From assembly GCF_020165195.1 (NCBI RefSeq), contig NZ_JAIUHR010000013.1, positions 62,001 through 126,000 of the forward strand: a stretch of DNA of 64,000 bases. Direction: 5' to 3'. The notes beneath the pieces are model-generated. The model searched no databases. It saw only the letters and a list, made by a program, of their open reading frames with translations, and was not told where the DNA came from. Below are positions 1-64,000 of the stretch, piece by piece. Position 1 is the stretch's first letter. Every line of letters begins with the position of its first letter. The translations under genes and the position numbers were made by a program. This DNA comes from Mesorhizobium sp. CA14 (GTDB lineage Bacteria > Pseudomonadota > Alphaproteobacteria > Rhizobiales > Rhizobiaceae).

Positions 1-165
1 GCGGACCTCAAGCTTGTCGCTTTCGATCTGGATCGGCTGGTCGCCCGACAGTTTCAGCCCCGGAATCTGGCTGGTCGCGCTCGATTGCGCGAAGGAATGC
101 GCCGTCGCCAAAAGCAGCAATGCGGAAGCAGCGCCCGGAAGCCATGCCGATTTACTGCGACGCAT
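1..165 (-). CDS. lptA: LptA/OstA-like LPS transport periplasmic protein, N-terminal part only
   Basis: The gene runs off the left edge, so only the first 55 codons are present. They show a basic start (MRRSKSAW), a hydrophobic stretch and an AxA-type cleavage region (SFAQ), so the protein is exported. The mature start, with GLKLSGDQPIQIESDKLEV, matches the opening beta strands of the OstA/LptA family, which bridges LPS across the periplasm. The start codon overlaps the 3' end of the upstream lptC by 14 bases, the usual lptC-lptA coupling. The call rests on the N-terminus and this neighbour; no full-length check is possible. Confidence 0.85.
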   Translation of the reverse strand, partial: MRRSKSAWLPGAASALLLLATAHSFAQSSATSQIPGLKLSGDQPIQIESDKLEVR

Positions 166-865
166 TCTGTTCTCCACCGTTTACCCCCGCTGCCTTCAGC
201 GCGGTTGGATCTATGTTGACGCGAACCCGGTTCTCGAAGACCACGAGCCTGCCATTGTCCTCGACCGCCATGGACTCCGCGGTGATGCGCGACCCGCCGC
301 GGCTGACGTCGACCGGATTGCTCGTCTTCATAGAGCCTTTGCCCATGTCTAGGAAGATCGATTTGAATTTCGCCATCAGACCGTCCGACGTCGTCACGCT
401 GACGTCGCTGGTCAGGTCCATCGTGTTGGCGTCGCGATTGTAGATACCATGCGCGGCATCGACCGACACGATGTTGTCGGTGGCGACGGGCAGTTTGGCG
501 TTGATGCCTTCGAGATCGATAACGGCCTGCTGGCCGACATCCTGCGTCGCCCTGGTCGCCGTCAGCGAATATAGCAGCTTCTGCTTGGTGAAGCCGTTGA
601 GCTTCGGATTGGCCATCACCAGCTTGCCGTTGGAAAACGCCGTGCCGTCGGCCTGCACCGAGACGGGCAGCGGGGCCTTGAGGTAGGAATAGACCGGAAA
701 GGCAACGGCGATAACGACCGCGAGCAGCGGCACCGCGAATTTCAGCACGCGCACGCGGCGCGAGTGCCGCTGCGCGCGGTTGAAAGCATCGCCACGCGTG
801 CCGCCTTGGGCCGCGGGAGCCGATGCCTCGCCGGCCTGGCTCGTTTCGTCAGATCGCGCCAACAT
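152..865 (-). CDS. lptC: LPS export ABC transporter periplasmic protein LptC
   Basis: A 237-residue protein with a basic cytoplasmic N-terminus, one membrane anchor around residues 41-63 (VLKFAVPLLAVVIAVAFPVY) and a periplasmic beta-rich LptC domain. The pattern of NPKLNGF, DLEGINAKLP and a C-terminal VVFENRVRVNIDP fits the rhizobial LptC family. LptC anchors LptA to the LptBFG complex and passes LPS on to it. It overlaps lptA and is translated just before it. RNase D, often found just upstream of lptC in Rhizobiales, is here about 30 kb away. Confidence 0.88.
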   Translation of the reverse strand: MLARSDETSQAGEASAPAAQGGTRGDAFNRAQRHSRRVRVLKFAVPLLAVVIAVAFPVYSYLKAPLPVSVQADGTAFSNGKLVMANPKLNGFTKQKLLYSLTATRATQDVGQQAVIDLEGINAKLPVATDNIVSVDAAHGIYNRDANTMDLTSDVSVTTSDGLMAKFKSIFLDMGKGSMKTSNPVDVSRGGSRITAESMAVEDNGRLVVFENRVRVNIDPTALKAAGVNGGEQNASQ

Positions 866-1143
866 GACTTTCTAATGGACCTTTGCCCGCCCAAACACCG
901 CCTATAGGTGGTATGCCGGCACCTACAAGCAAGCACAAGCGGAGGAAAACTGCAAAAATGTGACAACTGGCCGCCCGCAAAATCGACAGGAATCTGGCGA
1001 GACGGCCTGTACTTTATAGCAGATAGGGACTTAGTTGCGTTAATTTTTCGTGAGGTCGGCGTCAACGCTTCACGGCCGGGCATTTTCAGGAAACGGTAGC
1101 CGTGTGCCGAGGCTTGCTTTAAAAGCGTGCTTCCCACCGATCC

Positions 1144-2112
1144 ATGAGGCTGATGATGGCAATGAGAGCCGACGACCTGATCGACCGCCGCCGCTTGCGC
1201 CGCAAGCTGACTTTCTGGCGCGTGGTCGCGTTTCTGGTTCTGGCGGCGGCAATTATCGCCTTCTCGACCTGGGTCTATGGCGACAATTTTACCGGCAAGG
1301 CGGTCCCCCATATCGCCAAGGTCAAGATCGAAGGCACCATCACCGAGGACGAGGACCTGCTCAAAAGGCTGGAATCGATCCGCAAGTCGCCGGAGGTGAA
1401 GGGCGTCATCCTGTCGATCGATTCGCCCGGAGGCACTACGGTCGGCGGCGAGTCGATATTCGACGCCGTGCGCAAGCTTGCCGGCGACAAGCCGGTGGTG
1501 GCCGAAGTCGGCACGCTGGCGGCATCGGCCGGCTACATGATCGCCAGCGCTGCCGACCACATCGTCGCCCGCAAGACCTCGATCGTCGGTTCGATCGGCG
1601 TGCTGATCCAATACCCCGATGTCAGCGGCCTCATGGACAAGCTCGGCATCAAGCTGGAAGAAGTGAAATCCTCGCCGCTCAAGGCTTCGCCCTCGCCCTT
1701 CAAGCCGACCAATGACGATGAGCGCGCCATGGTGCGCAAGCTCATCCTCGACAGTTACGACTGGTTCGTCGGCATTGTCGCAGACCGCCGCAAAATGACG
1801 CATGAGCAGGCGCTGGCGCTGGCCGACGGTTCGATCTTCACCGGCCGCCAGGCTTTGGCCAACCATCTGGTCGACGCCGTCGGCGGCGAGCAGGAGGCGA
1901 TCGACTGGCTGGCGACGAAGGGCGTGGACGCCAAGCTCAAGGTCGTCGAGTGGAAGGATAGGGAAAGGCGTGGCGGTTTCCTGTTTTCCCAGTCGATGGC
2001 AAAACTGGCGGCCAAGGCACTCGGCCTGCCGGATGCCGGCGGCGATGTCATTCACGAACTCGGCGCCGACCGCTTGTTTCTTGACGGTCTCGTTTCGGTC
2101 TGGCACCCTTGA
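1144..2112 (+). CDS. sppA: Signal peptide peptidase SppA, short S49 family form
   Basis: Up to 322 residues: a basic N-terminus, one membrane anchor at about residues 25-45, then a single S49 protease domain. The oxyanion segment is SIDSPGGT (about 91-98), the likely nucleophile is Ser128 in AASAGY, and the likely general base is Lys180 in SSPLKASPSPF. It would cleave leftover signal peptides in the inner membrane. The single-domain length matches the short bacterial form. Several ATGs lie at 1144, 1153, 1156 and 1162; with the GAGG at 1147-1150 the true start may be 1156 or 1162. ihfB follows about 75 bases on, a common rhizobial order. Confidence 0.9.
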   Translation: MRLMMAMRADDLIDRRRLRRKLTFWRVVAFLVLAAAIIAFSTWVYGDNFTGKAVPHIAKVKIEGTITEDEDLLKRLESIRKSPEVKGVILSIDSPGGTTVGGESIFDAVRKLAGDKPVVAEVGTLAASAGYMIASAADHIVARKTSIVGSIGVLIQYPDVSGLMDKLGIKLEEVKSSPLKASPSPFKPTNDDERAMVRKLILDSYDWFVGIVADRRKMTHEQALALADGSIFTGRQALANHLVDAVGGEQEAIDWLATKGVDAKLKVVEWKDRERRGGFLFSQSMAKLAAKALGLPDAGGDVIHELGADRLFLDGLVSVWHP

Positions 2113-2188
2113 CATCTCGCTGGGGCGAGCCAAAAAAGCAGTAAAATCATTCTGATAATCGACTGCAGTGGTTTACGGGGAACGTTCT

Positions 2189-2473
2189 ATGATCAAATCC
2201 GAGCTTGTGCAGATCATTGCCGCGCGCAACCCGCACCTTTTCCTGCGCGATGTCGAAAACATCGTCGGCGCGATCTTTGACGAGATCACCGATGCGCTTG
2301 CCGAGGGCAACCGGGTCGAGTTGCGCGGTTTCGGCGCCTTTTCGGTGAAAAACCGTCCCGCCCGCACCGGCCGCAATCCGCGCACCGGCGAATCCGTCGA
2401 GGTCGAGGAAAAGTGGGTGCCGTTCTTCAAGACCGGCAAGGAGTTGCGCGAGAGACTGAACGGCGGCAAATAG
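2189..2473 (+). CDS. ihfB: Integration host factor beta subunit
   Basis: A 94-residue HU/IHF-fold protein beginning [18 protein letters not shown], with the DNA-intercalating arm RNPRTGE and the C-terminal helix [13 protein letters not shown]. The exact IHF-beta length and IHF-type residues favour IHF over HU. It pairs with IhfA to bend DNA in transcription, replication and recombination. The ATG at 2189 follows an ACGGGGAA ribosome site; an upstream in-frame GTG at 2168 would add seven residues not normal for the family. Confidence 0.95.
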
Positions 2474-2510
2474 GCGCCGCGCCGGCGGGTTGAATCGGCA
2501 TCTTGGCGCC

Positions 2511-2573
2511 TAAAGCATGTCTCCCGAAAGCGGAGACCGGTTTTCGGGACAAAGACATGCGCGCCCCAAGAAG
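2511..2573. repeat. Dispersed palindromic intergenic repeat, GCATGTCT type
   Basis: The segment is nested hairpins: GCATGTCT pairs with AGACATGC, and inside them CCCGAAA pairs with TTTCGGG. A closely related copy in the opposite orientation ends at about 38523. It lies between ihfB and the LapA-domain gene. Confidence 0.75.
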
Positions 2574-2591
2574 TCTCTCCATGGAGATCTG

Positions 2592-2924
2592 ATGTTCAGT
2601 CGCTTCATTCTCGTCGTGGTCTTCGTGCCGCTGGCTATCATCCTGATCGCGCTCGCCGTCGCCAATCGCGGCGCCGTCGCCTTCACGCTCGATCCATTCC
2701 ATCCCGGCAATCCCGCGCTGACGCTGACCCTGCCGCTTTTCATCTTCCTATTCCTTGCCTTGGCCGTCGGCATGGTCGTCGGCAGCATGGCGACCTGGGT
2801 GAAGCAGGGGCGCTACCGCAAGCTCGCGCGCCAGCGCGGTCTGGAAGCCGAAAACCTGCGCCAGGCGGTGAGCCGCCCGCCAGCGGCGCCCAAGGGACCG
2901 GCGCTGCCCAAGCCCACGGACTAG
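2592..2924 (+). CDS. LapA-domain (DUF1049) inner membrane protein
   Basis: A 110-residue protein with two hydrophobic segments (about 4-24 and 43-66) joined by a short polar stretch, then a basic region (KQGRYRKLARQ) and a proline-rich tail. This is the layout of LapA-domain proteins, linked in E. coli to LPS assembly control. The position after ihfB is common in Rhizobiales. The ATG at 2592 was chosen because it opens directly on the first membrane segment; a longer in-frame ORF upstream runs through the repeat and is unlikely to be translated. Confidence 0.8.
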   Translation: MFSRFILVVVFVPLAIILIALAVANRGAVAFTLDPFHPGNPALTLTLPLFIFLFLALAVGMVVGSMATWVKQGRYRKLARQRGLEAENLRQAVSRPPAAPKGPALPKPTD

Positions 2925-3064
2925 AGCAATTCCAGGAAAAGTGTGAGCGGTTTTCCGTCCGGAATTGGAGATAGAACATTTCACGGTTTCCGTGAAACGG
3001 TGAAATGTTCTAGAGCATGATGCCGAAACCTGTGGAGCGGTTTTCGGGCGACATCATGCTCTGT
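2924..3064. repeat. Composite of three consecutive intergenic hairpins
   Basis: Three palindromes follow each other: CAATTCC...GGAATTG; AGAACATTTCAC...GTGAAATGTTCT with an inner GTTTC/GAAAC; and AGAGCATGATG...CATCATGCTCT. Their ends match other copies in the window (14958-15032 for the first, 53918-53950 for the third). It separates the LapA-domain gene from the ornithine cyclodeaminase-family gene. Confidence 0.75.
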
Positions 3065-3092
3065 CTCTGAGCAACACCTTACGGAGCCTCCG

Positions 3093-4055
3093 ATGCTGAC
3101 CATTTCGGCCGCCGATGTCGACCGCGCGCTGACCTTTCCCGGCCTTGTCGAGACATTGCGCACGGCTTTTCGCGAAGGCGCCGTGCAGCCGGTTCGCCAT
3201 CATCATGGTGTCGAACGGCCGGACGGCGCCGCCTCGACCTTGCTTTTGATGCCGGCCTGGACCGATTTCAACGCCGCCGGCACCTCGGCGGGAGGCCATA
3301 TCGGCGTCAAGATCGTCACCGTATCGCCGGACAACAACGCCATCGGCAAGCCGGCAGTGATGGGCCTCTATCTTTTGCTCGACGGCGTCACCGGCGAGCC
3401 GCAGGCGCTGATCGACGGCCAGCGGCTGACGCAGTGGCGCACGACCTGCGCCTCCGCGCTCGCCGCCTCCTATCTCGCGCGCAAGGACGCCTCGCGGCTT
3501 CTGGTCATCGGCGCCGGCGCGCTGTCGCCGTTCCTTGCCAAGGCGCATTCGGCGGTCAGGCCGATCACATCCATCCGCATCTGGAACCGCACGGCGGCCA
3601 ATGCCGAAAAAGTGGCGGTCGCCTTGCGCGCCGAAGGCCTTCCGGCAAGTGCCGCCGGCGATCTCGACGCGGAGCTTGCCGAGGCCGACATCGTTGCCTC
3701 CGCGACCATCTCGAACACGCCGCTGGTCAAGGGCGCGCTGCTGAAGCCGGGCGCCCATGTCGATCTCGTCGGCGGCTTCACGCCGACGATGCGCGAAAGC
3801 GATGACGACGCGATCAAGCGCGCCCGCGTCTATGTCGACACCCGCGCCGGCGCCACCAAGGAAGCCGGCGACATCGTCCAGCCGCTGGCGTCAGGCGTGC
3901 TGAAGCCGGACGCCATCGTCGCCGACCTGCACGAACTTGCCCGCGGCGAGAAGCAGGGACGGCAAAGCGACAGCGAGATCACGCTTTTCAAGTCGGTCGG
4001 CGCGGCCCTTGAGGACCTCGCCGCAGGCATCGCCGTCTACAAGGCGCTCAAATAG
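3093..4055 (+). CDS. Ornithine cyclodeaminase / mu-crystallin family protein
   Basis: A 320-residue NAD(P)-binding protein. The Rossmann motif sits at about residues 138-145 (LVIGAGALS), preceded by the family block [18 protein letters not shown] and followed by [15 protein letters not shown]. Members include ornithine cyclodeaminase, ketimine reductases and alanine dehydrogenases, so the substrate cannot be fixed from sequence alone. ATG at 3093 follows ACGGAG. It is convergent with the VOC gene, the heptamer array lying between. No amino-acid catabolic partner is next to it. Confidence 0.85.
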
Positions 4056-4083
4056 GCAGGGCAGTAGGCATAGGGAAAACAGA

Positions 4084-4209
<126 letters not shown>

Positions 4210-4581
4210 CTACTGCCCATTCGGCCAATAGACGCGCAGGCGATGATTGTCCGGATCGAGCGCTACGAAGGTGCGGCCGAAATCGAGATCGGTTGGCGCC
4301 TGCAGTACCTTAAGGCCTCTGCCAGTCCAATCCGCATGGATGGCATCGACCGCCGCTGCGTTCTCGACGGCAAGCACGAGCTCGCCGCCACCGCCTGCTG
4401 CCGCCGCAGCCGGTTCCACCGTGTGGCTCGACCAGAGGCCGAGCTTGAAGCCCTTGTCGAGCACGAACATGACGAAGGTCGGCGAGGATTCGACCGGCTC
4501 GCGTCCGAGCAGAGAGGCGTAGAACGCGCCGCTCTTTTCCGGACTGTCGACATAGAGGATGACGAAATTCGGCGTGGTCAT
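4210..4581 (-). CDS. VOC (glyoxalase/bleomycin resistance) family protein
   Basis: A 123-residue protein in the vicinal oxygen chelate fold: [24 protein letters not shown] at the start and [19 protein letters not shown] at the end, the two beta-alpha-beta-beta-beta halves. The terminal [10 protein letters not shown] block is typical. Substrate unknown; such proteins range from dioxygenases to antibiotic-binding proteins. The ATG at 4581 follows TTTGGAGATCAG and opens on the conserved strand; the longer ORF to 4695 overlaps the WYL gene. It follows the WYL regulator on the same strand, which may control it. Confidence 0.85.
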
Positions 4582-4651
4582 GTCTGATCTCCAAAGTGTC
4601 TGAACCTTGGACACCATACGCGGACCTGCTGTCAGATTCTGGCAGTAGCGA

Positions 4652-5362
4652 TCAGCCGGAAGCGTCTTTCGCGCCGTTCCGGCCGGGCGCGTCAAGGCCC
4701 GCCCGCCACTCCTTCAGCATCGCCTGGCGGCGGCGCGGATAGCGGATGCCGGTCGCCGTCAGGCCGGACATCCGGTCGGCGCGGAAATGGCGGAAATCCT
4801 GGCGCGTTTCGCACCACGCCACCATTACCCGCACCTTATCGAAGAAGGCGAGCGCGAACGGCCAGACCAGGCGCTTCGATGCCGCTCCCCCGGCGTCACG
4901 ATAGAGGAAGCCAAGCTTGCGCTCGTCGCGGATCGCCTGCCGCACGATGCCGAGGTCGATCGCTTCGGCATTTTCCGAGCGCGGCCCGACGAGCAGTGTC
5001 GTAGCGTCGAGATCGTCGCGCAGGTCATCCGGCAGCACCGCCGCGATCTTGGCCAGCGCATCCGCCGCGGCGGCCGCCAGCCTTTTGTCCGGCTGCTTCG
5101 CCACCCAGCGCGAGCCGAGCACGATCGCCTCGATCTCCTCGTCGGTGAACATCAGCGGCGGCAGCATGAAGCCGGGCTTCAGCACATAGCCGAGCCCCGC
5201 CTCGCCTTCGATCGGCGCGCCCTGCCCCTGCAGCGTCGCGATGTCGCGATAGAGGGTACGGATCGACACGCCCATCTCGCCCGCAAGCGTGCGGCCGCTC
5301 ACCGGCCGGCGATGGCGGTGCAGGATCTGGACGAGGTCGAGCAGGCGGGCTGAACGGGACAT
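4652..5362 (-). CDS. YafY-type transcriptional regulator (HTH_11 + WYL domains)
   Basis: A 236-residue protein. Residues 1-60 form a winged helix of the HTH_11 type (MSRSARLLDLVQILHRHRRPVSG, then LAGEMGVSIRTLYRDIATL). The WYL domain covers about residues 135-215 and contains FLYRDAGGAASKRLVWPFALAFF, where the usual W-Y-L core is partly changed. WYL regulators sense small ligands or nucleotides and often repress a neighbour. The VOC gene lies 70 bases downstream on the same strand, the likely target. Confidence 0.88.
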   Translation of the reverse strand: MSRSARLLDLVQILHRHRRPVSGRTLAGEMGVSIRTLYRDIATLQGQGAPIEGEAGLGYVLKPGFMLPPLMFTDEEIEAIVLGSRWVAKQPDKRLAAAAADALAKIAAVLPDDLRDDLDATTLLVGPRSENAEAIDLGIVRQAIRDERKLGFLYRDAGGAASKRLVWPFALAFFDKVRVMVAWCETRQDFRHFRADRMSGLTATGIRYPRRRQAMLKEWRAGLDAPGRNGAKDASG

Positions 5363-5462
5363 GAATGGCTAACCGGCGTGCCGGACAATAGGGCTGGCCC
5401 GCACATCACGGCAAGCAGTCCGACGCTACGGGAACGCCTGCTGACCATTGCCGTTCTCCACA

Positions 5463-5948
5463 ATGGAGATGCGCGGATTCCTGCTGTTCTGGTCGGTGCT
5501 GACCGTTTTCGTCGCGGCGCTCAGCCTTGGGCCGTCCTTTGCCCATGTGCTGGAATCGCTGCCCAGGCTGACGAAATGGTCGCCGGCGCTGTGGCGAGAG
5601 GCGACGGTCTTCAACGGTCAGTTCCTGCTTTTTGCCGTCATCGGAGCGCCGCTCGATATCGCTGCGATCCTCTGTCCGGCGCTGCTTGCCTGGACGCTGC
5701 GTGCGGACCCCTTTGCCTTCCGGTTCGTGCTCGTCGCCGCATTGCTTTATGCGGTCTCGCTGGCGCTTTGGTTCGGCCTCGTCAGACCGGCAAACGCTGT
5801 CCTCGCGACCTGGACGCCGGGGCCAATTCCAGAAAACTTCGAAGCCGTCCGGCTGCGTTGGGAAACCGGCCACATGGCGGTGAGCGCGGCGAAGGCGCTT
5901 GGCTTCATTTCGCTTTGTTTCGGCCTGCTCGGCGTCCGGCATAGTTGA
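5463..5948 (+). CDS. Small integral membrane protein, DUF1772-like
   Basis: About 161 residues with four predicted membrane segments (about 4-26, 48-76, 83-105 and 137-155) and a central VRPANAVLATWTPGPIPENFEAVRLRWETGHM that resembles DUF1772-type proteins (N-x-x-L and R-x-R-W-E-x-x-H). No catalytic function is known. The start is unsure: ATGs at 5463 and 5469 and a TTG at 5448 are all in frame with no good ribosome site. It diverges from the WYL regulator. Confidence 0.6.
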   Translation: MEMRGFLLFWSVLTVFVAALSLGPSFAHVLESLPRLTKWSPALWREATVFNGQFLLFAVIGAPLDIAAILCPALLAWTLRADPFAFRFVLVAALLYAVSLALWFGLVRPANAVLATWTPGPIPENFEAVRLRWETGHMAVSAAKALGFISLCFGLLGVRHS

Positions 5949-6036
5949 TGACGCCACCATTGAATAAGCCGGGCTTTGTTGCGCCGGTGGGCTTAGCTGT
6001 GGCAGAAGCGGGCCGAACCGCCGGAGATGATCCTTC

Positions 6037-7119
6037 TTGAAATCTTTTCGCGACAAACGCCGCGATGGCCGCCCGCATCCCGCAAGGGCGGAACAGTCCC
6101 GCCCGCGTGAGGCGTTCGCGGCTGGACGGCAGCAGGCCACGCCCGCCGAGCGCCGCGAAACCAAACCGGCGGACCGGCAGGAAGCCAGACCGGCGCCGCG
6201 CGTGCTTGCGCGCCGCGAGGGCACGTTGCCCGCCGAGCGTCTGCCATTGATCCTCGAAGTCGCGCCCAATGCCGATTACGCCCTGCTGGACAGCGGCGCC
6301 GGCGAGAAGCTCGAGCAATACGGCCCCTACCGCATCGTGCGGCCCGAAGGCCAAGCGATCTGGCAGCGGGCCCTTCCGGCGAAAGAGTGGGAGCGCGCCG
6401 ACGCCATCTTCACCGGCGACACGGACGAGGAAGGCATCGGCCGCTGGCGCTTTCCGAAGGCGCCGCTCGGCGAGACCTGGCCGATGAAGCACGACGGCAT
6501 CGACTATCTCGGCCGCTTCACCTCCTTCCGCCATGTCGGCGTCTTTCCGGAACAGGCCTCGCATTGGGACCATATGGCGGGGCTGATCGCGGCGGCGAAG
6601 CGCCCGGTTAAGGTGCTGAACCTCTTCGGCTATACGGGGCTTGCCTCGCTGGTGGCGGCCCGCGCGGGCGCCGAGGTCACCCATGTCGATGCTTCGAAGA
6701 AGGCGATCGGCTGGGCGCGCGAAAACCAGGAGATGGCCGGGCTTGCCGACAAGCCGATCCGCTGGATCGTCGAGGACGCGGTGAAATTCGCCGAGCGCGA
6801 GGAACGCCGCGGCAGCCGCTACGACATCGTGCTGTTCGATCCGCCGGCCTATGGCCGCGGGCCCAAGGGCGAAGTTTGGCAATTGTTCGAGGACCTGCCG
6901 GGCCTCACCGACCTCTGCCGCTCGATCCTGACGCCAAAACCGCTCGCCGTCGTGCTCACCGCCTATTCGATCCGCGCCTCCTTCTTCGCCATCCATGCGC
7001 TGATGCGCGATACCTTCGCCGGCATGGGCGGCACGGTCGAATCCGGCGAGCTGATCATTCGCGAGAAATCGGCCGGCCGCGCGCTGTCGACCTCGCTGTT
7101 CTCGCGCTGGGTGGCCTGA
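6037..7119 (+). CDS. Class I SAM-dependent rRNA methyltransferase, RlmI/RlmK-like
   Basis: A 360-residue protein with a long basic, low-complexity N-terminus (about 1-60, rich in Arg, Pro and Ala), a middle beta region, and a Rossmann methyltransferase domain from about residue 185. Motif I is LNLFGYTGLASLVAARAGA, the acidic residue binding SAM ribose is in HVDASKK, and motif IV is DPPAYGRGPKGEVW. This set matches COG1092 23S rRNA methyltransferases. The exact target base is not fixed. The stop codon is immediately followed by the ATG of the next RNA methyltransferase, so the two are translated together. Confidence 0.85.
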   Translation: MKSFRDKRRDGRPHPARAEQSRPREAFAAGRQQATPAERRETKPADRQEARPAPRVLARREGTLPAERLPLILEVAPNADYALLDSGAGEKLEQYGPYRIVRPEGQAIWQRALPAKEWERADAIFTGDTDEEGIGRWRFPKAPLGETWPMKHDGIDYLGRFTSFRHVGVFPEQASHWDHMAGLIAAAKRPVKVLNLFGYTGLASLVAARAGAEVTHVDASKKAIGWARENQEMAGLADKPIRWIVEDAVKFAEREERRGSRYDIVLFDPPAYGRGPKGEVWQLFEDLPGLTDLCRSILTPKPLAVVLTAYSIRASFFAIHALMRDTFAGMGGTVESGELIIREKSAGRALSTSLFSRWVA

Positions 7120-7980
7120 ATGACTGCACATGACGGCGTACGCCTGGTCGGACAGGTCAAGGAAGTCACCAGCTTGGCCAACCCCCTGGTCAAGGACATC
7201 AAGGCGCTGGCGCTCAAGAAATTCCGCGACCAGCAGAACGCCTTCATGGCTGAAGGCCTGAAGCTGGTCATCGACGCGCTCGACCTCGGCTGGTCGATCA
7301 GGACCTTGGTCTTCGCCAAGGCCGGACGCGGCAACGCGGCCATCGAAAAGGTCGCCGCGCGAACCGTCGCCGCCGGCGGCACGGTTCTGGAAGTCTCGGA
7401 AAAGGTGCTCGCGACCATCACCCGCCGCGAAAACCCGCAAATGGTGGTCGGTGTCTTTGCCCAGCAGACCGTGCCGCTGAAGGACATCCGCGCCAGGGAC
7501 GGCGATGTCTGGGTCGCGCTCGACCGGGTCCGCGATCCCGGCAATCTCGGTACCGTGATCCGCACCGTCGATGCCGTCGGCGCCAGAGGCGTCATCCTGG
7601 TCGGCGACACCACCGATCCGTTCTCGCTGGAGACGGTGCGCGCCACCATGGGTTCGATCTTCGCCGTGCCGGTCGCCAAAGCGACGGAGCAGGCCTTCCT
7701 CGCCTGGCGGCGCGATTTTTCCGGCCTGGTCGTTGGAACGCACCTCAAGGGCGCGGTCGATTATCGCTCGGTCGATTTCTCCAGGGGCCCGGTCCTGCTG
7801 CTGATGGGCAACGAGCAGCAGGGATTGCCCGACAACCTGGCCGAAAGCTGCGATCGGCTGCTTCGAATCCCCCAGGCCGGCCGCGCCGACTCGCTCAACC
7901 TGGCAGTCGCCACGGGCGTGATGCTGTTTGAGATAAGGCGCGGCGCGTTGAAGCTCGAGCCTGCCACCGACATGCGATGA
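7120..7980 (+). CDS. TrmH/SpoU family RNA 2'-O-methyltransferase
   Basis: A 286-residue SPOUT enzyme. The N-terminal part (about 1-105) is the substrate-binding L30e-like domain; the C-terminal knot domain shows motif 1 (RDPGNLGTVIRT), motif 2 (LLMGNEQQGLP) and motif 3 (IPQAGRADSLNLAVATGVMLFE). It would methylate a ribose 2'-OH in rRNA or tRNA using SAM. It starts on the base after the stop of the preceding methyltransferase and is followed 24 bases on by lspA, so the three likely form an operon. Confidence 0.9.
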   Translation: MTAHDGVRLVGQVKEVTSLANPLVKDIKALALKKFRDQQNAFMAEGLKLVIDALDLGWSIRTLVFAKAGRGNAAIEKVAARTVAAGGTVLEVSEKVLATITRRENPQMVVGVFAQQTVPLKDIRARDGDVWVALDRVRDPGNLGTVIRTVDAVGARGVILVGDTTDPFSLETVRATMGSIFAVPVAKATEQAFLAWRRDFSGLVVGTHLKGAVDYRSVDFSRGPVLLLMGNEQQGLPDNLAESCDRLLRIPQAGRADSLNLAVATGVMLFEIRRGALKLEPATDMR

Positions 7981-8004
7981 GGACTGCCCGATGAGGACTG
8001 CCAA

Positions 8005-8493
8005 GTGAAATCCTGGTCCCCCTACGTCGTGCTGGTCGTCATTGCCATTGCGCTCGACCAGTGGATCAAGCAGCTGGTCGAGAACGGGCTCGCCTTTCAG
8101 GAGAAGGTCGACCTCCTGCCCTTCCTGGCGCTGTTCCGCACCTACAACACCGGCATCGCCTTCTCGATGTTCCAGTCCTTCGGCGATATCGGCCTGGTGG
8201 TCATCGCCGTGCTGGTCGTTGCCTTCGTGCTCTATCTCGCCACGCGCACGCCGGCCGGCCATGTCGTCGCCCGCATCGGCTTTGCGCTCATCATCGGCGG
8301 TGCGCTCGGCAACCTCATCGACCGCGCCGTCTACGGCCATGTCATCGACTATATCCTGTTCCACACGCCCGTCTGGTCCTTCGCGATCTTCAATCTGGCC
8401 GACACCTTCATTTCCGTCGGCGCGGCACTTGTCGTCTTCGACGAGCTGATCGGCTGGCGGCGCGAAGCCAAGTCCCAGGACCTTGGCAATTGA
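8005..8493 (+). CDS. lspA: Lipoprotein signal peptidase (signal peptidase II)
   Basis: A 162-residue membrane aspartyl protease with four transmembrane segments. The signature regions are all present: DQWIKQLV, NTGIAFSMF, GGALGNLIDR (first catalytic Asp), HVIDYI and FNLADTFI (second catalytic Asp). It removes signal peptides from diacylated prolipoproteins. The start is a GTG at 8005, preceded by GAGGACTGCC. Length is normal for the family. Confidence 0.95.
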   Translation: MKSWSPYVVLVVIAIALDQWIKQLVENGLAFQEKVDLLPFLALFRTYNTGIAFSMFQSFGDIGLVVIAVLVVAFVLYLATRTPAGHVVARIGFALIIGGALGNLIDRAVYGHVIDYILFHTPVWSFAIFNLADTFISVGAALVVFDELIGWRREAKSQDLGN

Positions 8494-8548
8494 CCTCACG
8501 CTGTTGAAACCGCAGACTTCCTCACCAGGCGGAACCGAGGAGAAAAAC

Positions 8549-9538
8549 GTGACCGACACCTTTAAAGCCATCCTCGTTTCGCGCGATGCGGATAAGAAGC
8601 AGTCCGTCGACGTCGTCGACCTCACCGAGGCCGACCTGATGGAAGGCGACGTCACCGTCGCCGTCGAGGCGACGACGGTGAACTACAAGGACGGGCTCGC
8701 CATCACCGGCAAGGCGCCGGTCGTGCGCCGCTGGCCGCTGGTTCCAGGCATCGATTTCGCCGGCACCGTGATCTCCTCCTCGCATGCCGACTGGCGCAAG
8801 GGCGACAAGGTGATCCTCAACGGCTGGGGCGTCGGCGAGACGCATTACGGCGCCTATGCCGGCCGCGCCCGCGTCAAGGGCGACTGGCTGGTGCCGCTGC
8901 CTGAGGGCATGAGCGCGCATGATGCGATGGCCGTCGGCACGGCGGGCTACACGGCAATGCTCTCGGTCATGGCGCTGGAGCGCCACGGCATCGTGCCGGA
9001 TCGCGGTCCCGTGGTGGTGACGGGTGCTGCCGGCGGCGTCGGCTCGGTCGCCATCTCGATCCTGTCGAGCCTTGGCTACCATGTCATCGCGTCAACCGGC
9101 CGCAGCGCCGAAAGCCCCTATCTGATCGATCTCGGCGCGGCCGAAGTGATCTCGCGCGAGGAGCTCGGCCAGCCGGCGAAGCCGCTCGCCAAGGAGCGCT
9201 GGGCTGGCGGCGTCGACTCGGTCGGCAGCCATACCTTGGCCAACGTGCTGTCGATGACCTCCTATGGCGGCGCGATCGCCGCCTGCGGCCTCGCCGGCGG
9301 CATGGATCTGCCGGGAAGCGTCGCGCCCTTCATCCTGCGCGGCGTCTCGCTGCTCGGCATCGATTCGGTGATGGCGCCGAAGGAAGTCCGCCTGGAGGCA
9401 TGGCGCCGCATCGGCGCCGATCTCGACTTGAAGAAGCTGTCGACATTGTCGCGCACGATCGGTTTCGACGGTGTTGTCGCCGCCGCACGCGACATCGTCG
9501 AAGGTAAGATCAGGGGCCGCGTCGTCGTCGATATGTAA
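8549..9538 (+). CDS. acuI: Acrylyl-CoA reductase (AcuI/YhdH type) quinone oxidoreductase
   Basis: A 329-residue MDR-superfamily protein without zinc ligands. The N-terminal GroES-like half contains TVNYKDGLAITGKAPVVRRW and PGIDFAGTV; the NADPH site is VTGAAGGVGSVA; the C-terminal half shows the AcuI/YhdH block VDSVGSHTLANVLSMTSYGG and SVMAPKEVRLEAWRR. It would reduce toxic acryloyl-CoA to propionyl-CoA. The start is a GTG at 8549 behind CGAGGAG; an upstream in-frame ATG at 8483 overlaps lspA and is less likely. Confidence 0.88.
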   Translation: MTDTFKAILVSRDADKKQSVDVVDLTEADLMEGDVTVAVEATTVNYKDGLAITGKAPVVRRWPLVPGIDFAGTVISSSHADWRKGDKVILNGWGVGETHYGAYAGRARVKGDWLVPLPEGMSAHDAMAVGTAGYTAMLSVMALERHGIVPDRGPVVVTGAAGGVGSVAISILSSLGYHVIASTGRSAESPYLIDLGAAEVISREELGQPAKPLAKERWAGGVDSVGSHTLANVLSMTSYGGAIAACGLAGGMDLPGSVAPFILRGVSLLGIDSVMAPKEVRLEAWRRIGADLDLKKLSTLSRTIGFDGVVAAARDIVEGKIRGRVVVDM

Positions 9539-9662
9539 CTGGCAACGACCTCGCAGAGCTGCGGTTGCGCCCGCACAAGCGGGCGGCCGGAATCCGCGCA
9601 ATCGCTAAAATTCGAACGATACCTCCCAGCCTTCCATAATTTCTGTCTGGCATGGTTTGCGC

Positions 9663-11942
9663 ATGGTCGCGGACTCCGACATCAGCCAGGACAGCAAAGC
9701 CGCGGGCGCTGACAGGCTCATCCCCGATGCGCCGAAGCGGAAGGTGCTTGTCGCACCGCCGCTGGCTCCCGAATTGCCCACGGCCAGCCACGAAGGCTTG
9801 CCGTTCCTGACGATCGTCGCCATCGCCGTCATGGCGGGGCTCGCGCATCTCACCGGAGCGCCGCTCATCATCACCGCCGGCCTCGCTGCCATAGCCTTTG
9901 TGGGCCTGGCCATGCATCTGCGCAGCCGTCACGACGAGCGTCGCACCGCAGCGCTGCTCGATGAGACCGCCGCCCGCAGCCGCGCCGAGATCGAAACCCT
10001 CGCCGACCGCATGTGGGAGATGCAGGAGAGCGAGGAGCGCTTCCGCGGCCTGATCGACGCGCTCGGCGATCTCGTCGTCCATCGCGACCGCGACGGCCAT
10101 ATCGTTTATGCCAACAGCGTCTTTGCCTCGCTTGTCGAGCTCGATGCGCGCGATCTGGCCGGCAAGACCTTGTCCGAGCTTGGCATCGATGTCGGCGTCG
10201 TTCCCGACGCCGCCTTCTCCGATCATGAATGCCTGAGTTCCACCGATGTCGCGATCCGCACCCCGAACGGGCCGCGCTGGTTCTCCTGGATCGAATTGTC
10301 GGTGCGCGACAAGGACACGGGCGCGGTCTCGCATCGGGCGATCGCCCGCGACATCACCGCCCGCAAGCGCGCCGAATCCTCGCTGATCACCGCGCGCGAG
10401 CGGGCCGAATATGCCAGCCAGGCCAAGTCGCGCTTTCTCGCCACTGTCAGCCATGAGATCCGCACGCCGATGAACGGCATCATGGGCATGGCGAAGCTGC
10501 TTGCCGATACCGACCTCTCGCCCGAGCAGCGCACCTATGTCGGCGCCGTTTCCACCTCGGCCAGCGCGCTGCTCGCGCTCATCGAGGACCTGCTCGACTA
10601 TTCCAAGATCGAGGCCGGCCGCTTCGAGCCCGAGCCGCAGCCGACCTCGCTACGCGAAATCGCCGACAACATCATCGAGCTTCTGGCCGCAAAGGCCTTC
10701 GCCAAGAACATCGGCCTTGGCTGCCATGTCGAGCCCGACGTGCCGCAGATGATCACCGCCGACCCCGGCCGCGTGCGCCAGGTGCTGCTCAACCTCATCG
10801 GCAATGCGGTGAAGTTCACCGACACAGGCGGCGTGCTGTTGACCGTGGCGCGCGCCCGCACCGAAACCACCGACCGCATCTGCTTCACCGTCGCCGACAC
10901 CGGCCCGGGTCTGCGCGAAGAGGACATGGAGCGCATTTTCGAGGAGTTCGAGCAGTCCGACGGCACCTCGACCAGGGTGCATGGCGGCGCCGGCCTCGGG
11001 CTTGCCATCTCGAAGCGGCTGGCGACGGCCATGGGCGGCACGATCTCGGTCTCGAGCCGGCTCGGCGAAGGGTCCGAATTCGTGCTCGAGCTTCCGGCGG
11101 TCGCGGCAACCGAGCCGCCGCCGCATCGCCACAACATCCTTGCCGACCGGCGGGCGGTGATCGTGTCGAAAAACGCCACCGAGGCCGATGCCATCGCCCG
11201 CGCGATCAGAGCCCATGGCGGCATTGTCGAGATCGCGGCAACGCCAGGCCAGGCCGCTCCCTTCGCCGCCGGTTGCAACGTGCTCCTGATCGACGCCGCG
11301 CTCGAAAGCAGCGACGGCAGGCTGCTCAAGCGACTGCGCGACTCGGGCTTTGTCGGCTGCGAGGCCATCACCCTGATCGCGCCGACCGACCGCGGCATGC
11401 TTGGCGAATTCCGCGCCGGCGGCTACGCCACCTTCCTCGCGAGACCCGTGCGCGGCGAGACCTTGCTGCGGGTGCTGTTGACCAGCCATGGCTCCGCGCT
11501 CGCCCAGCCGCGGCCGGCGCCGCGCGAGACTTCCTCGGCGCGCAAGCGCAATCAGGGCCTGTCGGTGCTGATCGCGGAAGACAATGATATCAACGCCATG
11601 CTGGCCCGCGCCACGCTGCTCAAGGCCGGGCATCGCGTCAAGATCGTCGGCAACGGCAAGGCTGCGGTCGATGCCGTTACCGACGCCGGTCTCAAGTTCC
11701 GCTTCGATGTGGTGCTGATGGACCTGCATATGCCTGTCATGGACGGGCTCGACGCGATTGCCGCCATCCGCCGCCATGAAGAGTCGCTGGCCATGCCGCC
11801 GATTCCGATCATGGTGCTTTCGGCCGACAGCCAGGAAAAGACCCGGCATGCGGTCCTCGCCCATGGCGCCAGCGGTTTCGTGACCAAGCCGCTCGACCCG
11901 GCAGCGCTCGTCCAGGCGGTCGAGGGCCAGGTTGCCGCCTGA
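9663..11942 (+). CDS. Hybrid sensor histidine kinase with two receiver-like domains
   Basis: About 759 residues. Order: a short N-terminal region with two hydrophobic segments (about 40-80), a coiled stretch, a PAS domain (about 120-235), HisKA with His264 in [15 protein letters not shown], HATPase_c (about 375-490) with [10 protein letters not shown] and GAGLGLAIS, a degenerate receiver (about 500-610) and a canonical receiver with Asp687 in [13 protein letters not shown]. The first receiver keeps the fold but has [10 protein letters not shown] instead of the usual acceptor block. The hydrophobic segments suggest membrane anchoring, while PAS is cytoplasmic. No response regulator lies nearby. 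Start is ATG 9663, or TTG 9657. Confidence 0.9.
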
Positions 11943-12056
11943 GGAAATTTTTAACCGTTGAACGCCTTGGCTTGCCTGGCTTTCGCGGCCACAAGATAGC
12001 CGGTTGAGAGTATTGCCCAGCCGACAAAGTATTGCCCGCCACGTCGTATCACGGTA

Positions 12057-12074
12057 CTGTCACAATCCTGTTGC
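12057..12074 (+). promoter_or_regulatory. Pho box upstream of olsB
   Basis: Two 7-base repeats separated by four bases, CTGTCAC-AATC-CTGTTGC, fit the PhoB site (consensus CTGTCAT-N4-CTGTCAT). It ends about 50 bases before the olsB start. Phosphate-starvation control of ornithine lipid synthesis by PhoB is established in Sinorhizobium. Two AGTATTGCCC direct repeats lie just upstream, at 12009 and 12028. Confidence 0.6.
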
Positions 12075-12125
12075 ACCTACACCGTATCCCCGTGCCAAGA
12101 GGGATGGCTCGAAGGAGAATCACTC

Positions 12126-13007
12126 GTGCATACAGTCGTGCCTGAATGTGACACTCGGCCGAATGCTGGCGGCGCCCTGCTTGCTGCCCGTAGCGCCGAC
12201 GCCGTCGCAAGCGGTGCTCCGCTGGGCCGCATCGGCAATCTCGAAGTGCGGCTCGCCCGCAACGAGGCCGAGATCGCCGCCGCCCAGGAAGTCCGCTATC
12301 GGGTATTCTACGACGAGCTTGGCGCGAGGAAGGACCTGTTCCAGGACCGGCGCGACGCCGACCGTTTCGATCCGCTCTGCGATCACCTTCTTGTGTTCGA
12401 CACCTCTCTTCCCGGTCCCGAGCATCGCCGCATCGTCGGCACCTACCGCTTGCTGCGGCAGGAGATCGCCACCGCCGCCGGCGGCTTCTATTCCGAGGGC
12501 GAGTTTGAGCTCACCAAGCTGATCGCGCGGCATCCCGGCCAGCGCTTCCTCGAGCTCGGCCGCTCCTGCGTTTTGCCGGAATACCGCTCCAAGCGCACCA
12601 TCGAGGCGCTCTGGCAGGGCATCTGGGCCTATATCAATCATTACGACATCGGCGTGATGACCGGCTGTGCTTCGTTCCATGGCATCGTGCCGGCGGCGCA
12701 TGCCGAGGCGCTGACCTATCTCGCCCATCATTGCCGCACCAATTCCGCCTGGGATGTTCGCGCGGTTCCGGGACGCTACTGCTCCATGGATCTGATGCCG
12801 ATCGAAGCCGTGAACACCAAGGCGGCGATCGCCGCCATGCCGCCGCTGGTCAAGGGCTACCTGCGCGTCGGCGCCCGCATCGGCGACGGCTGCGTCATCG
12901 ACCACGAATTCTCGACCGTCGACGTCTTCGTCGTCATGCCGGTCAAGGAGATCGGCGCCCGCTACGTCAACTACTATGGCGGTGAAGGGCAGCGCTTCGC
13001 GGCATAG
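12126..13007 (+). CDS. olsB: L-ornithine N(alpha)-acyltransferase OlsB (GNAT fold)
   Basis: A 293-residue protein of the OlsB/hemolysin-like acetyltransferase family. Conserved blocks: EVRYRVFYDELGA, FDPLCDHLLVFD, IVGTYRLLRQ, FELGRSCVLPEYRSKRTIEALWQGIWAYI and MTGCASFHGI. OlsB transfers a 3-hydroxyacyl group from acyl-ACP to ornithine, the first step of ornithine lipid synthesis. The start is a GTG at 12126 behind AAGGAG. A Pho box upstream supports the role, since phosphorus-free lipids replace phospholipids under phosphate limitation. olsA is not next to it. The stop codon touches the heptamer array. Confidence 0.88.
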   Translation: MHTVVPECDTRPNAGGALLAARSADAVASGAPLGRIGNLEVRLARNEAEIAAAQEVRYRVFYDELGARKDLFQDRRDADRFDPLCDHLLVFDTSLPGPEHRRIVGTYRLLRQEIATAAGGFYSEGEFELTKLIARHPGQRFLELGRSCVLPEYRSKRTIEALWQGIWAYINHYDIGVMTGCASFHGIVPAAHAEALTYLAHHCRTNSAWDVRAVPGRYCSMDLMPIEAVNTKAAIAAMPPLVKGYLRVGARIGDGCVIDHEFSTVDVFVVMPVKEIGARYVNYYGGEGQRFAA

Positions 13008-13008
13008 C

Positions 13009-13152
13009 GAATAGCGAATAGCGAATAGCGAATAGCGAATAGCGAATAGCGAATAGCGAATAGCGAATAGCGAATAGCGAATAGAAGAAAGTGGCGGGAT
13101 CTCGTTCCGTTCAACCCCTATTCGCTACTCCCTATTCGCTATTCGCTCCCTC
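13009..13152. repeat. Tandem heptamer array (GAATAGC)n with facing inverse copies
   Basis: Ten perfect GAATAGC units run from 13009 to 13078, then a partial unit. About 30 bases on, at 13118-13150, CTATTCG/CTACTCC units face the other way, so a long hairpin can form. It fills the junction of the convergent olsB and TRIC genes; the olsB stop TAG at 13005-13007 is in phase with the units. The reverse complement unit, CTATTCG, shares the pattern CTAYTSN with the array at 4084. Confidence 0.95.
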
Positions 13153-13783
13153 ACGGAATATCTTCCGGCCTTCGCCCCGGCCGGCTCTTATAGGCTGGAA
13201 ACGACCAGCCGAACCTGAGCGCGCCACCCCGCACCAGGAACGCAGCCGCAAAGCCGAGCAGGCTGGACGCCAGCGCCGGCAGGCCGGCCAGATCGCCAAG
13301 GGTGAAGATGGCGGCGCCGGCAAGGGCGGCCGTGACATAGATCTCAGGCCTGAGCAGCACCGAAGGCTCGCCGGCAAGCAGGTCGCGCAAGATGCCGCCG
13401 AAGGTCGCCGTCAGCACGCCCATGACGACCGACACGACGGGAGAGCCGGTGATCGCCAGCCCCTTCGCTGCCCCCATCACCGAAAACGCGGCAAGGCCGA
13501 TGGCATCAAGCCAGAGCAGCAGCTTGTAGCGGGATTCGAAGCGATGGGCGCTGAAGAAGACCAGCACCGCGACCACGGCGCAAATCAGCACATAGCCGCT
13601 GTTGGCGACCCAGAACACCGGCAGGTTGAGGATGACGTCGCGCAGCGTCCCGCCGCCGATGCCGGTGACGCTGGCCAGGAACAGGAACCCGATGATGTCG
13701 AGTTCTTTACGCGATGCCGCAAGCGCGCCCGTCGCCGCGAAGACGGCGACGCCGGCATAGTCGAGCAACGCGATGGGATTCAT
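13151..13783 (-). CDS. TRIC/UPF0126 family cation channel protein
   Basis: A 210-residue membrane protein with seven hydrophobic segments. The two halves are repeats, each with the family motif: GIGGGTLRDVIL in the first and FGGILRDLLAGEPSVL in the second. Prokaryotic TRIC proteins are trimeric monovalent cation channels; the physiological role in bacteria is not settled. It sits between heptamer arrays on both sides and has no functional link to grpE upstream. Confidence 0.9.
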   Translation of the reverse strand: MNPIALLDYAGVAVFAATGALAASRKELDIIGFLFLASVTGIGGGTLRDVILNLPVFWVANSGYVLICAVVAVLVFFSAHRFESRYKLLLWLDAIGLAAFSVMGAAKGLAITGSPVVSVVMGVLTATFGGILRDLLAGEPSVLLRPEIYVTAALAGAAIFTLGDLAGLPALASSLLGFAAAFLVRGGALRFGWSFPAYKSRPGRRPEDIP

Positions 13784-13884
13784 GGCTGAGCGAGTAGTGA
13801 GTAGCGAACAGTGAGTAGGGAAATAGCACGAAGCCGCAGATAAATATCAGCCCCTACTCACTATTCCCTATTCGCTACTCACTC
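13784..13884. repeat. Degenerate heptamer array, third locus
   Basis: About 100 bases between the TRIC start and the grpE stop hold mixed heptamers: GAGTAGT, GAGTAGC, GAACAGT and GAGTAGG on the left, and CTACTCA, CTATTCC, CTATTCG and CTACTCA on the right, facing each other. The units fit CTAYTSN in one orientation, as in the other two arrays, but are mixed rather than uniform. Confidence 0.85.
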
Positions 13885-14520
13885 TCACGCATCCTTCTCG
13901 GCCTGCTCGTTCACCGGGCCCGGCTCGACCTTCGCCTCCGCGGCCGCCTTCGGACCGCCCTTGGCGACGCCGACCATCGCCGGCCGCAGCACGCGCTCGC
14001 CGATCGAATAGCCTGGCTGAACCACCTGGACGACAGTGCCGGCCGGAACCTCCGGATTGGGTACCTCGAACATCGCCTGGTGGAAGTTCGGATCGAACTT
14101 CTCGCCTTCGGGCGCGAGTTTCTTCACGCCGTGGCGCTCCAGCGCCGAAAGCATGGCGCGTTCGGTAAGATCGACACCTTCGATCAGCGCCTTGAACCCG
14201 GCGTCGCCGCTGGCTTTCGCCTCGTCAGGGATCGCATCGAGCGCGCGGCGCAGATTGTCGGAAACCGACAGCATGTCGCGGGCGAAATTGGCGACGGCGT
14301 AGGCGCGGGCGTCCTGAACGTCGCGCGCGGTGCGCCTCCGCAAATTCTCCATTTCGGCCGCCACGCGCAGCGCACGGTCCTTCAGTTCCTCGTTTTCCTT
14401 CAGCAGCCGCACGAGCGCCTCATAGTCGCCGTCGACGCCACCTTCCGCACGCTCGCCGGAAGCCTGGTCGGCGGCTTCCATATCTTCGGGCGTGCGTTCG
14501 TCTTTTGCCTGGTCGCTCAT
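13885..14520 (-). CDS. grpE: GrpE nucleotide exchange factor for DnaK
   Basis: A 211-residue protein. An acidic N-terminus (about 1-40) leads into a long coiled-coil ([30 protein letters not shown]) and the C-terminal beta domain with the GrpE signature ([23 protein letters not shown], then [23 protein letters not shown]). GrpE releases ADP from DnaK. The ATG at 14520 follows GACGGGAAACGCG; an ATG five codons upstream has no ribosome site. A promoter-like sequence lies 41-69 bases upstream of the start. Confidence 0.96.
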
Positions 14521-14560
14521 CGCGTTTCCCGTCATTCGGATTGGTGTGGATTTGCGCCCG

Positions 14561-14589
14561 ATATCGAGGTTTGGAGGGCAAAAATCAAG
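14561..14589 (-). promoter_or_regulatory. Probable grpE promoter
   Basis: On the minus strand, CTTGAT (14589-14584) and CGATAT (14566-14561) are separated by 17 bases. This fits the rhizobial consensus CTTGAC-N17-CTATAT, and the -35 also suits a heat-shock sigma factor. It would start transcription about 35 bases before grpE. Confidence 0.5.
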
Positions 14590-14737
14590 GGGTAAGCGCT
14601 GGCCGAGGATGTCCGGCCATCGTTCTAAATTAATTCAAATTTTACCGTATCACGCGGCTTTGCTTGCCCTCAGATGCGGTTGCGGGAACCATAGGCGGGC
14701 TGGAAGAGTTTCGAAGCCGACACAGGATTTTGGGACG

Positions 14738-14959
14738 ATGAACGGCAACAATGGCCATAGGCTCGTCGAATTGGCCAACGACATCAGGCGACAGGCGGGC
14801 AGCGAAGCGACCAAGCGCTTTCTGCGGACCTTGCCGGCGTTTCGCCTGGAAAAGGAGATGCCCCGGCGGCTGAGCGACTTGCTGGACCGCCTCGACGATG
14901 CCGAGGCGGAGAATGCGGGCGACGGGCGGCGGCTCTCAACAGCCGCACGCCGCAATTAG
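14738..14959 (+). CDS. Small protein with a NepR-like C-terminal half
   Basis: A 73-residue ORF starting at ATG 14738 behind TTTGGGACG. It has no membrane segment. Residues 29-57, FLRTLPAFRLEKEMPRRLSD followed by LLDRLDDAEA, share spacing with the NepR anti-sigma helix pattern LR-x-L...P-x-R-x(3)-LL-x-x-LD-x-AE. NepR holds EcfG-type sigma factors until PhyR removes it. No phyR or ecfG is near, and the first helix is weak, so this is a resemblance only. A conserved unknown small protein is equally possible. Confidence 0.45.
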   Translation: MNGNNGHRLVELANDIRRQAGSEATKRFLRTLPAFRLEKEMPRRLSDLLDRLDDAEAENAGDGRRLSTAARRN

Positions 14960-15032
14960 GGCAATTCCAGGAAAAGTGTGTAGCGGTTGGGCTCGGCGAC
15001 CTCGCCGTAGCCTTCCGTCCGGAATTGCGCAA
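14958..15032. repeat. Dispersed palindromic repeat, GCAATTCC type
   Basis: GCAATTCC at 14963 pairs with GGAATTGC at 15020, with an inner interrupted palindrome. Its first 22 bases nearly match the first hairpin of the element at 2924, so it is another copy. It sits between the convergent NepR-like ORF and the DJ-1 gene. Confidence 0.75.
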
Positions 15033-15041
15033 AAAACGAGC

Positions 15042-15662
15042 TCAGGCCGCCTTGCGGTCGTCACGCATCAGCGCTTCGCCGTGGCGGATCTCAGTGCCAA
15101 GCACCTTCAGGCATTCCCGCATGAAGGCGGCAAGGCCCGGCCATCCCTTGGCTGAAACCAGATTGCCGTCGACATGCGCGCCGGTCGGGGCGACATCGAT
15201 ATAGGTGCCGCCGGCAAGCGTCACTTCCGGCTCGCAATAATGTAGCGCCGCCACTTCCTTGCCGCGCACCACGCCATCGACCGCGATCAGGATCTGCACG
15301 CCGTGGCAAATTGTGAAGATCGGCTTGCCGGTCTCATGGAAATGCCTGACCAACGCCTGCACGCGCTTGTCGATGCGGATATATTCCGGTCCGCGCCCGC
15401 CCGCCGCATAGACCGCGTCATAGTCGGCAGGGTTCACCTCGGCGAAGGTCTTGTTGAGGATATAATCGTGACCGAGTTTTTCGGTATAGGTCTGGTGGCC
15501 CTCGAAGTCGTGCAATGAGGTCTTGAGCACGTCGCCGGCCTTCTTGTCCGGGCACACGACATGGACAGTGTGGCCGACCGCGTGCATGGCCTGTTCGAAG
15601 ACGAAAATCTCGTACTCCTCGCTGAACTCGCCAACGAGCATCAATATCTTTTTGCCGGCCAT
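15042..15662 (-). CDS. DJ-1/PfpI family protein
   Basis: A 206-residue flavodoxin-like protein. The nucleophile elbow is FTICHG with Cys119 followed by His120, and the acidic partner region includes EFSEEYE near residues 12-18. The block VYAAGGRGPEY is typical of the DJ-1/PfpI superfamily. Members act as deglycases, proteases or stress proteins; the substrate is not clear here. Start ATG 15662 follows GGGAGGAAC. A perfect 9-base inverted repeat lies 21 bases upstream, a likely operator. Confidence 0.88.
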   Translation of the reverse strand: MAGKKILMLVGEFSEEYEIFVFEQAMHAVGHTVHVVCPDKKAGDVLKTSLHDFEGHQTYTEKLGHDYILNKTFAEVNPADYDAVYAAGGRGPEYIRIDKRVQALVRHFHETGKPIFTICHGVQILIAVDGVVRGKEVAALHYCEPEVTLAGGTYIDVAPTGAHVDGNLVSAKGWPGLAAFMRECLKVLGTEIRHGEALMRDDRKAA

Positions 15663-15682
15663 GCTGTTCCTCCCTTTTGGCT

Positions 15683-15705
15683 ATTATTTCGAAGTGCGAA
15701 ATAAT
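15683..15705 (-). promoter_or_regulatory. Perfect inverted repeat upstream of the DJ-1 gene
   Basis: ATTATTTCG, five bases, then CGAAATAAT. The 23-base site lies 21 bases before the DJ-1 start codon, where a bound repressor would block transcription. It is AT-rich in a GC-rich region. The protein that binds is unknown. Confidence 0.6.
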
Positions 15706-15859
15706 GGACCTATCCTAAGGGCAGGCCTGACTATGGGGAAGCCCGAATCGCAATGTGGTCTGACCAGAACGAGGCAGCATGCGTTCCAGGCCTATTCTGG
15801 ACCGAGTTGACCGGCAAAATACGCGATGCTGGTCGGACCAAGGCGACATCCTTGCTGGG

Positions 15860-16393
15860 TCAGCCGGGGCGCTTGCGCCGCCAGGAATATTTCGGCCCCT
15901 TGGGTTCCGCCTCCACCGCTGGCTGATAGTACACCGGCAAGCCGCCGGTCCGCCCTTCCTCCAGGCGCTTCAACAGCACCGGATTGGAGACCTCGAATTC
16001 GTCGAAACCGAGCCGCAGCATGTGCGGAAGCTGGTCGACGAGCACTTGGCCAGTGGCGCGAACCGCGCCCTTGAAGTGATGCCGGGTCCGCAGCAATTCG
16101 CCCTTGGAAAAAGAGCGGCCGTCATTGAAGGCCGGGAAGGCGAGTGCCACCAGCGACAGTTGATCCAGCAGGCCGGTTAGCTTGTCGAGTTCGTCGCCGG
16201 GCTGCAGCAACACCCCGAGGCGTTCCTTGGCTGATTTGCGAACTTCTTCATCCAGCCCGAGAAAAGCCTGCAGCGGCAGGATGAAACGGCCATTGCCGGC
16301 AAGCGCTTCGGCGCTTTCGGCGTGCGTCCACTCGTCCTCGCGAAAACCGTCCGGGGTCCAGAGGCGGGTCCCCGCCGTCGTCGATCCAGTCAT
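15860..16393 (-). CDS. DUF934 protein of the sulfate assimilation operon
   Basis: A 177-residue protein of the DUF934 family, with FREDEWTHAESAEAL near the start, a central VALAFPAFNDGRSFSKGELLR and DQLPHMLRLGFDEFEV. DUF934 genes almost always follow cysI or cysH, and a role in sulfite reduction is inferred, but no reaction is known. ATG 16393 follows TTTAGGAAT; the longer ORF to 16447 has no ribosome site. About 100 bases separate it from cysH. Confidence 0.85.
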   Translation of the reverse strand: MTGSTTAGTRLWTPDGFREDEWTHAESAEALAGNGRFILPLQAFLGLDEEVRKSAKERLGVLLQPGDELDKLTGLLDQLSLVALAFPAFNDGRSFSKGELLRTRHHFKGAVRATGQVLVDQLPHMLRLGFDEFEVSNPVLLKRLEEGRTGGLPVYYQPAVEAEPKGPKYSWRRKRPG

Positions 16394-16492
16394 CAAAATT
16401 CCTAAAGTCCCAAAGATTTCGAGGCGAACCGGCAGGGCCCCCAGCAACCGGAAGCTGCTTACGGACCGGCATCACGTGAATAGCGATATACC

Positions 16493-17257
16493 CTAAAGTG
16501 AGGCGTCGGTCAGCGACTTCTCCAAACCGGAGAGGTGAATGCCGCACTCGGTCTTGGCGTGCCCCGCCCAGCGGCCGCTGCGCGCGTCCTCGCCCGGCTG
16601 CACCGGCTGCGTGCAAGGAAAGCAGCCGATCGAGAGATAGCCATAGGCGACCAGCGGATTTTCGCGCAACGCATGCGCGCGCATATAGTCGGCCTGGTCC
16701 GATGTCGTCCAATGTGCCAGCGGATTGATGCGGATGCGCGAGCCGACGGCCTCGAAGACGGGCAGTGCCGCGCGCGTCGAAGCCTGGAAGCGCTTGCGCC
16801 CGGTGAACCAGGCACGGAACGGCTCGACGCCGCGCGCCAACGGCTCGACCTTGCGCAGGTTGCAGCAAGCGTCGGTGTCGGTCTCGTGCAGCCTGCCGGT
16901 CGGGTCGACGCGTTGGAGCGTAGCCTCCTCAGGCTTGATCACTCTTATATCGGTCAGGCCGAAATCGGCCACCAGCGCGTCGCGATAGCCGAGCGTCTCC
17001 TCGAAATGCTTGCCGGTGTCGAGGAAGATGACTGGCAGCGAACGGTCGATCTCCGAAATCATGTGCAGAAGCACCGCCGAATCCGCGCCGAAGGACGACA
17101 CGGCGGCGATCTCGCCGCGAAACAGATCACGCGCCGCGCGCTCGATGATCTCGATCGGCTTCAGATGGCCGTGCAGCGCGTCGAGCCCCGCCGCTTCCGC
17201 GGCGACGCCCGTCTCTACGCTGCCGGTGCGGTCAAGCGGCCTTGGTTTCGCCAGCAT
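16493..17257 (-). CDS. cysH: Phosphoadenylyl-/adenylyl-sulfate reductase CysH
   Basis: A 254-residue PAPS-reductase fold protein. The PP-loop-like block is AVSSFGADSAVLLHM; ETDTDACCNLRKVEPL carries a Cys pair and the C-terminal YLSIGCFPCTQPVQPGEDARSGRW, with another C-x-x-C, follows. The two Cys pairs mark the [4Fe-4S] class that reduces APS, as in plants and many rhizobia. The last Cys is in KTECGIHL. It overlaps the end of cysI by 26 bases and has a strong AAGGAGG before the ATG at 17257. Confidence 0.93.
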   Translation of the reverse strand: MLAKPRPLDRTGSVETGVAAEAAGLDALHGHLKPIEIIERAARDLFRGEIAAVSSFGADSAVLLHMISEIDRSLPVIFLDTGKHFEETLGYRDALVADFGLTDIRVIKPEEATLQRVDPTGRLHETDTDACCNLRKVEPLARGVEPFRAWFTGRKRFQASTRAALPVFEAVGSRIRINPLAHWTTSDQADYMRAHALRENPLVAYGYLSIGCFPCTQPVQPGEDARSGRWAGHAKTECGIHLSGLEKSLTDASL

Positions 17258-18902
17258 AGAGCGCCTCCTTGAACGGCGCGGGACCGACACGGCGGTAGGC
17301 GTCGATAAAACGTTCGTCGGGATTGAGCCGAAGGCCGAGATAGGTGTCGACGATCTGCTCGATGGCATCGGTGATCTCTTCCGAGGAGAAGCCGCGGCCG
17401 ATGATCTCGCCGACGGACGTGTTTTCGTCGGCCGAACCGCCAAGCGTCACCTGGTAGAGCTCGGTGCCTTTCTTCTCGACGCCGAGAATGCCGATATGGC
17501 CGACATGGTGGTGGCCGCAGGCATTGATGCAGCCGGAGATCTTCAGCTTCAGCTCGCCTATCTCGCGCTGCCGCTCCAGCGAAGCGAAGCGGCGCGAGAT
17601 TTCCTGCGCCACCGGAATGGAGCGCGCCGTCGCCAACGCGCAATAATCGAGGCCCGGGCAGGAGATGATGTCGCTGATCAGGTTGGAATTGGCTGTCGCC
17701 AGGCCGATCTCGACCAACGCGTCATAGACCGCCTTGAGATCGGCGCGCGCCACATGCGGCAGGATCAGGTTCTGCTCGTGGCTGACGCGCAGCTCGTCGA
17801 AGGCGTATTTCTCGGCGATGTCGGCCACCGCTTCCATCTGGCTGTCGGTGGCATCGCCGGGCACCTCGCCGATGCCCTTGAGCGAGATGGTCACCGCTGC
17901 ATAGTCGGGATGGCGATGGGTCACGACATTCTGGTCGAGCCATTCCGAAAAGCTCTTGGAATCGAGCCTGGCCCGTTTCACCGCATCATCGCCTTCCGGA
18001 CGGGAAACCAGCGCCGGCGGAGCGAAATAGGCGTTGATGGCCTGGATGTCGGCCTCGGGCAGCTTGAGCTCGGCATCCTTCAGCGCCTGCCACTCAGCTT
18101 CGACCTGGCGGGTGATCTCCTCCACGCCGGTCTCGTGCACCAGGATCTTGATGCGCGCCTTGAACTTGTTGTCGCGGCGGCCATAGAGATTGTAAACGCG
18201 CAGGATAGCCGTGCAGTAGGACAGCAACTCCGCCTCCGGCAGGAAGTCGCGGATTTTCCTCGCCACCATCGGGGTGCGGCCCTGGCCGCCGCCGACATAG
18301 ACGGCGAACCCAAGCTCGCCGGCGGCGTTCTTCTTCAGATGCAGGCCGATGTCGTGCGTCTGGATGGCGGCGCGGTCGCGCTCGGCGCCGGTCACGGCGA
18401 TCTTGAATTTGCGCGGCAGATACGAGAACTCCGGATGCACGGAGGACCATTGGCGCAGGATTTCGGCATAGGGCCGCGGATCGGCGACCTCGTCGGCTGC
18501 GGCGCCGGCGAAATGGTCGGCGGTGACGTTGCGGATGCAGTTGCCGCTGGTCTGGATCGCATGCATCTCAACGCTCGCCAGATCGGCCAGGATCGCCGGA
18601 ATATCCGATAGCGCCGGCCAGTTGAACTGGATGTTCTGGCGCGTGGTGAAATGGCCGTAGCCCTTGTCGTATTTGCGGGCGATATGGGCCAGCATGCGCA
18701 ATTGCCGGCTGTTCAACGTGCCGTATGGCACCGCGATGCGCAGCATATAGGCATGCAGCTGGAGATAGACGCCATTCATCAGCCGGAGCGGCCGGAACTG
18801 GTCCTCGGTGATTTCGCCGGCAAGCCGGCGCTGCACCTGGTCGCTGAACTCGGCGACACGGGCGTGTACGAAATCCTGGTCGAACTCGTCGTAACGGTAC
18901 AT
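17232..18902 (-). CDS. cysI: Sulfite reductase hemoprotein subunit (siroheme, [4Fe-4S])
   Basis: A 556-residue protein in the nitrite/sulfite reductase family: two ferredoxin-like half domains and two siroheme/cluster domains. The cluster ligands are C-x5-C in CPGLDYCALA and C-x3-C in SGCINACGHHHVGHIG. It reduces sulfite to sulfide. Nitrite reductase is possible from the family alone, but cysG and cysH next to it point to sulfite. The ATG at 18902 (MYRYDEFDQDF) follows GGAAAGACGAAGC. Confidence 0.92.
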   Translation of the reverse strand: MYRYDEFDQDFVHARVAEFSDQVQRRLAGEITEDQFRPLRLMNGVYLQLHAYMLRIAVPYGTLNSRQLRMLAHIARKYDKGYGHFTTRQNIQFNWPALSDIPAILADLASVEMHAIQTSGNCIRNVTADHFAGAAADEVADPRPYAEILRQWSSVHPEFSYLPRKFKIAVTGAERDRAAIQTHDIGLHLKKNAAGELGFAVYVGGGQGRTPMVARKIRDFLPEAELLSYCTAILRVYNLYGRRDNKFKARIKILVHETGVEEITRQVEAEWQALKDAELKLPEADIQAINAYFAPPALVSRPEGDDAVKRARLDSKSFSEWLDQNVVTHRHPDYAAVTISLKGIGEVPGDATDSQMEAVADIAEKYAFDELRVSHEQNLILPHVARADLKAVYDALVEIGLATANSNLISDIISCPGLDYCALATARSIPVAQEISRRFASLERQREIGELKLKISGCINACGHHHVGHIGILGVEKKGTELYQVTLGGSADENTSVGEIIGRGFSSEEITDAIEQIVDTYLGLRLNPDERFIDAYRRVGPAPFKEALYAGETKAA

Positions 18903-18945
18903 GCTTCGTCTTTCCGGGCGCGTCCGCCCGTTGCTTTCCTTGGGT

Positions 18946-19251
18946 TTAAGCCGCCCGTGCCGGTTGCGGGCTCGCCTGCTTGCCGAGATCGGTGCGGATG
19001 GTGGGGCCCGCGGCGCGTATCTTTTCGCGCAGCCGCACCGGTTCGACCAATCCGTCGACGATCGCAACGTCGATGATGTTGACGTCGACCACCTCATTGT
19101 TGGCGGCGGCCGCGGCGCCGATCGCTTCCAGCCGGTCCTCCGCCGTCTTGTCATACGCGATATCGGCATGGCCGACCGTTTCCGCCCAGCCGCCGGCGGC
19201 GTACCAGACGGCGATGCCGTCGGAGAGCCTGTTCGCGGTGAGAACCTTCAT
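18946..19251 (-). CDS. DUF2849 protein of the sulfate assimilation operon
   Basis: A 101-residue protein, MKVLTANRLSDGIAVWY, with an acidic middle and VDVNIIDVAIVDGLVEPVRLREKIRAAGPTIR; this is the DUF2849 family. In alphaproteobacteria it regularly sits between cysG and cysI. No biochemical function is known. The ATG overlaps the TGA of cysG by four bases (ATGA), so translation is coupled. Confidence 0.9.
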   Translation of the reverse strand: MKVLTANRLSDGIAVWYAAGGWAETVGHADIAYDKTAEDRLEAIGAAAAANNEVVDVNIIDVAIVDGLVEPVRLREKIRAAGPTIRTDLGKQASPQPARAA

Positions 19252-20696
19252 TGCTCAACTCCTTCGGCCACGGCTGAAGCCGCACCCTCATGCCTATGTG
19301 CCGCGAGCGGCTCGGATTGTTCGAAATTGGCGCCGGCGACGGCGTCGCCGATGATCGTCATCACCGGTCCGGTGAGATCGGCGCGCGCCTCCAGCGAGGG
19401 CAGGTCGGCAAGCGTGCCGTGGAAACGGCGGCGGCCGGCGAGGCTGGCGTTCTCGACGACGGCGACCGCGGTGTCCGGCGACAGCCCCGCCTCGATCAGC
19501 CGGCCCGCGACTTCCGCCGCGACCGAACGGCCCATATAGACGGCGACCGTCGCGCCGGAGATGGCAAGCTTTGCCCAGTCGGGCAGCGAGTTGCCCTTGA
19601 GGTCGTGGCCTGTGGTGAACACCATCGAGGACGAAACGCCGCGCAGCGTCAGCGGCAGTTCGAAATCGGCGGCGGCGGCGAAGGCGGCGGTGACGCCCGG
19701 AACCACCTCATAGGCGATCCCGGCCTCGCGCAGCGCCGCCATTTCCTCGCCGGCGCGTCCGAACACCAGCGGATCGCCGGATTTCAACCGCACCACGCGC
19801 TTGCCGGCGCGGCCCAGTTCGATGAGCAGCGCGTTGATCTCTTCCTGGCTCTTGGAATGACAGCCCTTGCGTTTTCCCACCGGCAGGCGCTCGGCGTCGC
19901 GGCGGCCCATGGCGACGATCGCCTCCGGCACCAGCGCGTCGTAGACGATGGCATCGGCCTCCATCAGCAGGCGATGTGCGCGCAAAGTCAAAAGGTCCTC
20001 CGCGCCCGGACCGGCACCGACCAGCGCGATATGTCCCTCGACCGGAGCATCCTGGGCCAAGAGGTCGAGCGCCGCGCCATGCGCCTCGGCGAGGTCGCCT
20101 GCTTCGATGGCCTTGGCCGGCGCGCCAGCGAAGAAATCGCTCCAGAAGCGGCGGCGGCGATTGCCCTTCGGCAGGCTCTCGGCGGCGGCGCGGAACGTCG
20201 CGGCAAGTGCCGCCAGCCGGCCGAGCGATGGCGACAGCATGCGGTCGATGCGCCCGCGCAGCATTTGCGCCAGAACCGGTCCGGCGCCCTCGGTGCCGAT
20301 GGCAATCGCCACCGGCGCGCGGTTGACCAAGGCCGGGGTAAAGAAATCGCAGAGCTCAGGCCGGTCGACGGCGTTGACCGGGATGCCCAGCCGGCGCGCG
20401 TCCTCGGCTACGCGGCGATCGAGTGCCTCGTCGCTGCTCGCAGCGAACACCAGGGCGGCGCCTTGGAGTTGCGCGACTTCATAGGCTGCGTTGATGTGGA
20501 CGGCGCCGGTCGATGCGATGAAATCCAGCAGCCCGCCGCTGGCATTGTCGGCGACGATGCGCAGCACCGCGCTCGATTGCGCAAGCAGCCTGGCCTTGGC
20601 AAGCGCTTCCTCGCCATTGCCTACGATGGCTACGGCTTCGCCGTCGACCCGCATGAAGACGGGAAAGGCATTGAGCTTGGTATTGGCTTGCGACAT
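19248..20696 (-). CDS. cysG: Siroheme synthase CysG (multifunctional)
   Basis: A 482-residue protein. The N-terminal half (about 1-210) is the precorrin-2 dehydrogenase/ferrochelatase part with VAIVGNGEEALAKARLLA; the C-terminal half (about 220-465) is the uroporphyrinogen-III methyltransferase with VGAGPGAEDLLTLRA, GKRKGCHSKSQEEIN and LKSGDPLVFGRAGEE. It makes siroheme for CysI next door. The ATG at 20696 was chosen; a TTG four codons up is in frame. It leads the minus-strand operon that includes DUF2849, cysI, cysH and DUF934. Confidence 0.93.
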   Translation of the reverse strand: MSQANTKLNAFPVFMRVDGEAVAIVGNGEEALAKARLLAQSSAVLRIVADNASGGLLDFIASTGAVHINAAYEVAQLQGAALVFAASSDEALDRRVAEDARRLGIPVNAVDRPELCDFFTPALVNRAPVAIAIGTEGAGPVLAQMLRGRIDRMLSPSLGRLAALAATFRAAAESLPKGNRRRRFWSDFFAGAPAKAIEAGDLAEAHGAALDLLAQDAPVEGHIALVGAGPGAEDLLTLRAHRLLMEADAIVYDALVPEAIVAMGRRDAERLPVGKRKGCHSKSQEEINALLIELGRAGKRVVRLKSGDPLVFGRAGEEMAALREAGIAYEVVPGVTAAFAAAADFELPLTLRGVSSSMVFTTGHDLKGNSLPDWAKLAISGATVAVYMGRSVAAEVAGRLIEAGLSPDTAVAVVENASLAGRRRFHGTLADLPSLEARADLTGPVMTIIGDAVAGANFEQSEPLAAHRHEGAASAVAEGVEQ

Positions 20697-20931
20697 GGCA
20701 ACGAGCAATATTGGAACAGTTTGGCAGTTTTACGCGGGCTGGCCAAAAACCAGAAGGCAACCACTCGCGCACTGCCGAACGGCAGGCAATCGCTTTTTCG
20801 CAGCCGCGAAGGGCAAGAGAAAAAAATTCTACTTTGAGAATGAGACGGCCTGAGCGGCATGCGAAACCGCTTTGATCCGTCGCAATTTTTAGCGCCTTGC
20901 CCGGAAAGTGGCAAAACCGTTTTTTCTAAAT

Positions 20932-20948
20932 TCTACTAACTTAGTAGA
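20932..20948. promoter_or_regulatory. Perfect palindrome between cysG and the host attachment gene
   Basis: TCTACTAA-C-TTAGTAGA is a perfect 8-1-8 inverted repeat in an AT-rich patch, about 235 bases upstream of cysG and 166 before the rightward host-attachment gene. It has the look of a dimeric regulator site. The operon it controls is not certain; the cysG operon is the more likely. The regulator may be an Rrf2- or similar type, which is only a guess. Confidence 0.6.
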
Positions 20949-21113
20949 TTAAAGCCGATCTTGCCGGTCGGCGCCCCGGCTTCGCCTGAAGGGAGCAGTC
21001 GAGGGCGCCATCCCGGATCGGAACCATCATGCTGCGCGGCTCGTTTGCCTAGCGATCATCCTGTCGATCCCGAGCTCCATCGATCGACGACAATGCAAGC
21101 AAGGAGGAACGCC

Positions 21114-21554
21114 ATGAGCGTCAAGCTGAAACACGGAGTGTGGGTCGTCGTGGCTGATGGCGAAAAGGCGCTCTTCCTGCGCAACCAGGGCGACAACAAG
21201 TTCCCGAACCTGGAGGTGGTGCATGAGATGGAGCAGGAGAACCCCGCGACGCGCGAGCAAGGCAGCGACAAGCCGGGTCGCCAGAGCAACGAGGGTCCCC
21301 GCAGCGCCGTCGAAGAAACCGACTGGCACCGTCTCGGCAAGGAACGCTTCGCCGTCGAGATCGCCGACCGGCTCTACAAGCTTGCGCATCGCGGCGCGTT
21401 CGACGCGGTCGTGCTGATCGCGCCGCCGCAGGTGCTTGGCGAGATGCGCCAGAAACTGCACAAGGAGGTGGGCGAGAAGGTGCAAGCGGAAATCCCCAAG
21501 ACGCTCACCAACCACACGATTTCCGACATCGAAAACCTGTTGCAAGCGGCATAA
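21114..21554 (+). CDS. Host attachment family protein (baeRF-like)
   Basis: A 146-residue protein of the family named 'protein required for attachment to host cells'. It begins MSVKLKHGVWVVVADGEKAL and contains FAVEIADRLYKLAHRGAFDAVVLIAPPQVLGEMR and ends with ISDIENLL. The family has an eRF1/baeRF-like fold; attachment was its naming phenotype in Agrobacterium, and the biochemical role is unclear. A very good AAGGAGG precedes ATG 21114. A terminator follows directly. Confidence 0.85.
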   Translation: MSVKLKHGVWVVVADGEKALFLRNQGDNKFPNLEVVHEMEQENPATREQGSDKPGRQSNEGPRSAVEETDWHRLGKERFAVEIADRLYKLAHRGAFDAVVLIAPPQVLGEMRQKLHKEVGEKVQAEIPKTLTNHTISDIENLLQAA

Positions 21555-21571
21555 GGCGGCGAAAAGAAAGC

Positions 21572-21611
21572 GGCTTCGCGGCTGGATCGCGTCCCGAAGC
21601 CGTCTCTTTGT
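21572..21611 (+). terminator. Terminator after the host attachment gene
   Basis: CGGCTTCG (21572-21579) pairs with CGAAGCCG (21596-21603), followed by TCTCTTTG. It lies 18 bases past the stop codon. Confidence 0.6.
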
Positions 21612-21771
21612 GGCGCGGCGCCGATTTTCCGGTGCGCGCCCGCCTTCGGCGTCGAATTCTGCGCGGCGGCGGTTGCATCATCGCCGCTCCGTCCACCATA
21701 TTGCCCAAGGCGACGGCCTCGGCGGGCGCCCATCCGACATTCGTGAATTTTCGAAAGGCGCTCCATAGACA

Positions 21772-23571
21772 ATGCCGCATGACACGCCCCTTATCGCCAC
21801 CATCGTCGCCGGTCTGGGGCTTGCATTCGTCTTCGGGGCGTTAGCCAACCGTTTCCGCATCCCGCCGCTCGTCGGCTATCTTGTCGCCGGCGTCCTTGTC
21901 GGTCCGAACACGCCCGGTTTCGTCGCCGACGCCAGCCTCGCCAATGAGCTCGCGGAAATCGGCGTCATCCTTTTGATGTTCGGTGTTGGCCTGCATTTTT
22001 CGCTGAAGGACCTTCTGTCCGTCCGCGCCATCGCGGTGCCGGGCGCCATTGTGCAGATCGGCTTTGCGACCTTGCTCGGCGTAGGCCTTGCCTGGCTGCT
22101 CGGCTGGTCGCTGGGCGCCGGCCTGGTCTTTGGCCTGGCGCTTTCGGTCGCCTCGACCGTGGTGCTTTTGCGCGCCATGCAGGAGCGGCGGCTGATCGAG
22201 ACCGAGCGTGGCCGCATCGCCGTCGGCTGGCTGATCGTCGAGGATCTGGCCATGGTGCTGGCGCTGGTGCTGCTGCCGGCGCTCGCCGGCGTGCTTGGCG
22301 GTCAGCCGCAGGTCAATGACCATGCGAGCCTGCTTTCGCTGCCCGCCAGCTACGGCATATGGGGTATCGTCGGCGTCACGCTTGCCAAGGTCGCCGCCTT
22401 CGTCGTCGTCATGCTGGTGGTCGGCCGCAGGGTCATTCCGTGGATCCTGCATTACGTCGCTCACACCGGCTCCCGAGAATTGTTCCGGCTCTCGGTCTTG
22501 GCCATTGCGCTCGGCGTCGCCTTCGGCGCGGCGAAGCTGTTCGGCGTCTCGCTGGCGCTCGGCGCCTTCTTCGCCGGCATGATCATGAGCGAATCCGAGC
22601 TCAGCCACCGCGCGGCGGAAGAATCGCTGCCGCTGCGCGACGCCTTCTCGGTGCTGTTCTTCGTCTCGGTCGGCATGCTGTTCGACCCATTCAGCCTGAT
22701 CAGCAACGGCCTGCCGATCCTCGCCACTCTGGCCATCATCGTCATCGGCAAGTCGATCGCGGCTTTCGTCATCGTGGTCGCCTTCCGCTATCCGATCGCG
22801 ACCGCGCTGATGATTTCGGCGAGCCTTGCCCAGATCGGCGAATTTTCCTTCATCCTGGCCGAGCTTGGCGTTGGCCTGAAGCTGTTGCCCGAGCAAGGCC
22901 GCGACCTGATCCTGGCTGGCGCGATCCTCTCGATCCTGCTCAATCCGCTGATGTTCCTGGTTGTCGACTGGATGAAGCCGTGGCTGGAAAAGCGCGCCGG
23001 CAAGGCCACGCCGGTCGAAGAGCAAAGGCCGATCGGCCCGGCAACCGAGCCCGGCCAGGTCGCGTCGGTGTCGGCGGCTCCTGGCAAGGAAGATGGCCCG
23101 CCGCCCAAAACCGCGCTTGCCGGCCATTCCATCCTGATCGGCTACGGCCGCGTCGGCAGCCTGGTGGGCGCGGCGTTGAAAAAAGCCGCCCTGCCCTTCC
23201 TGGTCATCGAGGATGCCGACAAGACGCTGGCCAAGCTGCGCGACGACGGCGTCGAGACCGTCGCCGGCAATGCCGCCAATGCGGATGTCTTCGCAGCCGC
23301 CAATCCGGAAGGCGCCAAGCGGCTGATACTCGCTATCCCCAACGCCTTCGAGGCGGGGCAGGTCGTGCTCAGGGCCCGCGCGGCCAATCCGGCGATCGAT
23401 GTCATCGCCCGCGCCCATTCCGACGCCGAGGTCGAGCACCTCAAAGGGCTCGGCGCTAGTACCGTGATCATGGGCGAGCGCGAAATCGCCCGCGCCATCG
23501 TCGAGGTGGTGACCGGCACGGCCACGGATCCGGCCGGGCCTGCCATGGAGATCAACCCGCAGCCCGCTTGA
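21772..23571 (+). CDS. Monovalent cation:proton antiporter-2 (CPA2) family protein, YbaL/KefB type
   Basis: A 599-residue protein: 12-13 membrane segments of a Na+/H+ exchanger domain (about 5-395) followed by a linker (about 400-445) and a cytoplasmic TrkA-N nucleotide-binding domain with ILIGYGRVGSLVGAAL. The LLMFGVGLHFSLKDL and SLAQIGEFSFILAELG blocks are typical of KefB/YbaL. It would exchange K+ or Na+ for H+. No KefF-type partner gene is adjacent. The ATG at 21772 lacks a strong ribosome site. Confidence 0.9.
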   Translation: MPHDTPLIATIVAGLGLAFVFGALANRFRIPPLVGYLVAGVLVGPNTPGFVADASLANELAEIGVILLMFGVGLHFSLKDLLSVRAIAVPGAIVQIGFATLLGVGLAWLLGWSLGAGLVFGLALSVASTVVLLRAMQERRLIETERGRIAVGWLIVEDLAMVLALVLLPALAGVLGGQPQVNDHASLLSLPASYGIWGIVGVTLAKVAAFVVVMLVVGRRVIPWILHYVAHTGSRELFRLSVLAIALGVAFGAAKLFGVSLALGAFFAGMIMSESELSHRAAEESLPLRDAFSVLFFVSVGMLFDPFSLISNGLPILATLAIIVIGKSIAAFVIVVAFRYPIATALMISASLAQIGEFSFILAELGVGLKLLPEQGRDLILAGAILSILLNPLMFLVVDWMKPWLEKRAGKATPVEEQRPIGPATEPGQVASVSAAPGKEDGPPPKTALAGHSILIGYGRVGSLVGAALKKAALPFLVIEDADKTLAKLRDDGVETVAGNAANADVFAAANPEGAKRLILAIPNAFEAGQVVLRARAANPAIDVIARAHSDAEVEHLKGLGASTVIMGEREIARAIVEVVTGTATDPAGPAMEINPQPA

Positions 23572-23577
23572 TGGATG

Positions 23578-24384
23578 TCAGGCCAGGAACGCGGAACCGC
23601 CATTCTGCGCGATATCGCTGAGATATCTCGCCGGCGGCTTGCCCAGCGCTTTCTTGAACATGGTGATGAAGGCGGTCACGGATTCATAGCCGAGATCGCC
23701 CGACACCTGCTGCACGCTGGCGCCGGAAGACAGTTCCCTGAGTGCTACGATCAGATGCAGCTGCTGGCGCCAGCGCCCGAAACTTAAGCCGGTCTCCTTG
23801 ACGACGAGGCGCGCCAGACTGCTCTCGCTGAGCGCCAGGCGGTCCGCCCACTCCGCCAGCGTGCTGCGATCGGCGGGGTTATCGGCCAGCGCTTCGGCGA
23901 TTCGCCGCAACCGCGGCTCGGCCGAGATCGGCAAATGCAATTGCTGCACAGGCATACGCGGCAGTTCCGCAAGCAGCACGCTTCCCAGGAAGTTGCCGCG
24001 CGCATCGTCCGGCGCGCAGTCCGACAGTTCGATGATCAGCTCGCGCAGCAGCGGCGAGATCGAAAGCGTGCAGCACCGATCCGGCAGGTCGGCGGCGTCC
24101 GGCTCGATATAGACGAAGAAAATCCGCGCATTGGCCGTTGCGACGTTGCTGTGTTCCATGCGGCTCGGCACCCACACGCCGCAATGCGGCGGCACCATCC
24201 AAAGTCCGCTCGGAACGCGGCAGGTGACGCCGCCGCCGAGCGCAAAGACGAGCTGCCCCTTGCGATGCCAATGCTCGCGCACCTCGGCTCTGGTCTCGGT
24301 GACATCGACGCCAACGGCGATCGCCGACGCAGCCACATCATCGACGTTGAAATCCAGCCAGGGCCAACGGAGTGGCTGTCTCAT
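23578..24384 (-). CDS. AraC family transcriptional regulator with cupin-like N-terminus
   Basis: A 268-residue protein: an N-terminal cupin-like sensor (HWHRKGQLVFALGGGVTCRVPSG, then WVPSRMEHSN) and a C-terminal AraC DNA-binding region with two helix-turn-helices (about 165-260: LAEWADRLALSESSLARLVVKETG and VQQVSGDLGYESVTAFITMFKKALG). It diverges from the adjacent oxidoreductase gene, a common activator-target pair. Confidence 0.9.
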   Translation of the reverse strand: MRQPLRWPWLDFNVDDVAASAIAVGVDVTETRAEVREHWHRKGQLVFALGGGVTCRVPSGLWMVPPHCGVWVPSRMEHSNVATANARIFFVYIEPDAADLPDRCCTLSISPLLRELIIELSDCAPDDARGNFLGSVLLAELPRMPVQQLHLPISAEPRLRRIAEALADNPADRSTLAEWADRLALSESSLARLVVKETGLSFGRWRQQLHLIVALRELSSGASVQQVSGDLGYESVTAFITMFKKALGKPPARYLSDIAQNGGSAFLA

Positions 24385-24507
24385 ATCTGATGTCTTTTAG
24401 CGATTGTCTGGCATTATCTCTAAATTCTTCGAGGTCGAAAGTCGATAGGCTCCAGCCGTTCCGCAATCGATCGCGACTCCCAAAGCCAATTTCAAAAGGA
24501 GAGGCCT

Positions 24508-25425
24508 GTGCTCGCTCTCGCCATTTCTTTCGACAGCCCCAACCGGTTGAAGTTCACCAGAGTCGAGGAGCCAAACTGCAATGGAAATGAAGCATTGGTG
24601 GCAGTTCATGCAATCTCGTTGAATCGTGGCGAACTGCGCCTGCTCGCCATACGTCCCGACGGCTGGATCCCTGGTCAGGACATCGTCGGCATTGTCGAGC
24701 GCGCGGCGGCAGATGGTTCAGGCCCGGCCGCAGGCACGCGCGTTGCTGCCTTGGTCGACCAGGCCGGCTGGGCCGAGCGCGTCGCTGTTCCGACCGATCG
24801 TCTCGCCGTCGTGCCGGACGCGGTCAGCTTCGCGTCCGCGGCCACGCTTCCGGTGGCCGGCACGACGGCGCTCAGGACCTTGCGCCATGGCGGCGACCTC
24901 GCCGGGCAGCGGGTCCTGATCACCGGCGCAAGCGGCGCGGTCGGCCGCCTCCAGATCCAGATCGCCCGCGAGCAAGGCGCTTCGGTGACAGCGGTCGCTT
25001 CGGCCCGGCACCACGATGATCTTCGCGACCTGGGCGCCGAGCAGGTCGTCGAGTCGATCGAACTCACCGAGGGAGCGTTTTCATTGATCACCGAGTCGGT
25101 CGGCGGGAAAAGCCTCGCCGACGCGATCGAACGCATCGCGCCCTGCGGGACCATCGTCATGTTCGGCTCGAGCAGCGGCGAGCTCACGCCGATCGGCTTC
25201 CGTCAGTTCGTTCCAGGCCACGAAGGCGCGCGGCTTCAGACCTTCGCCTATTACACGTCCGGTTCAGCCATCGGCGCCGACATCGCCGCGCTGCTCGATC
25301 TTGTCGCGGCCGGCAGGCTCGAAGCGCGCGTGGCCATGACCGTGCCGTGGACGGACATCGGCCAGGCCCTGGACGCCCTGCGGCAACGCAGCTTCAGCGG
25401 CAAGGCCGTTGTCACCATGACTTGA
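24508..25425 (+). CDS. Zinc-independent quinone oxidoreductase-like (MDR) protein
   Basis: A 305-residue medium-chain dehydrogenase without the zinc-binding Cys residues. The GroES-like half includes SLNRGELRLL and GWIPGQDIVGIVE; the NADPH site is ITGASGAVGRLQIQIA. The substrate is unknown; it resembles quinone oxidoreductases. A GTG start at 24508 is preceded by AAAAGGAGAGG. It is divergent from the AraC regulator, its probable controller. Confidence 0.85.
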   Translation: MLALAISFDSPNRLKFTRVEEPNCNGNEALVAVHAISLNRGELRLLAIRPDGWIPGQDIVGIVERAAADGSGPAAGTRVAALVDQAGWAERVAVPTDRLAVVPDAVSFASAATLPVAGTTALRTLRHGGDLAGQRVLITGASGAVGRLQIQIAREQGASVTAVASARHHDDLRDLGAEQVVESIELTEGAFSLITESVGGKSLADAIERIAPCGTIVMFGSSSGELTPIGFRQFVPGHEGARLQTFAYYTSGSAIGADIAALLDLVAAGRLEARVAMTVPWTDIGQALDALRQRSFSGKAVVTMT

Positions 25426-25435
25426 CGTCAGCCAA

Positions 25436-26185
25436 TCACACGTGCTGGCCGCCATTGATGTGGATTTCCGAGCCGGTCACGTAGGACGCCTGGCCGGAGC
25501 ACAGGAAGAAGATGATGTCGGCGACTTCCGAGGTGGCGCCGAGGCGCCTGAGCGGGATCGTCTCGACTATTCTGTCGGTGCCGGGCGACAGAATCGCCGT
25601 ATCGATCTCGCCCGGCGCGATGGCGTTGACGCGGATGCCGTGCGGGCCGAAGTCATGCGCCATCTCGCGTGTCAGCGAGCCGAGCGCCGCCTTGGATGTG
25701 GCATAGGCCGTGCCGGCGAACGGATGCACCCTGGTGCCGGCGATCGAGGTGACGTTGACGATCGAGCCCTTGGCGGCGGCGAGCTCCTTGAACAGACCTC
25801 TCGCCAGCATTATCGGCGCGAAGAAATTGACCTGGAACACGTCGCGCCACACATGCATCGGCGTGTCGATCGAGTTCATCCGGCTGCCGTCCTTCAGCTT
25901 CGGCGAGATGCCGGCATTGTTGACCAGCGCGTGCAGCTGTCCGCCATGCGCCTCCAGCCGGTGACGGATTTCCGAAACGGCGATGCCGACATCCTCCTGG
26001 TCGGCGAGATCGACCTTGATGTGATCCTCGGGGCCGGCCGGCCATGGACAGTCTTCGGCAAAGGCCTGGCGCGAGCAGGTGATGACCCGCCAGCCCTCGC
26101 GCGAAAAGCGCTTCACCGTCGCATGGCCGATGCCCCGGCTGGCGCCGGTGAGCACGATGGTTTTTCTGCTGTCGGTCTCGGCCAT
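25436..26185 (-). CDS. Short-chain dehydrogenase/reductase
   Basis: A 249-residue classical SDR: TGASRGIG cofactor motif (about 14-21), NNAG (about 89-92), the Ser of VTSIAGT, the catalytic YATSK (about 160-164) and C-terminal HINGGQHV. The enzyme would oxidise an alcohol or reduce a ketone with NAD(P)H, substrate unknown. It converges on the quinone oxidoreductase gene. Start ATG 26185 follows GGAGACAAAACC. Confidence 0.9.
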   Translation of the reverse strand: MAETDSRKTIVLTGASRGIGHATVKRFSREGWRVITCSRQAFAEDCPWPAGPEDHIKVDLADQEDVGIAVSEIRHRLEAHGGQLHALVNNAGISPKLKDGSRMNSIDTPMHVWRDVFQVNFFAPIMLARGLFKELAAAKGSIVNVTSIAGTRVHPFAGTAYATSKAALGSLTREMAHDFGPHGIRVNAIAPGEIDTAILSPGTDRIVETIPLRRLGATSEVADIIFFLCSGQASYVTGSEIHINGGQHV

Positions 26186-26247
26186 GGTTTTGTCTCCGGC
26201 CGGACATGTAGCCGAAGGCGCCAGCCATTGCGAGGGGCGAGTTGTTT

Positions 26248-28506
26248 TCAGCCTCCGCTGAGGATGTCGAGGATCGACGTCTGGCGCCTTTTCTTCGGAC
26301 CGCCGACGTCGCCGGGCGGCACCGGATGTCCGACCGATGCCGTGGTGCCGCCATCGCTCGGCATGCCGAAGCCATCGGCATCGACCGTCTGGGCCGGACG
26401 CGCCTGCCGTGCGGGCGCAGGGGCCTGGGCGACGGGCTGTGACTGGCCGACGGCCGCGGGCGGCGCAGGCGGCGGCTGCGAGGCGTCCGCCGACGGGATC
26501 TCGTCCGGCACGATCGTATCGGACGGCGTCGACTTCCAGGTGCCGGGCAGCGGCCTGACAGGCACGCCCTCATGCGCGGCCACCATGAATTCATGCCAGG
26601 CCTGCGCCGGCAAGGCGCCGCCGGTGACCTTCTTCATCGGGCTGCCGTCGTCATTGCCGAACCACACGCCGGTGGTGAGATTGGCGGTGTAGCCGACGAA
26701 CCAGGCGTCGCGCGAGTTCTGGCTGGTGCCGGTCTTGCCGGCCGAAGGCCAGTTGAACGCCGCCTTCTTGGCGGTGCCGACCTCGACGGTCCCGGTCATC
26801 ATCGAGTTCATCATGCCGACGATATCGGCCTTGATGACACGCGGCGCGCTACCGGTGCTGCCCTCGTAGAGCACCTTGCCGTTGGCTGTCGTGATGCGCT
26901 GGATGAAATGGATGTCCGGCTTGTAGCCGCCATTGGCGAAGGGCACGTAGGCCGACGTCAATTCCAGCGGCGTCACTTCCGACGTACCGAGCGCGATCGA
27001 GGTGTTGGCCTGCAGGTCGGACTGGACGCCCATGCGATGCGCGGCTTCCACCACGGCGTCGGGCCCGACCTCCATGGTGAGCTGTGCCGCGACCGAATTG
27101 AGCGATTTGGCCAGCGCCGTGGCCAGCGTGACCTTGCCGTAATACTTGCCGCCGTAATTGTCGGGCGTCCATTTGCCGATTTTGATCGGCGCGTCGTTGC
27201 GGATGCTGTCCGGCGTGCGGCCGGCCTCCAGAGCCGCCATATAGACGAAGGGCTTGAAGGCCGAGCCAGGCTGGCGCCGCGCTTCCGAGGCGCGGTCGAA
27301 CTGGCTGGTCGAGTAGTCATAGCCGCCGACCATGGCGCGCACCGCGCCCGAATCGTCGATCGACACCAGCGCGCCTTGGCTGACGTTGAGCTTCTTGCCG
27401 CTCTCGTCGATCAGCCGGCGGATTGATTGTTCGGCAATCTTCTGCAGGTTGAGGTCGACGGTGGTGTTGATGACAATGTCGCCGCGCACGTCGCCGATGA
27501 GGTCGGGAAGCTCGTCCATCACCGTGTCGGCGACATAGTTTTCCGAGCCGGTCCAATAGGACGGCGCGCGCGTTGCCGGCGCGCTCAGCGCGGTCTTGTA
27601 TTCCTTGTCGCTGATCTTGCCTGTCTCGCGCATGGCGGCCAGCACGAGCTGCGCCCGCTCCTCGGCCGCTTTGGGATCGCGCGCCGGCGACAGCTTGGAG
27701 GGCGCCTTGAGCAGACCCGCCAGCAACGCGGCCTCCGAAAGCGTCACGTCGCGCGCGCTCTTGCCGAAATAGCGCCGCGAGGCCGCTTCGACGCCATAGG
27801 CGCCCGAGCCGAAATAGACCCGGTTGAGGTACATTTCGAGGATCTGGTCCTTGGTATGCTTGTGCTCGAGCCAAAGCGCGAGCAGCACTTCCTGCACCTT
27901 GCGTTCCAGCGTGCGGTCCGGCGTCAGGAACAGGTTCTTGGCCAGCTGCTGCGTCAGCGTCGAGCCGCCTTGCGAGAAATGGCCGCCGACGAGGTTGGTG
28001 ACCATGGCGCGCGACAGGCCGATCGGGTCGATGCCGAAATGCGAGTAGAAGCGGCGATCCTCGATGGCGACGACTGCCTCCGGGATATAGGGCGACATTT
28101 CGTGCAGGCCGACGGCCTCGCCGCCCGACGCGCCGCGATTGGCGATCAGCGCGCCATCGACCGACACGATCTTGATGTTGGGCGCGCGGTCCGGGACCGA
28201 CCATGTCGTCGCCGCCGGCATCTTGGCGCCGTAATAGACGACGACGCCCGCCGCCGCGATGCCGCCCCAGATGCACAGCACGAAGCACCAGTAGACCAGC
28301 CGGGTGGCGATGCCGAGCAAGCCCCGCCGGTTGCGATCGCGGCCGCGACCGCGTGATTTCGCCTTTGCGGATCTGCCCTTCGCAGCGGATTTACGGGTGC
28401 GCGGCACGACGCGATCCTCCTCGCTGACCGAAAAGCCCTCGGAAGATTTCGCGCGCGGCGATCCCTCGAAGCTCGGTTCGATGCGACTGTCCCTGCGGTT
28501 CGCCAT
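26248..28506 (-). CDS. Penicillin-binding protein 1A family bifunctional peptidoglycan synthase
   Basis: A 752-residue class A PBP. A basic cytoplasmic N-terminus (about 1-62) leads to a membrane anchor (about 64-92), a glycosyltransferase domain with catalytic Glu149 in AIEDRRFYSHFG and the QGGSTLTQQLAKNLFL block, then a transpeptidase domain with SAFK (Ser415, Lys418), a SLN motif and KTGTSQ. The C-terminus is Pro/Ala rich. It polymerises and cross-links glycan in the periplasm. A TTAA-N7-TTAA site upstream may bring CtrA control. Confidence 0.93.
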   Translation of the reverse strand: MANRRDSRIEPSFEGSPRAKSSEGFSVSEEDRVVPRTRKSAAKGRSAKAKSRGRGRDRNRRGLLGIATRLVYWCFVLCIWGGIAAAGVVVYYGAKMPAATTWSVPDRAPNIKIVSVDGALIANRGASGGEAVGLHEMSPYIPEAVVAIEDRRFYSHFGIDPIGLSRAMVTNLVGGHFSQGGSTLTQQLAKNLFLTPDRTLERKVQEVLLALWLEHKHTKDQILEMYLNRVYFGSGAYGVEAASRRYFGKSARDVTLSEAALLAGLLKAPSKLSPARDPKAAEERAQLVLAAMRETGKISDKEYKTALSAPATRAPSYWTGSENYVADTVMDELPDLIGDVRGDIVINTTVDLNLQKIAEQSIRRLIDESGKKLNVSQGALVSIDDSGAVRAMVGGYDYSTSQFDRASEARRQPGSAFKPFVYMAALEAGRTPDSIRNDAPIKIGKWTPDNYGGKYYGKVTLATALAKSLNSVAAQLTMEVGPDAVVEAAHRMGVQSDLQANTSIALGTSEVTPLELTSAYVPFANGGYKPDIHFIQRITTANGKVLYEGSTGSAPRVIKADIVGMMNSMMTGTVEVGTAKKAAFNWPSAGKTGTSQNSRDAWFVGYTANLTTGVWFGNDDGSPMKKVTGGALPAQAWHEFMVAAHEGVPVRPLPGTWKSTPSDTIVPDEIPSADASQPPPAPPAAVGQSQPVAQAPAPARQARPAQTVDADGFGMPSDGGTTASVGHPVPPGDVGGPKKRRQTSILDILSGG

Positions 28507-28568
28507 GCGCTCTTGCTTGTCTGTCCCCGGTGCCGATGGCGTTCGGGTTGCAGAGTAGATGCGGCGAT

Positions 28569-28583
28569 TTAAGGGCGGGTTAA
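28569..28583. promoter_or_regulatory. Candidate CtrA site (TTAA-N7-TTAA) upstream of PBP1A
   Basis: TTAAGGGCGGGTTAA matches the full CtrA consensus TTAA-N7-TTAA exactly, 63-77 bases before the PBP1A start. CtrA is an essential cell-cycle regulator in alphaproteobacteria and controls division and envelope genes. One site can arise by chance, but its location fits. Confidence 0.5.
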
Positions 28584-28591
28584 AGCAGGGT

Positions 28592-28617
28592 TTATGCAGC
28601 CTTTTGAAAATCCTTAG
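28592..28617. repeat. Direct repeat, copy 1
   Basis: A 26-base sequence starting TTATGCAGCC and including TTTGAAAATCC. It matches 23 of 26 bases with the copy at 30290. Together with the following bases it forms the inverted repeat GAAAATCC-TTA-GGATTTTC (28606-28624). The two copies bracket the AlbA_2 gene and the C-terminal acyltransferase remnant. Confidence 0.8.
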
Positions 28618-28704
28618 GATTTTCTAAATCCAACGACATCGCACTATCCTTCGCCGTCGAATCGATCGCCTGCGGGACGCCGTATCATCGCGGTGGACGG
28701 TTGC

Positions 28705-28895
28705 TCAAAGTCCCGCGGCTTTTGTCAGATAAGGCGCCAGCGCCAGCGCATAGGTTGCCGTGAGATAATGGTTGTCGCGCAGCACGACGATGTTGCCGAC
28801 CACAGCCGGGCAACTGTCCTTGCCGCAGAGGGCATCGTTCATGTCGACCACGGTCACCCACCACGGATCGGGCGGCGAGCGCGTAGATGTTTCCC
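28705..28895 (-). pseudogene. C-terminal remnant of an OafA-type acyltransferase with SGNH domain
   Basis: On the minus strand an open frame ending at TGA (28705-28707) reads DPWWVTVVDMNDALC, CPAVVGNIVVLRDNHYLTAT and a C-terminal LAPYLTKAAGL. The pattern CPAVVGN...RD-x-x-H-x-LT is the last conserved block of the SGNH domain that ends many acyltransferase-3 (OafA/YrhL) proteins. No start codon or earlier domain precedes it; the AlbA_2 gene abuts it. The matching N-terminal piece lies at 30312-30446. Confidence 0.7.
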
Positions 28896-28906
28896 GTTCG
28901 ACCTAG

Positions 28907-30154
28907 TCACAGTTTGAGACTAAGGTTCGGCCCAAGCCGCATGTCAGAACAGTCGATGTCGAGGCCGCACGCCCAGCCGATCTGTTCCGCAAACAGCTGT
29001 GCCACATCGTCGAACTCGCCATCTCGACCAAGTTCCAGCCGGTCGGTGCAAGCTGGACTGATCGGCGCTTTCACTTCACCATCAAATTCGGTGACGAACA
29101 CAACCTCTCCATCCTTTGATCCAAGAATTTCGGCTTCCATAAAAAGAGGGACTTCGACGCGACCTATGTGCCGACGAAAACGCATCGCGTTGTACAACAA
29201 CCAAAGTGCCCCGACGGAATACCAGCCGGGGTAATGACGTTCCCGTATTGCAATATGTCGACACATTAGATTCCAAGTGCCATCGCTCGAAACGCTCAGT
29301 TGTCTGAACTCTGTATTGTCTCCCTCACGCGCCGTGACACCGCCCGCCATTGGACGCCAAATCGGACCGCCGAACGTTAGGGCCAGCGGCTGCGCCGACT
29401 GAAAGGGAATATGGCTGGATTGAAACGTCCGCCGGCCGAAAATGGAAGGCAGATGCGGGATTTGAAAGTGCCGGCCCGGCACAACGGTAGCGCGAAAAAG
29501 AACGTGGCTCGGGAAGGACGGTGCCAAGAAGCGATCTACCAGGTCTCTCGCAAACAATTCTCGCCTTATCCTGAAGGTCTCATTCACCCGATCGATTGCG
29601 GTTCGAGCCTCCCAAAAGACAGATTGCAAATCACGCATGGTCATCGGTTCGCACGAAGAACCTCGTCGAACATAGCCGGCGGCGGGGCGTCCCACTCCAT
29701 GCGGCGCCGAAAGCGATTGCGGGACCTTAAAGACTATATAGCCAGCCCCGTCCTCCGTTGCCTTAATGGCCTTGACCTCAAGCAAAGGAAGCGGAGGGTC
29801 TATGACGGCACGCAGACTGCTCTCAAGCCTCTCCGCGCACTGCGACACCGAAGGAATGACGGAACCCAAGCCGGCCGAAACCTTGATCCCATCGCCATTG
29901 ACCTCTTCCTTGATGCCCAGCAGCAAAACGCCCCCGTAGGCATTTGCAAAGGCAACTATCTCCTCGGCCAACCGATCGCGGCTTCTAGTAGAAATTTGAT
30001 CTTGGCTCTTGCGCCAACGCTCGTCCGCGCCAGCTTCGAAATCGCCTTTAAATTCAAGGGTGAGCGATTCTGGCAACGCCCCTTTGGCTACAGTCTCGAA
30101 GTCAGCAAAGCTCCATTCAACCGCCGGCCGGTTGATCATAGTCACGATTTCCAT
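28907..30154 (-). CDS. AlbA_2 (Schlafen-like) domain protein, likely horizontally acquired
   Basis: A 415-residue protein. Residues about 25-170 form an AlbA_2 / divergent AAA_4 domain: ESLTLEFKGDFEAG, the LAEEIVAFANAYGGVLLLGI core, VPQSLSAPHGV and the glycine-rich Y-VRRGSSCEPM. The C-terminal half (about 175-415) has no domain I recognise. AlbA_2 proteins are putative DNA- or RNA-binding regulators, and Schlafen-type ones occur in defence. It has more A/T-ending codons and lower GC than its neighbours and replaces the middle of an acyltransferase gene. Alternative start ATG at 30139. Confidence 0.75.
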   Translation of the reverse strand: MEIVTMINRPAVEWSFADFETVAKGALPESLTLEFKGDFEAGADERWRKSQDQISTRSRDRLAEEIVAFANAYGGVLLLGIKEEVNGDGIKVSAGLGSVIPSVSQCAERLESSLRAVIDPPLPLLEVKAIKATEDGAGYIVFKVPQSLSAPHGVGRPAAGYVRRGSSCEPMTMRDLQSVFWEARTAIDRVNETFRIRRELFARDLVDRFLAPSFPSHVLFRATVVPGRHFQIPHLPSIFGRRTFQSSHIPFQSAQPLALTFGGPIWRPMAGGVTAREGDNTEFRQLSVSSDGTWNLMCRHIAIRERHYPGWYSVGALWLLYNAMRFRRHIGRVEVPLFMEAEILGSKDGEVVFVTEFDGEVKAPISPACTDRLELGRDGEFDDVAQLFAEQIGWACGLDIDCSDMRLGPNLSLKL

Positions 30155-30289
30155 GCTCGCACCCGCCGAAATTGATGAGACAGATTATACTTTTCCAAAG
30201 CGCAAGCCTAGATGCGTCTCTAGAGCATTCACAGTAATCGACTATAATGAAGGCAACCGCTTAACTTTAGAGGTGGATCAGACCAAGAC

Positions 30290-30315
30290 TTATGCAGCCC
30301 TTTGAAAATCCCTAA
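30290..30315. repeat. Direct repeat, copy 2
   Basis: Same 26-base family as 28592-28617, differing at three positions. The tail runs into CTAAAGCGCGTCGCGA, part of the common AAAGCGC-type rhizobial repeat also seen near 38421. Confidence 0.8.
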
Positions 30316-30446
30316 AGCGCGTCGCGATTAATTGGCCTCATGACGAAGAAGATGTCGAGCCCGACATAGCCGCTGGGAAGCGCTGCCGGCCAGATGTGGA
30401 AAATCACCACAAAGGCTACGGCAAGCCCGCGCAGCCCCGTATCTCC
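30312..30446 (-). pseudogene. N-terminal remnant of an acyltransferase-3 (OafA) gene
   Basis: The minus strand reads GDTGLRGLAVAFVVIFHIWP, then AALPSGYVGLDIFFVM, which is the first membrane segment of acyltransferase-3 proteins (compare DGLRALAV...HxxxP...GFVGVDVFFVISG). The reading then departs from the family after FFVM and reaches a stop. A proper start is unclear. With the C-terminal piece at 28705-28895 it shows one acyltransferase gene was broken here. Confidence 0.7.
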
Positions 30447-30528
30447 GGCCGAAATCCCCCGGCGCAATGTCGTCTCGCAAAGCCGGTCTAGCCTCTCACG
30501 GCGCCAGTCTCCCGGCTGGCCACCATGG

Positions 30529-30675
30529 TCAATTCTGCTGGATCGAAATGCCCTTGTCGTCGATCTTGAGCTCGACGCCTTTCGGCTTGGTCTGCTCGCG
30601 ATAGACATAGATGCCGAGCGCGATGACAACCGCGACCAGCGCCCCGATGATGAGATAGAGCGTGTTCTGCCTCAT
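30529..30675 (-). CDS. Small single-pass membrane protein, 48 aa
   Basis: A 48-residue protein: MRQNTLYLIIGALVAVVIAL is a single membrane segment, followed by a polar tail with GVELKIDDKGISIQ. Start ATG 30675 follows GGGGACGCA. It is a small conserved-looking envelope protein of unknown function. The longer in-frame ORF upstream overlaps the next gene and is not used. Confidence 0.7.
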   Translation of the reverse strand: MRQNTLYLIIGALVAVVIALGIYVYREQTKPKGVELKIDDKGISIQQN

Positions 30676-30724
30676 TGCGTCCCCTTGTTTCGGTCGAGGC
30701 CCGCTTTGAAAACCTGCAGGCAGC

Positions 30725-30922
30725 CTACTGGTCATCATCTGATGCCGGGCGCCAGCTCGTCGGATCGACCTTCTTTTGCGTGTCGCTGTCGGTGTAGACC
30801 CACCAGCCGCCGTCGCGATACTGGCCGATGGATTCATTGACGACGCCGTCGCTGTCTTTCCACAGGATGGTGACCTTCGAGCCGTCCTTCGGCGCGCTTT
30901 CTATCGGTTTGCGCTCTGCCAT
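30725..30922 (-). CDS. Small soluble protein, 65 aa, unknown function
   Basis: A 65-residue acidic/polar protein, MAERKPIESAPKDGSKVTIL, then GGWWVYTDSDTQKKVDP. The start region resembles small rhizobial proteins with the I-x-S-A-P-x-D motif, seen in phage-like and chromosomal contexts. ATG 30922 follows GGGAGTGAG. It has no membrane segment. It lies between rnd and the small membrane protein on the same strand. Confidence 0.65.
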   Translation of the reverse strand: MAERKPIESAPKDGSKVTILWKDSDGVVNESIGQYRDGGWWVYTDSDTQKKVDPTSWRPASDDDQ

Positions 30923-30974
30923 CTCACTCCCTCCACGAACCGGCCCCAACGTCCTTTCGACGCGCCGGGTTCCG

Positions 30975-31595
30975 TCAGCTATGCGCGAAGATGTCTTCCT
31001 CCGCCCAGCCCATAAGGTCGAGCTTGGCGCGCGTCGGCAGGAAACGGAAGCAGGCGTCCGCCTCCTTGGTGCGGTTTTCGCGCGCCAGGCGCGCCCCCAG
31101 CACCTCGTGCAGCCTGTGCAGATAGAGCACGTCCGAGGCGGCATATTCGAGCTGCTCGGGCGAGAGCGTTTCGGCCGCCCAGTCGGAGGATTGCTGCGCC
31201 TTGGACAGGCCGATGCCGAGCAGTTCGCTGCAGAGATCCTTCAACCCGTGACGATCGGTATAGGTGCGGGTGAGCCGCGAGGCGATCTTGGTGCAGAACA
31301 CCGGCTCGGCCATCACGCCGAAGGTGTGGTAGAGCACGGCGATGTCAAAGCGGCCGTAGTGAAACAGCTTGGTGATCGTATTGTTTCTCAACAGGCTGGC
31401 GAGGTTCGGCGCCTCTTTCTGCCCTGGGGCGATCTGGATGACGTCGGCGCTGCCGTCGCCGGGCGAGATCTGCACCACGCAGAGCCGGTCGCGATGCGGG
31501 TTGAGCCCCAGCGTCTCTGTGTCGATGGCGACCGCGCCGACACTATAGCGCGACAGGTCAGGCAGATCGTTTTTGTGGAAACGGATATCGGTCAT
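30975..31595 (-). CDS. rnd: Ribonuclease D, short form without HRDC domain
   Basis: A 206-residue DEDDy 3'-5' exonuclease. Exo I is AIDTETLGL (D and E), Exo II has HYGRFDIAVL, and Exo III has YAASDVLYL with the Tyr of the DEDDy class. The two C-terminal HRDC domains of E. coli RNase D are missing, as in the short alphaproteobacterial form. It would trim tRNA and other RNA 3' ends. Start ATG 31595. Confidence 0.9.
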   Translation of the reverse strand: MTDIRFHKNDLPDLSRYSVGAVAIDTETLGLNPHRDRLCVVQISPGDGSADVIQIAPGQKEAPNLASLLRNNTITKLFHYGRFDIAVLYHTFGVMAEPVFCTKIASRLTRTYTDRHGLKDLCSELLGIGLSKAQQSSDWAAETLSPEQLEYAASDVLYLHRLHEVLGARLARENRTKEADACFRFLPTRAKLDLMGWAEEDIFAHS

Positions 31596-31716
31596 TCTCT
31601 TCTCCGGATCGCGGCCGCAATGCCGCGCATCGCCTGGGATGCGCCGGCAGGCGGCGCGTTGCGCTGGTCATTCGTCCTCGCCGCGATCCGGAGAAAAATC
31701 AACAGAAAGTTGAATT

Positions 31717-33102
31717 TCAACGTGTCAGCGCGTCGAGGATGCGCGCCCAGGACCGCTGACCCTTGTGGAACGAAGTCAGCTCGTATTTCTCGTTCGGCGA
31801 ATGGATGCGGTCGTCGTCGAGGCCGAAGCCGACCAGCAGCGATTCCATGCCGAGATAGGTCTGGAAATCACCGACCACGGGAATGGAGCCGCCGCCGCCG
31901 GTGGTGACCGCCTGCTTCTCCCATTCGTCGGACAGCGCATCCTTGGCTTTGGCCAGGAACGGCGAGTCGTAGGAAAGCTGGATCGCTGGCGAACCGCCAT
32001 GCGGGTGGAATTCGACCGAGCAGTCGCCGGGAATGCGTTCGCGCACGAAGGCCTGGAAGGCGGCGCGGATCTTCTTCGGATCCTGCTTGTGAACGAGCCG
32101 GAACGACACTTTTGCCGAGGCCTCCGCCGCGATCACCGTCTTGAAGCCCTTGCCCGTATATCCGCCGATAATGCCGTTGAATTCCGCGGTCGGCCGCGCC
32201 CAGGTGAGCTCAAGCACCGAGCGGCCCTTTTCGCCGGCCGGAATGGAGAGGCCGACCGGTCCGAGGAAGGTCTCGGCAGTCTCGCCAAGCCCTTCCCAGG
32301 ATTTCAGCACCTGCGAGGGCGTCTCCTCGACGCCGTCATAGAAGCCCGCAATGGTGACGCGGCCGTCCTTGTCGTGAACATCGGCCAGCACTTTGGCCAG
32401 GATCCGGATCGGATTGGCGGCCGGACCGCCATAGAGGCCCGAATGCAGGTCGCGGTTGGCCGCCTTGACGGTGACCTCCTCGCCGACCATGCCGCGCAGC
32501 GACACGCAGATCGACGGCGTCTCGCAGTTCCACATGCTGGTGTCGCAGACCAGCGCGAAATCCGCCTTCAGCTCGGCCGCGTTGGCTTCCAGGAATGGCT
32601 TCAGCGACGGCGAGCCGGATTCCTCCTCGCCTTCGAACAGGATGGTGATGCGGCAGGGCAGATTGCCATGCACCTGCTTCCACGCGCGGCAGGCCTCGAC
32701 GAAGGTCATCAGCTGCCCCTTGTCGTCGGCCGAGCCGCGCCCGGTGATCACCTTGCGGCCGGGCTCGATCTCCTTGATCGACGGCGCGAACGGATCGGTT
32801 TCCCACAATTCGATCGGATCGACCGGCTGGACGTCGTAGTGGCCGTAGAACAGCACATGCGGCACGCCCCCCGGTCCCTCGTGATGCGCCACCACCATCG
32901 GATGTCCGGGCGTGTCGCGCACACTCGCGTCGAAGCCGATCAGCTTGAGCTCGGCGACCAGCCATTCGGCGCCCTTGCGGCAGTCGGCGGCAAAGGCCGG
33001 ATCGGTGGAGATCGACTTGATGCCGAGCAGGCCGAACAGCCGCTCCAGGCTCTGGTCGAGATTCTGATCGAGACGCTCAAGGACGGGGGCGATTCTGGAC
33101 AT
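31717..33102 (-). CDS. M20 family dipeptidase
   Basis: A 461-residue zinc peptidase of the M20/M25/M40 clan. Metal and catalytic motifs: FYGHYDVQPVDP (His, Asp), GRGSADDKGQL (bridging Asp), FEGEEESGS (catalytic Glu and a metal ligand), CDTSMW (Asp) and HSPNEKYEL (His). A lid domain lies at about 200-320. The sequence is closest to the cytosolic non-specific dipeptidase/carnosinase branch. It starts about 90 bases downstream of the putative small RNA. Confidence 0.9.
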   Translation of the reverse strand: MSRIAPVLERLDQNLDQSLERLFGLLGIKSISTDPAFAADCRKGAEWLVAELKLIGFDASVRDTPGHPMVVAHHEGPGGVPHVLFYGHYDVQPVDPIELWETDPFAPSIKEIEPGRKVITGRGSADDKGQLMTFVEACRAWKQVHGNLPCRITILFEGEEESGSPSLKPFLEANAAELKADFALVCDTSMWNCETPSICVSLRGMVGEEVTVKAANRDLHSGLYGGPAANPIRILAKVLADVHDKDGRVTIAGFYDGVEETPSQVLKSWEGLGETAETFLGPVGLSIPAGEKGRSVLELTWARPTAEFNGIIGGYTGKGFKTVIAAEASAKVSFRLVHKQDPKKIRAAFQAFVRERIPGDCSVEFHPHGGSPAIQLSYDSPFLAKAKDALSDEWEKQAVTTGGGGSIPVVGDFQTYLGMESLLVGFGLDDDRIHSPNEKYELTSFHKGQRSWARILDALTR

Positions 33103-33192
33103 GCGGGAGCCTTTCGAGTTTTCGGCCGACCCTAAAGGGCCACGCCGAAAACGAAAAGCCGTGATTGTTGGACCAACGCCGGCATCGCTATC

Positions 33193-33348
33193 GCCAAATA
33201 AAAGAAGACCGCCGTGGTGGAGGGGGAACCACGGCGGTCTCTACTCGAAACGTTGCGGCAGCCCGGAGAGGGGGGATAGGCTGCCGCAGTTTGCCCGGGA
33301 TAGGCGGGGGACGGGCCTTACTCCGGACTTCGGCGAAAAACTGCCGAT
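33193..33348 (-). ncRNA. Putative small RNA with C-rich loops and intrinsic terminator
   Basis: On the minus strand two perfect stems follow each other: TGCGGCAGCC/GGCTGCCGCA around a TATCCCCCCTCTCCG loop (33288-33254), then GACCGCCGTGGT/ACCACGGCGGTC around TCCCCCTCC (33239-33207), then TTCTTTTATTTGG. The second stem and T-rich tail make an intrinsic terminator, with no ORF before it. CTTGAA (33384-33379) and CAAATA (33360-33355), 18 apart, may be the promoter. The loops are complementary to Shine-Dalgarno sequences, like the anti-SD loops of known rhizobial sRNAs. Ends are estimated. Confidence 0.6.
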
Positions 33349-33527
33349 GACGTGTATTTGGGTCTGTGAACATGGCGATTCAAGGGCACGAAAATTACAC
33401 TTTTGTAACATGCCCGTGAGCGGCAAATTTCCAGCCGGACAGGATGTGTCAGGGGTGTTGCCCGAACCGGTGGGTTCCACAGCCTTAGCCATGGACCGCG
33501 AAGCCGGGCCGCGCTATCCCTGCCGGC

Positions 33528-36488
33528 ATGAAAAAAGGCGATCACCTCTTCCTCGTCGACGGCTCCGGCTACATTTTCCGCGCCTACCACGCGCTGCCGC
33601 CGCTCAACCGCAAATCCGACGGCCTGCCGACTAGTGCCGTGCTCGGTTTCTGCAACATGGTGTGGAAGCTGATGCAGGACGCCCGCAACACCGATGTCGG
33701 CGTGGTGCCGACGCATTTCGCCGTCATCTTCGATTATTCGTCGAAAACCTTCCGCAGCGATCTCTACCCCGAATACAAGGCCAACCGCTCTGCGCCGCCG
33801 GAAGACCTGATCCCGCAATTCGGCCTGATCCGCCAGGCGACCGCAGCCTTCAATGTCCCTTGCATAGAGACGGAGGGCTTTGAAGCCGACGATATCATCG
33901 CGACTTACTGCCGCCTGGCTTGCGAAGCCGGCGCCGACACCACCATTATCTCTTCCGATAAGGATCTGATGCAGCTGGTCGGTCCGACCGTCGGCATGTA
34001 CGACCCGATGAAGGATCGCCAGATCGGCATTCCCGAGGTGATCGAGAAATGGGGCGTGCCGCCGGAAAAGATGATCGACCTGCAGGCGCTCACCGGCGAC
34101 TCGGTCGACAATGTTCCGGGCGTGCCGGGCATCGGCCCGAAGACCGCGGCGCAATTGCTCGAACAATTCGGCGACCTTGACGGGCTGCTCGCGCGCGCTT
34201 CCGAGATCAAGCAGGAGAAACGGCGCGAGACCATCATCGCCAATGCCGACAAGGCCCGCATCTCTCGCGAGTTGGTGACGTTGAAGAACGACGTGCCGTT
34301 GAGGGAAGGCCTGGACGACCTTGTCCTGCATGCGCCGGATGGCCCGAAGCTGATCGGCTTCCTGAAGACGATGGAGTTCACCACGCTGACGCGACGCGTC
34401 GCCGAAGCGACCGGAACGGACATTGGCGACGTCCAGGCCTCGGCCGTCACCGTCGAACGCGCCGATACCGCGCATGGTCCCGATGTCGGCGCCGGCGCAC
34501 CGGCGGTGCCAAGGCCGACCGCGCCGAACGACACCGCAAAGCCGGCTGCGCCGGTCAGGGGCGAGGATGCGCCGCCGCAAGGCGACACCCCATCGCTCCT
34601 CTCGGCGCTGCGGCTGGAACACGCGTCGGCGCGCAAGATCGACATTTCGGCCTATGCGCCCATCCGCGACACGGCCGCGCTCGAGGCCTGGATAGCCGAA
34701 GCCCGCGACGCCGGCATCCTTGCTTTCGACGCCGAGACCACCTCGTCCGACCCGATGCAGGCCGATCTCATCGGCCTGTCCATGGCGCTGGCGCCGGGCC
34801 GCGCCGTCTACGTGCCGCTCGCCCACAAGAGCGGCAATGGCGATCTGCTTGGCGGCGGCCTTGTGGAGAACCAGATCCCGGTCCGCAAGGCGCTGGCGCT
34901 GCTGAAGCCGCTGCTTGAGGATCGATCGGTCCTCAAGATCGTACAGGACATGAAATACGATATCGTCGTGATGAGCCGGCATGGCATCGAGGTCGCTCCG
35001 TTCGACGACACGATGCTGATCTCCTATGTGCTCGATGCAGGCACCTCCGGCGGTCACGACCTCGCTTCGCTGTCGGAAAAATGGCTGGGCCACGCGCCGG
35101 CTACGAAAAAGGAGCTTGCCGGCTCCGGCAAGAGTGCCATCGGCTTCGACCAGGTCGATATCGAGCGTGCGACCGCCTATGCCGGCGAGCAGGCCGACCT
35201 GGCGCTCCGGCTCTGGCAGGTGCTGAAGCCGAGGCTTGCCGCCAAGGGCCTCGTTTCCGTCTATGAGCGGCTGGAAAGGCCGCTGGTGCCCGTGCTCGCA
35301 CGCATGGAGCAGCGCGGCGTCTCCGTAGACCGCCAGATCCTGTCGCGGCTGTCAGGCGAATTGGCCCAGGGTGCTGCCCGCGTCGAGGAAGAGATTTACG
35401 GGATCGTCGGCGAGCGCATCAACATCGGCTCGCCGAAACAGCTCGGCGACATCTTGTTCGGCAAGATGGGCCTGCCGGGCGGCTCGAAGACCAAGACCGG
35501 CCAATGGTCGACCTCGGCGCAGCTCTTGGAAGACCTCGCCGCCGAAGGCCACGAGCTGCCGCGCAAGATCGTCGACTGGCGCCAGCTCACCAAGCTGAAA
35601 TCGACCTATACCGACGCGCTGCCCGGCTTCATCAACCCCGGCACCAACCGCGTGCACACCTCATATGCGCTGGCAGCGACCACCACCGGGCGGCTGTCCT
35701 CCTCCGATCCCAATCTGCAGAACATCCCGGTGCGCACGGCCGAAGGGCGCAAGATCAGGAGCGCCTTCATCGCCGAAAAAGGCCACAAGCTGGTCTCGGC
35801 CGACTACAGCCAGATCGAATTGCGCGTACTTGCCCATGTGGCCGAAATCCCGCAGCTCAAGCAGGCTTTCGCCGACGGCGCCGACATCCACGCCATCACC
35901 GCGTCGGAAATGTTCAACGTGCCGGTCGAGGGCATGCCTTCGGAGGTGCGCCGGCGCGCCAAGGCGATCAATTTCGGCATCATCTACGGCATCTCGGCCT
36001 TCGGTCTCGCCAACCAGCTGTCGATCCCGCGCGAGGAGGCGGGCGCCTATATCAAGCGCTATTTCGAGCGCTTCCCGGGCATCCGCGACTACATCGAGGA
36101 AACCAAGGCCTATGCGCGGGAGAACGGCTTCGTCGAGACCATCTTCGGCCGCCGCATCCATTATCCGGAGATACGATCCTCCAACCCGTCGATCCGCGCC
36201 TTCAACGAGCGCGCCTCGATCAACGCCAGGCTCCAGGGCACCGCCGCCGACATCATCCGCCGCGCCATGGTGCATATGGAAGAAGCGCTGGAGAAGGCGA
36301 AGCTCTCGGCCCGCATGCTGTTGCAGGTGCATGACGAGCTGATCTTCGAAACGGTGGAAGCGGAGGTCGAGACGACGATCCCCGTGGTGCGCAAGGTGAT
36401 GGAGAACGCGCCGATGCCGGCCGTCTCGATGTCGGTGCCGCTGCATGTCGACGCTCGCGCCGCCAACAACTGGGACGAGGCGCATTGA
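33528..36488 (+). CDS. polA: DNA polymerase I
   Basis: A 986-residue protein with all three parts: 5'-3' exonuclease (about 1-295, FLVDGSGYIFRAYHALPP at the start, then SSDKDLMQL and PGVPGIGPKTAAQLL), 3'-5' exonuclease (about 380-580, with FDAETTSSDP keeping the Asp/Glu pair) and polymerase (about 610-986). Polymerase motif A is ADYSQIELRVLAH, motif B is RRRAKAINFGIIYGIS and motif C is LQVHDELIFE. It fills gaps and removes primers. Length is typical of alphaproteobacterial PolA. Confidence 0.97.
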   Translation: MKKGDHLFLVDGSGYIFRAYHALPPLNRKSDGLPTSAVLGFCNMVWKLMQDARNTDVGVVPTHFAVIFDYSSKTFRSDLYPEYKANRSAPPEDLIPQFGLIRQATAAFNVPCIETEGFEADDIIATYCRLACEAGADTTIISSDKDLMQLVGPTVGMYDPMKDRQIGIPEVIEKWGVPPEKMIDLQALTGDSVDNVPGVPGIGPKTAAQLLEQFGDLDGLLARASEIKQEKRRETIIANADKARISRELVTLKNDVPLREGLDDLVLHAPDGPKLIGFLKTMEFTTLTRRVAEATGTDIGDVQASAVTVERADTAHGPDVGAGAPAVPRPTAPNDTAKPAAPVRGEDAPPQGDTPSLLSALRLEHASARKIDISAYAPIRDTAALEAWIAEARDAGILAFDAETTSSDPMQADLIGLSMALAPGRAVYVPLAHKSGNGDLLGGGLVENQIPVRKALALLKPLLEDRSVLKIVQDMKYDIVVMSRHGIEVAPFDDTMLISYVLDAGTSGGHDLASLSEKWLGHAPATKKELAGSGKSAIGFDQVDIERATAYAGEQADLALRLWQVLKPRLAAKGLVSVYERLERPLVPVLARMEQRGVSVDRQILSRLSGELAQGAARVEEEIYGIVGERINIGSPKQLGDILFGKMGLPGGSKTKTGQWSTSAQLLEDLAAEGHELPRKIVDWRQLTKLKSTYTDALPGFINPGTNRVHTSYALAATTTGRLSSSDPNLQNIPVRTAEGRKIRSAFIAEKGHKLVSADYSQIELRVLAHVAEIPQLKQAFADGADIHAITASEMFNVPVEGMPSEVRRRAKAINFGIIYGISAFGLANQLSIPREEAGAYIKRYFERFPGIRDYIEETKAYARENGFVETIFGRRIHYPEIRSSNPSIRAFNERASINARLQGTAADIIRRAMVHMEEALEKAKLSARMLLQVHDELIFETVEAEVETTIPVVRKVMENAPMPAVSMSVPLHVDARAANNWDEAH

Positions 36489-36517
36489 CGCCGACCGGCA
36501 GGCGTCGCGATCCTTCA

Positions 36518-36671
36518 CACCCCCTCTGGCCTGCCGGCCATCTCCCCCGCAAGGGGGGAGATCAGCCGTCACGTCGGGTTTCGCCAATCTTCAACGTCGC
36601 AGGATGAGCGGAGCGCGGAACCCGCCAATCTCCCCCCTTGCGGGGGAGATGCCCGGCAGGACAGAGGGGGG
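36518..36671. repeat. Paired inverted repeat element after polA
   Basis: Two 33-base arms (36530-36562 and 36628-36660) are inverted copies with one mismatch. Each arm contains its own hairpin (ATCTCCCCC...GGGGGGAGAT type). The outer flanks CCCCTCTGG and CAGAGGGGG extend the pairing imperfectly. This is a rhizobial CTCCCCC-type palindromic element, also related to those at 59124 and in phnJ. It may terminate polA. Confidence 0.85.
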
Positions 36672-36705
36672 TGCCTCGCGCCGGCATCAACCGGCTAGCT
36701 GGCCC

Positions 36706-37110
36706 TCAAGCCGCTTCAGCCCTGCACTTTGCGCACACACCGCGAAACTCGATCACCGCCTTCTTGGCCGCGAATCCCGTCGAGCGCACCCATTCGTCCA
36801 GCCGGTGATCGACATCGTGGTCGGACATCTCCGTCACCTGGCCGCAATTGTCGCAGATGGCGAAGGCCGTCATCGAATGGCTGTGGTCGTGAGGCTCGGC
36901 GCAGGCGACGAAGGAATTGAGGCTTTCGAGCCGATGCACGAAGCCGGACTTCACCAGCGTATCGAGCGCCCGGTAGACCTGCAGCGGCGCGCGGAAACCG
37001 CGCTCGCGCAGCTGGTCGAGCAGCGTATAGGCGCTGAGCGGCCCGCTGGACGCCTCGAGCTTCTCGAGCACGCAGAGCTGGTTCTTGGTCAGCGCATCTC
37101 TTGCCGTCAT
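36706..37110 (-). CDS. Fur family regulator, probably Zur
   Basis: A 134-residue Fur-family protein. The winged helix (about 1-75) includes LTKNQLCVLEKLEASSGPLS and YRALDTLVKSGFVHRLES. The metal-binding half has AEPHDHSHSMTAF, ICDNCGQV and CAKC, giving the two C-x-x-C structural zinc pairs. The short length and the HDHSH loop fit Zur. No znu transporter lies next to it, so zinc regulation is inferred from the family. Start ATG 37110. Confidence 0.8.
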   Translation of the reverse strand: MTARDALTKNQLCVLEKLEASSGPLSAYTLLDQLRERGFRAPLQVYRALDTLVKSGFVHRLESLNSFVACAEPHDHSHSMTAFAICDNCGQVTEMSDHDVDHRLDEWVRSTGFAAKKAVIEFRGVCAKCRAEAA

Positions 37111-37257
37111 CTTGTTCGCCCAATCGACGTCCGCACGCGATCTCGCATGCGCACGACATCAATTCCTGAGATAGCGACGAACGAATGATTTTGCCACCGT
37201 TTCCGCAGCGCGCCCGTTCAAGTACGGACCGGACGGAGACGGTTCGCCAGCTCATCG

Positions 37258-38304
37258 CTACTTGCGCGGAGGTCCCTTGCGTTCGGCCGAAGCCGCCCAG
37301 AGATTGATATCGGATTCGCGCGCGTAAGTGTCGATCTCGGCGAGCTCGGCATCGGAGAACTCGAGCGCCTTGAGCGCGCCGACGCAATCCTCGACCTGTT
37401 CCGGCTGGCTGGCGCCGATCAGCGCCGTGGTCACCCGGCCCTTGCGCAGCACCCAGGCCAGCGCCATCTGCGCCAGCGTCTGGCCGCGCCGTGCGGCAAT
37501 GGCGTTGAGCGCCCTTATGTTGGCGATCGACTTGTCGTTGATGAAGGCCGGTCGCAAAGACTTGCCCTGGCTGGCGCGGCTGCCTTCGGGTATGCCGCCG
37601 AGATATTTGTCGGTCAGCATGCCTTGCGCCAGCGGCGAGAACACGATCGAGCCGATGCCCAGCCCCTCCAGCGTGTCGAGCAGCCCGTCTTCCTCGACCC
37701 AGCGGTTGAGCATGGAATAGCTCGGCTGATGGATCAGGCAGGGCGTGCCGAGCCGTCTTAATATGTCGGCTGCTTCCCGCGTGCGCTGCGAATTGTAAGA
37801 CGAGATGCCGGCATAGAGCGCCTTGCCCGAGCGCACCGCATGGTCGAGCGCGCCCATGGTTTCCTCGAGCGGCGTCTCGGGATCGAAACGGTGCGAATAG
37901 AAGATATCGACATAGTCGAGCCCCATGCGCTTGAGGCTCTGGTCGAGGCTCGCCAGCACATATTTGCGGCTGCCCCATTCGCCGTACGGGCCGGCCCACA
38001 TTTCGTAGCCGGCCTTGGTCGAGATGATCAGCTCGTCGCGATAGGCGGCGAAATCGGTGCGCAGGATCTCGCCGAACGCGGTTTCCGCCGAGCCGGGCGG
38101 CGGTCCGTAATTGTTGGCGAGGTCGAAATGCGTGATGCCGAGGTCGAACGCCTTGCGCACGATCGCCTGCTTGGTCCTGTGCGGCCTGTCGTTGCCGAAA
38201 TTGTGCCACAGCCCGAGCGAGATCGCCGGCAGCTTCAGGCCTGAGCGCCCGCAGCGGTTATAGATCATCTTCTCGTAGCGGTTTTCGGCGGCGACATAGG
38301 GCAT
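37258..38304 (-). CDS. Aldo/keto reductase, YghZ/glyceraldehyde-3-phosphate reductase type
   Basis: A 348-residue AKR. Catalytic tetrad: Asp and Tyr in HFDLANNYGPPPG, Lys in IISTKAGY and His in FYSHRFDPETP. The C-terminal NADPH block is TTALIGASQPEQVEDC. Length and the MIYNRCGRSGLKLPAISLGL start match E. coli YghZ, which reduces L-glyceraldehyde 3-phosphate and methylglyoxal. ATG 38304 follows GAGGAT; the ORF to 38418 is an artefact of the adjoining repeat. Confidence 0.88.
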   Translation of the reverse strand: MPYVAAENRYEKMIYNRCGRSGLKLPAISLGLWHNFGNDRPHRTKQAIVRKAFDLGITHFDLANNYGPPPGSAETAFGEILRTDFAAYRDELIISTKAGYEMWAGPYGEWGSRKYVLASLDQSLKRMGLDYVDIFYSHRFDPETPLEETMGALDHAVRSGKALYAGISSYNSQRTREAADILRRLGTPCLIHQPSYSMLNRWVEEDGLLDTLEGLGIGSIVFSPLAQGMLTDKYLGGIPEGSRASQGKSLRPAFINDKSIANIRALNAIAARRGQTLAQMALAWVLRKGRVTTALIGASQPEQVEDCVGALKALEFSDAELAEIDTYARESDINLWAASAERKGPPRK

Positions 38305-38371
38305 GGGTATCCTCGGGATCGAAACGGCGCGGCGATCACCGCCAACCTGAATTGAATCGATGCTTGCCCCT

Positions 38372-38523
38372 AACCTTTTACCCTCTCCCCGCCGAAACGG
38401 GGAGAGGGGGGTTGCCACCTAAAGCGCATCGCAATCTTTCAGATCGCTCCCTGCGCTTTAGGGTTTTGATTTGCGCATGTCTTTGCCCCGAAACCGGTTC
38501 CCACTTTCGGGAGACATGCTTTA
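38372..38523. repeat. Composite intergenic repeat before the Gfo/Idh gene
   Basis: Three palindromes in a row: CTCTCCCCG...CGGGGAGAG (38383-38406); CCTAAAGCGCA...TGCGCTTTAGG (about 38418-38462); and GCATGTCTTTGCCCCGAAA...CGGGAGACATGC (about 38474-38519), the inverse of the element at 2511. The end, CTTTAG, contains the stop codon of the Gfo/Idh gene. Confidence 0.8.
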
Positions 38524-39663
38524 GTTTTTCTTGGCCATCAGCGCCTTCGCGTCCTTGACGCCGAGTGCGGCCGGCCGTTCGCAGGTCGTCTGCATGGCGA
38601 CATATTTGCCGCTTTCGCCGGAGCGCAGGATGCCGGTCATCACATCGACGGCGTGCAGCGCCAGCTCCATCGAGCAGCGATGCGGCCGCCCTTCAGCGAT
38701 CGCGATTGCCATGTCGGCCAGGCCGGCAGTGCGGTAATTGGCCATCATGCCTTGGCCGTGCATCTCGTTCGGCACGCCGAACGGATGGTTCCATTTCGGC
38801 AGCTTCTTCACCGGCTTGGCGCTGTCCGTGAAGCGCACCTCGCCGCCGAAGAAATTAGGGTCCGGCACGAAGACGGTGCCCAATTCGCCGTAGAGCTCCA
38901 TCGGCGCGTGGCCGTGGCTCCAGACGTCCCAGGAGGTGTTGAGCGTGATCACCGCGCCATTGGCGAATTCGAGCAGCGCATGGATCGTGGTCGGCGTGTT
39001 GACCGGGATCTTCTCGCCCGCCCGCGGCTTCGACGAGATCGTCCGCTCCTTGGCCGGCGTCGTCGCGAAGGCCGCCACCTGTTTTACTGGTCCGATCAGC
39101 TGGATCAGGTTGGTGACATAGTAAGGACCGATGTCGAGCACCGGACCGGCGCCCGGCTGGAAGAAGAAATCCGGGTTGGGGTGCCAGTGCTCCATGCCGT
39201 GGCCCATCACATGGCAGGTGCCGCTGGTGATCGCGCCGAGCTTGCCGCTGTCGATGAGATCGCGGACCAGCTGGTGCGCGCCGCCGAGGAAAGTATCCGG
39301 CGCCGAGCCGATGCGCAGGCCCTTCTTCTCGGCCCGCTTCTTCAGGTCCAGCCCTTCCTCGATCGACAGCACGAACGGCTTTTCCGAATAGACATGCTTG
39401 CCGGCGTCGAGCACCGCCTTGGAGACTTCGTAATGCACCGCCGGGATCGTCAGATTGACGATGATGTCGATCTCTTCGTCCTTGAGCAGATCGCCGACCG
39501 TCTCGGCGCGCAGCTTGAATTCCTTCGCCCGCGCCTTCGCGGCCTCCATGTTGATGTCCGCGCAGGCGCGCATCTTGATGCCGCGGAACAGCGGCGCCAG
39601 CGAGAAATACGCCTTCGAGATGTTGCCGCAGCCGATGACGCCGACGCCAAGCTTCTTTGCCAT
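38521..39663 (-). CDS. Gfo/Idh/MocA family sugar dehydrogenase
   Basis: A 380-residue NAD(P)-dependent protein with the N-terminal Rossmann motif GVGVIGCGNISKAYF, the conserved SEKPF lysine block (about residues 94-98) and the C-terminal alpha/beta domain. Members oxidise or reduce sugars and inositols, several of them at C3 of glycosides. It is the last gene of a LacI-regulated sugar ABC operon and lies seven bases after the isomerase-like gene, so the two probably act in one pathway. Substrate unknown. Confidence 0.85.
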   Translation of the reverse strand: MAKKLGVGVIGCGNISKAYFSLAPLFRGIKMRACADINMEAAKARAKEFKLRAETVGDLLKDEEIDIIVNLTIPAVHYEVSKAVLDAGKHVYSEKPFVLSIEEGLDLKKRAEKKGLRIGSAPDTFLGGAHQLVRDLIDSGKLGAITSGTCHVMGHGMEHWHPNPDFFFQPGAGPVLDIGPYYVTNLIQLIGPVKQVAAFATTPAKERTISSKPRAGEKIPVNTPTTIHALLEFANGAVITLNTSWDVWSHGHAPMELYGELGTVFVPDPNFFGGEVRFTDSAKPVKKLPKWNHPFGVPNEMHGQGMMANYRTAGLADMAIAIAEGRPHRCSMELALHAVDVMTGILRSGESGKYVAMQTTCERPAALGVKDAKALMAKKN

Positions 39664-39669
39664 TTTCGA

Positions 39670-40422
39670 TTACTCCTGCCAGCTCTTGGCTGTCGCGATC
39701 GAGCGGCGGGCATAGCGCTCGATGTCATTGGGGTTGTCCTGTTCCATGATGAAATACTGTGCCGCGCTCTTGGCGCGCAATGTCTTGAACAGGCCCGCCC
39801 AGTCGATCGTGCCGTGACCGACATCGGACCAGCCATCCTCATCGAGCCCCTCCCCCGGCTTCGCCATGTCCTTGACGTGGACGGCGACGATGCGCTTGCC
39901 ATGCTTTTCGATCCAGGGCAGCGGATCGGCGCCGCCGCGCACCACCCAGGCGACGTCCATTTCCCAGCCGATGTCGGGGGCGGCGGACAGGATGTGGTCC
40001 TGCGGCAGCGAGCCGTCCGCAAGCGCCTTGAACTCGAAATCATGGTTGTGCCAGGCAAAGCCGTAGCCGGCCTTTTTCGTCACCTCGCCGACCTTGGCCA
40101 GACGCTCGCCGAAACCGCGCCAGCCGGCGGCGTCGGACGGGCGCTGATCGGGCATCAGATAGGGGCAGATCAGGAGCGTGATGCCGAGCGCGTCGGCGAT
40201 TTTGCGCACGCCGTCGAAATCGTTTTCCAGCGCATCGATCGAGAAATGCCCGGTCGGCATCGCAAGCCCGTTCTTGTCGAGCTCGGCGCGGAACGCCTTC
40301 GGGTCGTCATAGACGCCGCCGAAGCCCTCGACTTGGCTGTAGCCGAGTTGCCCAAGCATCTTCACCACGCCGTTCCATGGCTGGAAATTGCGGGCGCTGT
40401 AGAGTTGGAATGACCAGTTCAT
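39670..40422 (-). CDS. TIM-barrel sugar phosphate isomerase/epimerase-like protein
   Basis: A 250-residue AP-endonuclease-2-type TIM barrel, MNWSFQLYSARNFQPWNGVV at the start, with metal-binding residues in WHNHDFEFK, GWEMDVAWVVRGG and HVKDMAKPGEG. The superfamily includes isomerases, epimerases and eliminases acting on 3-keto glycosides. Together with the Gfo/Idh gene it would process the transported sugar, but the reaction is inferred, not seen. Confidence 0.85.
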   Translation of the reverse strand: MNWSFQLYSARNFQPWNGVVKMLGQLGYSQVEGFGGVYDDPKAFRAELDKNGLAMPTGHFSIDALENDFDGVRKIADALGITLLICPYLMPDQRPSDAAGWRGFGERLAKVGEVTKKAGYGFAWHNHDFEFKALADGSLPQDHILSAAPDIGWEMDVAWVVRGGADPLPWIEKHGKRIVAVHVKDMAKPGEGLDEDGWSDVGHGTIDWAGLFKTLRAKSAAQYFIMEQDNPNDIERYARRSIATAKSWQE

Positions 40423-40452
40423 CTGTCCTGTCCGTTCATTGGTCTTGGGAGG

Positions 40453-41559
40453 TTAAAGGCGGTTGCCGGTTTGAGCGTCGAAGAGCGAGGCGCGCATCGG
40501 ATCGAAACCGACGCTGACCGCATCCCCGTTCTTCGGCGTGCGTTCGGAAGTGACGCGCACGGTGAAGTTCTGCTGGCCGAGCTTCAGCCAGACCAGCGTG
40601 TCGGAACCCATCGGCTCGACGACCTCGACATTGGCCGTCGCGGTGAAGGGCCAGCCCGTTCCGCTGTTGAAGGCGACATGCTCAGGCCGGATGCCGAAGA
40701 CCGCGGGCCCCGGCGCCGGTTCCTTCTCGAAGGCATAGGTCGCAAGCGGGATGCGCACGTCCTCGACGACAAACAGCCAGTCGCCGCCGTCCTTCTCCAG
40801 CCTGCCGTCTAAGAAATTCATCGCCGGCGAGCCGAGGAAGCCGGCCACAAAGCGATTTACGGGGCGGTTGTAGATCGTCTGCGGCGCGTCGAGCTGCTGG
40901 ATCACGCCGCCCTTCATGACCGCAATGCGGTCGGCCAGCGTCATCGCCTCGATCTGGTCGTGCGTGACGTAGATCATGGTGTTCTGAAGCCTGCGGTGCA
41001 GAAGCTTGATCTCCACGCGCAGCTCCGAACGCAGCTTGGCATCGAGATTGGAAAGCGGCTCGTCGAACAGGAAGACGTCGACATCGCGCACCAGCGCGCG
41101 CCCGATCGCCACGCGCTGGCGCTGGCCGCCGGACAGCGCCAAGGGCTTCCGCTGCAGCAGCGGCTCGATCTGCAGGATCTCGGCGGCGCGCGCGATGCGT
41201 TTGGCGATCTCGTCCTTCGGCACGCCGGCGACGCGCAGGCCGAAAGAGAGGTTCCTCTCCACCGTCATCTGCGGATAGAGCGCATAGGACTGGAACACCA
41301 TGCCGATGCCGCGGTCCTTCGGCTCTTCCCAGGTGACGTTCTTGCCCTTGATGAAGATGCGGCCTTCCGAAATGTCGAGCAGGCCGGCAATACAGTTGAG
41401 CAAGGTCGACTTGCCGCAGCCGGACGGGCCGAGTAGCACGATGAACTCGCCGTTGGCGACATCCAGGTTGAGCGTCTGCAGCACCGAGACGGCGCCGAAA
41501 TTGAGCGACAGGTCCTGGATCGAAACGCTGGGATTGGCGATTTCAGCTGCCATCATCAT
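40453..41559 (-). CDS. Carbohydrate ABC transporter ATP-binding protein (CUT1, UgpC/MalK type)
   Basis: A 368-residue ATPase: Walker A GPSGCGKST (about 44-52), Q-loop VFQSYALYPQMT, signature LSGGQRQRVAIGRAL, Walker B VFLFDEPLSNLD and H-loop VTHD, followed by the C-terminal OB/TOBE regulatory domain with GIRPEHV. It powers uptake with the two permeases upstream; its start overlaps the stop of the second permease gene by four bases. Confidence 0.93.
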   Translation of the reverse strand: MMMAAEIANPSVSIQDLSLNFGAVSVLQTLNLDVANGEFIVLLGPSGCGKSTLLNCIAGLLDISEGRIFIKGKNVTWEEPKDRGIGMVFQSYALYPQMTVERNLSFGLRVAGVPKDEIAKRIARAAEILQIEPLLQRKPLALSGGQRQRVAIGRALVRDVDVFLFDEPLSNLDAKLRSELRVEIKLLHRRLQNTMIYVTHDQIEAMTLADRIAVMKGGVIQQLDAPQTIYNRPVNRFVAGFLGSPAMNFLDGRLEKDGGDWLFVVEDVRIPLATYAFEKEPAPGPAVFGIRPEHVAFNSGTGWPFTATANVEVVEPMGSDTLVWLKLGQQNFTVRVTSERTPKNGDAVSVGFDPMRASLFDAQTGNRL

Positions 41560-42488
41560 CCTTTCACCGCGCCGGCGGCGATGCCGCGCACGAAGAGCTT
41601 GCCGGAAACGAAATAGACGATGAGGGGAACGAGGCCGGTGAGGATGGTCGCGGCCATGTTGACGTTATATTCCTTCACGCCTTGCACAGAATTGACGATG
41701 TTGTTGAGCTGCACCGTCATTGGATAGGTGTCGGGACGCGTGTAGACGACGCCGAACAGGAAATCGTTCCAGATGCCGGTCACCTGCAGGATGATGGCGA
41801 CGACGAAGATCGGCAGCGACATCGGCAGCATGATGCGCAGATAGATGCCCCAGAAACCGGCGCCGTCGACGCGCGCGGCGCGGAACAGCTCCTCCGGCAT
41901 CGAGGTGAAATAGTTGCGGAACAAGAGCGTCAGGATCGGCATGCCGAAGATCGAATGCACGATCACCAGCCCGGTCAGCGTACCGTATATGCCGATCTCT
42001 CGCAGGATGATGACGATCGGATAGATCATCACCTGGTAGGGGATGAAGGCGCCGACGATCAGGATGATGAAGAAGGTGTCGGCGCCCTTGAAGCGCCAGT
42101 TGGCAAGTGCATAGCCGTTCACCGAGGCGATCGCGATCGACAGGATCACCGATGGCACGGTGATGCGCACCGAATTCCAGAAGCCGCGCGAGAGCCCGTC
42201 GCAGTTGAGGCCGGTACAGGCGGTCGCCCAGGCTTTCACCCAGGGTTCGAAGGTGATCTCCACCGGCGGCGAGAAGATGTTGCCGAGCCGAATTTCCGGC
42301 ATGCCCTTCAGCGACGTGACGATCATCACGTAGAGCGGCAAGAGGTAATAGAGCGCCACGACGATCAGCGTGCCGTAGAGGAAGATGTTGCGGCGCGACA
42401 GCACATGCCGCGGCTTTGGTCCGCTCGGGCCGGTTGCATTGCGCTTGAGCGCTTGCGCACCGGTGGACAGGGAGGCGACGTCAGCCAC
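41556..42488 (-). CDS. Carbohydrate ABC transporter permease, MalG type
   Basis: A 310-residue inner membrane protein with six segments. The EAA loop coupling to the ATPase is EELFRAARVDGAGFWGIYLR, and the C-terminus GKLFVRGIAAGAVKG is typical of the MalG group. It overlaps the first permease gene by eight bases and the ATPase by four, so the three genes are translationally coupled. Confidence 0.92.
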   Translation of the reverse strand: MADVASLSTGAQALKRNATGPSGPKPRHVLSRRNIFLYGTLIVVALYYLLPLYVMIVTSLKGMPEIRLGNIFSPPVEITFEPWVKAWATACTGLNCDGLSRGFWNSVRITVPSVILSIAIASVNGYALANWRFKGADTFFIILIVGAFIPYQVMIYPIVIILREIGIYGTLTGLVIVHSIFGMPILTLLFRNYFTSMPEELFRAARVDGAGFWGIYLRIMLPMSLPIFVVAIILQVTGIWNDFLFGVVYTRPDTYPMTVQLNNIVNSVQGVKEYNVNMAATILTGLVPLIVYFVSGKLFVRGIAAGAVKG

Positions 42489-43374
42489 GCTTCTTGCCTC
42501 CGAATTCGAGATAGGCCCATGGCACGATGACGATCACCACCGACAACAGCATCATGGTCGAGGCGGCGAAACCCTGGCCGAGATTCTGGGCGAAGAACAT
42601 GTAGTCGTAGACATATTTCGCCGGCACTTCCGAGGCGATGCCGGGGCCGCCGCTAGTCTGCGCCACGACCAGGTCATAAACCTTGACGATGCCGGCCGCG
42701 ATGATCACCAGCGTGGTGATGAAGACCGGCCGCATCATCGGGATGACGATGAAGAGGTAGGTCTTCCACATGGGTATCCCATCCACCCTTGCCGCCTTCC
42801 AGATGTCTTCGTCTATGCCGCGCAGCCCGGCGAGCATCAGACACATGACCAGGCCCGTGCCCTGCCAGAGCGCCGCGATCGAAATGCCGTAGATGACGAT
42901 GCTGGAATTATAGAGCGGGTCAAAGCTGAAGCTCGTCCAGCCGAGATCGCGCACGACGCGTTGGACGCCGAAATCCGGGTTGAGCAGCCATTGCCAGACC
43001 AGCCCGGTGACGATGAAGGACAGCGCAAAGGGATAGAGGAAGATGGTGCGGAACGTATCCTCGAAGCGGATCTTCTGGTCGAGAAGGGCTGCAAGCAGGA
43101 AGCCGATGATCAGCGAGAAGACCAGCGAGATCGCGCCGTAGATCAAGAGGTTCTCGATCGAGACCAGCCAGCGCGACGTCGACCAGAGCCGGTGATACTG
43201 GTCGAGCCCAACGAAATTGAGCCGCGGCAAAAGCTTCGAATTGGTGAAGGAATAGAGCACCGTCCAGGCCGTGCCGCCGACGAACACCACAAGCGCCGTC
43301 AGGATCATCGGGACCGATGCGACCTTGGCGTTCAGGTTGCGGAAAAGCTTACTGGGGCGTTTGCTGCTGCTCAT
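42481..43374 (-). CDS. Carbohydrate ABC transporter permease, MalF type
   Basis: A 297-residue membrane protein with six segments and the EAA loop EDIWKAARVDGIPMWKTYLF. A basic N-terminus (MSSSKRPSKLFRNLNAK) precedes the first segment. It is the MalF-type partner of the following permease. About 80 bases with a strong hairpin separate it from the binding-protein gene. Confidence 0.92.
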   Translation of the reverse strand: MSSSKRPSKLFRNLNAKVASVPMILTALVVFVGGTAWTVLYSFTNSKLLPRLNFVGLDQYHRLWSTSRWLVSIENLLIYGAISLVFSLIIGFLLAALLDQKIRFEDTFRTIFLYPFALSFIVTGLVWQWLLNPDFGVQRVVRDLGWTSFSFDPLYNSSIVIYGISIAALWQGTGLVMCLMLAGLRGIDEDIWKAARVDGIPMWKTYLFIVIPMMRPVFITTLVIIAAGIVKVYDLVVAQTSGGPGIASEVPAKYVYDYMFFAQNLGQGFAASTMMLLSVVIVIVPWAYLEFGGKKRG

Positions 43375-43407
43375 CTCGGCCGGCTGGGCAATGAGGACAT
43401 CGAGCTC

Positions 43408-43431
43408 CCGACCCCGATAGGCTGGGGTCGG
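43408..43431 (-). terminator. Intercistronic hairpin between binding protein and permease genes
   Basis: CCGACCCC and GGGGTCGG pair perfectly around eight bases, 26 bases past the binding-protein stop. No T tract follows, so it more likely stabilises the 3' end of the binding-protein mRNA or partly terminates, giving more binding protein than permease. Confidence 0.6.
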
Positions 43432-43456
43432 AAGCCGGCGGGGGCGCCGGTTGTTG

Positions 43457-44695
43457 TCAGTCCGCAGAGGCGATGATGTCGGCGAAGCGCTTCTGCGCCT
43501 CTTCGAGCGTCATGTCGGGCTTGGCGAAGAATTCGGAGAACAGGTCCTCCTTCTGCTTCTGGGTGTCCTGCGAAAGCAGCTGGTCCGTCCACGGCATGAC
43601 CGCGCCCTTGGCGAGGATGGCGAGACCCTTCTTCATGCAGTCGTTCGCTGTGTTGAGGTCGACGTCGCCGCGCACCGGCAGCGAGCCCTTCTTGAGATTG
43701 AAGGCGACCTGGGTCTTGGGGTCGAGTAAGGTTTCGGCGAGCACCACCTGCGCCTTGGACTTCGCTTCATCCTTGAGCAGGGGAAAGTAGAAGGCGTCGC
43801 CGCCGGTGGCGATGACTTCGTTGAGCCCAAGGCCGGGCAGGCAGGTATAGTCCTTGCCGGCGGTCTTGCCGGCGACCTGGAACTCGCCCTGCGCCCAGTC
43901 GCCCATGATCTGGCCGGCGGCCTTGCCGGTGATGACCAGGTTGGTGGCCTGATTCCAGTCCTGCACATTGGTGTTCTTGGCCATCTTGCGGGCGTCGTCG
44001 GCGGCCTTGAACACCTTGGCGATCTCGGGACCGGCGGCAAACTTGGCGTCCTTGTCCTTGTAGACCTTGAGGAACGTGTCGGTGCCCCCGGTCGCGGCCA
44101 TCAGCACGTCGAAGGCGCCCGATGCCTGCCAGGGCTGGCCGCCCATGGCGAGCGGGATGATGCCAGCCTTTTCCAGCGCCGGCGCGTCCTTAACGTACTC
44201 ATTCCAGTCCTTCGGCACTGGCAGGCCGGCCTTCTGGAAGGCCTCGTTGGACAGCCACAGCCATTGCCAGGAATGGATGTTGACCGGCACGCAATAGATC
44301 TTGCCGTCGATCGTGCAGCTATCGAGCAGGCTCTTCGGCCGCACGATCTCCGTCCACTTGTCCTTGGTGGCGATGTCGGTGAGATCGCGCATCAGCCCGG
44401 CCTGCACCAGCTCCTCCGCCTGGCGGCCGTGGTTGAACTGGGTGGCGCCCATCGGATCGCCGCCGGTGATGCGGCTGATCATGATCGGCCGCGCCGTGCC
44501 GCCGGAGCCGGCGATGGCGCCGTCGACCCAGTGATTGCCCGTCGCGTCGAATGCCTTGGCAAGCTCGGCCACCGCGGCCGCCTCGCCGCCGGAAGTCCAC
44601 CAGTGGGTGACCTCCAGGTCGGTCGCGGCGGCCGGACCAGCGAAGTTGAGCGCAACGGTCGCGGCAAAGGCGGCAGTCAGGAATTTATATCGCAT
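43457..44695 (-). CDS. Carbohydrate ABC transporter substrate-binding protein (CUT1)
   Basis: A 412-residue periplasmic protein with a clear signal peptide (MRYKFLTAAFAATVALNFAG, cleavage near PAAATD). Mature region: LEVTHWWTSGGEAAAV, then GDWAQGEF in the second lobe, typical of the CUT1 family. Ligand unknown; candidates are disaccharides or anhydrosugars. First gene of the operon, with a LacI operator 20 bases upstream of the start. Confidence 0.9.
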   Translation of the reverse strand: MRYKFLTAAFAATVALNFAGPAAATDLEVTHWWTSGGEAAAVAELAKAFDATGNHWVDGAIAGSGGTARPIMISRITGGDPMGATQFNHGRQAEELVQAGLMRDLTDIATKDKWTEIVRPKSLLDSCTIDGKIYCVPVNIHSWQWLWLSNEAFQKAGLPVPKDWNEYVKDAPALEKAGIIPLAMGGQPWQASGAFDVLMAATGGTDTFLKVYKDKDAKFAAGPEIAKVFKAADDARKMAKNTNVQDWNQATNLVITGKAAGQIMGDWAQGEFQVAGKTAGKDYTCLPGLGLNEVIATGGDAFYFPLLKDEAKSKAQVVLAETLLDPKTQVAFNLKKGSLPVRGDVDLNTANDCMKKGLAILAKGAVMPWTDQLLSQDTQKQKEDLFSEFFAKPDMTLEEAQKRFADIIASAD

Positions 44696-44714
44696 TTCGG
44701 CTTCCTCCCAGAAT

Positions 44715-44728
44715 CTGAAACGTTACAG
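44715..44728 (-). promoter_or_regulatory. LacI-family operator O1
   Basis: CTGAAACGTTACAG, a pseudo-palindrome around the central CG, the hallmark of LacI-family sites. It lies 20 bases upstream of the binding-protein start, so the repressor would block transcription of the operon. Confidence 0.75.
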
Positions 44729-44968
44729 ATTTTCGATACGGCAAATGATCCGCCTAGGCAACCCCTCGCTTCAAAGTCGGGAAACATTTTTTCGAGGCAC
44801 GAACAAAATCTTTCTGCCGAGGCGACGAAACTACCGTGGAGGCACTCGATTGGTGCCAAATTCACGCGGAAGCCGATATTTCTTTGTGATTCCAGTGGCT
44901 TTCGATTGTTCTCCATACTCGGAGCGCAGAGGTTGCGGCCTCGCCTGGCAGTCACGAATCTTGGCAAC

Positions 44969-44982
44969 CTGTAACGTTTCAG
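44969..44982 (+). promoter_or_regulatory. LacI-family operator O2
   Basis: CTGTAACGTTTCAG, the exact reverse complement of O1, 254 bases away and about 100 bases before the lacI-type gene. It probably provides autoregulation and, with O1, looping. Confidence 0.75.
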
Positions 44983-45081
44983 TATACTGAGCCAAGCTGC
45001 GGGCTAAAGGACGCGCAAAAGTCAACACCGTGCGATTGCCGCACAGCCCCGCGGCTGCTATGCGCCTGACGGGCGGGACGA

Positions 45082-46125
45082 ATGGATAGACGGGTAACGA
45101 AGAAGGACGACGACGCGTCAGGCAAGGAGCGGCCGACGCTGAAGACGCTCGCCTTCATGACGGGGCTTGGTGTCACGACGGTCTCGCGCGCGCTGAAGGA
45201 TGCGCCCGAGATCGGCGCCGAGACCAGGCGTCGCGTGCAACTCGTCGCCAAGCAGATCGGCTATCGCCCCAACCGCGCCGGCGTACGTTTGCGGACCGGC
45301 AAGACCAACGTCATCTCGCTCGTGCTCAACACCGAGCACGAGCTGATGAGCTTCGTCTCGGACATCATCTACGGCGTCACCGAGGTGATCGCAGACACGC
45401 CCTACCATCTGATCGTCACGCCCTATTCGCGCTCGCAGGATCCGCTGGACCCGGTGCGCTATCTGGTCGAGACGGGCTCGGCCGACGGCGTCATCATCTC
45501 ACGCACCCAGCCCAACGATCCGCGGGCGCGCTACATGCTGGAGCGCGGCATTCCCTTCGCCACGCATGGCCGCACTGACATGGGGCTGGTGCATCCCTAT
45601 CACGACTTCGACAACTACACCTTTGCGGGCGAAGCCGTGCGCTATCTCGCCGGCATGGGCCACAACCGGCTTGCGCTTGTGACGCCGCCGGTTGGCCTCA
45701 CCTATTATGGTCACACGGTGAACGGCTTTGCCGATGCGCTGAGCGAGGTCGGCGCCAGCGAGGTGCCGTTCAACACGGTCTCCATCGACCAGTCGATCGA
45801 GCAGATCAGGATGCGCACAGCGCAATTGATGCGGCGCAAGGACCGGCCGGACGGCTTCGTCAGCAGCGCCGCCGCAGCGACGCTCGCCATCGTGGCCGGC
45901 ATCGAGGATGCCGGGCTGAAGCTCGGTCGCGACGTCGACGTGGTGTCGAAACAATCGTCGGAGCTGCTGCATCTGTTCAGGCGGGAGCTGCTCGTCGTCA
46001 ACGAGAACTTCCGGCTGGCCGGCTCCGAACTCGCCCGCGCGGTGCTCGGCTGGATCGGTGGTGCCGACCCGGGCTCGCTGCAATCGCTGAGCACGCCGAG
46101 CGAGGTCCTGCCTTATCGCGGCTGA
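45082..46125 (+). CDS. LacI family transcriptional regulator, AglR-like
   Basis: A 347-residue LacI/GalR protein. The N-terminal helix-turn-helix is LKTLAFMTGLGVTTVSRALK with a hinge RRRVQLVAKQIGYRPNRAG, followed by the periplasmic-binding-protein-like effector domain. It resembles AglR-type regulators of alpha-glucoside operons. It diverges from the sugar ABC operon and two matching operators lie between them. Confidence 0.9.
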   Translation: MDRRVTKKDDDASGKERPTLKTLAFMTGLGVTTVSRALKDAPEIGAETRRRVQLVAKQIGYRPNRAGVRLRTGKTNVISLVLNTEHELMSFVSDIIYGVTEVIADTPYHLIVTPYSRSQDPLDPVRYLVETGSADGVIISRTQPNDPRARYMLERGIPFATHGRTDMGLVHPYHDFDNYTFAGEAVRYLAGMGHNRLALVTPPVGLTYYGHTVNGFADALSEVGASEVPFNTVSIDQSIEQIRMRTAQLMRRKDRPDGFVSSAAAATLAIVAGIEDAGLKLGRDVDVVSKQSSELLHLFRRELLVVNENFRLAGSELARAVLGWIGGADPGSLQSLSTPSEVLPYRG

Positions 46126-46143
46126 TTGGCGCGACTTGAGGGG

Positions 46144-46255
46144 CAGGTCAGGCCGAGTCGAAAATGGTGGCTTCCGAGAACCGGAGCGGAGCGTACTTAA
46201 AGTACGTGAGCACCGGAAGCGCAGGAAGCCGCCAATTGCAGGCCGGCCTCACCTG
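46144..46255. repeat. Intergenic repeat with GTACTTAAAGTAC palindrome and CAGGCCGGC element
   Basis: Contains GTACTTAAAGTAC (about 46193-46205), a GGCTTCC/GGAAGCC stem around it, and at 46239-46255 CAGGCCGGCCTCACCTG, repeated at 47783 and in variant form at 51225. It fills the junction between the lacI-type gene and gnd, which converge. Confidence 0.7.
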
Positions 46256-46258
46256 GCC

Positions 46259-47683
46259 CTAGGCGGCCCCACTCCCCCAAGGTCCATGGAACGCCCCCTG
46301 CTCGCCGATACGCTCGAAGCCGTGCGCGCCGAAGAAATCGCGCTGCGCCTGGATCAGGTTCGAGGTGCCGCGGCCCTGGCGGTAGCTGTCGAAATAGGCA
46401 AGTGCCGAGGACAGCGCCGGCACGGGCGAGCCGGCTTCGGATGCGCGCGCCACGATGCGCCTTAGCGACGGATGTGCCTCCTCCATCATGGCGATGAAGG
46501 CCGGCGCCATCAGCAGGTTGGTGGAAGCGCCGCCCGAACCGAACGCCTCGGCCATCGTGTCCAGCATCTGCGAGCGGATGATGCAGCCGGCGCGCCAGAT
46601 CTTGGCGATGGTCGGCATCGGCAGGTTCCAGTTGAATTCCTTGGAGGCGCCGCTCATCACCGCAAAGCCTTGGGCGTAAGCCGCGATCTTGCCGGCGAAC
46701 AAGGCGAGCTCCAGATCCTTGAGCAGCGCGGCCTTGTCGCCGGACATCTTTTCGACGCCGATATTGCCATAGGCTTTTTCCGCCGCCTGTCGCTCGTCCT
46801 TGAGCGACGACAGCACGCGCGCCGCGACCGCCGCCTCGATCGCCGTCGCCGGAATGCCGAGTTGCTGCGCCTCGATGACCGACCATTTGCCGGTGCCCTT
46901 CTGCCCGGCGCGGTCGAGGATGATGTCGACCACCGGCTTGCCGGTCTTGGGATCGTCGGCGGCGAGAACTTTTGCGGTGATCTCGATCAGGTAGGAGTTG
47001 AGCCGGCCTTTGTTCCATTCTTCGAAGACCTTGCCGATCTCCTTGGGCGCCATGCCGAGACCGTCGCGCAGAATGCCGTAGATCTCGGCGATCATCTGCA
47101 TGTCGGCATATTCGATGCCGTTGTGGATGGTCTTGACGAAATGGCCGGCGCCGTCATGTCCGAGCCAGGCGGCGCAAGGCTCGTCCTTGAACTTGGCGGA
47201 GATCGCGGTCAGCACCTTTTCAACGCGCTTCCAGGACTCTTCCGTGCCGCCGACCATGATCGAGGGACCGTGGCGCGCGCCCTCCTCACCGCCCGACACG
47301 CCCATGCCGATGAAGGTCAGGCCCGAGCCGGACAGCTCCGAGAAGCGGCGCATCGTGTCGCGGAAATTGGCGTTGCCGGCATCGATGACGATGTCGTTGT
47401 CGGAAAGCACGCCGCGCAGCGCCGCGATTTGCTCGTCGACCGGCTTGCCGGCCAGCACCATGATGATGATCGGCCGCGGCGGGCGGATCGCCGCGGCAAG
47501 CTCCTCCAGGCTGGAGCAGGCAACGACCATGTCCTTAAGCGAACCGGCGTTCTCGACGAAGGCGTCGGTGCGCGCGGCGGTGCGGTTGAAGACGGCGATG
47601 CGGTGCCCATGCTCGGCGATGTTGAGCGCCAGGTTGGAACCCATCGTGCCAAGGCCGATCAGGCCGATTTCGGCTTTTTCCAT
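46259..47683 (-). CDS. gnd: 6-phosphogluconate dehydrogenase, decarboxylating
   Basis: A 474-residue protein. The NADP-binding motif is GLGTMGSNLALN (about 10-21), the substrate block is FIGMGVSGGEEGARHGPSIM, and the catalytic Lys lies in GAGHFVKTIHNGIEYADMQ. Length is that of the long, dimeric NADP form. It oxidises 6-phosphogluconate to ribulose 5-phosphate and CO2 in the pentose phosphate pathway. No other pathway genes are adjacent. Confidence 0.96.
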   Translation of the reverse strand: MEKAEIGLIGLGTMGSNLALNIAEHGHRIAVFNRTAARTDAFVENAGSLKDMVVACSSLEELAAAIRPPRPIIIMVLAGKPVDEQIAALRGVLSDNDIVIDAGNANFRDTMRRFSELSGSGLTFIGMGVSGGEEGARHGPSIMVGGTEESWKRVEKVLTAISAKFKDEPCAAWLGHDGAGHFVKTIHNGIEYADMQMIAEIYGILRDGLGMAPKEIGKVFEEWNKGRLNSYLIEITAKVLAADDPKTGKPVVDIILDRAGQKGTGKWSVIEAQQLGIPATAIEAAVAARVLSSLKDERQAAEKAYGNIGVEKMSGDKAALLKDLELALFAGKIAAYAQGFAVMSGASKEFNWNLPMPTIAKIWRAGCIIRSQMLDTMAEAFGSGGASTNLLMAPAFIAMMEEAHPSLRRIVARASEAGSPVPALSSALAYFDSYRQGRGTSNLIQAQRDFFGAHGFERIGEQGAFHGPWGSGAA

Positions 47684-47782
47684 CGTTTCTTCCCTGCGTT
47701 CGGATGCTTGTTGTGGGTTGCGTTCTGGAGAACGCCTTTCCCAGATGAATGACGGGCCTTGGCGGCTGCGTCAACCGTCTCG

Positions 47783-47799
47783 CAGGCCGGCCTCACCTG
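47783..47799. repeat. CAGGCCGGC repeat, second copy
   Basis: CAGGCCGGCCTCACCTG, identical to 46239-46255, followed by AATATCA as in the third copy at 51225-51241. It ends five bases before the copCD stop codon. Confidence 0.75.
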
Positions 47800-47803
47800 A
47801 ATA

Positions 47804-49432
47804 TCACTCACCGCGGATATCGATCGGCGCCTCGATCTTCACCATCTCGAAGTCCGAAACGAGGATATCGAGCCGGGCGTTCCAGCGGCCGGGGAGCGGG
47901 ATGACGAGATCGTCGATACGCCAGGTACCGTCGCCGGGTTTTCTCGCCGGCCGTTTGATCGGCTCGATACCGGAATCCGGCTTCGACAGCACCAGCGTCA
48001 CCGCCTCGGCGTCGAGAGGCCCGAAATCGCCGGTCATGATCATCATCGAAGCGGCGACCTCGCCGGCATGGCCTGGCGTGATGCTGAGATCGGCCATCGC
48101 CTTCAGCGTGTGGATGTGGATCGACACCGGCTGCGCGGCGGCGATCGCCAGCGCGCGTGGCGGCGGGGTGAAGCGCCAGCCGGCGGCGACACCGAAGATG
48201 GCGAGCACGATGACCACCTCGATGCGGATGGAGCGAACCATCCGCCGCTGCACCTCGGTGTCGCCGGCCTCGGCGGGAGCCGTCAACGTCCAGCGGTTGA
48301 TGGCGGCCAACGTGAACAGGAAGAGCAGCAGGGCGAGCTTGAGCAGCAGCAGACGGCCATAAGCAGTATGGATCAACGCTACCGGCTGCTGCACCTGGAT
48401 GATCGCCAGCACGATGCCGCTGGCGGCAAGCGCGATGACGACCGGCAGGATCGCGCGGGAGAAGCGCCGCAGAAAGGCTTTTGCTTCCGCCGGCTGCTGC
48501 CGCAACGCCAGCCCGAGCGGCGCCAGCGAACCGGCCCAGAAGGCGATCGCGGTGCCGTGCAGGAACACCAGTGGCCGCGTCAGCCATTGCGGTTGGGCGG
48601 CGCTGGCATGGCCGCTGACGGCAAGGGCGACGCCGACACCGAGCAGTGCTGCGCTTGCCGACAGCTTGCGAAGGCCTGACGGACCGGCAAGCGAAAGCAG
48701 CGCGAGACCGAGCGCGATCAAGCCGATCAGCACCGTCCAGACGAAGCTCGTTTCCAGCGCGGTCTTCCAGACTGTCGGCGCCGCAAACCGGGCGAGCGGC
48801 GCGCCAAGGCCGTCCAGCCCCTGCAACCCTAGCGACAACGGCGCGCCGGCAAGGCCGAAAAGCAGTGCCGCGGCGACGAAGCGCTGGCCGCGGCGCCGGT
48901 CCTCGGCCAACCAGGCAAGCGCGAACGCGCCGCCGATGCCGAGAAAAAGCCCGGCATAGAGAAACAGCTTGCCGAGCCAGATCGCCGCGCGCAGCGTCCA
49001 GTCCACGGCTTCGCCCGCCACCGGCGCGGCACTTGGCGCGCCGATGGAAAAAAGCGCCGAGCCGCCGACCGGATGGCCGTCGACCGACACCACCCGCCAG
49101 CTTAGCACATGCGTGCCGGATTTGAGCGTTTCGGGATTGTCGATCTCGACCGTCTGGTCCTTGAGACGGAAGGATGTCAGCGCAAGCTGCGAGCCGTCCG
49201 GCCGCACAAGCGTCAGCACCAGCGGCGAGACAGGCTCGCTGAAGATCAGCGAGAATTTGCCGGGACCTTGCGTCAGCACGGCGCCGTCAGCCGGGTCGGT
49301 CGCGACAAGCGCCGCATGCGCCAAGGCGCGGCCGGGTATTGCCACTATCGCCATCGCCATAAGCGCCGCGACCAGCCAGGCAAGCGAGCCGGCAAGCATG
49401 CGGTTCATCGAGGAAGGCAGTGCTGCGTTCAT
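47804..49432 (-). CDS. CopC-CopD fusion, copper resistance/uptake membrane protein
   Basis: About 542 residues. A signal peptide leads into a CopC domain (about 35-130, AHAALVATDPADGAVL, then VSVDGHPVGGSALF with the His ligands), then a CopD membrane domain (about 140-420, roughly eight segments) and a C-terminal periplasmic-like part (about 430-542) with the GTWRIDDLVIPLPGRWNARL FixH/YtkA-like pattern. CopC binds copper in the periplasm and CopD moves it across the membrane. Start is ATG 49432 or 49408. Confidence 0.88.
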   Translation of the reverse strand: MNAALPSSMNRMLAGSLAWLVAALMAMAIVAIPGRALAHAALVATDPADGAVLTQGPGKFSLIFSEPVSPLVLTLVRPDGSQLALTSFRLKDQTVEIDNPETLKSGTHVLSWRVVSVDGHPVGGSALFSIGAPSAAPVAGEAVDWTLRAAIWLGKLFLYAGLFLGIGGAFALAWLAEDRRRGQRFVAAALLFGLAGAPLSLGLQGLDGLGAPLARFAAPTVWKTALETSFVWTVLIGLIALGLALLSLAGPSGLRKLSASAALLGVGVALAVSGHASAAQPQWLTRPLVFLHGTAIAFWAGSLAPLGLALRQQPAEAKAFLRRFSRAILPVVIALAASGIVLAIIQVQQPVALIHTAYGRLLLLKLALLLFLFTLAAINRWTLTAPAEAGDTEVQRRMVRSIRIEVVIVLAIFGVAAGWRFTPPPRALAIAAAQPVSIHIHTLKAMADLSITPGHAGEVAASMMIMTGDFGPLDAEAVTLVLSKPDSGIEPIKRPARKPGDGTWRIDDLVIPLPGRWNARLDILVSDFEMVKIEAPIDIRGE

Positions 49433-49450
49433 GCCGTCATAACAGGAAAT

Positions 49451-49479
49451 GTTGGCGCGCCCCGAGGGAGCGCGCCAAC
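49451..49479 (-). terminator. Intercistronic hairpin between ycnI and copCD
   Basis: GTTGGCGCGC and GCGCGCCAAC pair perfectly around nine bases. Located just after the ycnI stop and 19 bases before copCD; no T tract follows on the minus strand, so it may set differential expression rather than stop transcription. Confidence 0.55.
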
Positions 49480-49484
49480 AGAGA

Positions 49485-50003
49485 TCATTTCTTCGGCAGC
49501 AATTTGATGCCGGGCGCAGGCGTTTCCAAGGCGTCCTCATCCTGGCCCGCCGCCGGGATCTCGATCCAGCGCTCGGCGGCGTCGCCGCATTCCTGCACCA
49601 CCGGGAAATAGAGCATCTGGCCGGCCGGCAGATCGGCCGCCAGCGAGGCGCGGAAGACGAACTCGTCATAGAATTCGTCGGGCAGATTGCCGCCACTCCA
49701 GTCCACTTCCTAGACGCCGGAGGTCAGCGTGTCGCCATAGAGCTGGTAGGATTTCTCGTATTTGCCCTTCTTGACCTGCAGCGTCCAGCCGGGCTTGGGC
49801 ATCGGCTTGACCGCGATAACGCCTTCGGGGATCTGCACGCGCACCGCGGTCGTCGCCTTGCCCTCGCAGCCATGCGGCACGCGCAAGACCGCCTTATAGG
49901 TCGAGCCGACGGCCGCTTCCTGCGTTTCGAGCGTAATATGGGCGAGCGCGGCATCCGTCCCGAGCGCGCAAAGCACGCCCGCCGCCAAAAGATACTTCTT
50001 CAT
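49485..50003 (-). pseudogene. YcnI/DUF1775 copper-binding protein with in-frame amber codon
   Basis: The frame from ATG 50003 encodes a signal peptide (MKKYLLAAGVLCALGTDAAL) and the DUF1775 start AHITLETQEAAVGSTYKAVL, runs to a TAG at 49712-49710, and continues in the same frame as EVDWSGGNLPDEFYDEFVFR to a stop at 49485. Both halves belong to one YcnI domain of about 172 residues. The first half keeps the N-terminal His copper ligand. One base change would restore a sense codon such as CAG. Whether it is a true mutation, a sequencing error or readthrough cannot be told here. Confidence 0.85.
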
Positions 50004-50033
50004 GAATTGTCCCTCTGATTTCGAATTGGCGGA

Positions 50034-50591
50034 TTATTCGGCGTGATCCATGTCGCCCATATCGCCGCTGCCCGTCTCGCCCATGCCTTCGACGGCGAAC
50101 TCGACCTTGACGCTGCCGGCTTTCTCGAAGGTCAGCGTCGCGGGGAATTTCTCGCCCTGCTTCGGCTGCCGCTTCAGGCCGGTGAACATCAGGTGGTAGG
50201 CGCCCGGCTTCAGCGCGACCTTGCCGCCGGCCGGGATCTCCAACCCGCCCTCGACCGGCCGCATGGTCATGACGCCGTCCTTGACGCCCATCTCATGCAG
50301 TTCGGCTTTTTCGGAGATGTCGGAGGAAATCGACAGCAGCCGGTCCGGCACGCTGCCCTTGTTGACCACGGTGAAATAACCGCCTGCCACCTTGGCGCCG
50401 GGCGGCGTCGCCCGCGACCAGGGATGCTCGATCTCGAGATCGCCGACCTTGAACTCATGCGCGAGGGCGGCGGGAATGCAGGCGAAGAGCAGAAGCAAGG
50501 TGAGCACTGCAAGGCCAACGCGCTGTTGGAGGAGGAAGGGCGGCGTGCCGCGAAAGGCGAAGGCTTGCGCCTTGGGAAGAAGATTGGACAT
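50034..50591 (-). CDS. Copper chaperone PCu(A)C
   Basis: A 185-residue periplasmic protein: signal-like hydrophobic segment (about 24-45), then the PCu(A)C beta barrel with IEHPWSRATPPGAKVAGGYF and the copper site in LHEMGVKDGVMTM through AYHLMF, the H-M-x(n)-M...H-x-M pattern. The C-terminus is Met- and His-rich (MGETGSGDMGDMDHAE). It carries Cu(I) to cytochrome oxidase. It lies upstream of ycnI and copCD on the same strand. Confidence 0.92.
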   Translation of the reverse strand: MSNLLPKAQAFAFRGTPPFLLQQRVGLAVLTLLLLFACIPAALAHEFKVGDLEIEHPWSRATPPGAKVAGGYFTVVNKGSVPDRLLSISSDISEKAELHEMGVKDGVMTMRPVEGGLEIPAGGKVALKPGAYHLMFTGLKRQPKQGEKFPATLTFEKAGSVKVEFAVEGMGETGSGDMGDMDHAE

Positions 50592-50679
50592 GGTTGCTCC
50601 ATGAATACGGGATCGCGCCGGAATGCGGCCGCGAACAGTCTGATCTTTGGATGAATAGGCCCGCGAAAAGTTCCGCGGG

Positions 50680-51027
50680 TCAGACCATCGCCGGCGGCGC
50701 GCGCGGATTGGCCGGAGAGCGGTCGCGGGCGAAGTCCTGGTGCCGGAAGGCCGGAAGCTGGAAGGCGACGGCCTGGAAAAGCCGGGTCCTGGCCAGCGCG
50801 CCTGCTTCCGGCGGCGGCAGATGCGCCGGCGAAACCATGCTGCAGCCGAGCGAGCAGCAGGCCGGCATATGCTGCTGGTGGGGATCGCCGCCGGGAAGTT
50901 TTACGACGCCTTCATGCGTGCAGATGACGTTGCCGAAGGCGTCGAGCTGCGAAGGAGCGCCGAAAGCGAAAGCGCCGAGAGAGGACTGAAGCAACAGAAG
51001 CAGCGCCGCGACGAACGCGGCCGGCAT
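50680..51027 (-). CDS. DUF2946 family protein of the copper operon
   Basis: A 115-residue protein: a hydrophobic N-terminal segment (MPAAFVAALLLLLQSSLGAF), then ICTHEGVVKLPGGDPHQQH and the Cys-rich MPACCSLGCSM. This CC-x3-C arrangement with adjacent His suits metal binding and matches the DUF2946 family found with copper genes. ATG 51027 follows GATGGAGC. First gene of the operon DUF2946-PCuAC-ycnI-copCD. Confidence 0.75.
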   Translation of the reverse strand: MPAAFVAALLLLLQSSLGAFAFGAPSQLDAFGNVICTHEGVVKLPGGDPHQQHMPACCSLGCSMVSPAHLPPPEAGALARTRLFQAVAFQLPAFRHQDFARDRSPANPRAPPAMV

Positions 51028-51224
51028 GCTCCATCGTCTCAGCCGGATATCCAATGCAAAGCCTCTCTCGGAAAGGCGTCGACGGTAGCACGGGGAATGC
51101 GGGCGGGAAATCGGCAAAACCGCGCTGCGGCAACGCGGCGCGACGCGCTTGTTTTTATGCATGTCGTATCCCAACCGCTGCACGCTTCTGGACGACATGC
51201 GTTAGGATCTGTCGAGATTCAGGT

Positions 51225-51241
51225 CAGGCCGGCATCACCTG
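51225..51241. repeat. CAGGCCGGC repeat, third copy
   Basis: CAGGCCGGCATCACCTG differs by one base from the copies at 46239 and 47783 and shares the following AATATCA with the second. With the preceding CAGGT it forms an inverted repeat (CAGGT...ACCTG). Confidence 0.7.
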
Positions 51242-51255
51242 AATATCAACAGACC

Positions 51256-52158
51256 CTAGGCGGGCTGCGCCTGCCGTCCTTCGGGAATGGAGCTCAGCAG
51301 CGTCTGGCGCGCCGACTTCAGATGCTTGCGGCAGGCGGCGTCCACCTTGCCGGGATCGCGCGATCTCAGCGCCGCAATATAGGCAAGATGCTCCTGCACG
51401 GCGACCTCGTTGCGCTGGCGCTCCTCAGCCTTGTTCCACTGATAGTGGTAGTGGAAGATCATCGCGATCACGTCGTAGAAGTCGACGATGAAGCGGTTGT
51501 GCGAGGCGCGGTGGATCAGCCGATGGAAGCGCTCGTCCAGCTCGGAGAATTCATTGAAGCGCGTGGCGATTTGGCTGGCGAGCTGGCGATGCTCGCCCTC
51601 CAGCCGGTCGAGATCGGCCCACACCGCGCTGTCCTCCGGCAGCGCGGCGAAAGCCGCCGCCGAGCGCAGCTCGAACATCTCACGGATCTCGGTCAGCTCC
51701 AGCGCGAAGGCGCGCGTGAAACCCTTAAGCACCCAATGGCTGTTGCGCCGCTTCTCGATCAGGCCGAAGCGCGAGAAGCGGATCAGGAATTCGCGCACGC
51801 TGGTGGTGCCGACGCCGATCTCGCGCGCCAGCTCCAGCTCGTTGATCTGCATGCCGGCTTCTGCGCCCCCTGCAAGCAGGCGTCGCATGAAGGAGCGTTC
51901 GATGATCTCGGCCAGCGAGTCGGTCTCCTCCTCGGGGAAGAAATCCTCGGGCTGCGGCGCCCTGAGCACCGTCTTGTTGCGCTTGTTCCAGTCGATCAGC
52001 TCGGTTTCTTCCATGCGCGCAAGGATGCTGCGCACCGTAGTGCGGCTTACGCCGAGCAGCGTACCGAGCTCAGGCTCCGAAGGCAGGCTCCTGGACTCGT
52101 CGAGCAGCCGCAGACAGCGGTTATAGGCGTCCTTGTAGACGTTGTTGCTCTTCGACAT
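51256..52158 (-). CDS. GntR-type regulator with two winged helices and an FCD domain
   Basis: A 300-residue protein. Residues about 8-65 form a first winged helix (LPSEPELGTLLGVSRTTVRS, then ILARMEETELIDW). A second follows at about 85-150 (INELELAREIGVGTTSVREF, then SRFGLIEKRRN). The C-terminal FCD domain (about 155-290) contains FHRLIHRASHNRFI and the His-rich IFHYHYQWNKAEE region, where metal and sugar-acid ligands bind. It diverges from uxaA and very likely controls the sugar-acid genes that follow. Two helix-turn-helix units in one FCD protein is unusual. Confidence 0.85.
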   Translation of the reverse strand: MSKSNNVYKDAYNRCLRLLDESRSLPSEPELGTLLGVSRTTVRSILARMEETELIDWNKRNKTVLRAPQPEDFFPEEETDSLAEIIERSFMRRLLAGGAEAGMQINELELAREIGVGTTSVREFLIRFSRFGLIEKRRNSHWVLKGFTRAFALELTEIREMFELRSAAAFAALPEDSAVWADLDRLEGEHRQLASQIATRFNEFSELDERFHRLIHRASHNRFIVDFYDVIAMIFHYHYQWNKAEERQRNEVAVQEHLAYIAALRSRDPGKVDAACRKHLKSARQTLLSSIPEGRQAQPA

Positions 52159-52327
52159 GCCCCGTATCCCCAACGCTTGCGGCGGCTTGCCGGAAGCGCG
52201 ATATGATCGGTGTACCTAGCGCAAGCTTCCGAAAAGCGGAACGCCTTTCGCCGGCTTGCCAGAAGGGCAATCATGCGCGTCCCAGCGACGCGCATTGCCC
52301 GCGACGAAAAAACAATTGACGCAAAAA

Positions 52328-52344
52328 TGTTTTTTCCCGATAAA
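52328..52344 (+). promoter_or_regulatory. Putative shared operator upstream of uxaA
   Basis: TGTTTTTTCCCGATAAA, located about 70 bases before the uxaA start. The sequence at 54225-54241, upstream of the binding-protein gene, is TGTTTTTTATTGATAAA, identical at 14 of 17 positions. The regulator is probably the adjacent GntR protein. Confidence 0.45.
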
Positions 52345-52412
52345 AGACATTACCTTTAAACGGGCGCAAGTCAATCCGCCCGCATTCCCAGGATCACCCA
52401 GGACAGCCGCCC

Positions 52413-53918
52413 GTGAACGTTGCAAACACCATCCTTCTCTCGCCCTCCGATAATGTCGCCGTCGCCAACGGGCGCATCGAAATCGGAACGCCATTGCCGG
52501 GCGGTGCCGCCGCGACTGCCGTGATCGAGCCGGGCCACAAGGTCGCGATCAAGCACATCGCCGCGGGCGAAGCGGTGGTGAAATACGCGCAGGCGATCGG
52601 TCGCGCCACGCAAGACATCGCGCCCGGCGAGCACGTCCATTCGCACAATCTGGTTTTCGAGAGCGGCCGCCTGCCGGTAGTGCCGCCGAGCGAGGCCGAG
52701 CACGCCACCGAGGCCGACCGCAAGCGCACCTTCATGGGCTACCGCCGCGCCGATGGCCGCGCCGGCACGCGCAATTTCATCGGCATCATCGCCAGCGTCA
52801 ATTGCTCGTCGACCGTCTGCCATGCCATCGCGGACGAAGCCAACCGCACGCTGCTGCCGAAATATCCCGGCATCGACGGCTTCGTGCCGATCGTGCACGG
52901 CCAGGGTTGCGGCATGAGCGCCACCGGCGACGGCATGATGGTGCTGCACCGCACGCTGGCCGGCTATGCGCGGCATCCGAATTTCGGCGGCGTGCTGATG
53001 GTCGGGCTCGGCTGCGAAGTCAACCAACTTACCCTTTACGGCCAGAAGGGTGTTGCCGCCGGAAAGCGGCATTTCAACATCCAGGAGGCCGGCGGCTCGC
53101 GCAAGTCGGTCGAGAAGGCGATGGGTGTGCTGGCCGAGATCGCCGAGGAAGTGGGCCAGTTGCAGCGCGAGCCGATCTCGGTCTCAGAGATCGTCGTCGG
53201 CCTGCAATGCGGCGGCTCGGACGGCATGTCCGGCATCACCGCAAACCCGGCGCTGGGCGCGGCCGTCGATATCCTGGCCGGCTGCGGCGGCATCGGCATC
53301 CTGTCGGAGACGACCGAGATCTACGGCGCCGAGCATTTGCTTGCCTATCGCGCCGCCTCGCCCGAGATCGCCGCCAAGCTCGACGGCTTTGTGAAATGGT
53401 GGGAGGACCACACCGCCAAGCACGGCGCCTCGATCGACAACAACCCTTCGCCCGGCAACAAGCGCGGCGGCCTGACCACGATCCTCGAGAAATCGCTGGG
53501 CGCCGTCGCCAAGGGCGGCCAGACGCCGCTCAACGGCGTCTTCGGCTATGCCGAGAAGGTTTCGGGGAGCGGCCTGGTGTTCATGGACACGCCCGGTTAC
53601 GACCCGGTCTCAGCGACCGGACAGGTGGCCGGCGGCGCCAACGTCATCGTCTTCACCACCGGCCGCGGCTCCTGCTTCGGTTGCCGGCCGACGCCGTCGA
53701 TCAAGGTCGCCACCAATTCGACCATGTATCACCAGATGGAAGAGGACATGGACGTCAATTGCGGCGTCATCGCCTCGGGCGAGAAGACGATCGCCGGCAT
53801 GGGCCGCGAGCTCTTCGAACTGATCATCGAGACCGCGTCCGGCCGCAAGACCAAGAGCGAGGCGTTCGGCTACGGCGACAACGAATTCGTGCCCTGGCAT
53901 CTCGGCGCAACGCTTTAG
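52413..53918 (+). CDS. UxaA family altronate/galactarate-type dehydratase
   Basis: A 501-residue protein with an N-terminal SAF domain (about 10-100, HKVAIKHIAAGEAVVKYAQA) and the C-terminal UxaA/GarD catalytic domain with SVNCSSTVCHAIAD, VHGQGCGMSATGDG, GLGCEVNQL, LQCGGSDGMSGITANPALG and TTGRGSCFGCRPTP. It is the intact two-domain form. It would dehydrate a hexonate (altronate, galactarate or similar) to a 2-keto-3-deoxy acid. The start is a GTG at 52413. The specific sugar acid is not fixed by sequence. Confidence 0.88.
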   Translation: MNVANTILLSPSDNVAVANGRIEIGTPLPGGAAATAVIEPGHKVAIKHIAAGEAVVKYAQAIGRATQDIAPGEHVHSHNLVFESGRLPVVPPSEAEHATEADRKRTFMGYRRADGRAGTRNFIGIIASVNCSSTVCHAIADEANRTLLPKYPGIDGFVPIVHGQGCGMSATGDGMMVLHRTLAGYARHPNFGGVLMVGLGCEVNQLTLYGQKGVAAGKRHFNIQEAGGSRKSVEKAMGVLAEIAEEVGQLQREPISVSEIVVGLQCGGSDGMSGITANPALGAAVDILAGCGGIGILSETTEIYGAEHLLAYRAASPEIAAKLDGFVKWWEDHTAKHGASIDNNPSPGNKRGGLTTILEKSLGAVAKGGQTPLNGVFGYAEKVSGSGLVFMDTPGYDPVSATGQVAGGANVIVFTTGRGSCFGCRPTPSIKVATNSTMYHQMEEDMDVNCGVIASGEKTIAGMGRELFELIIETASGRKTKSEAFGYGDNEFVPWHLGATL

Positions 53919-53975
53919 AGCATGATCCCCAAAAGTGGGAACGAAACGTCATCCTGATCCGGTCCCCAGGCCGGT
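53914..53975. repeat. Dispersed AGAGCATGATC repeat
   Basis: TAGAGCATGATCCCCAAAAG begins at the uxaA stop and resembles the third hairpin of the element at 2924 (AGAGCATGATG). A full closing arm is not visible, so this is a partial or decayed copy. Confidence 0.55.
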
Positions 53976-54206
53976 CGTCGCGGCGGAAGCGCTACCGACA
54001 GTAAGGACGTCGGCTTTCACAATTGCGCGACTTCGCGATGGAATGAATATTCCACATTGACAGTACCGTGAAATTATCGTTCCATAGCAAACAAGGAGGA
54101 GCGGAAGCGCCGATATGGAGTCAGTGAGGAGCCGCAGAACCGAGCAACCTCGTCCCGGATCACATGAACGGCACCAGACACCGCTTGCATCGATCATGGC
54201 GATGCA

Positions 54207-54241
54207 TTATCAACAAAAGGCATCTGTTTTTTATTGATAAA
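54207..54241 (+). promoter_or_regulatory. Putative operator before the sugar ABC genes
   Basis: TTATCAA (54207-54213) and TTGATAA (54234-54240) form an interrupted inverted repeat, extended by AAAA/TTTT, in a very AT-rich patch. The right half overlaps the 17-base motif shared with uxaA (54225-54241). It lies about 75 bases before the binding-protein start. The rest of the 395-base gap holds the repeat remnant and no ORF I could support. Confidence 0.5.
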
Positions 54242-54313
54242 GTTCTGTTTTGGACTCGCCTATCCAGACGGAGCTTCCGCAACCTTCACCAGGCGACCTT
54301 AGGGAGGAACCTA

Positions 54314-55309
54314 ATGAAATTCGTGACCAGCCTTCTCAACCGCCGCGCCTTCGTGGCCTTGGCCGCAGCGTCGATGCTTGCCGGCGCAATGCATTCCGCG
54401 CCCGCTTCGGCAGCCGACGTGACCATTCCGATCATCGTCAAGGACACTACTTCCTTCTACTGGCAGATCGTTCTGGCCGGCGCGCGCAAGGCCGGCAAGG
54501 ATCTCGGCGTCAACGTGCCGGAGCTCGGCGCCCAGGCCGAAACCGACGTCAACGGCCAGATCTCGATCCTCGAGAACGCCGTCGCCAGCAACCCGGCGGC
54601 GATCGTCATCTCGCCGACCGAGTTCAAGGCGCTCGGCAAGCCGATCGATGAGGCGGCTTCCAAGGTCAAGGTCATCGGCATCGACTCCGGCGCCGATTCC
54701 AAGGCCTTCACCTCCTTCCTGACCACCGACAACGTGCAGGGCGGCCGCGTCGCCGCTGACGGCCTCGCCGCAGCCATCGGCGCCGCCAATGGCGGCAAGG
54801 TGGAAGGCAAGGTCGCGCTGATCACGGCGCTTCCCGGCGCCGGCTCGCTCGAGCAGCGCAAGCAAGGCTTCATCGAACAGATCAAGGCCAAGTATCCGGG
54901 CCTCCAGCTTGTCGCCGACAAATATGCCGACGGCCAGGCCACCACGGGCTTGAACATCGCGACCGACCTGATCACTGCCAATCCTGACCTCAAGGGCATC
55001 TTCGCCTCGAACCTGATCATGGCGCAGGGCGTCGGCCAGGCGATCGCCGAAAACAATCTCGGCGGCAAGGTGGCGCTGATCGGCTTCGACAGCGACGAAA
55101 AGCTGATCAAGTTCCTCAATGACGGCGTCATCTCGGGCCTGGTCGTCCAGGACCCGTACCGGATGGGCTATGACGGCATCAAGACCGCTCTGGCCGCCTC
55201 GAAGGGCGAGAAGGTCGAGGCCAATGTCGACACCGGCGCGAACCTCGTCACCAAGGACAACATGAAGGATCCGAAGATCGACGCTCTGCTCAACCCGAAG
55301 CTCAAGTGA
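54314..55309 (+). CDS. Sugar ABC transporter substrate-binding protein (RbsB type)
   Basis: A 331-residue periplasmic protein with a twin-arginine-like or Sec signal (MKFVTSLLNRRAFVALAAAS, cleavage near ASAADV) and a two-lobed periplasmic-binding fold: VTIPIIVKDTTSFYWQIVLA, then VIGIDSGADSKAF and IGFDSDEKLIKFL. The ligand is unknown, but with UxaA and a dehydrogenase next door a sugar, sugar acid or polyol is likely. ATG 54314 follows GGGAGGAACC. Confidence 0.92.
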   Translation: MKFVTSLLNRRAFVALAAASMLAGAMHSAPASAADVTIPIIVKDTTSFYWQIVLAGARKAGKDLGVNVPELGAQAETDVNGQISILENAVASNPAAIVISPTEFKALGKPIDEAASKVKVIGIDSGADSKAFTSFLTTDNVQGGRVAADGLAAAIGAANGGKVEGKVALITALPGAGSLEQRKQGFIEQIKAKYPGLQLVADKYADGQATTGLNIATDLITANPDLKGIFASNLIMAQGVGQAIAENNLGGKVALIGFDSDEKLIKFLNDGVISGLVVQDPYRMGYDGIKTALAASKGEKVEANVDTGANLVTKDNMKDPKIDALLNPKLK

Positions 55310-55326
55310 GCAGCGTTGCGACAATC

Positions 55327-55353
55327 GTTTCCGGGGCCTTGTGCCCCGGAAAC
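55327..55353 (+). terminator. Intercistronic hairpin after the binding-protein gene
   Basis: GTTTCCGGGGC pairs perfectly with GCCCCGGAAAC over an 11-base stem with a 5-base loop. No T tract follows, so it probably stabilises the binding-protein mRNA or partly terminates. Confidence 0.6.
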
Positions 55354-55466
55354 ATCCATCGGGGCGATTTGGAAATTCGCCGGCCTGATTTAGGCTCCGA
55401 CTTCAAGATGCGCGTCAGACGCATCGCTGCGTGCCTAACGGTTGAGACCAATCTGGGAGGATTGTC

Positions 55467-57020
55467 ATGACGTCGACGGCGCAGGAACTGCACCCCGCCC
55501 CAACGCTGGCCCCGGGCAGGACGATCCTCGAGCTCAACGGGCTGGAAAAGCGCTATCCCGGCACACATGCGCTGAAGCCCGTGCACCTTGCCTTCAAGGC
55601 GGGCGAGATCCACGCCATCGTCGGCGAGAACGGCGCCGGCAAATCGACCCTGATAAAACTTCTGACCGGCGTCATGCCGCGCACTTCCGGCGAGGTGATC
55701 TGGGAAGGCAAGCCGACCGCCTTGGCCACGCCGCATGAGGCGATGGCGCTGGGCATCAACGCCGTCCACCAGGAGGTGGTGCTGTGCCGCCACCTCACCG
55801 TTGCCGCCAACATGTTCCTCGGCGAGGAGGAGTCACGCTTCGGCCTGCTGCAGCAGCGCGCCATGGTCAAGGACGCGCAGAAGATCATCGACGGGCTGGG
55901 ATTCGATTTGCCGGCGCATGTCATGCTCGGCGATCTCACCATCGGCCAGCAGCAGCTGATCGCCGCCGCCCGCGCTACGGTGCGCGGCACGAAGTTTCTG
56001 ATCTTCGACGAACCGACCGCCTATCTCACCCGCAAGGAGGCCGACCAGCTCTTCAAGCTGATCCGCCGGCTCAAAGGCGAAGGCGTCACCATCATCTATA
56101 TCAGCCACCGCATGGAGGAAGTGTTCGAGCTCGCCGACCGCGTTTCCGTGCTGCGCGACGGCACTCTGGTCGGCACCCGCAACATCGCCGAGACCGACGA
56201 GCCCGAGCTGGTCAAGCTGATGATCAACCGCTCGATCGAACAGATCTACCACAAGGAGCATTTCACGGCCGGCGCGGCCATCGTCGAGACGAAGAACCTC
56301 TCCGGCAAAGGCTTCGAGAATGTCTCGGTGACCGTCCGCGCCGGCGAGATCGTCGGCCTCTACGGCCTGATAGGTGCCGGGCGCAGCGAGTTCGTCACCA
56401 CGCTTTATGGTCGCCACAGGAAATCGGCCGGCCAGATCCTGTGGCAAGGCAAGGAGGTCCAGGTCAATTCCGAGCACGACGCTATCCGGCTCGGCATGGC
56501 GCTGGCCCCGGAAAGCCGCCGCGATCAGGGCCTTTGCCTCAATTTGCCGGTCGGCATGAACCTCAACCTGCCGATCTACAAGCGCATCTCCAGCAACCTG
56601 CTGATTTCCGGCGCCAAGGAGAAGGCCGAAGCCGACCGCCAGATCGCCGACCTGCGCATCAAGACGCCGACGCGCCATGCGCTGGCTTCCAGCCTCTCGG
56701 GCGGCAACCAGCAAAAGATCGTCATCGGCAAATGGCTGGCGCACGGCGCCAAGCTGTTCATCTTCGACGAGCCGACGGTGGGCGTCGATGTCGGCACCAA
56801 GGCCGAGATCTACCGCCTGTTCTCGACGCTTCTGTCCAAGGGCGCCGGCATCATCCTTATCTCGTCCTACCTGCCGGAAGTCTATGAGCTTGCAGACACG
56901 CTGCACGTGTTCCGGCGCGGCAAGCTGGTCGCGACCCATGGTTTCCGCACCGCCAGCCATGAGGACATTTTGGGTCAGGCACTGGCCGAGAAACAAGAAA
57001 AGTCGGGAGGACAAAAATGA
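55467..57020 (+). CDS. Sugar ABC transporter ATP-binding protein (RbsA type, duplicated ATPase)
   Basis: A 517-residue protein with two ABC domains. The first has Walker A GENGAGKST, a weaker signature LTIGQQQLIAAARA and Walker B FLIFDEPTAYL; the second has the usual degenerate Walker A (GLIGAGRSE), signature LSGGNQQKIVIGKWL and FIFDEPTVGVD. Such pairing is the RbsA/XylG/AraG design. ATG 55467 follows GGGAGGATTGTC. Confidence 0.93.
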   Translation: MTSTAQELHPAPTLAPGRTILELNGLEKRYPGTHALKPVHLAFKAGEIHAIVGENGAGKSTLIKLLTGVMPRTSGEVIWEGKPTALATPHEAMALGINAVHQEVVLCRHLTVAANMFLGEEESRFGLLQQRAMVKDAQKIIDGLGFDLPAHVMLGDLTIGQQQLIAAARATVRGTKFLIFDEPTAYLTRKEADQLFKLIRRLKGEGVTIIYISHRMEEVFELADRVSVLRDGTLVGTRNIAETDEPELVKLMINRSIEQIYHKEHFTAGAAIVETKNLSGKGFENVSVTVRAGEIVGLYGLIGAGRSEFVTTLYGRHRKSAGQILWQGKEVQVNSEHDAIRLGMALAPESRRDQGLCLNLPVGMNLNLPIYKRISSNLLISGAKEKAEADRQIADLRIKTPTRHALASSLSGGNQQKIVIGKWLAHGAKLFIFDEPTVGVDVGTKAEIYRLFSTLLSKGAGIILISSYLPEVYELADTLHVFRRGKLVATHGFRTASHEDILGQALAEKQEKSGGQK

Positions 57021-57982
57021 GCACCGAGGCGATCCCCGCCGAAAAACCCAAGCGCAATTTCAACGCCCTGTTCGGCCTGACGCTGCTTGGCCTTCTGCTC
57101 CTGATGTGGATCGTGCTGGCCGTCGCCACGCCGTCCTTCGCCACGACGCTCAACATCACCAACCTTCTGCGTCAGGGCTCGCTGATCGCCATCCTCGCCG
57201 TCGGCCAGACCTTCGTCATCATCACCGGCGGCATCGATCTGTCGGTCGGCGCGGTGGTCGGCTTCACCACCGTCATTGTCGCGCTTTTGATCAACGCCGG
57301 CTGGCCGATCTGGGCCGCGGTGCTGATCACGCTGCTGGTAGGCGTCGCCATCGGCCTCTTCCACGGCTTCGGCATCGTCAAGATGGGCCTGCCGCCCTTC
57401 ATCATCACCTTGGCCACCATGACCTCGCTGCGCGGCATCGGCCTCCTGATGACGAACGGCAACTCGATCTCGATCAACAGCGACTCGTTTCAGGCTTTTT
57501 CGCGCGGCTCGCTCGCGGGCATTCCCTACCTGTTCTGGATGGTGATCCTGGTCGCCATCCCTTCCTACGTCTTCCTGCACCACACGCGCTGGGGCCGCTA
57601 CCTGTTCTCGGTCGGCTCCAACGCCGAGGCCGCGCGCCTGTCCGGCGTCAACGTGCCGCGCACCATCTTCATGGCCTACGTCCTGTCCGGCCTTCTGGCG
57701 GCCATTGTCGGCGTGCTCCTGGCCTCGCGCATCGGCATCGGCAACCCGACGCAGGGCGACACCTACGAGCTGCAGGCCATCGCCTCGTCGGTGATCGGCG
57801 GCACCTCGCTCTTCGGCGCCATCGGCTCCGTGCACGGGCCGCTGATCGGCTCCTTCATCCTTTCGACGATCAACAACGGCGCCAACCTGCTCAACGTCAA
57901 CACCTTCTGGCAGCGCGTCATCACCGGCCTGCTGATAATCGTCATCGTCTACTTCGACGGCCTGCGCCGTCGCGGCAAATGA
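57017..57982 (+). CDS. Sugar ABC transporter permease (RbsC type)
   Basis: A 321-residue inner membrane protein with about nine to ten hydrophobic segments. Family blocks: GQTFVIITGGIDLSVGAVVG, FHGFGIVKMGLPPFIITLAT, YLFSVGSNAEAARLSGVNV and the C-terminal GGTSLFGAIGSVHG. Its ATG overlaps the ATPase stop by four bases. With the binding protein and ATPase it completes a monosaccharide-type importer. Confidence 0.93.
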   Translation: MSTEAIPAEKPKRNFNALFGLTLLGLLLLMWIVLAVATPSFATTLNITNLLRQGSLIAILAVGQTFVIITGGIDLSVGAVVGFTTVIVALLINAGWPIWAAVLITLLVGVAIGLFHGFGIVKMGLPPFIITLATMTSLRGIGLLMTNGNSISINSDSFQAFSRGSLAGIPYLFWMVILVAIPSYVFLHHTRWGRYLFSVGSNAEAARLSGVNVPRTIFMAYVLSGLLAAIVGVLLASRIGIGNPTQGDTYELQAIASSVIGGTSLFGAIGSVHGPLIGSFILSTINNGANLLNVNTFWQRVITGLLIIVIVYFDGLRRRGK

Positions 57983-58000
57983 CTCCTCCCTGAAACTATC

Positions 58001-58036
58001 GCGCCGGCCCCGATCGAGCGAGGCCGGCGCTCTTTT
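58001..58036 (+). terminator. Intrinsic terminator after the ABC operon
   Basis: GCGCCGGCC (58001-58009) pairs with GGCCGGCGC (58022-58030), directly followed by TCTTTTG. It lies 18 bases past the permease stop and before the dehydrogenase gene, so that gene may have its own promoter or rely on readthrough. Confidence 0.75.
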
Positions 58037-58051
58037 GCTTGGATTTGCGAC

Positions 58052-59068
58052 ATGAAAGCCGTTGTCTGCCGTTCGCCCGGCGAGCTTGTCCTCGAAGACC
58101 GCGCCGACCCGGGCGCGCCGCCGCCCGGCTGGGCGCGCGTCGCGGTCAGCCATGTCGGCATCTGCGGCACCGACTATCATATCTTCGAAGGCAAGCACCC
58201 GTTCCTGGCCTATCCGCGTGTCATGGGCCACGAGGTCTCGGGGACGATCGTCGAGAAGGGCGAAGGCGTCGATCTCGCCGTCGGCGAGCCGGTGATCATC
58301 AACCCTTATCTTTCATGCGGCAAATGCATCGCCTGCCGGCACGGCAAGCCGAATTGCTGTGTGAAGATCGAAGTGCTCGGTGTTCACCGCGACGGCGCTA
58401 TGTGCGACGAAATCCTGGTGCCGGCCCAGAATCTTTATCCGGCGAACGGCCTGTCGCTGGCCGATGCCGCGGCGGTTGAATTCCTGGCGATCGGCGCTCA
58501 TGCGGTGCGCAGATCGCTTAGCATACCCGGCCAGCGCACGCTGGTCATCGGCGCCGGCCCGATCGGCCTCGGCACGGCGATCTTCGCGCGCATCGCCGGG
58601 CTGGACGTCAGCCTGCTCGACATGAGCGCCGAGCGGCTCGATTTCGCCGAAAAACAACTCGGCTTTGCCGCGCTGGACGGCTCGAAGGCAGCGGCCGACG
58701 AACTGGTGCGGCAGGCGACCGGCGGCGAAGGATTCGACCTTGTGTTCGACGCGACCGGCAACACGCAATCGGTGCAGTCGGCCTTCGCCCATGTCGCGCA
58801 TAGCGGCACGCTGGTGCTGGTCAGTGTCGTCAAGGACGATATCACCTTCTCCGACCCCGAATTCCACAAGCGCGAGATGACGCTGGTCGGCAGCCGCAAT
58901 GCCCTCAAAGCCGATTTCGAGCATGTCGCCGCCTCGATCCGCAACGGCGCCGTGCCGTTGAACAAGCTGGTCACCCATCGCACGACGCTCGCCGGAACGC
59001 CGCGGGATCTGGCCAGATGGACTCATGAGAAATCGGGGCTGATCAAGGCGGTCGTCGAGGTGGGGTGA
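58052..59068 (+). CDS. Zinc-dependent alcohol/sugar-acid dehydrogenase
   Basis: A 338-residue MDR enzyme. Catalytic zinc: Cys in VGICGTDYH and GHEVSG with His and Glu; structural zinc: four Cys in SCGKCIACRHGKPNCC. Cofactor motif LVIGAGPIGLGTAIFA. It resembles L-idonate/L-galactonate-5-dehydrogenases and sorbitol dehydrogenases. Next to UxaA and the sugar transporter, oxidation of a sugar acid before dehydration is likely. The ATG at 58052 is preceded by TTGGATTTGCGAC, a weak ribosome site. Confidence 0.85.
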   Translation: MKAVVCRSPGELVLEDRADPGAPPPGWARVAVSHVGICGTDYHIFEGKHPFLAYPRVMGHEVSGTIVEKGEGVDLAVGEPVIINPYLSCGKCIACRHGKPNCCVKIEVLGVHRDGAMCDEILVPAQNLYPANGLSLADAAAVEFLAIGAHAVRRSLSIPGQRTLVIGAGPIGLGTAIFARIAGLDVSLLDMSAERLDFAEKQLGFAALDGSKAAADELVRQATGGEGFDLVFDATGNTQSVQSAFAHVAHSGTLVLVSVVKDDITFSDPEFHKREMTLVGSRNALKADFEHVAASIRNGAVPLNKLVTHRTTLAGTPRDLARWTHEKSGLIKAVVEVG

Positions 59069-59123
59069 TAACAGGACAGGCGGTGAACTCGCCGAATTGA
59101 CGGAGCGCCGCATAGGTCGTCGA

Positions 59124-59306
59124 CCCCCACTCCGTCTCGGCTTCGCCGAGCCACCTCTCCCCCGATCGACGGGGGAGAGGAAGGGTGCGAGCCTTGCAGC
59201 CAACGCTCTTCAACCGGACACACTGCTTTTCCCGCCGCCAGCGGCTCCTTTCCTCTCCCTCCGGAGGGGGGAGAGGTGGCTCGGCGAAGCCGAGACGGAG
59301 TGGGGG
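59124..59306. repeat. Perfect 40-base inverted repeat element
   Basis: The arms at 59124-59163 and 59267-59306 are exact inverted copies of 40 bases (ends CCCCCACTCCGTCTCGG and CCGAGACGGAGTGGGGG). Each arm contains a nested GCTTCGCC hairpin, and the inner ends add CTCTCCCCCG...CGGGGGAGAG and CTCTCCC...GGGGGGAGAG stems. The 332-base gap between the dehydrogenase and phnF is almost filled by it. Confidence 0.9.
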
Positions 59307-59400
59307 AAGGCGATCCTCAAACGCCAAGCCGCTGACAAGTAAGCGACCTGACATCAACGTGAAGCAGATCAATCACGGTCTCGTACAAGGCCGGCACTCC

Positions 59401-60156
59401 CTACAACGCCGACAACTTCAGCTCCACCCGCTCCGCCGGAAAGCGTGACTCCGCGAACTGGATCGGCTCACCGTCGAGCGTCACGTTGACGGCAATGGTG
59501 ACCAGCACGATGGCGCCGGGCTGCAGATCGAGGGCTGCAAGGTCATCGGCATCGGCGTGGCGCGCCGACAGCACGGTCGAATGCCTGAGATAATCGTTGA
59601 TGCCGAAACGCTTCAGCGAGGCGGTGATCGATCCCGTTTCCGCCATTGCCGTCTCTATACCCGCGAAGCGTTTGGCGTCGAACCAGGTCGTGGCGCGCGA
59701 CACCGCATGACCGTCGGCCTCGCCGCGCGTCTCCAGGCGGATGACGGCCGCGCCCCTGGCGATGTCCAGCGCCTCGGCGACGCGCCGGCTGGCCGGCTCC
59801 GTCGATGACGACAGGAGCGCGATATGCCGCTCGCTCGTCTGCCCTTGCAGCCCGGTCGAGAAGCGCGTGCGCGCCCCGATCGGATAGGACAGCCGTTTGC
59901 GCGACATCACGAAGGTGCCGCGTCCCTGCTCGGCCTTCAGCACGCCTTCCTGTGTCAGCGCGGCGATGGCGCTGCGCACCGTGTGGCGGTTGACGCCGTA
60001 GCGCTCGGCCAGCGCGATTTCGGGCGGCAGCGCCGCGTTCTCCGCGAAATCGCCATTCGCAATCGCCTGCAGGATCCGGTCGGCGATCTGCCGCCACAGC
60101 GACACGCCGTTGCGTCTTTCGATGCTGCTTGCCAGTCCAACCATTCGTCGCCCCAT
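59401..60156 (-). CDS. phnF: Phosphonate regulator PhnF (GntR/HutC type)
   Basis: About 251 residues: a GntR winged helix (IERRNGVSLWRQIADRILQA, then YGVNRHTVRSAIAALTQEG) and a UTRA/HutC effector domain (about 95-245). The divergent phnGHIJK genes and an inverted repeat near the phn promoter support PhnF. The start is unsure: the ATG at 60192 overlaps a Pho box, so ATG 60156 or 60144 is preferred. Confidence 0.88.
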   Translation of the reverse strand: MGRRMVGLASSIERRNGVSLWRQIADRILQAIANGDFAENAALPPEIALAERYGVNRHTVRSAIAALTQEGVLKAEQGRGTFVMSRKRLSYPIGARTRFSTGLQGQTSERHIALLSSSTEPASRRVAEALDIARGAAVIRLETRGEADGHAVSRATTWFDAKRFAGIETAMAETGSITASLKRFGINDYLRHSTVLSARHADADDLAALDLQPGAIVLVTIAVNVTLDGEPIQFAESRFPAERVELKLSAL

Positions 60157-60185
60157 TTCTTCGCCAGCCGGGCAATTTTCCGCGC

Positions 60186-60203
60186 CTGTCATGCACCCGT
60201 CAT
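60186..60203 (+). promoter_or_regulatory. Pho box of the phn operon
   Basis: CTGTCAT-GCAC-CCGTCAT matches the PhoB consensus CTGTCAT-N4-CTGTCAT at 13 of 14 positions. It sits 80 bases before phnG. Phosphonate operons are commonly activated by PhoB under phosphate limitation. Confidence 0.8.
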
Positions 60204-60224
60204 GGACTCCCGCTACGAGGGAGG

Positions 60225-60230
60225 TATAAT
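60225..60230 (+). promoter_or_regulatory. -10 element of the phn promoter
   Basis: TATAAT lies 21 bases after the Pho box, a perfect consensus -10. Transcription would begin near 60237, just before the PhnF operator. Confidence 0.7.
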
Positions 60231-60238
60231 TTGTATAG

Positions 60239-60258
60239 TTGTCTATATCAATAGACAA
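60239..60258. promoter_or_regulatory. PhnF operator
   Basis: TTGTCTAT-ATCA-ATAGACAA is a perfect 8-4-8 inverted repeat directly at the expected start of transcription and 24 bases before phnG. A GntR-family protein such as PhnF could bind it and block transcription. Confidence 0.75.
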
Positions 60259-60282
60259 ATTTTCGGTGCAAGGAGCGATGCC

Positions 60283-60744
60283 ATGCGAGGACAGGAAGCG
60301 CGCGAGCAGGCCGGGCGGAAAGCCTTGATCGCGACGCTGGCGCATGCCGAAGCCGATGAGATCGCCCGCCTGTGGAACGAGTCGGGCCTGCCTTCCGAGG
60401 CCGAGCTTTTGCGCGGACCCGAAACCGGATTGGTGACGGTGCGCGGACGGATCGGCGGCGGCGGCGCGCCCTTCAATGTCGGCGAGGCGACCGTCACCCG
60501 CGCCACGGTGCGGCTGCCTTCCGGCCAGGTCGGCCATTCCTATGCGCTCGGCCGCGACAAGCAAAAGGCCCGGCTCGCGGCCATCGCCGACGCGCTCTGG
60601 CAGGACCCGGCGCAGCGCGAAGCGGTCGAGACGAAGCTCGCCGCGCCCTTGCGCGCTGCGCTTGCTGCGGCGCGCGAGACAAAGCGTGTCGAAACGGCGG
60701 CCACGAAAGTGGATTTCTTCACCATGGTGCGCGGAGAGGACTGA
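60283..60744 (+). CDS. phnG: Carbon-phosphorus lyase complex subunit PhnG
   Basis: A 153-residue protein with the family blocks LIATLAHAEADEIARLW, GLVTVRGRIGGGGAPFNVGE and VGHSYALGRDKQKARLAAIA. PhnG is part of the PhnGHIJ core complex that binds PhnK. AAGGAGCGATGCC precedes the ATG at 60283. The last base of its TGA starts the phnH ATG. Confidence 0.95.
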   Translation: MRGQEAREQAGRKALIATLAHAEADEIARLWNESGLPSEAELLRGPETGLVTVRGRIGGGGAPFNVGEATVTRATVRLPSGQVGHSYALGRDKQKARLAAIADALWQDPAQREAVETKLAAPLRAALAAARETKRVETAATKVDFFTMVRGED

Positions 60745-61355
60745 TGGATATCGCCACGCAATCGATCGACGGCGGCTTCGCCGAGCCGGTCTTCAATGCC
60801 CAGGCGGTGTTCCGCGCCATCATGAACGCGATGGCCCGCCCCGGCACCGTCCAACCGCTACCGCAGCTCGCCCGCCCGCCGGCGCCGTTGTCGGCGACGG
60901 CCGGCGCCGTGGCGCTCTCGCTCTGCGACAACGACACGCCGGTCTGGCTTGATCCGCCGCTGCAGGCCGAAGCCCCGGTCAAGGCCTGGCTCGGCTTCCA
61001 CACCGGCGCGCCCTTGGCAAACACGCCCGCCGACGCGCATTTCGCCCTGATCGCCAATCCGAAAGAGATGGCGGCGCTCGATGGTTTTGCGCAAGGCACG
61101 CAAGAATATCCCGACCGCTCGACGACGCTGATCCTCCTGGTCAGCGACCTTGTCTCGGGCCCGTCGCTGCTGCTCGAAGGCCCCGGCATCGAAAAGACGT
61201 CGATGATCGCGCCTCCCGGCATGCCGCGCCATTTCGTCGAGCAGTGGAAGCAGAACAATCAGCGTTTCCCGCGCGGCGTCGACCTCATCCTGGCGGCACC
61301 CGGCAGCCTCGCCTGCCTGCCGCGCACCACCCGCATCAAGACGATGGAGGCATGA
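60744..61355 (+). CDS. phnH: Carbon-phosphorus lyase complex subunit PhnH
   Basis: A 203-residue protein with the PhnH blocks FAEPVFNAQAVFRAIMNAMA, RPGTVQPLP and DLILAAPGSLACLPRTTRI. It is a dimeric core subunit with no independent enzymatic role known. The start overlaps the phnG stop by one base (TGATG), coupling translation. Confidence 0.95.
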   Translation: MDIATQSIDGGFAEPVFNAQAVFRAIMNAMARPGTVQPLPQLARPPAPLSATAGAVALSLCDNDTPVWLDPPLQAEAPVKAWLGFHTGAPLANTPADAHFALIANPKEMAALDGFAQGTQEYPDRSTTLILLVSDLVSGPSLLLEGPGIEKTSMIAPPGMPRHFVEQWKQNNQRFPRGVDLILAAPGSLACLPRTTRIKTMEA

Positions 61356-61356
61356 C

Positions 61357-62469
61357 ATGTATGTCGCGGTGAAAGGCGGCGAAACCGCCATTGCCAACGC
61401 GCACCGCCTGCTTGCCGATCGCCGCCGCGGCGACCGCTCGGTGCCGGCGCTGCGCCTCGATCAGATCGTCGAGCAACTGGCGCTCGGCGTCGACCGGGTG
61501 ATGAGCGAAGGCTCCCTTTATGATCGCGAGCTTGCGGCACTGGCCGTCGTCCAGGCGCGCGGCGACATGATCGAGGCGATCTTCCTGGTGCGCGCCTACC
61601 GCACCACGCTGCCGCGCTTCGGCTACACCAATCCGGTCGACACCGGCGCCATGCAGGTCGAGCGTCGTATCTCGGCCACGTATAAGGACCTGCCGGGCGG
61701 CCAGGTGCTCGGCCCAACCTTCGACTACACGCACCGCCTGCTCGATCCCGAGCTTGCCGCCTGCGCCGAGGTCGAGATGCCCGCGCAGCGTCCGGTCGAA
61801 CCGGAGGCCATGCCGCGCGTTTCGGCGATCCTCGCCCATGAAGGCCTGATCGAAGCCGACGGCGAGATGCCGCTTGACCATGTGCCCGGCGACATCACGC
61901 GCGAGCCGCTGCAATTCCCGATGGCGCGCGACATCCGCCTGCAGGCGCTGTCGCGCGGCGACGAAGGCTTTCTCCTGGCGCTCGGCTATTCGACGCAGCG
62001 CGGCTACGCCCGCAACCATCCCTTCGTCGGCGAGATACGCATCGGCGAGGTCGAGCTGGAGCTCGACGTGCCGGAGCTGCCCTTCGCCGTGCCGCTCGGC
62101 TCGATCCGCGTCACCGAATGTCAGATGGTCAATCAGTTCAAGGGCTCGGCCAAGGCGCCGCCGCAGTTCACCCGGGGCTATGGCCTGGTCTTCGGTCAGA
62201 GCGAGCGCAAGGCGATGGCGATGGCGCTGTGCGACCGGGCGCTACGCGCGAGCGAGCTTGGCGAGGATGTCGTTGCCGCCGCGCAGGACGAGGAATTCGT
62301 CATCTCGCATTCCGACAATGTCCAGGCGACCGGCTTCGTCGAGCATCTGAAGCTGCCGCACTATGTCGACTTCCAGGCCGAGCTCGGCCTGGTCCGCCGC
62401 ATGCGTGCCGAATATGAGGCGCGGCAAAACGAGGACAAGGCTGAAGACAAGAGGGAGGCCGCGGAATGA
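61357..62469 (+). CDS. phnI: Carbon-phosphorus lyase complex subunit PhnI
   Basis: A 370-residue protein starting MYVAVKGGETAIANAHRLLA, with the conserved NPVDTGAMQVERRISATYKD and ECQMVNQFKGS-KAPPQFTRG blocks. PhnI is the nucleosidase-like subunit that attaches the phosphonate to the ribose of ATP with PhnG, H and L. It overlaps phnJ by four bases. Confidence 0.95.
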   Translation: MYVAVKGGETAIANAHRLLADRRRGDRSVPALRLDQIVEQLALGVDRVMSEGSLYDRELAALAVVQARGDMIEAIFLVRAYRTTLPRFGYTNPVDTGAMQVERRISATYKDLPGGQVLGPTFDYTHRLLDPELAACAEVEMPAQRPVEPEAMPRVSAILAHEGLIEADGEMPLDHVPGDITREPLQFPMARDIRLQALSRGDEGFLLALGYSTQRGYARNHPFVGEIRIGEVELELDVPELPFAVPLGSIRVTECQMVNQFKGSAKAPPQFTRGYGLVFGQSERKAMAMALCDRALRASELGEDVVAAAQDEEFVISHSDNVQATGFVEHLKLPHYVDFQAELGLVRRMRAEYEARQNEDKAEDKREAAE

Positions 62470-63443
62470 CCGCGCAACCGACAGGGATCGCCACCTACAA
62501 CTTCGCCTATCTCGATGACCAGACCAAAAGGATGATCCGCCGGGCGATCCTGAAGGGCATCGCCATTCCCGGCTACCAGGTGCCCTTCGCCTCGCGCGAG
62601 ATGCCGATGCCATATGGCTGGGGCACCGGCGGCGTCCAGGTCACCGCCTCGATCATCGGTCCGGATGATGTGCTGAAAGTGATCGACCAGGGCGCCGACG
62701 ACACCACCAACGCCGTCTCGATCCGCGCCTTCTTCAAGAAGGTCGCCAAGGTCGCCGTCACAACCGAGACCGCGAAGGCGACGATCATCCAGAGCCGCCA
62801 CCGCATTCCCGAGCATCCGCTGACCGCGGCCCAGGTGCTGGTCTTCCAGGTGCCGATCCCCGAGCCGCTGCGCTTCCTCGAGCCGCGCGAGACCGAGACG
62901 CGCAAAATGCATGCGCTGGAGGAATACGGCCTCATGCATGTGAAGCTCTATGAGGACATCGCCAGGCACGGCCGCATCGCCACCACCTACGCCTATCCCG
63001 TCAAGGTCGAGGGCCGTTACGTGATGGATCCCTCGCCGACGCCGAAATTCGACAATCCGAAGATGCACTGCTCGCCGGCCTTGCAGCTGTTCGGCGCCGG
63101 TCGCGAGAAGCGCATCTACGCGGTGCCGCCCTTCACCGACGTCGTCAGCCTCGACTTCGAGGACCATCCCTTCGAGGTGCAGACCTTCGACCAGCCCTGC
63201 GCGCTCTGCGGCGCTGAGAATGTCTATCTCGACGAGGTCATTCTCGACGACCATGGCGGCCACATGTTCGTCTGCTCGGACACCGACCACTGCGAGAAGC
63301 GGCGCGGCGATTCTACCTCCCCCTCGTGGGGAGGTCGCGCCGAAGGCGCGGGTGGGAGTGGCCTGGCGACAACCCCTGCAACCTCCACCCCGGCGCTGCG
63401 CGCCGACCCTCCCCACGAGGGGGAGGGTAAGGAGGCCGAATGA
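62466..63443 (+). CDS. phnJ: Carbon-phosphorus lyase PhnJ, with C-terminal tail from an inserted repeat
   Basis: A 325-residue radical SAM protein. It uses an unusual Cys motif near the C-terminus: PCALCG (two cluster Cys) and VCSDTDHC (third cluster Cys and the radical-forming Cys), as in the E. coli enzyme. PhnJ cleaves the C-P bond of the ribose-phosphonate intermediate. E. coli PhnJ is 281 residues; here the reading frame continues about 44 residues through a palindromic repeat (63316-63426) to a stop at 63443, giving a low-complexity Gly/Pro/Ser/Thr tail. The frame is kept and overlaps phnK by four bases. Confidence 0.95.
   Translation: MTAQPTGIATYNFAYLDDQTKRMIRRAILKGIAIPGYQVPFASREMPMPYGWGTGGVQVTASIIGPDDVLKVIDQGADDTTNAVSIRAFFKKVAKVAVTTETAKATIIQSRHRIPEHPLTAAQVLVFQVPIPEPLRFLEPRETETRKMHALEEYGLMHVKLYEDIARHGRIATTYAYPVKVEGRYVMDPSPTPKFDNPKMHCSPALQLFGAGREKRIYAVPPFTDVVSLDFEDHPFEVQTFDQPCALCGAENVYLDEVILDDHGGHMFVCSDTDHCEKRRGDSTSPSWGGRAEGAGGSGLATTPATSTPALRADPPHEGEGKEAE
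63316..63426. repeat. Palindromic repeat inside the 3' end of phnJ
   Basis: CCTCCCCCTCGTGGGGAGG (63316-63334) and CCTCCCCACGAGGGGGAGG (63408-63426) are exact inverted copies of 19 bases, separated by 73. Inside are GCGCC/GGCGC stems. It belongs with the CTCCCCC-type elements at 36518 and 59124, but here sits within a coding frame. Confidence 0.9.
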
Positions 63444-64000
63444 CCGACGAACCGCTGCTGCGCGTTTCAGCGCTGTCCAAATTCTACGGCTCGCGGGTCG
63501 GCTGCGAGAACGTCACCTTCGACCTGTGGCCAGGCGAGGTGCTGGCGGTGGTTGGCGAGTCCGGCTCCGGCAAGACGACGCTGCTCAACTGCCTGTCGAC
63601 CCGCCTGCTGCCTTCCTCCGGCACCGCGAGCTACCGCATGCGCGACGGCCAATGGCGCGAGCTCTATCGCATGAGCGAGGCCGAGCGCCGCTTCCTGATG
63701 CGCACCGACTGGGGCTTCGTCCACCAGAACCCGGCCGACGGCCTGCGCATGACCGTGTCGGCCGGCGCCAATGTCGGCGAACGGCTGATGGCGGTCGGCG
63801 ACCGCCACTACGGCAGGATCCGCGCCACCGCCGTCGACTGGCTGTCACGCGTCGAGATCGACGAGGACCGTATCGACGACGAGCCCCGCGCCTTTTCCGG
63901 CGGCATGCGCCAGCGCCTGCAGATCGCCCGCAATCTGGTCACCGGCCCGCGGCTCGTCTTCATGGACGAGCCGACCGGCGGCCTCGACGTCTCGGTGCAG
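63440..64000 (+). CDS. phnK: Phosphonate C-P lyase system ATP-binding protein PhnK, N-terminal part
   Basis: The gene leaves the window after 187 codons. The visible part is an ABC ATPase: Walker A GESGSGKTT (about 39-47), Q-loop GFVHQNPADGL typical of PhnK, signature FSGGMRQRLQIARNLV and Walker B RLVFMDEPTGGLDVSVQ. PhnK binds the PhnGHIJ core. ATG 63440 overlaps phnJ and follows GGAGGCCGA. Confidence 0.95.
   Translation, partial: MTDEPLLRVSALSKFYGSRVGCENVTFDLWPGEVLAVVGESGSGKTTLLNCLSTRLLPSSGTASYRMRDGQWRELYRMSEAERRFLMRTDWGFVHQNPADGLRMTVSAGANVGERLMAVGDRHYGRIRATAVDWLSRVEIDEDRIDDEPRAFSGGMRQRLQIARNLVTGPRLVFMDEPTGGLDVSVQ

What the first reader, a model, noticed from the sequence alone, without database searches (positions are those of the whole stretch)
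33193..33384. Putative small RNA with anti-Shine-Dalgarno loops between the M20 dipeptidase and polA
The minus strand carries two perfect stem-loops whose loops are runs of C and U (TATCCCCCCTCTCCG and TCCCCCTCC), the second followed by a T-rich tail that makes a textbook intrinsic terminator. There is no ORF upstream for it to terminate. CTTGAA and CAAATA, 18 apart, sit where a promoter should be. Rhizobial sRNAs with C-rich loops that pair with ribosome sites are known (alpha-r14 class and the CUCCUCCC-loop class), and this may be a member or a new one. Both stems and the tail are seen; the promoter and identity are inferred.
Basis: partly seen in the sequence, partly recalled or inferred. 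Interest (0 to 1): 0.8.

Follow-up and report, generated by a model that had tools for sequence, protein, structure and literature searches.

The report
Known rhizobial small RNA, ar7 family
This stretch of a Mesorhizobium genome encodes a small regulatory RNA of the already catalogued ar7 family, whose unpaired C-rich loops probably block ribosome-binding sites on messenger RNAs; what it regulates is still unknown.

Summary
The feature is real but belongs to a known family. Window 33203-33349 (minus strand) is a full-length match to Rfam RF02342, ar7 (116.5 bits, cut-off 60). It is the Mesorhizobium ortholog of Sinorhizobium meliloti SmrC7/Sra03/SmelC023, which lies in the same place beside polA and has mapped ends, a processing site and nodule induction.

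It missed two hairpins: a 5' one that Rfam's consensus structure also leaves unpaired, and one with the loop GUCCCCCG. All four hairpins covary (21 of 33 pairs with double changes in 45 sequences), while the loop cores of the second and third do not change. It is not ar14 (42.6 bits, cut-off 58.8).

The promoter resembles the heat-shock type RpoH1. Upstream lies a conserved palindrome, TTAC-N5-TGTAA (44 of 45 representatives), whose distance to the -35 box takes two values one helical turn apart. I did not see the 5' hairpin or the palindrome described in the passages I read.

Best mechanism: a stress- and symbiosis-regulated trans-acting sRNA that represses translation through C-rich loops. 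The anti-Shine-Dalgarno step is inferred; no target is established.

The parts
33200..33351 (-). ar7 sRNA transcript (inferred 5' G at 33351, 3' U run ending at 33200)
   Evidence: Rfam RF02342 33203-33349, 116.5 bits; own model R1 33200-33351, 143.7 bits (the window's sequence is in its training set). Ends inferred by homology to S. meliloti SmrC7, 148-150 nt.
33331..33346 (-). Hairpin H1, 5' hairpin CGGC...GCCG; unpaired in Rfam's consensus structure
   Evidence: 4 pairs, 100% of cells with letters paired, 2 pairs with double changes in 45 sequences; RNAalifold finds it unprompted; Rfam structure line
33293..33328 (-). Hairpin H2 with inner stem GGC/GCC
   Evidence: 9 pairs in two helices, 5 with double changes; outer helix 95.6% and inner helix 100% of cells paired
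33305..33312 (-). H2 loop core GUCCCCCG; SmrC7 is processed 42 nt after its main start, which maps in or beside this loop
   Evidence: All 8 columns invariant in 45 of 45 sequences; processing site from PMC2780559 passages; mapping to the window is inference
33254..33288 (-). Hairpin H3, loop UAUCCCCCCUCUCCG
   Evidence: 10 pairs, 7 with double changes, 99.1% of cells paired
33264..33273 (-). H3 loop core CCCCUCUCCG
   Evidence: Found in 79 of 80 loci chosen by PolA alone, upstream of polA; CCCCUCUCC predicted unpaired
33208..33238 (-). Hairpin H4, intrinsic terminator stem, loop UUCCCCCUCCA
   Evidence: 10 pairs, 7 with double changes, 99.8% of cells paired; its loop varies between lineages
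33200..33207 (-). U-rich tail of the terminator
   Evidence: Sequence CTTCTTTT
33379..33384 (-). -35 element CTTGAA, RpoH1-like
   Evidence: CTTGA in 125 of 125 unique promoters; sixth base A in 124 of 125 and 44 of 45 representatives
33356..33362 (-). -10 element CCCAAAT, 16 bases after the -35 box
   Evidence: Coordinates; RpoH1 consensus CTTGAA-N15-16-CCTATAT from PMC4843759
33394..33409 (-). Putative operator GTTACAAAAGTGTAAT, centred about 50 bp upstream of the inferred start
   Evidence: TTAC-N5-TGTAA in 124 of 125 unique and 44 of 45 representative promoters

Best explanation
The locus encodes the Mesorhizobium ortholog of the ar7 sRNA (S. meliloti SmrC7/SmelC023). It is transcribed alone from an RpoH1-like (possibly RpoD-shared) promoter and is probably controlled by a DNA-binding protein at the upstream palindrome. 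The transcript of about 150 nt folds into four hairpins and ends at the H4 terminator. By analogy with SmrC7 it is partly cut in or beside the H2 loop, leaving a roughly 106-nt RNA with a free 5' C-rich end plus H3 and H4. The exposed C-rich segments would pair with G-rich Shine-Dalgarno regions of several mRNAs and block translation, as reported for NfeR1 and AbcR1/2. Shown here: identity, covariation, synteny, and conservation of promoter and palindrome. Shown in S. meliloti by others: transcript ends, processing, nodule induction. Inferred: the sigma factor, operator function, the place of processing in this RNA, and translational repression.
For: Rfam full-length match; one copy in the own genome; over cut-off in 40 of 41 genomes of the genus and 170 of 247 of the family. 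ar7 lies upstream of polA in 79 of 80 loci chosen by PolA alone. Covariation at 21 of 33 pairs, 0 of 500 shuffles as high, slid controls at most 9; same hairpins found by RNAalifold. H2 and H3 loop cores conserved and C-rich loops predicted unpaired. Promoter and palindrome conserved. H3 and H4 loops pair better with gene starts than with gene interiors in the window (p 0.0002 and 0.00001, 51 genes). S. meliloti data. aSD repression by NfeR1 and AbcR1/2.
Against: No validated target in the passages seen. The aSD test is weak: starts were chosen partly by SD strength, a shuffled H3 loop also gave p 0.025 and an A-rich control p 0.013. The H2 loop, the most conserved together with H3, shows no preference for gene starts (p 0.16). 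The H4 loop is not conserved in sequence. SmrC7 was not detected in the Hfq co-precipitate, unlike AbcR1/2; a later Hfq study lists SmrC7 primers but I did not see its result. The one target lead does not hold in the three orthologs from other genera that could be parsed. The -10 box matches RpoH1 at 5 of 7 positions, and the published prediction lists RpoD as well as RpoH1/2. One of five covariation measures is not above shuffles (101 of 500).
Confidence: 0.72

Rival explanations
1. It is an ar7 sRNA, but the C-rich loops act differently: they stabilise or activate mRNAs by pairing away from the ribosome site, as reported for PmaR, or they bind a protein.
For: PmaR has a C-rich loop, mostly activates, and most of its predicted contacts lie away from ribosome sites. 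The H2 loop has no preference for gene starts. SmrC7 was not detected with Hfq.
Against: H3 and H4 loops prefer gene starts (a biased test). The better studied multi-loop sRNAs of S. meliloti, NfeR1 and AbcR1/2, repress through aSD motifs.
Confidence: 0.22
2. It is a leader or attenuator of the downstream M20 peptidase gene rather than a separate sRNA.
For: Same strand; the peptidase start codon is about 100 bases after the U tail.
Against: The distance from the H3 loop to the M20 match varies from 145 to 2273 bases, and no M20 match lies within the fetched flank in 13 of the 135 ar7-bearing loci (some flanks are short). The S. meliloti ortholog is a discrete RNA of 148-150 nt with its own terminator.
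Confidence: 0.04
3. It is only a transcription terminator or a chance pair of palindromes.
For: H4 with its U run is a standard terminator.
Against: No gene is seen reading into it; Rfam match, covariation and conserved promoter.
Confidence: 0.01

Closest known systems
ar7 family, Rfam RF02342; S. meliloti SmrC7 = Sra03 = SmelC023 (SMc06056)
   Same: Full-length covariance match, same neighbour polA and orientation, similar length (152 nt predicted, 148-150 nt mapped)
   Different: Different genus. A 5' hairpin H1, supported by covariation, is not in Rfam's consensus structure.
ar14 family, Rfam RF02344; NfeR1
   Same: Three hairpins with exposed C/U-rich loops, the last one being the terminator
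   Different: ar14 has the same CCTCCTCCC-type loop three times (read in 4 copies of this genome); this RNA has three different C-rich loops and scores below the ar14 cut-off.
AbcR1/AbcR2 (ar15 family)
   Same: C/U-rich aSD motifs; AbcR2 transcription depends on RpoH1
   Different: Other motifs (CUCCUCCC, UUCCCCUC); no Rfam match to that family here
PmaR of Agrobacterium
   Same: Exposed C-rich loop that contacts targets
   Different: One large loop; mostly activates; most predicted contacts not at ribosome sites
6C RNA (RF01066) and Scr3202 (RF02833)
   Same: Similar layout of C-run loops; weak sub-threshold scores
   Different: Below cut-off (32 of 47 and 26.9 of 52 bits); from other phyla (recalled), likely convergent

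Membership tests
ar7 (RF02342) | Score above the curated gathering score over the full model | tested here: met
   116.5 bits against 60, model 1-145
ar7 (RF02342) | Synteny of the S. meliloti type member: between polA and SMc02851 | tested here: met
   Window has divergent polA and codirectional M20. polA divergent in 50 of 56 and M20 codirectional in 49 of 56 loci found by Rfam; ar7 in 79 of 80 loci found by PolA. That SMc02851 is the M20 ortholog is inferred from position only.
ar7 (RF02342) | Independent transcript of about 150 nt ending at a Rho-independent terminator | tested here: inconclusive
   Sequence predicts 152 nt. SmrC7 is 148-150 nt. No expression data for this genome.
ar7 (RF02342) | Processing to a roughly 106-nt form | not testable with these tools
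   Known for SmrC7
ar14 (RF02344) | Score above gathering score | tested here: not met
   42.6 bits against 58.8
ar14 (RF02344) | Same aSD motif unpaired in all loops | tested here: not met
   Three different C-rich loops: GUCCCCCG, CCCCUCUCCG, CCCCUCC
CcsR / CCUCCUCCC-motif class (RF02791) | CCUCCUCCC motif and gathering score | tested here: not met
   18.5 bits against 65.3; motif absent from the transcript as printed
AbcR (ar15) | Rfam match | tested here: not met
   Not among the 8 matches to 4227 families at E up to 1 in 33150-33450

The most novel reading that the evidence does not exclude
In Mesorhizobium a dispersed repeat acts as a sponge or target set for ar7. In this genome the repeat ends in CGGAGAGGGGG, an exact 11-nt complement of the H3 loop, after two apparent hairpins. 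Transcripts carrying it could titrate the sRNA or be regulated by it as a group.
Probability: 0.05. Interest if true: 0.6.

Novelty: already known. Interest (0 to 1): 0.25.

Why it matters
ar7 is widespread in the family of this genome (Rhizobiaceae in the GTDB sense, inferred), stays beside polA, and its S. meliloti member rises about 13-fold in nodules, yet I found no reported target or function in the searches made. The added anatomy makes its regulation testable: a fourth hairpin, two invariant loop cores, an RpoH1-like promoter, and a palindrome whose distance to the promoter changes by one DNA turn.

Tried and rejected
Palindrome identity. The exact pattern GTTAC-N5-TGTAAY occurs at 3 places in this genome. 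By eye on the ORF lists, and without family searches, one other lies in phage-like genes (L138) and one beside a TetR-type gene (L139), so they look unrelated. A symmetric pattern adds one more place, also beside that TetR-type gene. ChvI was considered; the published motifs (N-GCC-N8-GCC in S. meliloti, TTGC-N3-GCAA in Caulobacter) do not fit. The LsrB consensus GCAT-N3-TG-N3-T does not fit the window's palindrome either. A LysR-type T-N11-A spacing is present but not specific. The regulator stays unidentified.

Targets. The complement of nine bases of the H3 loop followed by ATG gave 3 hits in the own genome. One precedes a 122-aa probably exported protein with no Pfam match at E up to 0.001; the other two open frames of 33 codons. 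The same gene with the same site is in G004, and an ortholog with 9 of its 10 complementary bases is in G012. Orthologs were found in 12 of 81 genomes. My script parsed a start for 5 of the 13 loci fetched there, including the own genome and G012; the other three lack the complement, one of them with an uncertain start. Kept only as a lead.

Peptide. 94 of 125 transcripts hold no closed reading frame from ATG, GTG or TTG, and lengths vary from 142 to 159 nt. Rejected.

Wider distribution. With model R1, 21 of 347 genomes of the order matched; 15 are in the own family (above 100 bits). The 6 others score 26.5-33.7 bits, in the range of the four ar14 genes of this genome under the same model (16.0-33.8), and the 5 fetched have no polA or M20 match in the locus. 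The searches over many genomes use strict filters and score few candidates per genome, so distant relatives may be missed.

One locus without ar7: L077 (Mesorhizobium sp. 65-26, a MAG), not explained.

Full report
What it is. The window is from Mesorhizobium: its PolA is 98% identical to that of Mesorhizobium sp. CA8 and B4-1-3. An Rfam scan of the whole window at gathering cut-offs gave a single match: RF02342, ar7, at 33203-33349 on the minus strand, 116.5 bits against a cut-off of 60, the whole model. The finding is therefore a member of a catalogued sRNA family. Weaker scores for ar14 (42.6 of 58.8 bits), 6C RNA, Scr3202, BjrC80, CcsR1 and two others are all below cut-off; several of these families share a layout of C-rich loops.

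Prior knowledge, from passages and tables found by term search (no paper was read whole). In S. meliloti the ortholog SmrC7 lies between polA and SMc02851. Its 5' ends map to 201681 (five of six clones) and 201679, a processing site to 201723; sizes are 148-150 and 106 nt; expression rises about 13-fold in nodules (PMC2780559). Northern bands at about 140 and 90 nt are in a flattened table of PMC2573895, as I read its rows. It was detected as SmelC023 by deep sequencing (PMC2873474), was not detected in an Hfq co-precipitate, for which the authors allow low affinity (PMC2848018), and is listed with predicted RpoD and RpoH1/2 motifs and nodule expression (PMC7143759). PMC5928592 lists SmrC7 primers in an Hfq study; its result was not seen. 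PMC5596092 says Smr7C was not discovered in M. huakuii 7653R, but the ar7 sequence is present beside polA in M. huakuii NBRC 15243 (L063). I found no target or function for SmrC7 in the searches made; a conservation study that mentions SmelC023 eleven times (PMC3927594) was seen only as a search listing.

Distribution. One copy in the own genome. Genus: 40 of 41 genomes over cut-off; the miss is an 86% complete genome. Family: 206 of 247 genomes at E up to 0.001, 170 of 247 over cut-off, 93 of 109 genera. Order: 12 of 297, all in the own family. With my own model, 21 of 347, of which the 15 in the own family are strong and the 6 others weak.

Synteny. Of 80 loci chosen only by PolA similarity, 79 have ar7 upstream of polA in divergent orientation; the miss is L077. 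Of 56 loci chosen by Rfam, polA is found divergent in 50 and the M20 gene codirectional in 49 within the fetched flank of up to 1.5 kb, and each has at least one of them. The two sets share genomes. In Aminobacter loci L087 and L088 ar7 is about 2.7 kb from polA, yet it keeps its -35 box and palindrome, so these belong to the sRNA, not to polA.

Structure. From 136 loci, 135 gave a sequence (L077 dropped), 125 after removing identical ones, 45 representatives below 93% identity. Extraction was anchored on CCCCTCTCC, so the invariance of that word in the alignment is partly by construction; the less biased statement is its presence in 79 of 80 PolA-chosen loci. On the MAFFT alignment the four-hairpin structure pairs 98.9% of cells; 21 of 33 pairs show double changes (shuffled mean 12.7, 0 of 500 as high; slid controls 3 to 9); covariation score 0.348 against 0.166. 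One measure, further pair types, is not above shuffles (101 of 500). The structure was drawn from the window's own sequence, which favours it on cells paired. RNAalifold predicts the same hairpins unprompted, with one more pair in H3. Rfam's consensus leaves the first 20 or so positions unpaired; H1 there pairs in every sequence with letters on both sides and has double changes in two of its four pairs. GUCCCCCG (H2) and CCCCUCUCCGGG (H3) are invariant in the 45 sequences; the H4 loop varies. In the window the three C-rich loops are predicted unpaired.

Processing. SmrC7 is cut 42 nt after its main start. The same distance in the window falls in or beside the H2 loop GUCCCCCG. A fold of the shorter form, started at nucleotide 41 by my choice, opens H2 and leaves UCCCCC mostly unpaired at the 5' end (probabilities 0.65 to 0.99). 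This mapping is inference, since the S. meliloti sequence itself was not in hand.

Promoter and palindrome. CTTGA is present in all 125 unique promoters and the sixth base is A in 124; in the 45 representatives it is A in 44. Published consensuses are CTTGAA-N15-16-CCTATAT for RpoH1 (PMC4843759) and CTTGAC-N17-CTATAT for RpoD (PMC8844928). The window reads CTTGAA-N16-CCCAAAT: the -35 box fits RpoH1 fully, the -10 box at 5 of 7 positions. My -10 pattern was too strict for 40 of 125 promoters, so I give no count for that box. The palindrome TTAC-N5-TGTAA is in 124 of 125 promoters (the other has a single mismatch); the gap to the -35 box is 10-12 bp in 112 and 20-22 bp in 13. Among representatives it is in 44 of 45, with 34 short and 10 long gaps. 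These sequences are related, so the counts are not independent. Two spacings one turn apart suggest a protein that must sit on the same face of DNA as RNA polymerase; this is inference. The exact pattern has only 3 places in the genome, the other 2 apparently unrelated.

Mechanism. NfeR1 (ar14) and AbcR1/2 silence mRNAs through C/U-rich aSD motifs. In 51 probable genes of the window, the H3 and H4 loops pair more strongly with start regions than with gene interiors (-8.14 against -6.08 kcal/mol, p 0.0002; -7.22 against -4.97, p 0.00001); an AbcR-like motif behaves the same way (p 0.000004). The H2 loop does not (p 0.16); a shuffled H3 loop also reaches p 0.025, and an A-rich control p 0.013. 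Starts were partly chosen by SD strength, so the test is biased toward a positive result. I therefore hold translational repression as the best but unproven reading.

Target lead and repeat. A 122-aa probably exported protein has CGGAGAGGGG before its start codon in this genome and in G004, and GGAGAGGGG in G012; the three orthologs from other genera that my script could parse lack it. Separately, CGGAGAGGGGG occurs 22 times in this genome against 0 for the backwards control. One place is ar7 itself (opposite strand); the 20 others that I read belong, by eye, to one dispersed repeat with two apparent hairpins; one was not fetched. G006 and G013 have only the ar7 copy, so the loop does not depend on the repeat. 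I think the match is most likely a coincidence between GC-rich sequences.

Verdict. A real member of a known sRNA family with some extra anatomy; low novelty, moderate use as a starting point for work on its regulation and targets.

Noticed in passing
G000 contigs C3, C7, C9, C15, C17, C18, C23, C25, C26, C27, C30, C65 (L229-L242): Dispersed repeat, read by eye: a TTCCTCGCCCCCGC hairpin, AGAGGTG, a second hairpin (GCTCGGC/GCCGAG or TCCGC/GCGGA types), then CGGAGAGGGGG, an exact complement of the ar7 H3 loop; some copies sit as inverted pairs 26 to 150 bp apart. 22 matches of the 11-mer in this genome, 34 and 28 in two relatives.
   Followed up: partly
L147:1138-1503 (minus), contig C52 of the own genome: 122-aa probably exported protein without Pfam match, with CGGAGAGGGG before its start codon; possible ar7 target within Mesorhizobium.
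   Followed up: partly
L077 (Mesorhizobium sp. 65-26 MAG): The only one of 80 polA loci without ar7 upstream; no match to the Rfam family or to model R1 in the 8949 bases held.
   Followed up: partly
G000:C1:3693-3987, C18:63359-63476, C45:59019-59133 (L141-L144): Four ar14 sRNA genes in the same genome, two of them in tandem, each with three CCTCCTCCC-type loops.
   Followed up: partly
window 31717-33102 (minus): M20 peptidase next to the sRNA; best NCBIfam match is PRK09104 (subfamily, 'hypothetical protein'), 815.7 bits against a cut-off of 327.
   Followed up: no
G000:C18:61787-61827 (L139, L140): Two GTTAC-N6-GTAAC palindromes 25 bp apart just before a gene that looks TetR-type by eye, perhaps its own operators.
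   Followed up: no
window 36485-36690: Two overlapping mechanical ORFs on opposite strands share the peptide PAGHLPRKGGD, which looks like translated intergenic repeat sequence rather than protein.
   Followed up: no
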